A stretch of DNA of 33,243 nt, taken from NCBI GenBank assembly GCA_022706825.1, contig JAKJBU010000012.1, positions 1 to 33,243 of the forward strand, given 5' to 3'. The notes beneath the pieces are model-generated. The model had not been told where the DNA came from. It saw only the letters and a list, made by a program, of their open reading frames with translations, and did not search any database. This DNA comes from Bacillota bacterium (lineage in GTDB: Bacteria > Bacillota > Clostridia > Lutisporales > Lutisporaceae). A program made the translations under genes and the position numbers. Shown here piece by piece: positions 1 through 33,243 of this stretch. Every line of letters begins with the position of its first letter. The first letter of the stretch is position 1.

Positions 1-16
1 TTTTCTCCTACTGAAA

Positions 17-64
17 GTGACATTTTCATACGATAATTAAGTCACTTTTAGGGTGACATTTTCA
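17..64. repeat. Direct and inverted short repeats resembling an IS end
   Basis: The 12-mer GTGACATTTTCA occurs at 17-28 and again at 53-64. A related inverted motif, GTCACTTTTA, lies between them at 41-50. Multiple short terminal repeats of this kind are typical of IS21-family element ends, where the transposase binds several copies. No transposase gene is visible, so any element would lie outside the left edge. The rest of 65-250 is AT-rich and shows nothing I can name. The IS assignment is an inference from pattern only. Confidence 0.3.
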
Positions 65-252
65 CAAAGTATTGACACAATATGTTTTTAAGGGCTGCAA
101 GGCTGAAGAATGGCGGTGTTGACGCAATCCTATAATGTACTTTACTTATACAGGCAAATTATAGTATCATTTATTATGTCACAATTTGATAGTATTATTT
201 GTATCATATAACATACTTATTATGAAGCGGAGGTAAGAAAATTTTTCTAAAT

Positions 253-282
253 TCGAAAAATTTACTGCTGATGCGTTATAAT
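253..282 (+). promoter_or_regulatory. Possible promoter of the asp23-fakA-recG group
   Basis: A perfect -10 box TATAAT is at 277-282, 34 bases before the asp23-like start codon. The best -35 candidate, TCGAAA at 253-258 with an 18-base spacer, is a poor match to TTGACA. The region is AT-rich, so chance matches are likely. Confidence 0.35.
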
Positions 283-315
283 ATATAATAATAATAAAAA
301 GCGGGAGGAGATCAC

Positions 316-666
316 ATGTCTGCCATATACAAAACTCAGTACGGTGAAGTTAATATAACAGATGATGTTTTGGCAACCATTTCAGGACTTGCAGCTACTG
401 AATGCTACGGTTTGGTAGGAATGGCAAGCAAGAATGCTAAAGACGGCCTGGTTGAGCTTCTTAAGAGAGAGAACCTTGCTAAAGGTGTAAAGGTTACAAC
501 AGAAGGTGAAGAGATAATAGTGGATTTATATATTGTTGTCGAATTTGGTACAAAGATATCAACTATTGCAGATAATATTATCAGTAAGGTAAAATATACT
601 GTAGAAAATCTGACAGGCTTGAAAGTAAAAAAAGTAAATATAAATGTACAGGGTGTCAGAGTATAA
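316..666 (+). CDS. Asp23/Gls24 family envelope stress response protein (YloU-like)
   Basis: This is a 116-residue Asp23/Gls24 (DUF322) protein. It opens with the typical short strand 'YKTQYGEVNITDDVLATIS', followed by an alanine-rich 'GLAATECYGLVGM' segment and the alternating strand pattern 'IIVDLYIVVEFGTKI'. The family includes Staphylococcus Asp23, a membrane-anchored cell-envelope protein, and Bacillus YloU; the molecular function is not settled. There is no signal peptide or membrane segment, so it should be cytosolic. The ATG at 316 follows GGGAGGAG at 303-310. The fakA-like gene begins 22 bases after its stop, an order (yloU-yloV) conserved in Firmicutes, so the two are probably co-transcribed. 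The family call is firm and the role is not. Confidence 0.9.
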   Translation: MSAIYKTQYGEVNITDDVLATISGLAATECYGLVGMASKNAKDGLVELLKRENLAKGVKVTTEGEEIIVDLYIVVEFGTKISTIADNIISKVKYTVENLTGLKVKKVNINVQGVRV

Positions 667-688
667 CTCTGGAAAGGAGGTACATATC

Positions 689-2326
689 TTGTCAACAAAA
701 AATATTGATGGTATACAGTTAAGAAACATGTTTTTATCCGGCGCAAATAATCTGGAAAACAATAAAGGAATCGTAAACTCTCTGAATGTATTTCCTGTAC
801 CTGACGGCGACACCGGAACAAATATGTCGCTTACAATGCAGCTGGCTGTGAAGGAAATCATAGCTGTCAAGAGTATTGAAATACAAAGCGTGGCCAATGC
901 CGCTGCCAATGGTTCCCTTATGGGAGCAAGGGGCAATTCAGGAGTTATACTTTCACAAATATGGAGAGGCTTTGCCAAGGCATTGAAGAATCAAAAAAGT
1001 ATGGATGTAAATTTATTGGCCAATGCACTTACGGAAGGCTCCAATACTGCCTACAAAGCAATAATGAAGCCTACTGAAGGGACTATTCTTACAGTCATTC
1101 GGGAAACAGCAGAGTATGCAATGAAGGTTTCAGAGAACTTTGAGGATAATGTACTATTTTGGGAAGAAATAATAGAGAAGGCAAACAGTGTATTGCGCAG
1201 GACCCCTGAAATGCTTCAGGTGCTTAAGAACGCCGGAGTTGTTGATGCAGGCGGAAAAGGACTTATATATATATTTGAAGGAATGTATCAGTACCTGAAG
1301 ACGGGTGAAATGATAGAACTGAAAGCTGCAGCAGATGATGAAGAACATGACAGGCCGCTGTTTAAAGAAGAGGAAATTGTGTTCGGCTATTGTACCGAAT
1401 TTTTTATAAAAGGAAGAAAACTCGGGCTGGAAAAGTTCAGAGACGAAATATTGCCGATTGGAGACTCACTTCTTGTTGTTGGGGATGAGAATCTTTTGAA
1501 GGTTCATATACATACCAACAACCCTGGCAGGGTGCTGGAACTGGCGATGGCCCAAGGTGAGCTTTCCAGCATAAAGATAGATAATATGAGGGAACAGCAC
1601 AATGAACTGCTGTTTAATAAGGAGGAGCACAAAGCTGCGGAAGAAGCGGAACAAGCTCCAAAACCTATGGAGAGGTATGGAACCATAGCTGTTGCAATGG
1701 GAGAAGGCATATCTTCCATATTCAAGGACTTGGGGGCAAACGAAATAATAGAAGGCGGGCAAACAATGAATCCAAGTACTGAGGATATATTAAACAGTGT
1801 GAATAAAATCAATGCAGAAACGATATATATATTCCCCAATAACAGCAACATCATTCTTGCCGCAAATCAGGCAAAGTCAATGTCTGATAAAAATGTTATA
1901 GTTGCGGCGACAAAATCCATCCCTCAGGGGATATCCGCACTTATGGCGCTTAATCATGATAAGGAAATTGAGGAAAACAATAAAAAGATTGAAAAGGCAA
2001 TTGCAAACGTAAAGTCAGGTTTGGTTACCTATGCAGTGAGAAATTCCAACTATGACGGAATAAATATAGAAGAGGGTAATGTACTTGGCATGGTTGAAGG
2101 GAAAATCAGCGGGGTAGGCAATGATATTCTTGAAGTCAGCCATAAGGTTCTTGATGATATGGTAGATGAAGATTCTTCTTTGATATCCATCTACTATGGC
2201 AGCGAAGTGAATGAAGATGAAGCCCTGAAGCTGAAGGAAGAAATCGGCGAACTGTACAATAACTGCGAAATAGAACTGCACTTCGGCGGACAACCTCTGT
2301 ATTATTATATACTCTCAGTAGAATAA
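689..2326 (+). CDS. fakA: FakA-like fatty acid kinase (DAK2 domain, YloV family)
   Basis: The 545-residue protein has the length and layout of FakA/YloV. The N-terminal DhaL/DAK2 domain (about residues 10-205) contains the nucleotide and metal site 'VFPVPDGDTGTNMS' and 'GARGNSGVILSQIWRG', and a DegV-like region makes up the C-terminal half. In characterised Firmicutes FakA phosphorylates a fatty acid held by a FakB (DegV) partner, giving acyl-phosphate for PlsX/PlsY; no fakB is in this window. I chose the TTG at 689 because AAAGGAGG at 673-680 sits 8 bases upstream. An in-frame ATG at 644 would lie inside the asp23-like gene and lacks a ribosome site. recG follows after 18 bases. Family certain; substrate inferred from homologs. 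Confidence 0.88.
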   Translation: MSTKNIDGIQLRNMFLSGANNLENNKGIVNSLNVFPVPDGDTGTNMSLTMQLAVKEIIAVKSIEIQSVANAAANGSLMGARGNSGVILSQIWRGFAKALKNQKSMDVNLLANALTEGSNTAYKAIMKPTEGTILTVIRETAEYAMKVSENFEDNVLFWEEIIEKANSVLRRTPEMLQVLKNAGVVDAGGKGLIYIFEGMYQYLKTGEMIELKAAADDEEHDRPLFKEEEIVFGYCTEFFIKGRKLGLEKFRDEILPIGDSLLVVGDENLLKVHIHTNNPGRVLELAMAQGELSSIKIDNMREQHNELLFNKEEHKAAEEAEQAPKPMERYGTIAVAMGEGISSIFKDLGANEIIEGGQTMNPSTEDILNSVNKINAETIYIFPNNSNIILAANQAKSMSDKNVIVAATKSIPQGISALMALNHDKEIEENNKKIEKAIANVKSGLVTYAVRNSNYDGINIEEGNVLGMVEGKISGVGNDILEVSHKVLDDMVDEDSSLISIYYGSEVNEDEALKLKEEIGELYNNCEIELHFGGQPLYYYILSVE

Positions 2327-2344
2327 AATTATTGAGGTGTACAA

Positions 2345-4405
2345 ATGAATTATACTGATGATTCCATAACCAATTTAAAGGGAATAGGACCGGCAAAGGC
2401 CAGGCTTTTTAATAAGCTTGGCCTGTACACTATCGGGGATTTGCTGGAGTACTTTCCGAGGGGTTATAAAGATAAAAGCGAGATTACAAAAATCAGGGAT
2501 ATAATGCCCGATGAAAGCTGTACCGTAAGGGTGCGTGCCGCAGGAAAGGCCCAGGAGGGCAGAACCAGGAGCAGGCTTATTATTACAAAGCTGACGGTAT
2601 TTGATGATACAGGCAGGTTGAATGCAGTGTGGTTCAACAACAGATTCATTAAAAATGCTTTCAGGGAAGGGGACGAAGTACTGATGCACGGCAAGGTAAA
2701 GCGCATCGGGAAGGATCTGGTCATGGAGGTCCCCGAGTATGAGAGGCTGTCAGACAGTGAAAGCATAAACCTGATGAGAATAACGCCGTATTATTCCCTT
2801 ACTGAAGGCCTGTCACAAAAGGATATAAGAAAGGCGGTATACGCAGCATTAAAACATGCTGAAAAGCAGGCGGATTTGTTTCCGGAAGAACTGCGGAGAA
2901 AATACGGACTTGCCGAGATTAATTTCTGCATCAGCAATATTCATTTTCCGGAGTCTATGGATAAGCTGAAGCTGGCAAGGAAAAGGCTGATATTTGAAGA
3001 GTTTTTTATGCTGCAGTCCGGGTTGATACATATAAAAAAACTGAACAGCGCCGGGCAAAAAGGTATTAGGTTTAAAAAGACAAGTGAAATAAAAGAGTTT
3101 ATTGAACATTTGCCTTTCAAGCTTACTTCAGCACAGGAAAGGGTTTTTGAGGAAGTCAGCAAAGACATGGAAGGTTCGGGCATTATGAACAGGCTTGTAC
3201 AGGGGGATGTGGGTTCAGGCAAGACGGTCATTGCCGCTCTTGCACTGTTCAAATGTGTAAGAAGCGGATATCAGGGCACAATGATAGTACCCACGGAAAT
3301 ACTTGCAGAACAGCATATGGAGACTTTAACAAACCTGCTCAAAAACACAGGTATTGAAATTGCACTGCTGAAGGGCGGAATGACAGGGAAGGAAAAACAA
3401 AAAGTGCTGGAGGGAATAAAAGAAGGAAAAATAGACGTGGTTGTGGGAACCCATGCAATCATTCAAGACAATGTAAGCTTTAACAAGCTTGGACTTGTTA
3501 TTACCGATGAACAGCACAGGTTCGGCGTAAGACAGAGAGCATTGCTTTCGGCAAAAGGGGAAAATCCGGATATGCTGGTTATGACTGCAACTCCCATACC
3601 AAGAACACTTTCACTTATAGTATACGGGGACCTTGATGTGTCAATAATAGATGAAATGCCTCCCGGCCGAAAAAAAGTAGAGACTTATTTCATAGATTCC
3701 GCCAAAAAGGAAAGGCTTATGAATTTTGTCAAAAAGGGCCTTGATGAAGGACGGCAGGCATATTTTGTATGCCCGCTTGTTGAAGAGTCCGACAAGCTGG
3801 AGCTTAAATCAGCGATAGAGTACAGTGAGGAACTAAAAAATAAATACTTCCGGAACTATAATGTGGGATTGCTTCACGGAAGAATGAAAGCCGATGAGAA
3901 GAATGAAGTAATGTACAGGTTCAGGGAAAAAGAAATTCATATACTTGTATCAACAACTGTAATTGAAGTAGGAGTAAATATCCCCAACGCCGCCTACATG
4001 GTAATAGAAGACGCTGACAGATACGGAATGGCCCAGCTGCACCAGTTGAGGGGCAGGGTCGGAAGAGGCGGACACCAATCCTATTGCATATTAATTTCTG
4101 ATACAGGGAATGAAATAGCGCAGGAAAGGCTTAAGTATATGACAAAAACGGAAAATGGCTTTGAGGTAGCCGAGAAGGACATGGAGTTCCGCGGAAGCGG
4201 GGAGGTACTTGGGCAAAGACAGCACGGGCTTCCCGGCTTCAAGCTTGCTGATGTTTTTCGCGATGCGAAGCTTCTTAAGCTGTCAAAGGAAGCAGTAGAA
4301 TACATATATGAAAATAATAAGCTTTCCAATGAGGATTACAAGAAGATGAAAGAAATACTGGATCAAAGGTTCCAGAAGATGCTGGATGAAATAACGCTTA
4401 ATTAG
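2345..4405 (+). CDS. recG: ATP-dependent DNA helicase RecG
   Basis: This 686-residue protein is a full-length RecG, the double-stranded DNA translocase that reverses stalled replication forks and processes Holliday junctions. The N-terminal wedge/OB-fold region (about 1-230) begins with the helix-hairpin-helix-like 'LKGIGPAKARLFNKLGLYTIGDLLEYFPRGY' region, quoted here only for its first residues LKGIGPAKA. Helicase motifs follow: Walker A 'GDVGSGKT' near residue 287, 'DEQHRFG' near 388 (DEQH box), 'TATPIPRT' near 414, and the C-terminal 'HQLRGRVGRG'. The ATG at 2345 is preceded by GAGGTG at 2334-2339. It follows the fakA-like gene by 18 bases, as in B. subtilis and many clostridia. No truncation is seen. 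Confidence 0.97.
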   Translation: MNYTDDSITNLKGIGPAKARLFNKLGLYTIGDLLEYFPRGYKDKSEITKIRDIMPDESCTVRVRAAGKAQEGRTRSRLIITKLTVFDDTGRLNAVWFNNRFIKNAFREGDEVLMHGKVKRIGKDLVMEVPEYERLSDSESINLMRITPYYSLTEGLSQKDIRKAVYAALKHAEKQADLFPEELRRKYGLAEINFCISNIHFPESMDKLKLARKRLIFEEFFMLQSGLIHIKKLNSAGQKGIRFKKTSEIKEFIEHLPFKLTSAQERVFEEVSKDMEGSGIMNRLVQGDVGSGKTVIAALALFKCVRSGYQGTMIVPTEILAEQHMETLTNLLKNTGIEIALLKGGMTGKEKQKVLEGIKEGKIDVVVGTHAIIQDNVSFNKLGLVITDEQHRFGVRQRALLSAKGENPDMLVMTATPIPRTLSLIVYGDLDVSIIDEMPPGRKKVETYFIDSAKKERLMNFVKKGLDEGRQAYFVCPLVEESDKLELKSAIEYSEELKNKYFRNYNVGLLHGRMKADEKNEVMYRFREKEIHILVSTTVIEVGVNIPNAAYMVIEDADRYGMAQLHQLRGRVGRGGHQSYCILISDTGNEIAQERLKYMTKTENGFEVAEKDMEFRGSGEVLGQRQHGLPGFKLADVFRDAKLLKLSKEAVEYIYENNKLSNEDYKKMKEILDQRFQKMLDEITLN

Positions 4406-4434
4406 GCCTCGAATATTTTCCTAAGTTAACATAA

Positions 4435-4541
4435 TTTACAGTGTTTAAAAAACTGTAAACGGAGTAAATTAATAATACATAAACCGCACCAAGCATTTAC
4501 GCTGCATCGGGGCTGCATTCGACGGGACTATTGCGGTTTAT
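4435..4541 (+). other. Inverted repeats between recG and the spore-protein gene
   Basis: TTTACAG (4435-4441) pairs with CTGTAAA (4453-4459), and ATAAACCGCA (4479-4488) pairs with TGCGGTTTAT (4532-4541). Neither is followed by a T-run, so they are not standard terminators. The second could form a hairpin in the leader of the spore-protein mRNA. I could not pick out a convincing sigma-G or sigma-F promoter in this gap. Confidence 0.3.
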
Positions 4542-4570
4542 ACACGTAATACAAACAGGAGGTGCTACAT

Positions 4571-4780
4571 ATGCCAAGAAATACCACATCAAACAGGACC
4601 TTGATACCGGAAGCAAAGGCTGCTTTGAAGACTTTCAGGGATCAGATAGCTACTGAATTAGGAACGGATCTTACAGGCTATAATGGTGATAAGACATCCT
4701 GGGAGTGCGGAAAAGTAGGCGGAGAAATGGTAAGAAGAATGATTGAACAGGCAGAAAGAAGCATGTCAGGAAGAAGATAA
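4571..4780 (+). CDS. Alpha/beta-type small acid-soluble spore protein
   Basis: The 69-residue product matches the alpha/beta-type SASP family, which coats DNA in the dormant spore and protects it from UV and heat. The stretch 'RDQIATELGTDL' corresponds to the germination-protease cleavage region and first conserved block. 'GYNGDKTSWECGKVGGEMV' corresponds to the second block, with the family's invariant GxVGGxM/I core, followed by a basic C-terminus. The ATG at 4571 has AGGAGGTG at 4558-4564, seven bases away; an upstream GTG at 4562 lies inside that ribosome site. The protein carries one cysteine (in WECGK), which is less usual. The gene appears monocistronic, with its own terminator, and should be a forespore gene by family. 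Confidence 0.9.
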   Translation: MPRNTTSNRTLIPEAKAALKTFRDQIATELGTDLTGYNGDKTSWECGKVGGEMVRRMIEQAERSMSGRR

Positions 4781-4805
4781 AAGATAAAGGTAAAAGAAAA
4801 AGAAA

Positions 4806-4838
4806 GGCGCTGGCTGCATAGGTCAGCGTCATTTTTTT
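4806..4838 (+). terminator. Rho-independent terminator of the spore-protein gene
   Basis: GGCGCTGGCT (4806-4815) pairs with GGTCAGCGTC (4821-4830) through ten base pairs including G-U pairs, with loop GCATA. It is followed by ATTTTTTT. The stop codon is 25 bases upstream. Confidence 0.85.
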
Positions 4839-4847
4839 AGCGAAAAA

Positions 4848-4896
4848 ATACTGATGACAACACTCTAATTCAATGTTAAAGCATTGACATCAGTAT
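4848..4896 (+). other. Nested inverted repeat downstream of the SASP terminator
   Basis: ATACTGATG (4848-4856) is matched by CATCAGTAT (4888-4896). Inside this, CAATG (4871-4875) pairs with CATTG (4882-4886). The resulting stem-loop-stem lies just after the terminator and is followed by a purine-rich AGAGGAG. No gene follows within 350 bases. It may be an RNA structure or a regulator site; I cannot assign it. Confidence 0.35.
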
Positions 4897-5115
4897 CGGG
4901 AGAGGAGAAATTGAAGGAAGAGCTCTATGGGGAAATTTAGTTACAAATAACTAACGTCCCTGATATATATGTTGTTCAAATAAGTTTTTTTTATTCAATT
5001 AAAATTATTTTACATACCTTCCTTTAAATACATTTATAAAAGGCCCCCATTTTTATCAGACTGTTAATGACAGCTTTCTCATATCGCAGAATCTGTCGAT
5101 TCCCTGACATTTATG

Positions 5116-5143
5116 ATATAATATGCGCAGGTGCATATTATAT
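5116..5143 (+). promoter_or_regulatory. 11-bp perfect palindrome over a -10-like box upstream of rsmD
   Basis: ATATAATATGC (5116-5126) and GCATATTATAT (5133-5143) are perfect inverted repeats separated by GCAGGT. The left arm contains TATAAT (5117-5122), so a bound dimer could block a promoter. The surrounding gap 4841-5178 holds no gene I can support. Confidence 0.4.
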
Positions 5144-5178
5144 TCCTTATATAATTGCCGCGCGATATTAATAAATTT

Positions 5179-5207
5179 TTGTATAAAAATAGTATTTATG
5201 TTAAAAT
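5179..5207 (+). promoter_or_regulatory. Promoter of rsmD-coaD
   Basis: TTGTAT (5179-5184) is separated by 17 bases from TAAAAT (5202-5207), a good sigma-A type match. Transcription would start near 5214. This excludes the in-frame ATG at 5212 as the translation start and supports the TTG at 5269. Confidence 0.6.
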
Positions 5208-5268
5208 GTAATTGAAATGGGCAAAATCAATCGGTGTTATTGACAATAAAAGACTTGGAGGTAATCTT

Positions 5269-5844
5269 TTGCGGGTTATTGCAGGAGAGTATAAGGGAAG
5301 ACGGCTTGATCCCATTGAGGGCAGGGACATCCGCCCTACCTCTGACATGGTTAAGGAATCTCTTTTTAATATACTTGGGGATGCTGTAATTGACAGCGCT
5401 TTTCTGGATTTGTTCAGCGGTACCGGAGGAATAGGCATTGAAGCATTGAGCCGCGGGGCAAAGCATGTGGTATTCATTGATTCCGGCATCAAAAGCATAA
5501 AGGTACTGAGGGGAAACCTGAACCGTCTGAATATCAAGGATTGTGCTGAAGTATATAATACGGACTACGGGACGGCAATCAACAAATTGCACGAACATGG
5601 AAAGAGTTTTGATTTAATTTTTATTGATCCTCCTTACAGTATGGGAATGGCTGAATCAGCCTTGAAGGAAATTGATAATAAAAATATTCTTACACAATCC
5701 GGTTTGATTGTAGTTGAGCATGATTCAAAGGAGGATATGCCGCAAAAAGTGGGGAAGCTATTCTTATACCGTTTCAAGAAATATGGAAATACAATACTAT
5801 CATTTTATTCTATTGACGAACAGTCGCAGCAAAAGGAGGAGTAA
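5269..5844 (+). CDS. rsmD: 16S rRNA (guanine(966)-N(2))-methyltransferase RsmD
   Basis: The product (191 residues) is RsmD, which methylates G966 of 16S rRNA in the 30S subunit. It begins with the family signature '[12 protein letters not shown]', then '[15 protein letters not shown]', the AdoMet-binding loop '[19 protein letters not shown]' and the catalytic motif 'DPPY' at residues 120-123. I place the start at the TTG at 5269 because it yields the canonical N-terminus, has TTGGAGG at 5254-5260, and the likely transcription start lies after the upstream ATG (5212). coaD follows after two bases, a conserved pairing in Firmicutes. Confidence 0.95.
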
Positions 5845-5846
5845 TT

Positions 5847-6323
5847 TTGAAAATAGCAGTGTATCCCGGAAGCTTTGATCCTGCTACTAACGGACATATT
5901 GATATTATTAAAAGATCCGGAGCACTTTTTGACAGGGTTATTGTAGCAGTATTGAGCAATCCGAGTAAGAATCCGATTTTTTCTGTTGAGGAACGAGTGG
6001 ACATACTAAAAAGGACATGCGGAGATATAAAGAATGTTGAAATTGACAGTTTCTCGGGGCTTTTGATTGATTATTGCAAGAGTAAAAACGCAAATGTAAT
6101 AGTTAAAGGGTTAAGGGCAGTTTCAGACTTTGAATATGAGCTGCAAATGGCTCATATGAATAAGAAGCTCAATCAGGAAATAGAAACGGTGTTCATAATG
6201 ACTAGCAGCCGATATTCATATCTGAGTTCCAGCCTGGTAAAGGAAGTTGCAGGATTTGGAGGCTGCATAAGAGGGCTGGTACCGGAAATTATTGAGAAGG
6301 AGATTTATGAAAGGCTTAAATAG
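5847..6323 (+). CDS. coaD: Pantetheine-phosphate adenylyltransferase CoaD
   Basis: At 158 residues this is a full-length CoaD, which transfers AMP from ATP to 4'-phosphopantetheine to make dephospho-CoA. The nucleotidyltransferase motif '[12 protein letters not shown]' (TNGH at residues 14-17) and the C-terminal '[12 protein letters not shown]' ATP-binding motif are intact, as is the middle '[16 protein letters not shown]'. The start is TTG, nine bases after AGGAGG (5833-5838). It is translationally close to rsmD. CoA and the phosphopantetheine arm of ACP, encoded elsewhere in this window, depend on this step. Confidence 0.97.
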
Positions 6324-6395
6324 CGGTTCAGGCACGGACTATCATACGTGTGAAATAAATATTCACAAATGAATTATTACAGGGAGGTTGGTATT

Positions 6396-6932
6396 ATGGA
6401 GGTTATGCTGCTGCTCGACGCCCTTGAAGATATACTGGATAAGGCGCCGAATCTGCCCTTATCAAGTAAGTCCATGATTAATAAGGAAGAATTGCAGGAA
6501 ATAATAAAGGAAATAAGAATAAAGCTGCCCGATGAGATAAAACAGGCTCAATGGATTAAGGAAGAAAGGCAGAAAATACTTATAGAAGCAAAAAAAGAAG
6601 CTGAAAATCTGAGAAAAGAATGCGAAGAGAAACTGAACAAGGTTAAGGAAGAACGTCAGAGGATTCTTGCCGAAGCTGAAAAAGAAGCTGAAATACTTAA
6701 GAAGGAAGCTGACAAAAAGGTTCAGGAGCTTATTGATGAAAGTGATATAATAAAAAAGGCAAATGAACAGGCAAAAGAACTTATTATTGCTGCTCAGATA
6801 GATGCCAAAAAGATAAGGCTGGGTTCCAAAGCATACGCGGACGAGCTGCTGGCGGAACTTGAAAAACACACGGAAAAAATAATAGAAACAATAAGGAACA
6901 ACAGGGATGAGCTTAAGAATTACAAGAGCTGA
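6396..6932 (+). CDS. Coiled-coil protein of unknown function between coaD and ylbJ
   Basis: The 178-residue product begins 'MEVMLLLDALEDILDKA', followed by a long charged helix (about residues 45-120) with strong coiled-coil character. An internal duplication is visible: 'EERQKILIEAKKEAENLRKE' near residue 54 and 'EERQRILAEAEKEAEILKKE' near residue 81, 27 residues apart. The C-terminal third also looks helical. Similar proteins in this position in clostridia are sometimes named ATPase or ATP synthase b-subunit-like because of their heptad composition; I see no membrane anchor and do not accept that function. The ATG at 6396 has GGGAGG at 6382-6387. An upstream in-frame ATG at 6369 lacks a site. 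A palindromic repeat starts six bases after the stop. Confidence 0.75.
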   Translation: MEVMLLLDALEDILDKAPNLPLSSKSMINKEELQEIIKEIRIKLPDEIKQAQWIKEERQKILIEAKKEAENLRKECEEKLNKVKEERQRILAEAEKEAEILKKEADKKVQELIDESDIIKKANEQAKELIIAAQIDAKKIRLGSKAYADELLAELEKHTEKIIETIRNNRDELKNYKS

Positions 6933-6937
6933 TAAGT

Positions 6938-7010
6938 GGTACAAGGGGGACGTTTCTCTTGTACCCTTTTAATTTATTCATTTGGGACAGGAGAAACGTC
7001 CCCATGTACC
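6938..7010. repeat. GGGGACGTTTC palindromic repeat, copy 1
   Basis: The left arm, from GGTACA at 6938 to GACGTTTCTC ending at 6958, pairs with the right arm GAGAAACGTCCCC (6991-7003) plus TGTACC (7005-7010), with a one-base length difference. The inner part (TGTACCC at 6960-6966 and GGGACAG at 6984-6990) can also pair. The element fills the space between two convergent genes. It contains the end and stop codon of ylbJ on the minus strand. Its core is shared with the repeat at 11811-11926. It may serve as a two-way terminator. Confidence 0.8.
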
Positions 7011-8171
7011 TTTAATATGCACCGCGGACATAAAAAGCAATATTATCAGCATATTTGCGGCAGAGGTAACCAATACCCGCAAAAAGCTGTATTCCAGGAT
7101 CGTATTTTGCACAAATGATTCTGCCGGAAGGTTAAAAACCTGAAGATCAGAAAACCAGGCAACCAGTACATAGGAGTAGAATGCAGCCGCAATTCCCTGA
7201 AAAAGCTTGGTAATGAAATAAATACCGAGCTTAAGATCCGTTCCGGATATTATACTCATCACCTGGGCATTTACTGAAAGCCCTCCAAATCCTATCATGA
7301 AACTCGTTATGGCAGCCTTGTATATTAAGGGCACCCGGAGAGAGGCACATGACTTCGCCCCGTTGGTTACTTCCAGTAAGCCGATAAGCAGACTGGATAT
7401 AATATCGGGAGTTATGCTCTTAAGGGGGATTGCCCTTGAAAGGCTGAGGGAGAACCATTCGAGAAAGCCTGATATTCTCAGCATGCCGGTTATCACAGAA
7501 AAGAAGATAATAAAACCGCCTATCATAAGTATCAGGTCGATTCCGTTCTTTACCGCATCTCTCATCAGCATTCCGAAAGTACGTCCGTCTCTCCTTCTGT
7601 ACTCCATCATTTCAGCAATAGGATTTGATATATATTTTTCCCTGATGCGGGGATTTTCTTTCCCATAAAAACGCATTGCAAACCCGATTGTGATGGCTGA
7701 CAGGTAGTGGGCAATTGCAATAAAGGAGCCTAAGGCCGGATTGTTCAATATTCCGGTGGCAACCGCACCTATTATGAACAAAGGCCCCGAGGTGCTGCAC
7801 AAGCTCAGCAGCCTCTGCCCTTCAGCAAGAGTACACAGGTTTTTGCTGTACAGTTCTGCGGTAATTTTTGCGCCTACAGGATACCCGGAGGATATACTCA
7901 TAAAAAAATCAAAGGAGCCTTCCCCGGGCACATTGAATACCGGACCCATAAGGGGACGGAAGGCGGAACCGAACAGTCTGACAATACCCAGGCCAATTAA
8001 GATTTCAACACAGATAAAGAAGGGCAGAAGTGCGGGGCAGACCACATTGAACCATAGCTTCAAACCATCAAGTGAAGCTGCAAAAGCCTCTCCCGGATAT
8101 CTGATTATGAATGTCACAAGGATACAGAAGATAAAGGAATAAGCAAAGGTGGAAATAGTGCCTTTTTTCAT
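6978..8171 (-). CDS. ylbJ: Sporulation integral membrane protein YlbJ
   Basis: The 397-residue product is a multi-pass membrane protein matching YlbJ, which B. subtilis needs for a late sporulation step. N-terminal helix 'TFAYSFIFCILVTFII', then 'WFNVVCPALLPFFI', 'SSGYPVGAKI' and 'GFGGLSVNAQV' are family-typical, and nucleoside-recognition (Gate) domain features occur twice. ATG at 8171 follows AGAGG. The last residues (GTWGRFSCPK) and the stop codon are encoded by the palindromic repeat at 6938-7010, so the native C-terminus has probably been replaced by repeat-derived sequence. Reading toward the coiled-coil gene, it is convergent. tmcAL lies upstream on the same strand, 79 bases away. Confidence 0.93.
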   Translation of the reverse strand: MKKGTISTFAYSFIFCILVTFIIRYPGEAFAASLDGLKLWFNVVCPALLPFFICVEILIGLGIVRLFGSAFRPLMGPVFNVPGEGSFDFFMSISSGYPVGAKITAELYSKNLCTLAEGQRLLSLCSTSGPLFIIGAVATGILNNPALGSFIAIAHYLSAITIGFAMRFYGKENPRIREKYISNPIAEMMEYRRRDGRTFGMLMRDAVKNGIDLILMIGGFIIFFSVITGMLRISGFLEWFSLSLSRAIPLKSITPDIISSLLIGLLEVTNGAKSCASLRVPLIYKAAITSFMIGFGGLSVNAQVMSIISGTDLKLGIYFITKLFQGIAAAFYSYVLVAWFSDLQVFNLPAESFVQNTILEYSFLRVLVTSAANMLIILLFMSAVHIKGTWGRFSCPK

Positions 8172-8250
8172 AAGGAACCTCTAAGCATAAGTATTTTAAT
8201 TAATATATTTATATTTAGAGGGATATGATATTATGAATGAACAGAGAGTA

Positions 8251-9501
8251 TTACTCCCTGTGATAATAGGGAGAGGTAAAATAATCCTCCGCAGCTTTCC
8301 TGAATTCAGATGTCCTGTATGCCAGGTTGTAAATGTCTGTAGCCTGTATATCATATGAAAACATTTTTATTATTCTTTTATCGGTGCATCTGAAATCCGC
8401 CACCTTTGAAATCACAGGGTAAGGGCAGCAGTCCATTATCATTTTGATAAGTTTTTTTCCATTATTGTTGAAAGCCAGTACTCTAACATAAGACGGGCAT
8501 TCCCGGCTTTTGAACATGGATATGTCTGCATTCTTGATATCAAGGAGCACGTGACACAGCAGGCGCTGGATGTAGGTTCTTGTGTAACGTTTTGTTTTGA
8601 CAGCTTCAATCAGATCTTCGCAATTGGTGCTGGCTGCTGCATATTTCTTAAGCCTGTTTTCTATTCCCTCCTTAACATTAGGGTATTTCAAAAGCTCGGA
8701 TTTTTCCATTGTCCTAAGCTTGTACAGCAGTATATCCGAAAAATCATTCATATAAACAGGATGCCTGTTCATCCTCAGATTTACACTTATAATATCTATG
8801 GAGCTTCCGGGCAGGGACATTCGAACCTTGTCGGAGATTCCGCCTTCTTTTATTTCATTTCTTATTGCAGTGGCACTTGCGATGCTTCCTGCAATTGTAT
8901 TATCATTATAACCGCTTGCGATACGTTTTACGGCAACAGGTGTAATAGAGCTATGCAACGAAATGAGAGCTTTAATATATTCAATACCCAGTACATTATT
9001 GGGATTCTTCAAAATATCATCGGCAGCATCATGAATATCTTCGGATGCATAATGGGACAATGCGTTGGAAACAGCTTTGGGATAAGAAACACCCCGGCCG
9101 AGCTGCCCTTTTACCAGATGTTTAAAGGCTTCCGGCTCATTTTGAAGCAAATTGGCTAACCGGTGCAGTGCGCCGGTATCCCCCAGTTCGCTTCCAAAAC
9201 AGATATGGTCAACAACCCCCAGGGAATCTAATATCTTTACCGCTCCGGCCGCAAATATTTCCGCCGGTTGGCAGGCATACACAACAGGAAGCTCGATTAC
9301 CAGGTCAGCTCCGTTCATAACTGCCGATTTTGACCGGGACCATTTATCGAATATTGACGGTTCGCCCCTTTGCACAAAGCTTCCGCTCATAATGCAGACG
9401 GCATAATCTGCACCGCAGGCTTCTTTTGCGGCTCGGATATGGTATTTGTGACCGTTATGAAAAGGATTATACTCGGATACTATTCCTACGGTTTTCATCA
9501 T
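8251..9501 (-). CDS. tmcAL: tRNA(Met) cytidine acetate ligase TmcAL (YlbM)
   Basis: The 416-residue product belongs to the YlbM family, identified in B. subtilis as the enzyme that makes N4-acetylcytidine at the wobble position of elongator tRNA-Met from acetate and ATP. The nucleotidyltransferase-like motif 'EYNPFHNGHKYH' (HNGH at 15-18), 'IMSGSFVQRGEPS' and 'NGADLVIELP' are all intact. GGGAGG lies 5 bases before the first ATG (9501) and 8 before the second (9498), so either may be used. It is divergent from ackA, whose product interconverts acetate and acetyl-phosphate, and is followed by ylbJ on the same strand. Length matches the family. Confidence 0.95.
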   Translation of the reverse strand: MMKTVGIVSEYNPFHNGHKYHIRAAKEACGADYAVCIMSGSFVQRGEPSIFDKWSRSKSAVMNGADLVIELPVVYACQPAEIFAAGAVKILDSLGVVDHICFGSELGDTGALHRLANLLQNEPEAFKHLVKGQLGRGVSYPKAVSNALSHYASEDIHDAADDILKNPNNVLGIEYIKALISLHSSITPVAVKRIASGYNDNTIAGSIASATAIRNEIKEGGISDKVRMSLPGSSIDIISVNLRMNRHPVYMNDFSDILLYKLRTMEKSELLKYPNVKEGIENRLKKYAAASTNCEDLIEAVKTKRYTRTYIQRLLCHVLLDIKNADISMFKSRECPSYVRVLAFNNNGKKLIKMIMDCCPYPVISKVADFRCTDKRIIKMFSYDIQATDIYNLAYRTSEFRKAAEDYFTSPYYHRE

Positions 9502-9585
9502 TATTACCTCCCAACCCCTAACCTTCGGAACCTCAAATTCATTTTACCATATTATCCGCAGGCAAATGAATATTTATAGTAGGTA

Positions 9586-9614
9586 TTGAAAAAATCTCAT
9601 TATGGGGATAATAA
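9586..9614 (+). promoter_or_regulatory. Candidate ackA promoter
   Basis: TTGAAA (9586-9591), a 17-base spacer and TAATAA (9609-9614) make a moderate sigma-A match in the 206-base divergent region. A TATAAT just before the ackA ribosome site is too close to the start codon to be used. I could not define the tmcAL promoter on the other strand. Confidence 0.35.
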
Positions 9615-9707
9615 TCTTTGTTAATATTTTTACAAAAAAGCAGGGAAAACGACGATTAGTATAGAAATTCTTACATGCACAATATATAATGGGAGGTACG
9701 TAAACGA

Positions 9708-10913
9708 ATGAAAATTTTGGTTATTAACTGCGGCAGCTCGTCATTGAAGTATCAATTCATAGATATGGAGAATGAAGAAGTTATCGCCAAAGGTCTTGCG
9801 GAAAGAATCGGAATTGACGGCTCAGTACTTAATCACCAGCCAAAGGGCTTCGACAAAATAAGAATAGAAAGGCCCATGCCGACGCACAAAGAGGCATTGC
9901 AGACAGTGGTTGATGCATTGAGAGACAAAGAATACGGCGTAATAAAGGATATGGGAGAGATAACTGCAGTTGGACATAGAGTCGTGCACGCAGGTGAGAA
10001 GTTTGCATATTCAGTGCTTCTTAAAGAAGAAGTTATGGATGCACTGAAGGAATGCATAAGTTTAGCTCCATTGCATAACCCGCCTAATATAATGGGTATA
10101 GAGGCATGCAAGCAGATTATGCCGGAAGTGCCTATGGTTGGAGTGTTTGATACGGCCTTCCATCAGACTATGCCAAAAAAGTCATACATTTACCCAATTC
10201 CCTATGAATATTATGAAAAGTACAGGATAAGAAGATACGGCTTCCACGGCACATCCCACAAATATGTGGCTGAGAGGGCAGCGGCAATGCTTGGAAAGCC
10301 TGTTGAAGAGCTTAAGATTATTACATGTCATTTAGGAAACGGTGCAAGCATTACAGCAGTGAAGAACGGAATATCGGTGGATACCAGCATGGGCTTTACA
10401 CCTCTTGAAGGGCTTGCAATGGGAACAAGATCAGGCAACATAGATGCTGCAATAATTAAATTCCTTATGGAAAAAGAAAATATCAGCGTTGCCAAGGCTG
10501 ATGAAATACTAAATAAAAAATCCGGCGTTTTGGGCATATCGGGAGTCAGCAGTGATTTCAGGGATATTGAAGAAGCCGCCAATAAAGGCAATGAAAGAGC
10601 GCAGCTTGCCCTTGACGTATATGTTCATTATGTAAAGAAATATATAGGCGCATATGCGGCCGTAATGAACGGTGTTGATGCAATCGTATTCACAGCGGGC
10701 CTCGGGGAAAACTCCGCATCAATGAGAAGCAGTATATGCAAAGACATGTCATTCCTTGGCGTTGAGCTGGATGAGGCGAAAAACAATGTCAGAGGAAAAG
10801 AAACTGATGTGTCCAAGGATGGCTCAAAGGTGAGAGTTCTGCTTATTCCTACCAATGAAGAACTCATGATTGCAAGGGATACAGCGGAGCTTGCAGGGAA
10901 GGCAAAGAAATAA
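9708..10913 (+). CDS. ackA: Acetate kinase
   Basis: The 401-residue protein is a complete acetate kinase (ASKHA fold), which makes ATP and acetate from acetyl-phosphate and ADP in the main energy-conserving branch of fermentation. Motifs: '[14 protein letters not shown]' at the N-terminus, '[12 protein letters not shown]', '[12 protein letters not shown]', '[13 protein letters not shown]', 'CHLGNGASI', '[16 protein letters not shown]' and '[11 protein letters not shown]'. The ATG at 9708 has GGGAGG (9691-9696). It has its own terminator. The usual partner gene, pta, is not next to it, nor elsewhere in this window. The neighbour across the divergent promoter region is tmcAL, an acetate-consuming enzyme. 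Confidence 0.98.
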
Positions 10914-10945
10914 AAAATAATGCGGCGCGAGCCGCTTATTTTTTT
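10914..10945 (+). terminator. Rho-independent terminator of ackA
   Basis: GCGGC (10922-10926), loop GCGA, GCCGC (10931-10935), extended by flanking A/T pairs (AATAA with TTATT), then a run of T. The loop is a GNRA tetraloop. Confidence 0.9.
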
Positions 10946-10991
10946 AGAATGCATTGTAAATACTAACACAAGCGGTGTGAAGTGTTTTTGC

Positions 10992-11020
10992 TTGACAAAA
11001 TATATATTGATTTGTATAAT
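10992..11020 (+). promoter_or_regulatory. Consensus sigma-A promoter of yceD-rpmF
   Basis: TTGACA (10992-10997), exactly 17 bases, TATAAT (11015-11020): a perfect consensus promoter. It lies 38 bases before the yceD start codon, consistent with strong expression of ribosomal protein L32. Confidence 0.85.
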
Positions 11021-11058
11021 AAAATTTGTTAATCAGAGAGAAAATCACAGGTGGTTGA

Positions 11059-11565
11059 ATGGAACTTAATTTTGCAGGGATATCTAAATCCGAAGGTGTA
11101 AAAGAGAGATTCGAAATAATAGAATATCCTATTGACAGTACTATTGTGTTCTGCGGTGAGAATTTGAATATAGTTTCTCCCATTACGGTCAAAGGCAGTG
11201 CGGTCAACTATGAAGGAAAGATAAGTGTTGATCTTACGATTACCGCAACAGTGGAGAGGACATGTTCCAGATGTTTGGAAATCTTCACTGAAGAAGTTCA
11301 GGCAGATTCAAATTATGTTTTTGTCAAAGATATAGCGGATGACAAGGAAGACTATTATATATACAGGGGAGACAAGGCGGACATAACAGACCTTGTTATT
11401 GGAGATATAGCAGCCAAGCTTGCCATGAAGCCGCTTTGCAGGGCCAACTGCAAGGGACTGTGTACTGTATGCGGAAAAAATAAGAACAGTATCGACTGCC
11501 AATGCAAAAGCGAAGAAGTTGATCCAAGGATGCAAGCTTTAAGCAAGCTGCTGGACAGAAAGTAA
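11059..11565 (+). CDS. YceD family (DUF177) protein upstream of rpmF
   Basis: The product is 168 residues and belongs to the DUF177/YceD family, almost always encoded before rpmF. In E. coli and plants it has been linked to 23S rRNA processing or accumulation, with an uncertain mechanism. A pair of cysteines 'CSRCLEIF' in the middle and a C-terminal cluster 'CRANCKGLCTVCGKN' followed by 'CQC' suggest metal binding, as in other Gram-positive members. ATG at 11059 follows CAGGTGGT. The stop overlaps the ribosome site of rpmF, so the pair is probably translationally coupled. Confidence 0.9.
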   Translation: MELNFAGISKSEGVKERFEIIEYPIDSTIVFCGENLNIVSPITVKGSAVNYEGKISVDLTITATVERTCSRCLEIFTEEVQADSNYVFVKDIADDKEDYYIYRGDKADITDLVIGDIAAKLAMKPLCRANCKGLCTVCGKNKNSIDCQCKSEEVDPRMQALSKLLDRK

Positions 11566-11578
11566 GGAGGTGTTTATA

Positions 11579-11758
11579 TTGGGTTTACCGAAGAGAAGAC
11601 ACTCACAATCGAGAAGAGATAAAAGGAGAGCTAATTGGAAATTGGCTTTGCCGGGACTGGTTGCATGTCCGCAGTGCCATGAGCCGAAGCTTCCTCACAG
11701 GGTATGCAAATCTTGCGGTTATTATAAGAACAGAACGGTTATAAAGACAGAAGAATAA
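11579..11758 (+). CDS. rpmF: Large ribosomal subunit protein bL32
   Basis: The 59-residue product is L32. The N-terminal 'GLPKRRHSQSRRDKRRANWK' is the conserved basic rRNA-binding tail. Four cysteines at 30, 33, 43 and 46 (CPQC and CKSC) form the zinc ribbon of the C+ type. I chose TTG at 11579, which gives the normal N-terminus and lies seven bases after AAGGAGGTG (11563-11571); a GTG at 11570 overlaps that site. Transcribed with yceD and followed by a terminator. Confidence 0.96.
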   Translation: MGLPKRRHSQSRRDKRRANWKLALPGLVACPQCHEPKLPHRVCKSCGYYKNRTVIKTEE

Positions 11759-11771
11759 TAAAAAATTCATG

Positions 11772-11808
11772 ATAAGACAAGGGAAGTCCCCTGTCTTATT
11801 TATTTTTT
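11772..11808 (+). terminator. Terminator of yceD-rpmF
   Basis: ATAAGACAAGGG (11772-11783) pairs with CCCCTGTCTTAT (11788-11799) through a 12-bp near-perfect stem, with one A-C mismatch and loop AAGT. It is followed by TTATTTTTT. Confidence 0.88.
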
Positions 11809-11810
11809 GC

Positions 11811-11926
11811 AGACACGGGGAGGGAGACACGGGGAGGGAGACAGGGGGACGTTTCCCCTGTCCCACTTCCAGTGGGACACGCGAAACGTCCCCGTGTCTC
11901 CCTCCCCGTGTCTCCCCGTCTTTTTT
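11811..11926. repeat. GGGGACGTTTC palindromic repeat, copy 2 (long hairpin)
   Basis: Arms of about 44 bases, 11824-11868 and 11871-11914, pair with only a few mismatches around a TCC loop. The arms carry the core GGGGACGTTTC also found at 6938-7010. The outer arms contain a tandem GACACGGGGAGG unit repeated, mirrored on the other side. A T-run follows at 11921-11926. GC content is far above the surroundings. It sits between the rpmF terminator and the fapR promoter. Confidence 0.85.
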
Positions 11927-11937
11927 AAAAAAAACTG

Positions 11938-11965
11938 TTGCATATTTAATGTCAAGTGTTATATA
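11938..11965 (+). promoter_or_regulatory. Candidate promoter of the fapR-plsX-fab operon
   Basis: TTGCAT (11938-11943), 16 bases, TATATA (11960-11965). Transcription would start near 11972, inside the FapR box, which is the arrangement expected for repression by steric blocking. Confidence 0.5.
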
Positions 11966-11971
11966 TTAGTA

Positions 11972-11988
11972 TTAGAACCAGGTACTAA
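11972..11988 (+). promoter_or_regulatory. FapR operator box
   Basis: TTAGAACCAGGTACTAA is a 17-bp imperfect palindrome that closely fits the FapR consensus known from Bacillus and relatives (TTAGTACCTRGTACTAA-like). It lies just downstream of the -10 box and 37 bases before fapR, so autoregulation by FapR, relieved by malonyl-CoA or malonyl-ACP, is likely. Confidence 0.8.
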
Positions 11989-12024
11989 ATTATAGTAGTA
12001 TATCTGAGTATTGGAGGTTTGAAT

Positions 12025-12588
12025 ATGAAGCAGGGGGGCATTAGCAAGAAAGAAAGACAGGCGAGTTTGCTGGACAGAATCAAGACAGACCCTTTTCTTA
12101 CTGATGAAGAACTTGCGGAAAGCTTCAATGTGAGCATACAGACTATAAGGCTTGACAGGCTTGAGCTGGGGGTACCGGAGCTGAGAGAAAGAATAAAAAG
12201 TGTTGCTGAGGATAACTATACCAAGGTCAGATCTCTTCATGGCAAGGAAATATTCGGAGAGCTGGTTGATTTGAATCTTGGAGTAAGTGGAATATCTATA
12301 CTTGAAACTGATAATAACCTTGCATTTGAAAAGACAAATGTAGTGAAAGGGCAGTACATATTTGCACAAGCCGAATCTCTTGCCATTGCGGTAATTGATG
12401 CAAATGTCGCTCTTATAGGAGTTGCAAATATCAAGTACAAGAATCCCGTATTTGCGGGTGATAAGCTGATAGCAAAGGCAGAAGTCGTAAGAACCAGAGG
12501 CAACAAGTATTTTGTGTGGGTTTTTATAAGAGTAAAGCAGGCTGAAGTATTCAGAGGAAAATTCATACTGGTGTCCTTCAGTAATTAA
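12025..12588 (+). CDS. fapR: Transcription factor FapR, fatty acid and phospholipid biosynthesis regulator
   Basis: The 187-residue product is FapR. The N-terminal helix-turn-helix (about residues 8-45) includes '[19 protein letters not shown]'. The C-terminal hotdog-fold effector domain (about 60-187) binds malonyl-CoA in characterised members; '[20 protein letters not shown]' and '[13 protein letters not shown]' fall here. Length equals the B. subtilis protein (188). ATG at 12025 lies seven bases after TTGGAGG; TTG at 12019 is too close. It heads the operon plsX-fabH-fabK-fabD-fabG, with its own box upstream. The 14-base start context (GGAGGTTTGAATATG) is repeated before plsX. Confidence 0.96.
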
Positions 12589-12618
12589 ATCATATAGTAA
12601 CGTATAGGAGGTTTGAAT

Positions 12619-13635
12619 ATGCGGATAGCTGTTGATGTAATGGGAGGCGACAATGCTCCGGGGGCAATAATCGGCGGGGCAATAATGGCACTGAAAGAAT
12701 ACGGAGCAGAAATATATCTGGTCGGCTTAAGGGACGAGATATTCAAATATCTCGGAGAGGAATACAGAAACCACCAAAAGGTTAATATAGTTGAAGCTTC
12801 AGAAATAATCAACGCAGATGAAGCACCCGTAAATGCAATTAAGCAAAAAAAGGATTCTTCCATGGTAGTCGGCTTAAAGCTTGTGAAGGACGGACAGTGC
12901 GATGCTTTTGTATCCGCAGGAAGTACCGGAGCATTTCTTGCAGGCTCCCTCCTTAAGGTGGGAAGGATAAAAGGAATAGACAGGCCGGCACTTTCACCGC
13001 TGCTGCCGACATTAAAGGGGAGCTGCATGATTATTGATGCGGGGGCAAATGTGGACAGCAAGCCGAAGAATCTTCAGCAATATGCGGTAATGGGCTCTAT
13101 ATACATGGAAAAGGTAATGGGGATCAAAAAACCAAGAGTCGGACTTTTGAATATTGGTGCCGAAGCATCGAAAGGGAATGAGCTGACCAAGCAGAGCTAT
13201 ACTCTGATAAAAAATACAGGTGTAAATTTCATCGGGAATACTGAAGCCAGGGATATAATCAGCGGAGTCTGCGATGTATGCGTATGCGACGGTTTCGCTG
13301 GCAATGTGCTTTTGAAGACCACAGAAGGTGTAGCAATGACATTATTTAAGCTTCTTAAGGATGAGTTTATGAAAAGCTTAAAAACAAAGCTTGGGGCCAT
13401 GCTGCTTATGGACAGCCTGAAGAATATAAAGAAAAGCTTTGATTACACTGAAGTAGGGGGAGCACCATTTCTGGGCATTAACGGCATTATGATAAAAGCC
13501 CACGGCAGTTCGGATGCAAAAGCAATAAAAAATGCCATAAGACAAGCAAAAATGCTGTATGACAACAAATGCCTGGATACAATAATGGAAGAGATTATCA
13601 AATTAGGAGTTGAAAACACTGATGAAAAAGCTTAG
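12619..13635 (+). CDS. plsX: Phosphate acyltransferase PlsX
   Basis: The 338-residue protein is PlsX, which converts acyl-ACP to acyl-phosphate for PlsY, the first step of phospholipid synthesis in most Gram-positives. 'RIAVDVMGGDNAPG', 'SAGSTGAFLAGSLLKVGRI' and 'GLLNIGAEASKGNEL' are family hallmarks, as is the C-terminal 'EVGGAPFLGINGIMIKAHGSS' region (first part). ATG at 12619 is preceded by AGGAGG; an in-frame TTG at 12613 is too close to it. The gene overlaps fabH by 14 bases. Acyl-phosphate could also come from the FakA-like kinase at 689-2326. Confidence 0.97.
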   Translation: MRIAVDVMGGDNAPGAIIGGAIMALKEYGAEIYLVGLRDEIFKYLGEEYRNHQKVNIVEASEIINADEAPVNAIKQKKDSSMVVGLKLVKDGQCDAFVSAGSTGAFLAGSLLKVGRIKGIDRPALSPLLPTLKGSCMIIDAGANVDSKPKNLQQYAVMGSIYMEKVMGIKKPRVGLLNIGAEASKGNELTKQSYTLIKNTGVNFIGNTEARDIISGVCDVCVCDGFAGNVLLKTTEGVAMTLFKLLKDEFMKSLKTKLGAMLLMDSLKNIKKSFDYTEVGGAPFLGINGIMIKAHGSSDAKAIKNAIRQAKMLYDNKCLDTIMEEIIKLGVENTDEKA

Positions 13636-14629
13636 AAATGCAGGAATAATAGGAACAGGAAGCTGCCTGCCGGATAAAATAGTGACAAACCAGGATATGG
13701 AGAAGATAGTTGATACCACAGACGAATGGGTAAAAACGCGCACAGGTATTTCTGAGAGGCGAATGACGGATGAAAATACCGCCACTTCCGATCTTGCAAC
13801 TGTTGCGGCTTCGAGGGCTTTGGAAAATGCCGGCCTTGGCCCTGAAGAAATTGATCTGATATTGGTAGCAACAGTAACTCCTGATGTTATGTTTCCTTCT
13901 ACGGCATGCATAGTACAAGACAATATCGGAGCAATTAATGCAGCTGCCTTTGATCTTGAGGCGGCATGCTCGGGTTTTCTGTACGGACTCGCAGTTGCGG
14001 AAAATTTTATAAAGACAGGTTATTACAAAAACGTACTGGTTATCGGAGCCGAGACCTTAACAAAATTAGTTGATTTTACTGACAGGAATACTTGTGTACT
14101 GTTCGGAGACGGTGCCGGTGCTGCAATAGTATCTGAGGTGCCTGAAGGTTACGGAATATTGTCCAGTTATATCGGTGCTGACGGAAAAGGCGGGAAGCTT
14201 CTGACCGTTCCTGCGGGCGGTTCTAGGATTCCGTCCAGTGTGGAGAGCGTCCTGAACAGATTGCATTATGTAAAAATGGACGGCAAAGAGGTATTTAAAT
14301 TTGCGGTAAAGATCATGGGGGATGCTGCAGAAAAAGCGCTGGAGAAATGCGGCTTGGATAAGGAGGATATTGACTTCCTGATACCTCATCAGGCAAATAG
14401 AAGGATTATTGATGCTTCGATAAAAAGGCTGAAAATGCCCAATGAAAAAGTATACATAAACCTTGATAAATACGGAAATATGTCGTCCGCTTCAGTGGCA
14501 GTCGCCATAGACGAAGCAAGCAGAAAAGGTTTGTTGAAGGATGGAGATACTATTGTACTTGTGGGCTTCGGAGGAGGCCTGACCTGGGGATCGGCCGTAT
14601 TAAAATGGAAAAGCATCGGGAGGGATTAA
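13622..14629 (+). CDS. fabH: Beta-ketoacyl-ACP synthase III (FabH)
   Basis: This 335-residue enzyme condenses acyl-CoA (acetyl or branched) with malonyl-ACP to start fatty acid synthesis. The catalytic triad is intact: Cys116 in 'EAACSGF', His256 in 'IPHQANRR' and Asn286 in 'KYGNMSSAS'. 'TRTGISERR' near the N-terminus and 'LVGFGGGLTWGS' at the C-terminus are also typical. I chose ATG at 13622, overlapping plsX by 14 bases, with TTAGGAG 12 bases upstream, a rather long spacing. An in-frame TTG at 13610 would sit directly on that site. fabK follows after one base. Confidence 0.96.
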   Translation: MKKLRNAGIIGTGSCLPDKIVTNQDMEKIVDTTDEWVKTRTGISERRMTDENTATSDLATVAASRALENAGLGPEEIDLILVATVTPDVMFPSTACIVQDNIGAINAAAFDLEAACSGFLYGLAVAENFIKTGYYKNVLVIGAETLTKLVDFTDRNTCVLFGDGAGAAIVSEVPEGYGILSSYIGADGKGGKLLTVPAGGSRIPSSVESVLNRLHYVKMDGKEVFKFAVKIMGDAAEKALEKCGLDKEDIDFLIPHQANRRIIDASIKRLKMPNEKVYINLDKYGNMSSASVAVAIDEASRKGLLKDGDTIVLVGFGGGLTWGSAVLKWKSIGRD

Positions 14630-14630
14630 T

Positions 14631-15581
14631 ATGTTTAAGACTTCAATCTGCAAAATATTAGATATAGAATACCCCATACTGCAGGGAGGAATGGCTTGGG
14701 TTGCTACTGCAGAACTTGCGGCAGCCGTATCCAATGCGGGAGGCCTGGGTATAATAGGCGCGGGAAATGCACCGGGAAGCTATGTGAGAGATGAGATAAG
14801 AAAGGTGAAAAAGCTTACCGATAAACCCTTCGGAATAAATATAATGCTTTTATCCCCCTTTGTAGATGAGGTCATAGATATTGTTTATGAAGAAAAAGTT
14901 CCTGTTATTACCACAGGTGCCGGAAACCCGGGAAAATATATTGCCCGGTTCAAAAATATCGGAACAAAGGTAATACCGGTAGTCCCGGCTGTAGCTCTGG
15001 CAAAAAAAATGGAGCAGGAGGGTGTTGACGCCGTAATAGCGGAAGGCACAGAATCAGGGGGACATGTGGGAGAATTGACTACAATGGCATTGGTGCCCCA
15101 GGTAATCGATGCGGTAAAAATTCCTGTCATAGCAGCCGGAGGAATAGCTGACGGAAGAGGCCTGGTGTCGGTACTGGCTCTTGGTGCTCAAGGGGTTCAG
15201 ATGGGTACAATTTTTGTATGCGCTTCCGAATGCACAGCCCATGAAAACTACAAAAAGGCAATTATAAAGGCCGGAGACAGGGGAACAGTTGTAACAGGAA
15301 AGGCCACAGGGCATCCGGTGAGAATTCTGAAGAATAAGCTGGCACGGGAATTTGAAAAGCTTGAAAAAGCCTCTGCAGCTGTTGAGGAATATGAAAAGCT
15401 GGGAGTTGGACGTCTGAGGGCTGCTGTAGTAGAAGGCGACGCAGACTATGGTTCGGTAATGGCGGGACAGATTGCAGGCCTTGTAAAGGAAATAAAGCCT
15501 GCAAAGGATATTATAGAAGACATAATGAATGAGGCAAATGAAGTAATCAGCTTAATTAATGGATTGGTGAAGGAGGAATAA
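14631..15581 (+). CDS. fabK: Enoyl-ACP reductase II (FabK), FMN-dependent
   Basis: The 316-residue product is a nitronate-monooxygenase-like TIM-barrel flavoprotein. 'YPILQGGMAWVATAELAAAV', 'NAGGLGIIGAGN', 'AEGTESGGHVGE', 'PVIAAGGIADGRG' and 'GAQGVQMGT' are FMN-binding or family motifs. Position between fabH and fabD supports FabK, which reduces trans-2-enoyl-ACP with NAD(P)H, rather than a stand-alone nitronate monooxygenase. FabK replaces FabI in many clostridia and streptococci, and is not inhibited by triclosan. ATG at 14631 follows GGGAGG. Confidence 0.94.
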   Translation: MFKTSICKILDIEYPILQGGMAWVATAELAAAVSNAGGLGIIGAGNAPGSYVRDEIRKVKKLTDKPFGINIMLLSPFVDEVIDIVYEEKVPVITTGAGNPGKYIARFKNIGTKVIPVVPAVALAKKMEQEGVDAVIAEGTESGGHVGELTTMALVPQVIDAVKIPVIAAGGIADGRGLVSVLALGAQGVQMGTIFVCASECTAHENYKKAIIKAGDRGTVVTGKATGHPVRILKNKLAREFEKLEKASAAVEEYEKLGVGRLRAAVVEGDADYGSVMAGQIAGLVKEIKPAKDIIEDIMNEANEVISLINGLVKEE

Positions 15582-15582
15582 A

Positions 15583-16533
15583 ATGCCGAAAATAGCTTGT
15601 ATTTTTCCGGGACAAGGAGCACAATACCCGGGTATGGGGAAGGAATTGGTACAAAATTACAAGGAAGCAATGAATATATTTGACCTTGCCAGTGAAAGAC
15701 TGGGAATTGATATGAAAAAGCTTTGCTTTGAGGGTGATGAAGAAGAGCTGAAGAAAACCGAAAATACTCAGCCCTCAATCCTTACTGTGAGTATAGCATT
15801 GCTGGAAGTGCTGAAGCTCAAGGGTATTGAACCTCAAATAGCAGCCGGGTTAAGTCTTGGAGAATACTCGGCTCTGGTTGCATCAAAGGCCATAAGCTTC
15901 GCGGATGCAGTCGCATTGGTGAAAAAGAGAGGGAAGTATATGCAGGAGGCAGTTCCCGCAGGAGAAGGCACAATGGCGGCAATAATGGGCATCGAAAGGG
16001 AATCCGTGATGGAATGCCTTAAGATGGCAAGCGGTTATGGTGTGGTAGAAGCGGCTAATTTCAACTGCCCGGGACAGGTTGTCATAGCCGGGCATACAAG
16101 TGCTGTTGAAAAGGCATGCTCCATACTGAAGGAAAGAGGAGCAAGGAAGGCAATTATGCTTCCGGTCAGCGCACCTTTTCATTCAAGCCTGTTAAAGCCG
16201 GCAGGGGAAAAGCTTGCAGCAGAACTTGAAAATGTGAATATCTCGGATAATGAGCTTCCTGTCGTCTCTAATGTAAATGCACAGGTAATAATGAACAAAT
16301 ATGAAATAAAAAGATGCCTTATAGAACAGGTAAGCAGTTCCGTGCTTTGGGAGGACAGCATCAGACGGATGATTGATCTGGGAGTGGATACGTTTATTGA
16401 AGTAGGGCCCGGAAGGACACTATCCGCTTTCGTTAAAAAAATTGACAAGAGCCTTTATGTTCATAATGTGGAGAACATCGAAACCCTGGAGAATACTATA
16501 GTAAGCATAAGGGAGAGATTGGAATGCAATTAA
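15583..16533 (+). CDS. fabD: Malonyl-CoA:ACP transacylase (FabD)
   Basis: The 316-residue product loads malonyl groups from CoA onto ACP. The catalytic Ser91 lies in 'GLSLGEYSAL', His200 in 'APFHSSLL', and the substrate loop 'FPGQGAQYPGMG' is at the N-terminus. 'ANFNCPGQVVIAG' and the C-terminal 'EVGPGRTL' are also present. Start at ATG 15583 with GGAGGAAT. It overlaps fabG by 10 bases, so the two are probably translationally coupled. No frame damage. Confidence 0.97.
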   Translation: MPKIACIFPGQGAQYPGMGKELVQNYKEAMNIFDLASERLGIDMKKLCFEGDEEELKKTENTQPSILTVSIALLEVLKLKGIEPQIAAGLSLGEYSALVASKAISFADAVALVKKRGKYMQEAVPAGEGTMAAIMGIERESVMECLKMASGYGVVEAANFNCPGQVVIAGHTSAVEKACSILKERGARKAIMLPVSAPFHSSLLKPAGEKLAAELENVNISDNELPVVSNVNAQVIMNKYEIKRCLIEQVSSSVLWEDSIRRMIDLGVDTFIEVGPGRTLSAFVKKIDKSLYVHNVENIETLENTIVSIRERLECN

Positions 16534-17267
16534 AAGGCAAAACCGCAGTCGTTACAGGCGGCTCAAGAGGAATTGGGAGGGCCATAGCACTTGAACTTGC
16601 ATCCTGCGGAGCAAACGTAGTTGTGAACTACACCAGGAATTCAAAAGCAGCCGATGAGGTTGTCGCGGAAATTGAAGCAATGGGTTCGTCAGGGATGGCT
16701 GTAAAGGCTGATGTTTCCATAGCTTCCGAGGTAGAAAATTTGGTGAATGAAGTATTAAAAACTTTCGGCAGCATAGATATATTAGTAAATAATGCAGGGA
16801 TTACAAGGGATAACCTGATAATCCGCATGACGGAAAAAGAATTTGATGAAGTTATCAATACGAACCTGAAAGGTGCATTTATATGCACAAAGGCTGTATC
16901 CAGAGTAATGATAAAGCAAAAGTCGGGCAAAATAATAAATGTTTCCTCAGTGGTCGGTATAGTTGGTAACGCGGGACAGTCCAACTATGCGGCAGCTAAA
17001 GCGGGACTCATTGGTTTTACAAAGTCCATGGCAAAGGAGCTGGCAAAGAGAGGCATCAATGTTAATGCAGTTGCTCCGGGCTTTATTCAGACGGATATGA
17101 CCTCTGTACTTCCTGACAATGTGAAGGAGGAGTTTCTTAAAAGTATTCCTCTGATGCGTATAGGAAAGCCTGAAGATATAGCAAAAACAGTATTATTCCT
17201 AGCGTCAGAATATTCTGACTATATAACCGGTCAAGTAATTAATATTGACGGTGGTATGGTTATGTAA
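16524..17267 (+). CDS. fabG: 3-oxoacyl-ACP reductase (FabG)
   Basis: The 247-residue short-chain dehydrogenase reduces 3-oxoacyl-ACP with NADPH. The nucleotide loop 'TGGSRGIGRA' and 'NNAG', and the catalytic residues Ser142, Tyr155 and Lys159 ('SNYAAAKAG'), are intact. The C-terminal 'ITGQVINIDGGMVM' is classic FabG. ATG at 16524 lies within the end of fabD with GGGAGAG upstream. A hairpin follows before acpP and may lower read-through. Confidence 0.96.
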   Translation: MQLKGKTAVVTGGSRGIGRAIALELASCGANVVVNYTRNSKAADEVVAEIEAMGSSGMAVKADVSIASEVENLVNEVLKTFGSIDILVNNAGITRDNLIIRMTEKEFDEVINTNLKGAFICTKAVSRVMIKQKSGKIINVSSVVGIVGNAGQSNYAAAKAGLIGFTKSMAKELAKRGINVNAVAPGFIQTDMTSVLPDNVKEEFLKSIPLMRIGKPEDIAKTVLFLASEYSDYITGQVINIDGGMVM

Positions 17268-17283
17268 TATTATCATATTATAA

Positions 17284-17330
17284 AAAAGGCTTCTATTGAA
17301 GTAATCTAACAATTAAGGAAGCCTTTTATG
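17284..17330 (+). terminator. Hairpin after fabG, possible weak terminator or attenuator
   Basis: AAAAGGCTTC (17284-17293) and GAAGCCTTTT (17318-17327) are perfect inverted repeats with a 24-base loop. The T-run is only four long, so termination is likely partial, which would adjust acpP and fabF relative to the upstream genes. Confidence 0.5.
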
Positions 17331-17342
17331 AAACTCGCTTAC

Positions 17343-17376
17343 GGGGCATGATAAATTAAGGTCGAATGAATGCCCC
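17343..17376 (+). other. Inverted repeat in the acpP leader
   Basis: GGGGCAT (17343-17349) and ATGCCCC (17370-17376) are perfect inverted repeats separated by 20 bases. They lie 36 bases before the acpP start. A -10-like TATAAA follows at 17384-17389. No protein site is recognised. Confidence 0.3.
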
Positions 17377-17411
17377 TACTCGTTATAAAATCCTGAAGGG
17401 AGGTGAACTGG

Positions 17412-17639
17412 ATGATTTTTGAAAAAGTTCAGGAGAAAGTAGCTGAGCAGCTTGGTATTGAACCAGAAGAGATTACATTGGAGTCTTCCTTCATTAATGA
17501 TTTGGGTGCTGATTCACTTGATATAGTGGAGCTGTTAATGGCGCTGGAAGAAGAGTTTGATATAGAAATACCTGATGAAGAAGCAGAGAAGCTGTCTACA
17601 GTTGGTGATGTGGTGGAATACATAAAAAACAATAAATAA
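17412..17639 (+). CDS. acpP: Acyl carrier protein
   Basis: The 75-residue acidic protein is ACP. Ser35 in '[20 protein letters not shown]' is the 4'-phosphopantetheine attachment site. Helix I '[14 protein letters not shown]' and the C-terminal '[13 protein letters not shown]' match the family. I chose ATG at 17412 with GGGAGGTG seven bases away; a GTG at 17403 is part of that ribosome site. Expected to be highly expressed. It has its own strong terminator, so fabF would need its own promoter or read-through. Confidence 0.97.
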
Positions 17640-17667
17640 AAAATGTCCCGATAGCGGGACATTTTTC
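17638..17667 (+). terminator. Terminator of acpP
   Basis: AAATGTCCCG (17641-17650), loop ATAG, CGGGACATTT (17655-17664): a perfect 10-bp stem followed by TT and preceded by A residues that extend pairing with the T-run. Confidence 0.9.
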
Positions 17668-17763
17668 ATTGCTTGATATGCAATGTATTCCAATTCTATC
17701 CGAGATACCTAATGTCAGCTCATTAGTAAATATATATATCATCATTATAAGGAGAGGAAACGA

Positions 17764-19005
17764 TTGAACAAGAGAAGAGTGGTTGTAACAGGAATAGGAG
17801 TAATTTCTCCCATCGGAACCGGCAGGGAGAAATTCTTTAAAAGCCTGAAAGAAGGCGTAAGCGGAGTGGGTCATATAACAAGGTTTGATACGGAAGGCTT
17901 TGACACAAAAATAGCCGCCGAGGTAAAGGATTTTGATCCGTCCGGGTACTTCGACAGAAAGGAATGCAGGAGAATGGACAGATTTTCGCAATATGCAATT
18001 GCCGCTTCCAAAATGGCTGCGGAGGATTCAAATATTAATCCTGAATCATTGGACAGCAGCAGGTTCGGTGTTTGCATAGGTTCGGGCATAGGCGGAATGG
18101 AGACCATGGAAGCACAGTATGATATATTGAGGGAAAAGGGGCCCGGAAGGGTCAGCCCTTTCATGATTCCCATGATGATATCCAATATTGCTGCGGGAAA
18201 CATTTCCATTGCCTTGAATGCAAAGGGCCCCAGCATTACAGTTGTAACAGCATGCGCATCCGCTACCAATGCTATCGGTGAAGCCTTCAAGATTATTCAG
18301 AGAGGCGACGCTGAAATAATGGTTACAGGAGGGACTGAAGCCTCTATAACACCTTTATCTTTAGCAGGTTTTTGTTCTATGAAAGCTTTATCAACGAGAA
18401 ATGATGACCCAAAAGCGGCGTCAAGGCCCTTTGATAAAGATAGAGACGGTTTTGTTATGGGGGAAGGAGCGGGAATGCTGATTATTGAGGAGCTTGAACA
18501 TGCACTGAAAAGAGGCGCGGTAATATATGGGGAAATAGCAGGGTATGGCGCCACCGGAGATGCATATCATATTACTGCACCGGCTCCTGACGCTGACGGA
18601 GCATACAGGGCCATGCTCATGGCCGTCAATGATGCGGGAATAAATGCCTGCGAACTGGATTATATAAATGCCCACGGAACTTCAACGGACTTGAATGATA
18701 AACTGGAGACACTGGCAATAAAAAGGCTTCTCGGAGAAGAAGCAAAAAAAGTTGCAGTAAGCTCTACAAAGTCAATGACTGGACATCTCCTTGGGGCAGC
18801 AGGAGCAATCGAGGCAATAGCATGCTTGATGGCAATAAATGAAGGAGTGATTCCTCCGACAATCAACTATACAACTCCTGATGAGGAGTGTGATTTGGAC
18901 TATGTTCCAAATAAGGCTGTCAACAGGAAGGTAGACTGGGCTATGTCGAACTCCTTGGGCTTTGGAGGCCATAATGCCAGTATTATATTGAAAAAATATC
19001 AATAA
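17764..19005 (+). CDS. fabF: Beta-ketoacyl-ACP synthase II (FabF)
   Basis: The 413-residue condensing enzyme elongates acyl-ACP with malonyl-ACP. The Cys-His-His triad is intact: Cys164 in '[14 protein letters not shown]', His304 in '[11 protein letters not shown]' and His341 in '[13 protein letters not shown]'. N-terminal '[14 protein letters not shown]' is typical. The start is TTG at 17764 behind AAGGAGAGG (17750-17758). The 96-base leader contains CTAATG/CATTAG inverted repeats (17709-17714, 17721-17726). A terminator separates it from rnc. With FabH, FabK, FabD and FabG it completes most of the elongation cycle; the dehydratase is missing here. Confidence 0.97.
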
Positions 19006-19014
19006 GTGATATTA

Positions 19015-19061
19015 TAGGGATTGGGAATACTCGTTGGGGGTTATTGCCAATCCCTATTTTT
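19015..19061 (+). terminator. Terminator of fabF
   Basis: TAGGGATTGG (19015-19024) pairs perfectly with CCAATCCCTA (19047-19056), followed by TTTTTA. The loop is 22 bases. Confidence 0.82.
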
Positions 19062-19119
19062 ACTTCAAAAGCGCATATGCTTTTGCCAACAAACGAAAAG
19101 GCAGTTGGGAGGAATGGAA

Positions 19120-19839
19120 ATGTCCGTTATCGATGAAAAGCGGCTGAAGCAGTTAAATGAATTTGAGAGTATCATTGGATATTCCTTCAAGAATATCAGC
19201 ATATTAAACAATGCCCTTACTCACAGCTCTTACGTGGCTTCAAGGTCAGATCATCATGAACACAATGAGAGGCTTGAATTTATCGGAGATGCTATTCTTG
19301 ACATGGTAATAAGCCTATATTTGTATAAAAAGTGCAAGAACCTGACAGAAGGAAGCCTTACCAGGTTCAGGGCGGGGATTGTGTGCGAGCAGTCACTGTA
19401 TAACGCATCAAACAACCTGAAGCTTGGGGAATACCTGCTGTTAAGCAAAGGTGAAGAGAATACGGGAGGCAGGAAGAGGGTTTCAATACTGGCAGACGCT
19501 TTTGAGGCAGTTATTGCAGCTATTTACCTGGACGGCGGCATAAAAAAGGCAAAGGAGTTTATTATAAAAAATCTTGAGCCTACTATTAAGAATGCAGTTG
19601 AGAATAAGTTATTCAGTGATTATAAGTCTTTCCTGCAGGAGTATGTCCAGAAAAAAAATTTGGGTAAACTGAGTTATAAGCTGGTCAGAGAGGAAGGGCC
19701 GGATCATGATAAGACCTTTGGAGTGGCATTGTATTTAAACAATGGGATTATAGGAAGAGGAGAGGGCCGCAGCAAGAAGGATGCGCAGCAGTCTGCCGCA
19801 AGAGATGCCATAGCCGGCCTGGGTGTAAGGAATGTTTAA
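19120..19839 (+). CDS. rnc: Ribonuclease III
   Basis: The 239-residue protein cleaves double-stranded RNA in rRNA and mRNA maturation. The catalytic domain holds 'NERLEFIGDAILD' (Glu53, Asp57) and 'LADAFEAVIAAIYLDGG' (Asp126, Glu129). The C-terminal double-stranded RNA-binding domain runs from about residue 165 and ends 'GEGRSKKDAQQSAARDAI'. I chose ATG at 19120, seven bases after GGGAGG (19107-19112); ATG at 19114 is one base from it. The gene overlaps the following radical SAM gene by eight bases, so they are probably coupled. Confidence 0.96.
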   Translation: MSVIDEKRLKQLNEFESIIGYSFKNISILNNALTHSSYVASRSDHHEHNERLEFIGDAILDMVISLYLYKKCKNLTEGSLTRFRAGIVCEQSLYNASNNLKLGEYLLLSKGEENTGGRKRVSILADAFEAVIAAIYLDGGIKKAKEFIIKNLEPTIKNAVENKLFSDYKSFLQEYVQKKNLGKLSYKLVREEGPDHDKTFGVALYLNNGIIGRGEGRSKKDAQQSAARDAIAGLGVRNV

Positions 19840-20902
19840 GAAGCATTATATCATTCCGATTTTTGTACCTCATAAAGGCTGCCCCCATGATTGCATATTC
19901 TGCAACCAGAAAAAAATAACAGGCCAGATTGAGGAAGTGACAGAAAAGGACGTAAAGGATAAGATTGAAGATTATCTTGATATGATACATGAAGGCGGCA
20001 GCCATATTGAAGCCGCATTTTACGGCGGGAGTTTTACGGCAATCCCTCTTGAATACCAGGAGCAGCTGTTGAATGCGGCTTTTGTATATGTTAGAGCCGG
20101 AAAGATAACAGGCATAAGAGTCTCAACAAGGCCTGACTGCATAGATGAAAGGATTTTGGAGAATCTGAGGAAATATGGAGTACGGACAGTGGAGCTTGGG
20201 GTTCAGTCAATGGACGAAGAAGTACTTAAGCTGTGCAACAGGGGCCATTCTCCGGGGGATGTTACCAACGCTGTCGGGATTCTGAAGGAATTCGGCTTTT
20301 CAGTCGGTGTACAGATGATGATAGGCTTGCCCGGAGATACTGAGGAAAAGGCTGTGAAGACCGCAAAAGCCCTTATCGCACTTAAGCCCGATATAGCAAG
20401 AATATACCCCGCTCTGACAATAAAGAACACGTATATGGAAGAAATGTTCATCAGGGGAGAATATCAACCCCTGACCCTTGATGAAGCTGTTGAATTATCA
20501 AAGAAGCTGCTGATACTTTTTGAGAGTAACGGAATAAATGTAATAAGGATAGGGCTTCAGCCTACAGAGAATATAAATTCGGGGAAGGATGTCGTTGCCG
20601 GGCCCTTTCATCCTTCAATGAGGCACCTGGTTGAATCCCTCATATACAGGGACATGTTGGCTTATTTATTGGAAAAGGAAGGAGAAAAGAAGAAAATTAC
20701 CTTGGGGATAAACCCGAAAAATGTTTCTGAATTGGTGGGGCATAAGAAAAGCAATATTGACTTCATAAAATCAAAATTTTTTATCGACAAAATTGAAATA
20801 TTTCAGGATAATAGTGTAGAAGCCGGTACTATGGTGCTAAATAATGGTAAAAAATCCGTTATTATGTCAAAGAAATACTATTATTCCATTTTGTCTAAAT
20901 AA
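19832..20902 (+). CDS. Elp3-like radical SAM protein
   Basis: The 356-residue product has the radical SAM cluster 'CPHDCIFC' (Cys17, Cys21, Cys24), then 'AAFYGGSFTAI', 'RVSTRPDCID', 'VELGVQSMDEEVL' and 'VQMMIGLPGD', the order seen in Elp3/MiaB-NifB-type radical SAM domains. Unlike true Elp3 there is no C-terminal GNAT acetyltransferase domain; the last 100 residues are unassigned. Homologs lie between rnc and smc in many clostridia. Substrate unknown; an RNA or nucleotide modification is a guess. It starts at ATG 19832 inside the end of rnc, with AAGGA upstream. Confidence 0.85.
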   Translation: MFKKHYIIPIFVPHKGCPHDCIFCNQKKITGQIEEVTEKDVKDKIEDYLDMIHEGGSHIEAAFYGGSFTAIPLEYQEQLLNAAFVYVRAGKITGIRVSTRPDCIDERILENLRKYGVRTVELGVQSMDEEVLKLCNRGHSPGDVTNAVGILKEFGFSVGVQMMIGLPGDTEEKAVKTAKALIALKPDIARIYPALTIKNTYMEEMFIRGEYQPLTLDEAVELSKKLLILFESNGINVIRIGLQPTENINSGKDVVAGPFHPSMRHLVESLIYRDMLAYLLEKEGEKKKITLGINPKNVSELVGHKKSNIDFIKSKFFIDKIEIFQDNSVEAGTMVLNNGKKSVIMSKKYYYSILSK

Positions 20903-20927
20903 AGGTATTTGGAGATTTATATAGAAT
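20903..20927 (+). promoter_or_regulatory. Candidate sigma-H promoter of spoVS
   Basis: AGGTATT (20903-20909), 11 bases, ATAGAAT (20921-20927) fit the sigma-H pattern RnAGGAwWW then RnnGAAT with one mismatch. In B. subtilis, spoVS is transcribed by sigma-H RNA polymerase early in sporulation. Confidence 0.55.
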
Positions 20928-20972
20928 ATATATATAATCAACTATACAGACATATTTAGGAGGTATTCCAAA

Positions 20973-21233
20973 ATGGAGGTACTAAAAGTATCAGCTCATT
21001 CACAACCAAAATCAGTTGCCGGAGCTCTCGCGGCTGTACTACGTGACAGAGCGACAGCTGAAATACAGGCAGTTGGTGCAGGTGCTGTAAATCAAGCAGT
21101 AAAAGCAATAGCAATCACCAGAGGTTTTGTAGCACCAAACGGTATAGACCTGGTAGTAGTCCCGGCATTTTCAGAAATTCAAATTGACGGGGAGGATAGA
21201 ACTGCAATAAAGTTCATAGTGGAGCCAAGATAA
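20973..21233 (+). CDS. spoVS: Stage V sporulation protein S
   Basis: The 86-residue product is almost the same as SpoVS from other spore-formers: 'EVLKVSAHSQPKSVAGALAA' at the start, then 'AVGAGAVNQAVKAIAITRGF' and 'AIKFIVEP' at the end. It has an Alba-like fold by family and may bind nucleic acid. In B. subtilis the null mutant affects septation and coat assembly. ATG at 20973 follows TTAGGAGG. It has its own promoter candidate and terminator, so it is probably monocistronic. Confidence 0.97.
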   Translation: MEVLKVSAHSQPKSVAGALAAVLRDRATAEIQAVGAGAVNQAVKAIAITRGFVAPNGIDLVVVPAFSEIQIDGEDRTAIKFIVEPR

Positions 21234-21251
21234 ATTAATGGCTAATTTTCT

Positions 21252-21290
21252 GAAAGCCTATATCATAACGGATATTGGGCTTTTTGTTTT
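21252..21290 (+). terminator. Terminator of spoVS
   Basis: AAAGCCTATATC (21253-21264) pairs with GATATTGGGCTTT (21271-21283) with one mismatch or bulge and a six-base loop. A T-run follows (21281-21285). Confidence 0.8.
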
Positions 21291-21376
21291 GCCCTGTGAC
21301 CTATATCCTATAGCATATAAGGACAAGGTATGTTAAAATATATTGGTAAAAATCTGTTGTTCGGGAGTGACCTGAT

Positions 21377-24300
21377 TTGTATTTGAAACAGCTTGAGGTA
21401 CATGGTTTTAAATCCTTTGCGGAAAAAATTGAACTTAGCTTCGGCAACACAATAAATGCCATTGTCGGTCCTAACGGAAGCGGCAAAAGCAATATTTCCG
21501 ATGCAATAAGATGGGTATTGGGAGAGCAAAGTGTAAAGGCCTTAAGAGGAAACAAGATGGAGGATGTTATCTTTGCCGGCAGCGACAGTGAAAAAGCCCT
21601 GGGATTTGCTGAAGTTTCCTTATGCATTGACAACAGCGACAGAAAGATACCGGTGGATTATACGGAAATAAATATAATGAGAAGAATGTACCGGTCCGGT
21701 GAAAGCGAATACTTTATTAATAAGACTTCATGCAGGCTTAAGGATATCTATGAGCTGTTCATGGATACAGGAATCGGCAGAGACGGTTACTCAATAATCG
21801 GGCAGGGAAGGATTGACGAGATACTCAGCAATAAATCGGAGGACAGGAGAAATGTGTTCGAAGAAGCCGCGGGGATAGTAAAATACAAGACAAGGAAGCA
21901 TGAAGCCGAGAAAAAGCTGGAGCAGACAAATCAGAACATAGTAAGGCTGGGGGACATAATTGAAGAACTGGAGTCCCAGTTGGGGCCGCTTAAGGAGCAG
22001 GCAGAGGTCGCAAAGCGCTACAGAAGCATTATGGAAGAATTGAAGTCAATTGAAATAAATATTATGCTGAACAGCATTGATAAATTCCGCAGCAGGCTTT
22101 CGAATGCGAAGCAGGAGGCAGAGAACATACAGAGCCTTATAGATGCCAAAAATTCCTCTGCCCGGCAGCTGGAGCATAAGCAAGATGAACTTAAAAGAAT
22201 TCTGAATGATATAGAGGCAAGTATTGACATGCTAAGCGAGGATATTCACCACCTTGAAAACAGCAAGGAAAAAATGGAAGGGGAAAGCAATGTCCTTCAG
22301 GTAAGAATAAATAATCTTGAGGAGAACACCTTAAAGCTCGGTAAAAGCGGCGAAGAGCTTGAGAATGAACTTACAGAGTCAAGGCAAGGTATTGAACAGA
22401 ACAGACTGAAGCTTGCCGAGCTTAATACTGCATATATTGAGGTATACGGTAAAATCAATGAAAGAACTGCCGACTTTGAATCCAACTTTAAGGCCATAAA
22501 TGACCTTGAATCGGATTTAAGTGATAAACAGCAGAAATTCATAAGCCTGATTAACAATTATTCGGAGCTGAAAAGTAAAATAAACAGCACTAATATATTC
22601 ATAGAAAATATGAATAAGAGGAAAAGCCAGGTAGAGGGGGATGTGAACCTGCTTGAACTGCAGCAGCAGGATAAAAAGAAGCAGTATGACAAATCCCTTG
22701 AAGAACTGGATGACTTCGGAAGAAAAATTGAAGACTGCAAAACACAGATAGAGGAGATAAAAGGGAAGAAACAGGAATGCGAGAGTGAAATACTGTTGCT
22801 GGAGGATAAGGCAGGGAAGCTGAAGGCGGAGAAAGAAGCCATGTTTTCAAGGCTTAAGGCTCTTGACGATATGGAAAGGGATCACGGCGGATACAGCAGG
22901 GCAGTAAAGGTGCTTATGGCGGAATATGACAAGGTAACAAAAGGTTTCTGCGGTGTCGTAGGTGAAATGATTAAAGTACCCTCCAAGTATGTAACCGCTA
23001 TCGAAATTGCTCTGGGAGGCTCCGTGCAAAGCATAATTACAAATACGGAGAATGATGCAAAGCTTCTTATAGAATACCTTAAGGAGCATAAGACGGGGAG
23101 GGCAACCTTTCTGCCCATAAGCTCAGTAAAACCAAGATTTTTCAATAAGGCTGAAGAAAAGCTTTTCAATATGAAGGGATTCGTGGGAATTGCATCCGAC
23201 CTTATCGAATATGACCTCAAAATCGACAGTATTATGAAGAACCTGTTGGGAAGGGTTGCTGTTGTTGAAGATATTGATGCGGCAATAAAGCTTGCCAGGG
23301 AAGCAGGATATGATTATAAAATAGTGACTCTTTCAGGAGAGGTAATAAACGCAGGAGGCTCAATAACAGGGGGAAGCCTTCAGTCTTCTTCAAGCTCGGT
23401 TTTGACCAGGAAAAGCGAGATAGAAGCTCTGAAGGTAAAACATGATGAAAAGCAGCATGAGCTTGAGGAACTCAGCCGGAAGCTTGGGGAATTGAAAAAA
23501 CAAGCAGCGGATATGGGCGCCGACATAGAGTTCAAGACGGATATACTTCACTCCCTGCAGATAGACATTAATAATTACAGGAACAGGTGTGACAATCTGA
23601 AAAACGAAATCCAGGTTATTCAGGACAGAATATCAATAAACCTAAAAGACCTTGGAGATCTGGAGAAGGAGTATAACGAAACAAATAAGATAATTTCTGA
23701 AAATAAGGAAAAGGCAGAGGCCGTCGAAAAGGAAAAGGAAGCTGTTGAGGCACAGATATCGGAGCTTCAGGAGCAGATGAAGCAGTTCAAGGAAGTAAGG
23801 GATGAATATAACGATGAGATAACAGAGCTGAAAATAAAACTGGCATCTGTTGAGCATAATAAGAAGACCGTAGAGCACTCCATAAAAAGCATGGAGGAAA
23901 GAGTAACAGAATTAGAGGAGGAAATAAAATCAAACAATACTGAAATTGAAAGACAGCAAGGGGAAATAAAAGCATTGTCATTGGATCTGGAAGAAAAGAA
24001 AGCTATAATAGAAAGAACTGTAAGGGAAGCTGAAGAAAAGCACAAGCTTCATAATGACAAAGAGAAGGAGAAATCAGCCATATGTGAAGATTTGAGCAAG
24101 CTTGAAGCGGATATGAAAGATTACGGCAATGATATAGCTGTTTTGCAGGCAGACCTTCATAAAGCTGAAATGCAGCATGCCAGAACTGAGATAGAGCTGG
24201 AGAGCATTGAAATGAGGCTGCTGGAGACCTACGAAATGAATTACAGCAAAGCGGAAAGCTACAGGGATACAAGCTTGAGTCTTACATGGGCTGCAAAGCA

Positions 24301-24937
24301 CTGTGAGGAACTAAAAAATGATATCAGAGAAATGGGCACTGTAAATGTAAATGCAATTGAGGAATATGAGAAGCTCAAAGAGCGCCATACATTCCTCAGC
24401 GTTCAGGTGGAGGATCTCTCAAAAGCCCGGGAAAACCTTATCGCCGTTATTGCCGAAATAGAAGAAAACATGAAGCTTCAATTCATTACGGAATTCAACA
24501 AGATTAATGAAAATTTCAATATTGTGTTCAAGCAGCTTTTTGGCGGAGGACATGCGGAATTGGTATTGACGGATATGGATGATGTACTGGGGTCAGGGAT
24601 AGAAATAATAGCCAAACCTCCGGGAAAGAAGCTGCAAAACCTATTGCTGCTGTCAGGGGGAGAGAGGGCGCTGACAGCTATAGCCCTGTTATTCGGTATA
24701 CTCAAAATGAAGCCTGCACCTTTCTGCGTCCTGGACGAAATTGATGCGGCCCTTGATGATGCCAATGTTGACAGGTTTGCAGAGTTCCTTGTAAGCTTCT
24801 CGGCGACCACACAGTTCATCGTTGTAACTCACAGAAAGGGAACGATGGAATGTGCGGACTGCCTGTACGGAGTGAGCATGGAAGACAGCGGAGTATCCAA
24901 ACTGGTATCCGTAAGGCTTGAAGATAAAGTAAGTTAA
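21377..24937 (+). CDS. smc: Chromosome segregation protein SMC
   Basis: The 1186-residue protein is full-length SMC, the ATPase of the condensin-like complex with ScpA and ScpB (not in this window). Walker A 'GPNGSGKSN' is at residues 31-39. Two long coiled coils (about 170-500 and 680-1010) flank a hinge domain (about 520-680, 'GFCGVVGEMI', 'NAGGSITGGS'). The ABC signature 'LLSGGERALTAIALLFG' is near 1090 and Walker B 'FCVLDEIDAALDD' near 1115. The TTG at 21377 is the start, nine bases after GGGAG (21363-21367). ftsY follows after 14 bases. Confidence 0.97.
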   Translation: MYLKQLEVHGFKSFAEKIELSFGNTINAIVGPNGSGKSNISDAIRWVLGEQSVKALRGNKMEDVIFAGSDSEKALGFAEVSLCIDNSDRKIPVDYTEINIMRRMYRSGESEYFINKTSCRLKDIYELFMDTGIGRDGYSIIGQGRIDEILSNKSEDRRNVFEEAAGIVKYKTRKHEAEKKLEQTNQNIVRLGDIIEELESQLGPLKEQAEVAKRYRSIMEELKSIEINIMLNSIDKFRSRLSNAKQEAENIQSLIDAKNSSARQLEHKQDELKRILNDIEASIDMLSEDIHHLENSKEKMEGESNVLQVRINNLEENTLKLGKSGEELENELTESRQGIEQNRLKLAELNTAYIEVYGKINERTADFESNFKAINDLESDLSDKQQKFISLINNYSELKSKINSTNIFIENMNKRKSQVEGDVNLLELQQQDKKKQYDKSLEELDDFGRKIEDCKTQIEEIKGKKQECESEILLLEDKAGKLKAEKEAMFSRLKALDDMERDHGGYSRAVKVLMAEYDKVTKGFCGVVGEMIKVPSKYVTAIEIALGGSVQSIITNTENDAKLLIEYLKEHKTGRATFLPISSVKPRFFNKAEEKLFNMKGFVGIASDLIEYDLKIDSIMKNLLGRVAVVEDIDAAIKLAREAGYDYKIVTLSGEVINAGGSITGGSLQSSSSSVLTRKSEIEALKVKHDEKQHELEELSRKLGELKKQAADMGADIEFKTDILHSLQIDINNYRNRCDNLKNEIQVIQDRISINLKDLGDLEKEYNETNKIISENKEKAEAVEKEKEAVEAQISELQEQMKQFKEVRDEYNDEITELKIKLASVEHNKKTVEHSIKSMEERVTELEEEIKSNNTEIERQQGEIKALSLDLEEKKAIIERTVREAEEKHKLHNDKEKEKSAICEDLSKLEADMKDYGNDIAVLQADLHKAEMQHARTEIELESIEMRLLETYEMNYSKAESYRDTSLSLTWAAKHCEELKNDIREMGTVNVNAIEEYEKLKERHTFLSVQVEDLSKARENLIAVIAEIEENMKLQFITEFNKINENFNIVFKQLFGGGHAELVLTDMDDVLGSGIEIIAKPPGKKLQNLLLLSGGERALTAIALLFGILKMKPAPFCVLDEIDAALDDANVDRFAEFLVSFSATTQFIVVTHRKGTMECADCLYGVSMEDSGVSKLVSVRLEDKVS

Positions 24938-24951
24938 AGGAGCAATTAATT

Positions 24952-26019
24952 ATGGCGGGATTGTTTAAAAAGCTTTTTAACAGAAGTCAGGAGAGCGGGC
25001 AGGAAGAAATACAGGCAGAAGAGCAGGAGCAGCTGACCGATGAAGAGATAGAAGCAATAAATGAAGAAGAAATTGAAAATGAGGAAACGGTCGAAAATGA
25101 GCAGTCTTCCATCTTCTCAAGGCTTAAGAATGGACTTGCAAAAACAAGAAATAATATAACCGGTAAGCTGAACGGGGTTCTTGCAAGCTTTAAGAGCGTA
25201 GATGAGGAGCTTTTTGAAGAGCTGGAGGAAATATTGATTACCTCTGATGTTGGTGTTTCAACAACCCTGATGATATTGGACAAACTAAGAAGCAGAGTTA
25301 AGGAGCAGAATATAAAAGACCCCTCTGAGGTAAAGGAGCTTCTCAAGCAGGAGATACTTGCCATTATGGGAGAAAGCACGGAGAGGCTTGGGGAACAGAC
25401 TCCTGCTGTAATACTTGTTATTGGTGTAAACGGAGTAGGTAAAACAACATCTATAGGAAAGATTGCTTCAAAAATGAAAAATTCCGGCAAGAAGGTAATT
25501 ATTGCCGCAGCGGATACCTTCAGGGCCGCTGCGATAGACCAGCTTGAAATATGGGGCAAAAGGATCGGAGTTGATGTAATAAAGCATCAGGAGGGTGCTG
25601 ACCCCGCAGCTGTGATATTTGATGCAATTAATTCGGCAAAATCCAAGAAGGCAGATATACTTATATGCGATACTGCCGGAAGGCTACACAACAAAAAGAA
25701 CCTGATGGAAGAGCTGAAGAAGATATCAAGAATAATAGAAAGAGAATTCCCGGAAGCGTACAAAGAGACTCTTCTCGTACTTGATGCCACTACCGGACAG
25801 AATGCAATTTCCCAGGCAAAGCTTTTCAAAGAGGCAGCGGACATAAACGGATTGGTGCTTACAAAGCTTGACGGAACGGCAAAGGGCGGAATAATTATTG
25901 CGATAAAGTCTGAATTGGATATACCGGTCAAGCTTATAGGAGTAGGAGAGAAAGTGAAGGATCTGCAGGAATTTTCAGCTTCGGACTTTGTAAATGCATT
26001 GTTTGAGGAAGACGAATAA
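24952..26019 (+). CDS. ftsY: Signal recognition particle receptor FtsY
   Basis: The 355-residue GTPase docks ribosome-bound SRP (Ffh) at the membrane. A highly acidic region (about residues 14-50, many Glu) precedes the NG domain. G motifs: 'GVNGVGKTTSIGKIA' near 160, 'AAADTFRAAA', 'DTAGRLHNKKNL' and 'TKLDGTAKGG'. ATG at 24952 follows AAAGGAG. It follows smc by 14 bases, the conserved order, and is closed by a strong terminator (26051-26093). Confidence 0.97.
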   Translation: MAGLFKKLFNRSQESGQEEIQAEEQEQLTDEEIEAINEEEIENEETVENEQSSIFSRLKNGLAKTRNNITGKLNGVLASFKSVDEELFEELEEILITSDVGVSTTLMILDKLRSRVKEQNIKDPSEVKELLKQEILAIMGESTERLGEQTPAVILVIGVNGVGKTTSIGKIASKMKNSGKKVIIAAADTFRAAAIDQLEIWGKRIGVDVIKHQEGADPAAVIFDAINSAKSKKADILICDTAGRLHNKKNLMEELKKISRIIEREFPEAYKETLLVLDATTGQNAISQAKLFKEAADINGLVLTKLDGTAKGGIIIAIKSELDIPVKLIGVGEKVKDLQEFSASDFVNALFEEDE

Positions 26020-26024
26020 ATTTG

Positions 26025-26053
26025 TTGACAAATATATAATGTTAATATAAAAT
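26025..26053 (+). promoter_or_regulatory. Consensus promoter of ylxM-ffh, overlapping the ftsY terminator
   Basis: TTGACA (26025-26030), 17 bases, TAAAAT (26048-26053): near-perfect sigma-A consensus. The -10 box overlaps the start of the 17-bp hairpin arm. The expected start near 26060 falls in the middle of the left arm. Confidence 0.75.
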
Positions 26054-26093
26054 ATCAATGTAAAGGTCATAACCTTTACATTGATATTTTTAT
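26051..26093 (+). terminator. Strong terminator of ftsY
   Basis: AATATCAATGTAAAGGT (26051-26067) and ACCTTTACATTGATATT (26072-26088) form a perfect 17-bp stem with a CATA loop, followed by TTTTT. It is one of the most stable hairpins in the window and it lies just 20 bases before ylxM. Confidence 0.85.
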
Positions 26094-26113
26094 AGAAGCA
26101 ATGAGGTAGAAAT

Positions 26114-26470
26114 ATGTACGACAAGCTTGTACAAATAGCATTGTTGTTTGATTTTTACGGTCAGCTGCTCACAGAAAAGCAGATTGAGATAGTTGACATG
26201 TATTACAACAATGACCTCTCTCTGGGCGAAATATCAGAGCAACAGGGCATAAGCAGGCAGGGGGTTTATGACACTTTAAAGAGGGCTGAAAGGACTCTTT
26301 ATCAATATGAGGAAAAACTTGGCCTGGTGGATAGATTTCTGAAGCAGAAGCAAAATATGGAGAAGATAATTGAAATGCTTGAGGAATTAACAAAAGAAGA
26401 CGGATATGACAGCGTAAAAATTAAAGATAAGCTTAATGAAATAAAAGAGTATATTGACAATATAATATGA
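26114..26470 (+). CDS. ylxM: YlxM family putative DNA-binding protein (UPF0122)
   Basis: The 118-residue product has a sigma-70 region 4-like helix-turn-helix: 'LTEKQIEIVDMYYNNDLSLG' followed by 'EISEQQGISRQGVYDTLKRA'. The C-terminal part is a helical, charged tail. YlxM homologs have been found associated with SRP (they stimulate Ffh/FtsY GTPase activity in Streptococcus) and are encoded before ffh. ATG at 26114 follows ATGAGGTAG. ffh begins 69 bases after the stop. Confidence 0.93.
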   Translation: MYDKLVQIALLFDFYGQLLTEKQIEIVDMYYNNDLSLGEISEQQGISRQGVYDTLKRAERTLYQYEEKLGLVDRFLKQKQNMEKIIEMLEELTKEDGYDSVKIKDKLNEIKEYIDNII

Positions 26471-26539
26471 ATAATTATTGAATGCATTGACCCTGCACAG
26501 GCTGAAAGGCACTAAGCGGGGCAAAATGAGGTGAGATAT

Positions 26540-27880
26540 TTGGCCTTTGAAGGTTTAGCCGAAAAACTGCAGACTACGCTGAAAAAGCTCAGAGGAGCCG
26601 GAAAGTTAAGCGAAAAAGACGTAAAGGATGCCATGAGAGAGGTCAAAATGGCGCTCCTGGAAGCTGATGTAAGCTTTAAGGTGGTAAAGGATTTCATAAC
26701 CAAAGTGACGGAAAGGGCGGTAGGGCAAGAAGTATTGGACAGCCTGACCCCCGGCCAGCAGGTAATAAAGATAGTAAATGAACAGATGACAGAGCTTATG
26801 GGGAGCACCAACAGCAAAATCATCTTTTCATCAAAACCTCCTACCATTCTTATGATGGTTGGATTGCAGGGAGCCGGAAAGACGACTACCTGCGGGAAGC
26901 TTGGGCTGATACTTAAAAAACAGGGAAAAAATCCCCTTCTGATTGCCGGAGACGTATACAGGCCTGCAGCAATCAAACAGCTTCAGGTGGTTGGCGGCCA
27001 GGTGGGCATAGAAGTGTTTGCCATGGGCGATAAAGTAAGCCCGGTGGATATATCCAAGGCTGCGGTTTCGCATGCATTAAAAAACGGCAACGATGTTGTA
27101 ATAATAGACACGGCTGGACGCCTTCACATAAATGAAGAGTTGATGGATGAACTGGCGGATATAAAAGAAAGTGTTAAGCCTACCGAGATACTCCTTGTTG
27201 TTGATTCAATGACAGGACAGGATGCCGTAAATGTCGCCGAAAGCTTCAATGAAAAGCTTGGTATTGACGGAGTGATACTTACCAAGCTGGATGGAGATAC
27301 AAGAGGCGGTGCGGCATTATCAGTAAAGGCAATTACAGGAAAGCCTATAAAATTTGCCGGTATGGGTGAGAAGCTGAATGACCTGGAACCTTTTCATCCC
27401 GACAGAATGGCTTCACGAATCCTGGGAATGGGAGATGTGCTGAGCCTTATTGAGAAAGCCCAGTCTGCCTTTGATGAGAAGAAGGCAATTGAGTTGGAAA
27501 GGAAGATCAGGACTCAGCAGTTTACCTTCGATGATTTTCTTGACCAGCTTCAGCAAATGAAAAAGATGGGGCCGCTAAGCTCTATACTTGAAATGCTCCC
27601 GGGAATGAACCCAAGCAAGCTCAAGGGCATGGAGGTTGATGACAAAGAGCTTGTAAAGGTAGAGGCAATAATCAGGTCTATGACAAAAAAGGAAAGGCAT
27701 AATCCTGATATAATAAACGGCAGCAGGAGAAAAAGGATTGCCGCAGGCAGCGGAACCAGCATACAGGATGTCAACAGAGTCATGAAGAACTTTGAACAGT
27801 CGAAGAAGATGATGAAACAGTTTGCCGGTATGGAAAAAGATATGAAGAAGGGTAAAATGAAAATGCCTTTCTTTAGATAA
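26540..27880 (+). CDS. ffh: Signal recognition particle protein Ffh
   Basis: The 446-residue GTPase binds signal peptides on translating ribosomes. N domain, then G domain with '[15 protein letters not shown]' near 108, '[13 protein letters not shown]', '[13 protein letters not shown]' and '[13 protein letters not shown]'. The C-terminal M domain contains '[19 protein letters not shown]', the 4.5S RNA-binding motif, and a methionine-rich tail. I chose TTG at 26540 ('[11 protein letters not shown]', typical N-terminus) with GAGGTGA at 26528-26534; a GTG at 26531 is part of that site. Confidence 0.97.
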
Positions 27881-27923
27881 AAAGCATTATGAGATAATTC
27901 AGTTTTGTAAGGAGGTGAATTCA

Positions 27924-28172
27924 ATGTCAGTTAAAATCAGATTGAGGAGAATGGGAGCAAAAAAAGCACCTTTCTATAGATTGGTAGTTGCTGATTCAAG
28001 ATCTCCGAGAGATGGCAAGTTCATCGAGGAAATCGGGTATTATAACCCTATCACAGAACCGGCAGAAATCAAGATAGATGCTGAAAAAGCAAAGAAGTGG
28101 CTGGATTGCGGGGCTCAACCATCAGACACAGTGAGGTCGCTTTTAAAGAAAAGCGGAATAATTGAAGGTTAA
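27924..28172 (+). CDS. rpsP: Small ribosomal subunit protein bS16
   Basis: The 82-residue product is S16. '[20 protein letters not shown]' with '[19 protein letters not shown]' is the conserved core, and '[16 protein letters not shown]'-type sequence (here [16 protein letters not shown]) closes the domain. The ATG at 27924 has AAGGAGGTGA at 27909-27918. A GTG at 27915 within that site is rejected. First gene of the rpsP-khpA-rimM-trmD-rplS cluster. Confidence 0.97.
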
Positions 28173-28207
28173 TCAAACGGAATAAATTTCCTTTAGGAGT
28201 GTTGCAA

Positions 28208-28435
28208 TTGAAAGAGCTGGTAGAAGTAATAGCAAAGGCCCTTGTTGACCACCCTGAAATGGTAAAGGTAAGAGAAACAGAAAATGAAAGATCAATTGTT
28301 TTGGAGCTGACAGTTGCTCCCGAGGACATGGGTAAGGTCATAGGAAGGAACGGAAGAATTGCAAGAGCAATAAGAACCGTTGTGAAATCCAGTTCAGCAA
28401 GGCTGGATAAAAAGGTAATAGTAGAGATACTATAA
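28208..28435 (+). CDS. khpA: KH-domain RNA-binding protein KhpA (YlqC)
   Basis: The 75-residue product is a single type II KH domain. 'GKVIGRNGRIARAIRTVV' holds the GxxG loop (GRNG) that contacts RNA, and 'LVDHPEMVKVRE' is the family start. In Firmicutes KhpA pairs with KhpB and affects cell size and division. I chose TTG at 28208 (nine bases after GGAG at 28195-28198); TTG at 28202 and GTG at 28199 are too close to that site. Located between rpsP and rimM, as in other Firmicutes. Confidence 0.93.
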   Translation: MKELVEVIAKALVDHPEMVKVRETENERSIVLELTVAPEDMGKVIGRNGRIARAIRTVVKSSSARLDKKVIVEIL

Positions 28436-28451
28436 ATATTCTTTTATTTTT

Positions 28452-28487
28452 CCATAGTATATGAAAGCACGCTTTCATATACTATGG
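28452..28487. repeat. Perfect 36-bp palindrome between khpA and rimM
   Basis: CCATAGTATATGAAAGC (28452-28468) and GCTTTCATATACTATGG (28471-28487) are perfect 17-bp arms separated by two bases. The loop is effectively GCACGC's centre. No adjacent T-run follows on either strand, so it is not a standard terminator; a short T-run occurs only at 28497-28501. Confidence 0.85.
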
Positions 28488-28538
28488 GCATTAATTCTTT
28501 TTGGGCCTTTGCCTGATTATTTGCGGGAGTAGATGAAA

Positions 28539-29042
28539 ATGCTGGAATACCTGAGTATAGGACAAATAATAAACACACACGGGTTACGGGGGGCAGTAAA
28601 AGTATACCCCCTGACTGATGACATCAGCAGGTTTGAAAAGCTCAAAGAGGTTTATGTGGAAGAAAATGACGGGCTTGTGAAATACAAAGTGGAAAGCGTC
28701 AAATTCTTAAGCAGTACAGTTTCTGTAAAGCTTAAAGGTGTTGACTCGGAAGAAGCGGCAAATAAGCTGAGAGGCTCTTATATTAAGGTTGACAGGAAAT
28801 CAGCCGTTAAGCTTCCCAAGGATACGTATTTCATATGCGATTTGATAGATTTGGAAGTGTATGATGAAAAAGGCCTGCTTTTAGGTACTGTTAAGGATGT
28901 GCTGCAGACCGGAAGCAATGATGTCTATGTAATTCAATCTTCCGGGAAGGACATTTTGATACCTGCCCTTAAGGATATAGTCAAGAAAATTGATTTAGAG
29001 AACAAAAAAATCTTGGTAGAAATGCCAGAGGGTTTGATTTAG
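28539..29042 (+). CDS. rimM: Ribosome maturation factor RimM
   Basis: The 167-residue product is RimM, which binds S19 and helps mature the head of the 30S subunit. The N-terminal domain begins 'LSIGQIINTHGLRGAVKVYP', and the PRC-barrel C-terminal domain contains 'YFICDLIDLEVYDEKG' and 'VYVIQSSGKDILIPAL'. I prefer ATG at 28539, nine bases after GGGAG; ATG at 28533 is only three from it. trmD starts on the base after its stop. Confidence 0.95.
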   Translation: MLEYLSIGQIINTHGLRGAVKVYPLTDDISRFEKLKEVYVEENDGLVKYKVESVKFLSSTVSVKLKGVDSEEAANKLRGSYIKVDRKSAVKLPKDTYFICDLIDLEVYDEKGLLLGTVKDVLQTGSNDVYVIQSSGKDILIPALKDIVKKIDLENKKILVEMPEGLI

Positions 29043-29780
29043 ATGAGGATAGATATACTGACTCTTTTTCCCGAGATGTTTGAGGCCGTATTGAAAGAGA
29101 GCATTATTGGAAGAGCGGCGGAAAAGCAGCTGCTGGAGCTTGAATTTCATAACATAAGGGATTATTCGGATAACAAGCACAGGAAGGTAGACGATTATCC
29201 CTATGGCGGCGGGCTGGGAATGATTATGCAGTGCCAGCCCATATTTGCCGCAGTGGAAGCAATAAGTGCAGAAATCGGGGAAAAGCCTCACATCGTACTT
29301 ATGACACCACAGGGAAGGACCTTTGACCAAGCCAAGGCCGAGGAACTAAGCACTTATAAGAATCTTACGATATTATGCGGGCATTATGAGGGAATAGATG
29401 AGAGAGTTAATGAAGCACTTGTTGATGAGGAAATTTCAATAGGGGATTTTGTACTGACCGGCGGGGAAATTGCCGCCATGGCAGTGGTAGATGCAACCTG
29501 CAGGCTTATTCCCGGAGTACTAAAGGAGGATGCCTCTTATACGGAGGAATCCTTCAACCGGGGCTTGCTGGAGTACCCGCAGTATACAAGGCCTCCTGTA
29601 TTTATGGGAATGCCGGTGCCGGAGGTTTTGCTTTCGGGCCATCATGAAAATATAGAGAAATGGAGAAGATACCAATCCTTGAAACGGACTTGGGAAAGAA
29701 GGCCGGATCTGCTTGCAGAATCAGAACTATCAGAAGAGGATATGAAGCTCTTGGATAAGATAAAAGAGGAATGCAAATAA
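29043..29780 (+). CDS. trmD: tRNA (guanine(37)-N(1))-methyltransferase TrmD
   Basis: The 245-residue SPOUT-class enzyme makes m1G37 in tRNAs, which prevents +1 frameshifting. '[19 protein letters not shown]', '[13 protein letters not shown]', '[12 protein letters not shown]' and '[15 protein letters not shown]' are family-typical; the knot and AdoMet site lie in the last two. It begins immediately after the rimM stop with no gap. Length fits the family. Confidence 0.97.
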
Positions 29781-29793
29781 TTCTTTTAAGCTC

Positions 29794-29822
29794 TTGCATC
29801 AAGGCTTGCCTTATGGTATACT
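29794..29822 (+). promoter_or_regulatory. Promoter of rplS
   Basis: TTGCAT (29794-29799), 17 bases, TATACT (29817-29822) is a good sigma-A match. It lies just upstream of the structured L19 leader, with start expected near 29829. Confidence 0.65.
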
Positions 29823-29829
29823 TTTAACG

Positions 29830-29914
29830 TTATTACGGGCGTTCCGCTGTCAAAGCACCGATGCAATGAATATAAATTGCATGAATTATTATTGTACATG
29901 AACGTCTATGATGG
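29830..29914 (+). ncRNA. Candidate L19 leader (ribosomal protein autoregulatory 5' UTR)
   Basis: GGGCGTTC (29837-29844) pairs with GAACGTCT (29900-29907) through eight pairs including two G-U. Inside, ATGCAAT (29861-29867) pairs with ATTGCAT (29876-29882). The closing stem sits just upstream of the rplS ribosome site (AAGGAGGG at 29915-29922). Structured leaders before rplS are known in Firmicutes (L19 leader family); assignment rests on position and shape. Confidence 0.65.
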
Positions 29915-29930
29915 AAGGAGGGACATTGTG

Positions 29931-30272
29931 ATGGATTTGATTAAAGTTATAGAAAGCGAACAGCTTAGAAATGATATACCTGTTTTTAACGTAGGAGACA
30001 CTGTTAAAGTGCACGTTAAGGTTAAAGAAGGAAACAGAGAAAGAATTCAGGTGTACGAAGGTATTGTTATGAAAAGACAGGGTGGCGGACTGTCAGAGAC
30101 TTTTACCGTAAGAAGGATTTCTTATGGCGTGGGTGTGGAAAGAACCTTCCCTTTACACTCACCGAAACTGGACAGGATTGAAGTCGTAAGAAAAGGTAAG
30201 GTAAGAAGAGCCAAAATCAACTACTTGAGAGGCAGAGTAGGTAAGAGAGCTAAGATAAAGGAAATAAGATAA
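29931..30272 (+). CDS. rplS: Large ribosomal subunit protein bL19
   Basis: The 113-residue product is L19, at the 30S-50S interface. '[20 protein letters not shown]', '[14 protein letters not shown]', '[20 protein letters not shown]' and '[20 protein letters not shown]' are canonical. ATG at 29931 follows AAGGAGGG by 8 bases; GTG at 29928 is five away. Upstream is a dedicated promoter and a structured leader, and a terminator follows the stop, so it can be transcribed separately from trmD. Confidence 0.98.
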
Positions 30273-30297
30273 AAGGGGCTTAATAGCCCTTTTTGTT
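30272..30297 (+). terminator. Terminator of rplS
   Basis: AAAGGGGCT (30273-30281-ish) pairs with AGCCCTTT with one bulged G and loop TAAT, followed by TTTTGTTTTT. It begins at the rplS stop codon. Confidence 0.82.
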
Positions 30298-30325
30298 TTT
30301 ATTTGTAATAATTGGAGTGATACAT

Positions 30326-31183
30326 ATGAACATTCAATGGTATCCGGGGCATATGGCCAAAGCAAAGCGAAAAATAACAGAAGAGCTGAAGCTGGTTGAT
30401 ATTGTAATAGAGCTTCTGGATGCAAGAATACCCATGAGCAGCAGGAATCCTGAAGTGGATGAGATTGTCGGGAACAAAAAGCGGATAATTGTGCTGAACA
30501 AAAGCGATCTGGCTGATCCTTCAGTTAATGCAAAGTGGTTGAAATATTTCAATAAGGAAAACACAAGGGCGATATTGGTGAATTCTTTGAAAGGCAATGG
30601 GCTCAAGGATGTACTGTCTGCTTCAAGGCAGCTTATGAAGGAAAAGCTTGACAGGCTGAAAAGCAAGGGGATGCTGGTCAAGACAACCAGGGCTCTTATA
30701 ATCGGAATACCGAATGTCGGAAAGTCTACGTTCATTAACAGGCTTGCGGGAAGAAGCGCGGCTCAGACCGGAGACAGGCCGGGAGTCACAAAATCGAAGC
30801 AGTGGATAAAGGTGAGTGCCGAGCTTGAACTGCTGGACACACCGGGAATACTGTGGCCCAAATTCGAGGATAAAAGGGCCGGAATGTATCTGGCCTTTAC
30901 CGGAGCGATAAAGGATGAGATATTGGATGTCAATGAACTGGCTCAAAATCTGCTTCAGGTATTGGCAGAGAAGTTCCCTGAAAATCTGAAGAGCAGATAT
31001 AAGCTGGAAGACATATCGGAAGGGATTGCACCGGAAGAGCTTCTGGAAAGCATAGGCAGGAAAAGAGGCTGCATAATAGCGGGAGGAGAAGTTGACGTGC
31101 TGAGAGCTTCCGCAATGTTGTTGGATGAGTTCCGGGGAGGGAAGATAGGGGCTATATCATTGGAATCACCGGAAGACTTTTAG
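30326..31183 (+). CDS. rbgA: Ribosome biogenesis GTPase RbgA (YlqF)
   Basis: The 285-residue product is a circularly permuted GTPase needed for late 50S assembly in B. subtilis. Motif order is permuted as expected: G4 'NKSD' at 58-61, then G1 'GIPNVGKST' at 127-135, then G3 'DTPG' at 171-174. 'WYPGHMAKAKR' at the N-terminus is the RbgA mark, and the C-terminal domain ends near 'CIIAGGEVDVLRAS'. ATG at 30326 follows TTGGAGTG. An upstream ATG at 30293 lies in the rplS terminator. Its stop codon begins a long hairpin. Confidence 0.96.
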   Translation: MNIQWYPGHMAKAKRKITEELKLVDIVIELLDARIPMSSRNPEVDEIVGNKKRIIVLNKSDLADPSVNAKWLKYFNKENTRAILVNSLKGNGLKDVLSASRQLMKEKLDRLKSKGMLVKTTRALIIGIPNVGKSTFINRLAGRSAAQTGDRPGVTKSKQWIKVSAELELLDTPGILWPKFEDKRAGMYLAFTGAIKDEILDVNELAQNLLQVLAEKFPENLKSRYKLEDISEGIAPEELLESIGRKRGCIIAGGEVDVLRASAMLLDEFRGGKIGAISLESPEDF

Positions 31184-31243
31184 GAAAGTGGAAATAAGCG
31201 GCGCAATACTGTGTTGTGCTGCTTGCTTCCAGACACTTTCCTA
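31181..31243 (+). other. Long RNA hairpin starting at the rbgA stop codon
   Basis: TAGGAAAGTG (31181-31190) pairs perfectly with CACTTTCCTA (31234-31243). Inside, AAGCGGCGCAA (31196-31206) pairs fully with TTGTGCTGCTT (31214-31224) using two G-U pairs. No T-run follows. The stop codon TAG is the first three bases of the outer arm. Confidence 0.7.
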
Positions 31244-31255
31244 AACAAACATATA

Positions 31256-31292
31256 ACCGCCGCTCTTAGCTGAAAAGAGCGGCGGTTTCTTT
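31256..31292 (+). terminator. Rho-independent terminator after rbgA
   Basis: ACCGCCGCTCTT (31256-31267) and AAGAGCGGCGGT (31275-31286) form a perfect 12-bp stem with a 7-base loop, followed by TTCTTTTG. It closes the rpsP-rbgA gene group. Confidence 0.9.
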
Positions 31293-31343
31293 TGTATTAC
31301 CCAATGCCCATCAGAATAAAAAATATTAAACAGGATAATATAC

Positions 31344-31385
31344 ATAGTGTACACTATTGACATGATGTAAACATGAAATTATAAT
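31344..31385 (+). promoter_or_regulatory. Consensus promoter with abutting palindrome before the TA-like cassette
   Basis: TTGACA (31357-31362), 17 bases, TATAAT (31380-31385) is a perfect sigma-A promoter. The 14-bp perfect palindrome ATAGTGTACACTAT (31344-31357) abuts and overlaps the -35 box by one base, as expected for an operator that a dimeric antitoxin would use for autorepression. Confidence 0.75.
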
Positions 31386-31531
31386 AAAGGTAGGGTAATA
31401 CGAATATGAAAAAAGAAAATGTAAAACGGAATAGAGAAATAGATAATTATGAAAACGGCACGATAACTAAAAAGGAGGGGCGCCAAGGAGACAGTAAAGA
31501 CGAGTCGAGGTCTCTTGTAAAAGGAGGATTT

Positions 31532-31987
31532 ATGAACATGGAAAACATCGGAGGCATGAAAATAATAGGTCTTAAAGACTTTAGAAACAATGTATCTGAC
31601 ATAATCTTCAAAGTTATAAACAACTTTCAGGTTGTTTTAACCGGTAATGTGAAAAAAGGAGGTCCGACAGTATCAATTATTTCAACAGACCTGTTAGAAG
31701 ACATATTAGAAAAATACGAGTTTAATCCTGAAATAACATATGATGAAGAAACGAAGCAGCACGAAATCAGTTTAAAAGAAATAAATGCATTCGGAAGTGG
31801 GGATACAAAGGAAGAAGCTATAAAAATTGTATTGGACAACGTGATGGCATTAACGGAAGACTTTTTTGAAGATATAGAGCTTTACATGAGAATGGATCCC
31901 CAAAAAAAGCAATATCCTTACTTTATGAGAATTAGCCACTGCAAAACTGAATCAGAGTTATTAAAGGTGTTGAACTTAGTCCAGTAA
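31532..31987 (+). CDS. Putative antitoxin, Phd/YefM-like N-terminus and HicB-like C-terminus
   Basis: With start at ATG 31532 the product has 151 residues. 'MKIIGLKDFRNNVSDIIFKV' resembles the N-terminal DNA-binding part of Phd/YefM antitoxins. From about residue 60 the sequence turns HicB-like: strand pairs in 'EITYDEETKQHEISLKEINA', then 'FGSGDTKEEAIKIVLDNVMA', as in the HicB RNase H-like fold. An acidic helix and a C-terminal tail follow. AAAAGGAGG at 31519-31527 sits upstream. The reading frame is open back to an ATG at 31406 (193 residues), but the predicted transcription start (about 31392) leaves no ribosome site for it. The small gene at 32002 follows 14 bases after. The hybrid reading is inferred from sequence pattern only. 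Confidence 0.55.
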   Translation: MNMENIGGMKIIGLKDFRNNVSDIIFKVINNFQVVLTGNVKKGGPTVSIISTDLLEDILEKYEFNPEITYDEETKQHEISLKEINAFGSGDTKEEAIKIVLDNVMALTEDFFEDIELYMRMDPQKKQYPYFMRISHCKTESELLKVLNLVQ

Positions 31988-32001
31988 ACGAGGTGGCAGT
32001 A

Positions 32002-32235
32002 TTGACAACGAGTTTTCGCGACCTGGAAAGGGTGTGTAAAGCCTTGGGCTTAAAGGGTATCCCGAAAACAAATGGTATGCTATGGAAAGGTTTTGTAAAA
32101 GGCAAGTTTGTTAGAATAATGATACATAAGCATAGCGGTGGTAAAGATGTACCAACAGGAACTTTCAACTGCTATTTAAAAGAATTAGGTTTTAGTACCG
32201 CGCAAGAATATAATGAATTCTTAAATAGTATATAG
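32002..32235 (+). CDS. Putative toxin, HicA-like small basic protein
   Basis: The 77-residue, lysine-rich product has a start 'MTTSFRDLERVCKALGL'. Its second half, 'IHKHSGGKDVPTGTFNCYLK' then 'ELGF', resembles the HicA core in which a His/Lys block is followed by GT and a leucine-rich helix. The standard HicA 'GSHH' with its catalytic His is not present: the equivalent stretch reads 'KTNGMLWKGFVKGKFVRIMI'. The TTG at 32002 is five bases after GAGGTGG (31990-31996); a GTG at 31993 overlaps that site. The distance to the upstream gene (14 bases) indicates co-transcription and likely coupling. A toxin role is an inference from size, charge and position. Confidence 0.5.
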   Translation: MTTSFRDLERVCKALGLKGIPKTNGMLWKGFVKGKFVRIMIHKHSGGKDVPTGTFNCYLKELGFSTAQEYNEFLNSI

Positions 32236-32244
32236 ATTACACGC

Positions 32245-32267
32245 AGGGGCGCCCAATGGACGCCTCT
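32245..32267 (+). terminator. Possible weak terminator after the TA-like cassette
   Basis: AGGGGCG (32245-32251) pairs with CGCCTCT (32261-32267) with one G-U pair and a nine-base loop. It lies ten bases after the toxin stop codon but has no T-run, so termination is doubtful. Confidence 0.3.
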
Positions 32268-32287
32268 AAATTAATGTGCTAAAGCCA

Positions 32288-32422
32288 ATGAAATATATTT
32301 ATCCGCCTTCTTCCGGTACTCTGATCACTAATCTTGAAGATTATGATTCATCTGCATATTCCCTTGCAGATATTATTCTAACAATTATGGAGGAATATAG
32401 GAGAAAATATCGAATAATGTAA
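32288..32422 (+). CDS. Possible 44-residue small protein
   Basis: An open frame from ATG 32288 to TAA 32422 codes for a product starting 'MKYIYPPSSGTLITNLEDYD' and ending in a charged helix 'IMEEYRRKYRIM'. It has no clear ribosome site and no relative that I know. It could be a remnant or chance frame. It occupies part of the 32236-32753 gap, of which the rest (32423-32700) holds only short broken frames. Confidence 0.2.
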   Translation: MKYIYPPSSGTLITNLEDYDSSAYSLADIILTIMEEYRRKYRIM

Positions 32423-32709
32423 ATGAAGGAATTGTTTTTGTTGTAATTAGTTTAATTTACATTGTCGAAAGCTGTATAAAAAACTAGTGAGACAATGCTG
32501 TAAATCCTGAATTAAATAGAATTGAGCAGAAATACACGACAATGTTTAAGCGTTGGTTATGTCTGCAATGGGAAGAATGGAACTTTTGCAGTAATAGTAA
32601 TGGTAATAACTTATCTGTATGATAGTCTAGCGGTAATATGTCAAGATAAGATTAATTAAATTATTACGGAAATATGTATAGCTTTCTTAAAAATGACGCA
32701 CTTTAATAA

Positions 32710-32739
32710 GCCTCTAGGAAGCTGCAACTTCTTACAGGC
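32710..32739. other. Stem-loop just downstream of the IS110 transposase gene
   Basis: GCCT (32710-32713) pairs with AGGC (32736-32739) and AGGAAG (32716-32721) pairs with CTTCTT (32728-32733, one G-U pair) with a symmetric two-base internal loop between. A second hairpin, CCGACTA (32750-32756) with TAGTCGG (32762-32768), overlaps the transposase stop codon. The position fits an IS element's 3' non-coding end, where IS1111-group members keep their guide RNA. Confidence 0.35.
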
Positions 32740-32753
32740 GTTAAAGGAACCGA

Positions 32754-33243
32754 CTATCTATTAGTCGGCGATATATAAAGCTGATTGGTGTTCAGCAGTG
32801 AGTACACCAATCGAACCAACTTCCTTGCAGTTAGTGCGAGGGCACGTTTGTGCTGATGTTTCGGTACTTCTTTAAACTTGGATTGATAGTAGCGTTTGAA
32901 TTCGGTATCGTGCATGCATACCTTATTCGCGGCTTCCAAGAAATAATACTTTAAGTATTTGTTGCCCGAAAGTATCAGCCTTGTATTGGAGGCTTCATAG
33001 CCTCCAGATTGGTATCTTGTCCAGGTGATGCCGGCATATTTAGCAAGAGCAGCATGGTTTTTAAAACGATGAATGTCCGCAATTTCAGCTAATATACCAG
33101 CACTATACACCGGACCGATACCAGGGATGCTGCCCAGAATGTCAGGGAACAGCTGCATATAGGATTCAATGGCTTTATCCAGATCCTTCTGCTGTTGCTG
33201 TAATGAGCGGATACCAATCAGGCGTACAGCCAGTAGCTGGTTC
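32754..33243 (-). CDS. IS110-family transposase, C-terminal part (runs off the window)
   Basis: The visible 163 residues end at TAG (32754-32756). They contain 'GSIPGIGPVYSAGILAEI', the helix-hairpin-helix of the Transposase_20 domain, then 'ALAKYAGITWTRYQSG' and 'LILSGNKYLKYYFLEAANK', where IS110/IS1111 enzymes carry the catalytic serine. The frame continues past the right window edge ('NQLLAVRLIGIRSLQ' before the first visible Met at 33158), so the N-terminal RuvC-like domain is outside. No stop or shift in the visible part, so it may be active. IS110 elements insert with RNA-guided recombination and lack standard inverted repeats. Confidence 0.9.
   Translation of the reverse strand, partial: NQLLAVRLIGIRSLQQQQKDLDKAIESYMQLFPDILGSIPGIGPVYSAGILAEIADIHRFKNHAALAKYAGITWTRYQSGGYEASNTRLILSGNKYLKYYFLEAANKVCMHDTEFKRYYQSKFKEVPKHQHKRALALTARKLVRLVYSLLNTNQLYISPTNR

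Follow-up and report, generated by a model that had tools for sequence, protein, structure and literature searches.

The window, i.e., the whole stretch of 33,243 nucleotides that was analyzed, carries on its minus strand the gene ylbJ (6978–8171), encoding a protein of 397 amino acids that was identified by TIGR02871 (score 325.6 bits, cut-off 304.65; amino acids 12–375 matched). ylbJ is a sporulation-membrane gene. Convergent to it, a plus-strand gene (6369–6932) encodes a coiled-coil protein with no confident family match and stops 5 nt from a palindromic element at 6938–7010. This element was confirmed to be a REPIN, an inverted pair of a palindromic repeat with the core GGGGACGTTTC. Its first REP half (half A, 6938–6965, plus strand) is the hairpin GGTACAAGGGGGACGTTTCTCTTGTACC, with the core at 6946–6956 and CTTTTAATTT after it, and its second (half B, 6984–7010) reads GGTACATGGGGACGTTTCTCCTGTCCC on the minus strand, with the core at 6993–7003; an AT-rich spacer of 18 nt (6966–6983) lies between them. 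The arms 6946–6965 and 6984–7003 showed 90% complementarity, and RNA folding of the element gave z scores of -8.9 (plus) and -8.0 (minus), so strong folding is possible on both strands. Two further cores, at 11845 (plus) and 11883 (minus), belong to a second copy of the family, an intergenic composite REPIN (11811–11923) with extended GACACGGGGAGG arms; the four cores detected in the whole window compare with 0.21 expected. A reading of 11811–11923 as a microRNA was discarded as an artefact of the long hairpin, all of the Rfam matches being under the gathering score. Elsewhere in the window, a PHD-like antitoxin gene (PF12910) followed by an 80-codon ORF without Pfam match, its possible partner, was observed at 31406–32235 (plus), and a piece of an IS110/IS116-type transposase (PF02371) at 32754–33158 (minus), near the contig end.

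An earlier note on this DNA had proposed that the palindrome reaches into ylbJ and supplies its protein end, and the reading frame bears this out: on the minus strand, from 7010 down to 6978, GGT ACA TGG GGA CGT TTC TCC TGT CCC AAA TGA is translated as GTWGRFSCPK*. The attribution of all ten last residues and the stop to the repeat was correct in part, as nine residues (GTWGRFSCP) are encoded by the REP half at 6984–7010, whereas the final Lys codon (6981–6983) and the TGA (6978–6980) are located in the spacer. The new tail (amino acids 388–397) is outside the TIGR02871 model, whose match stops at amino acid 375.

The alignment of YlbJ C-termini from relatives had been set beforehand as the test that could refute this proposal, and the proposal withstood it. 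The tail GRFSCPK was not found in any compared relative lacking the repeat in ylbJ; repeat-free genes end otherwise (KNKK...), with IIKNKKRLLHQSLSR in genome G003, LIKYKRGRKHQSLFN in G005 and IMKNKKHILHI* in G001, where a differently built REPIN cluster is placed just past the native stop. By contrast, YlbJ of G004 ends in IKSTRGRFSCLK (STRGRFSCLK), and the same element occupies the same site as in the window's genome, G000; the aligned tails, KGTWGRFSCPK and KSTRGRFSCLK, differ at 4 of 11 positions. Both elements have GTACA stems, an AAATGA...AAAAGGG spacer and the same boundaries. Since the GTACA stems were found in G000 and G004 at this site only, they point to one shared insertion. In the ylbJ tree, G000 is sister to G001 with modest to weak support (85/76); because G001, of the same genus, does not have the coding insertion, this placement calls for a loss or for a more complicated history of the element at ylbJ.

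When the core was counted through the genome, as the earlier note had suggested, a high-copy palindromic family was revealed. In G000 (1.8 Mb, 71% complete), 192 exact GGGGACGTTTC cores were counted and 2 matches to the reversed control; for tight inverted pairs, mostly 49 nt long, the numbers were 72 and 0. The usual form of the family is GGGGACGTTTCTCCTGTCCCGCTTTCAGCGGGACAGGAGAAACGTCCCC (49 nt), and the spacer of 6938–7010 differs from the usual GCTTTCAGC/GCTGAAAGC. Within the same genus, 122 cores were counted in G001, 64 in G002 and 30 in G004; the core was rare in G003 (1) and absent from the genome of G005. In a sample of 391 genomes of the class, four had the 20-base form, and all four belong to this genus; scattered copies occur elsewhere. 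The copies have near-identical arms and fixed spacing, and some of them lie between co-directional genes. A census covered 49 element clusters, a subset of the copies in the genome. Nearly all of these clusters were intergenic, and of the 38 gene ends within 60 nt of them 34 were 3' ends (p = 6e-7), a bias also published for REPs; ORF calls were mechanical, and ORFs "spanning" elements were dropped as coding cases, since most of them are short, on the opposite strand or 5' extensions. Searching the literature for the core string returned unrelated papers only.

Besides ylbJ, one gene in this census ends in the repeat, encoding a NagZ-like GH3 protein (PF00933) that finishes with EELNGDTGTFLLSR (NGDTGTFLLSR) in a canonical copy, its stop being the TGA of GCTGAAAGC. 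Its relatives end natively, with EELIK* in G004 and EELNSKIKAAR* in G003. Five of the six frames of the canonical element are open, so protein ends within the repeat arise easily. Two other features of the family were observed. The near-identical genomes G000 and G002 differ in a composite REPIN at another locus, where one of the two has a further 19-nt half-unit (L126 versus L090), a sign of recent turnover. Additionally, some REPINs (L034, downstream of ylbJ, and L138, L150 and L157) lie inside a larger inverted repeat whose arms resemble AGAAGAATAATGCGAC, as if they were nested in a second MITE.

The search for a RAYT or IS200-like transposase, also suggested in the note, gave a divided answer, with cognate RAYTs in three other genomes and none in the window's own genus. 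In whole-genome searches, RAYT genes with GGGGACGTTTC hairpin flanks were detected in three unrelated genomes: the hairpins stand on both sides of the gene in G040 and in G394 (GGACAAGGGGACGTTTCTCTTGTCC), and on one side in G395, where a contig end cuts the locus. Their RAYTs form one clade (100/100), apart from those flanked by GGGGACAGGTA (G003 and G004) and by GGGGACGGGG, in a tree whose bootstrap had not fully settled. The HUH (NHAH/NHVH) and YIHQNP (Y..NP) motifs of the flanking RAYTs are intact, and Y1_Tnp (PF01797) was above cut-off. In several genomes, the hairpins flanking RAYTs begin with GGGGAC (L158, L162, L163, L064, L065, L161, L165, L166 and L169–L171), and the bases after it (GTTTC, AGGTA, GGTCC or GGGG) follow the RAYT clade, L158, L162 and L163 being the members of the GTTTC clade.

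No cognate (GTTTC-clade) RAYT was found in G000, G001, G002 or G004, nor at the loci holding the 20-mer; the cognate RAYT of the genus either lies in the missing parts of the assemblies or has been outlived by its REPINs. Two candidates in G000 were rejected. An IS200/IS605 tnpA at C122 overlaps a tnpB and is without core flanks, the nearest REPIN lying some 1.4 kb upstream and separated from it by an ORF, and a RAYT fragment at C13 has its own flank, GGTGCCAGGCAC, of another repeat type. This truncated gene is a member of a second RAYT group ("YHVIARGNNKEYIF"; L071, L072, L073 and L032) with GTGCCAGGCAC-like repeats as flanks. The description of the ylbJ element as mobile-repeat DNA stands insofar as its family has cognate RAYTs in other genomes; mobility itself, and a RAYT-driven insertion at this site, are inferred from membership of the family, with no empty site, target duplication or movement seen at the locus.

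It is therefore very likely, in our judgement, that the element is one copy of a REPIN amplified in the genus, inserted over the 3' end of ylbJ, and that the REP-encoded tail has replaced the native one. The REPIN, with its two inverted GGGGACGTTTC hairpins, would belong to the elements that RAYT/TIRYT-type Y1 (HUH) transposases mobilise, and an ancestor of G000 and G004 would have gained it in the short gap between the convergent genes, over the end of ylbJ. Given that five of the six frames of the repeat are open, ylbJ would then read through one REP half and stop in the spacer, exchanging its native tail for a REP-encoded one of some ten residues and about equal length. The new tail, predicted to be cytoplasmic or terminal, is most likely neutral for YlbJ, and the plus-strand half may fold as a terminator-like hairpin acting on the convergent gene.

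This last feature also bears on the claim of a two-way terminator, which was not upheld, and on the reading of the palindrome as an ordinary intrinsic terminator that overlaps ylbJ by chance and is not a mobile repeat. The plus-strand hairpin (6938–6965) followed by CTTTTAATTT is indeed terminator-like (1 site versus 0.4 in shuffles), and a site between convergent genes suits such a function. However, no terminator signature and no T-tract were found on the minus strand of the element, the same core flanks RAYT genes elsewhere, and this reading is already contradicted by the 192 copies of the core, whose arms are nearly identical, whose spacing is constant and some of which lie between co-directional genes; it is highly improbable. 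A separate gain of the element by G000 and G004, with the gap between the convergent genes as a hot spot, would agree with the presence in G001 of its own REPIN cluster just after the native ylbJ stop, and the high identity of the two elements would suit a young age; since the rare GTACA stems, the spacer and the boundaries are common to both genomes, we consider it improbable.

The elements of G000 and G004 are identical at 62 of 65 aligned bases (8 nt of indels left out), above the identity of ylbJ (77.7%; Fisher p = 2.5e-4) and of the neighbour gene (83.1%; p = 0.009), a comparison chosen after the fact at one locus, in two genomes and over 65 columns, and regarded as a lead only. Purifying selection on the REP-encoded tail or the hairpin, i.e., domestication of the element, could account for it, and other copies are unlikely to have produced the identity by gene conversion, given that the GTACA stems occur nowhere else in these genomes. 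Nevertheless, the small, post hoc sample with its indels, the four differing tail positions and the chance of independent later insertions of similar elements make domestication unlikely. It is a slightly more doubtful proposition still that the ylbJ REPIN has outlasted neutral change as a domesticated unit, in which a single run of 73 nt would provide two convergent genes with a coding end, a stop and a terminator hairpin at once.

The family resembles the REPIN/RAYT (TnpA-REP) systems (Bertels and Rainey, 2011, PMC3116915, where REPINs are defined; Nunvar, 2010, PMC2817692) in several respects: its copies are numerous, form inverted doublets of REPs around a short spacer, fold into hairpins and are mostly intergenic and 3' of genes, and the same REP flanks matched RAYT genes, here in other genomes and not in its own genus as assembled. 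Unlike the canonical GTAG REPs, with 5' GT[AG]G (GTAG/GTGG) at the hairpin foot, its copies have GGGGAC and a clade-specific suffix. TIRYT TIRs (Di Nocera, 2013, PMC3733652; subclass 2.1, PMC6006769) are similar in their Y1 transposases of about 250 amino acids, whose HUH, Y---NP and Y1_Tnp features were found in the flanking genes of other genomes, and in their flanking inverted repeats starting with GGGG[AT][CG], in dimers and clusters; they differ in their moderate copy numbers in the literature, versus about 190 cores here. The TIRYT motif GGGGWSAS fits GGGGACAG, the sister repeat of related RAYTs, and the core GGGGACGT departs from it at positions 7 and 8. In PMC6006769, searches around subclass 2.1 genes gave no REP-like sequences, and the identity with TIRYTs was left open. 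The clade-matched hairpins bear on this question, the subclass 2.1 membership of these RAYTs being putative, and the match of suffix to clade (GTTTC, AGGTA and GGGG) offers a candidate recognition code for TIRYT/subclass 2.1 enzymes.

Protein ends encoded by palindromic repeats are already known in other bacteria. REPs that lie within ORFs or at their ends, and REP-encoded protein ends and stop codons, have been published (PMC3733652; also PMC5896051), and in Coxiella the enhC gene has QMITE2 at its 3' end, which encodes a 33-amino acid EnhC C-terminus (PMC5896051), compared with ten residues that replace a native tail here. In these cases, as in the Rickettsia palindromic elements, the repeat gives C-terminal residues and sometimes the stop, in other element families and hosts. 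What is new here is a member of the family with a clean example: a RAYT-linked palindrome family is documented in a clostridial genus that has received little study, and ylbJ and the NagZ-like gene are two clean cases of mobile-repeat DNA turned into the end of a host protein.
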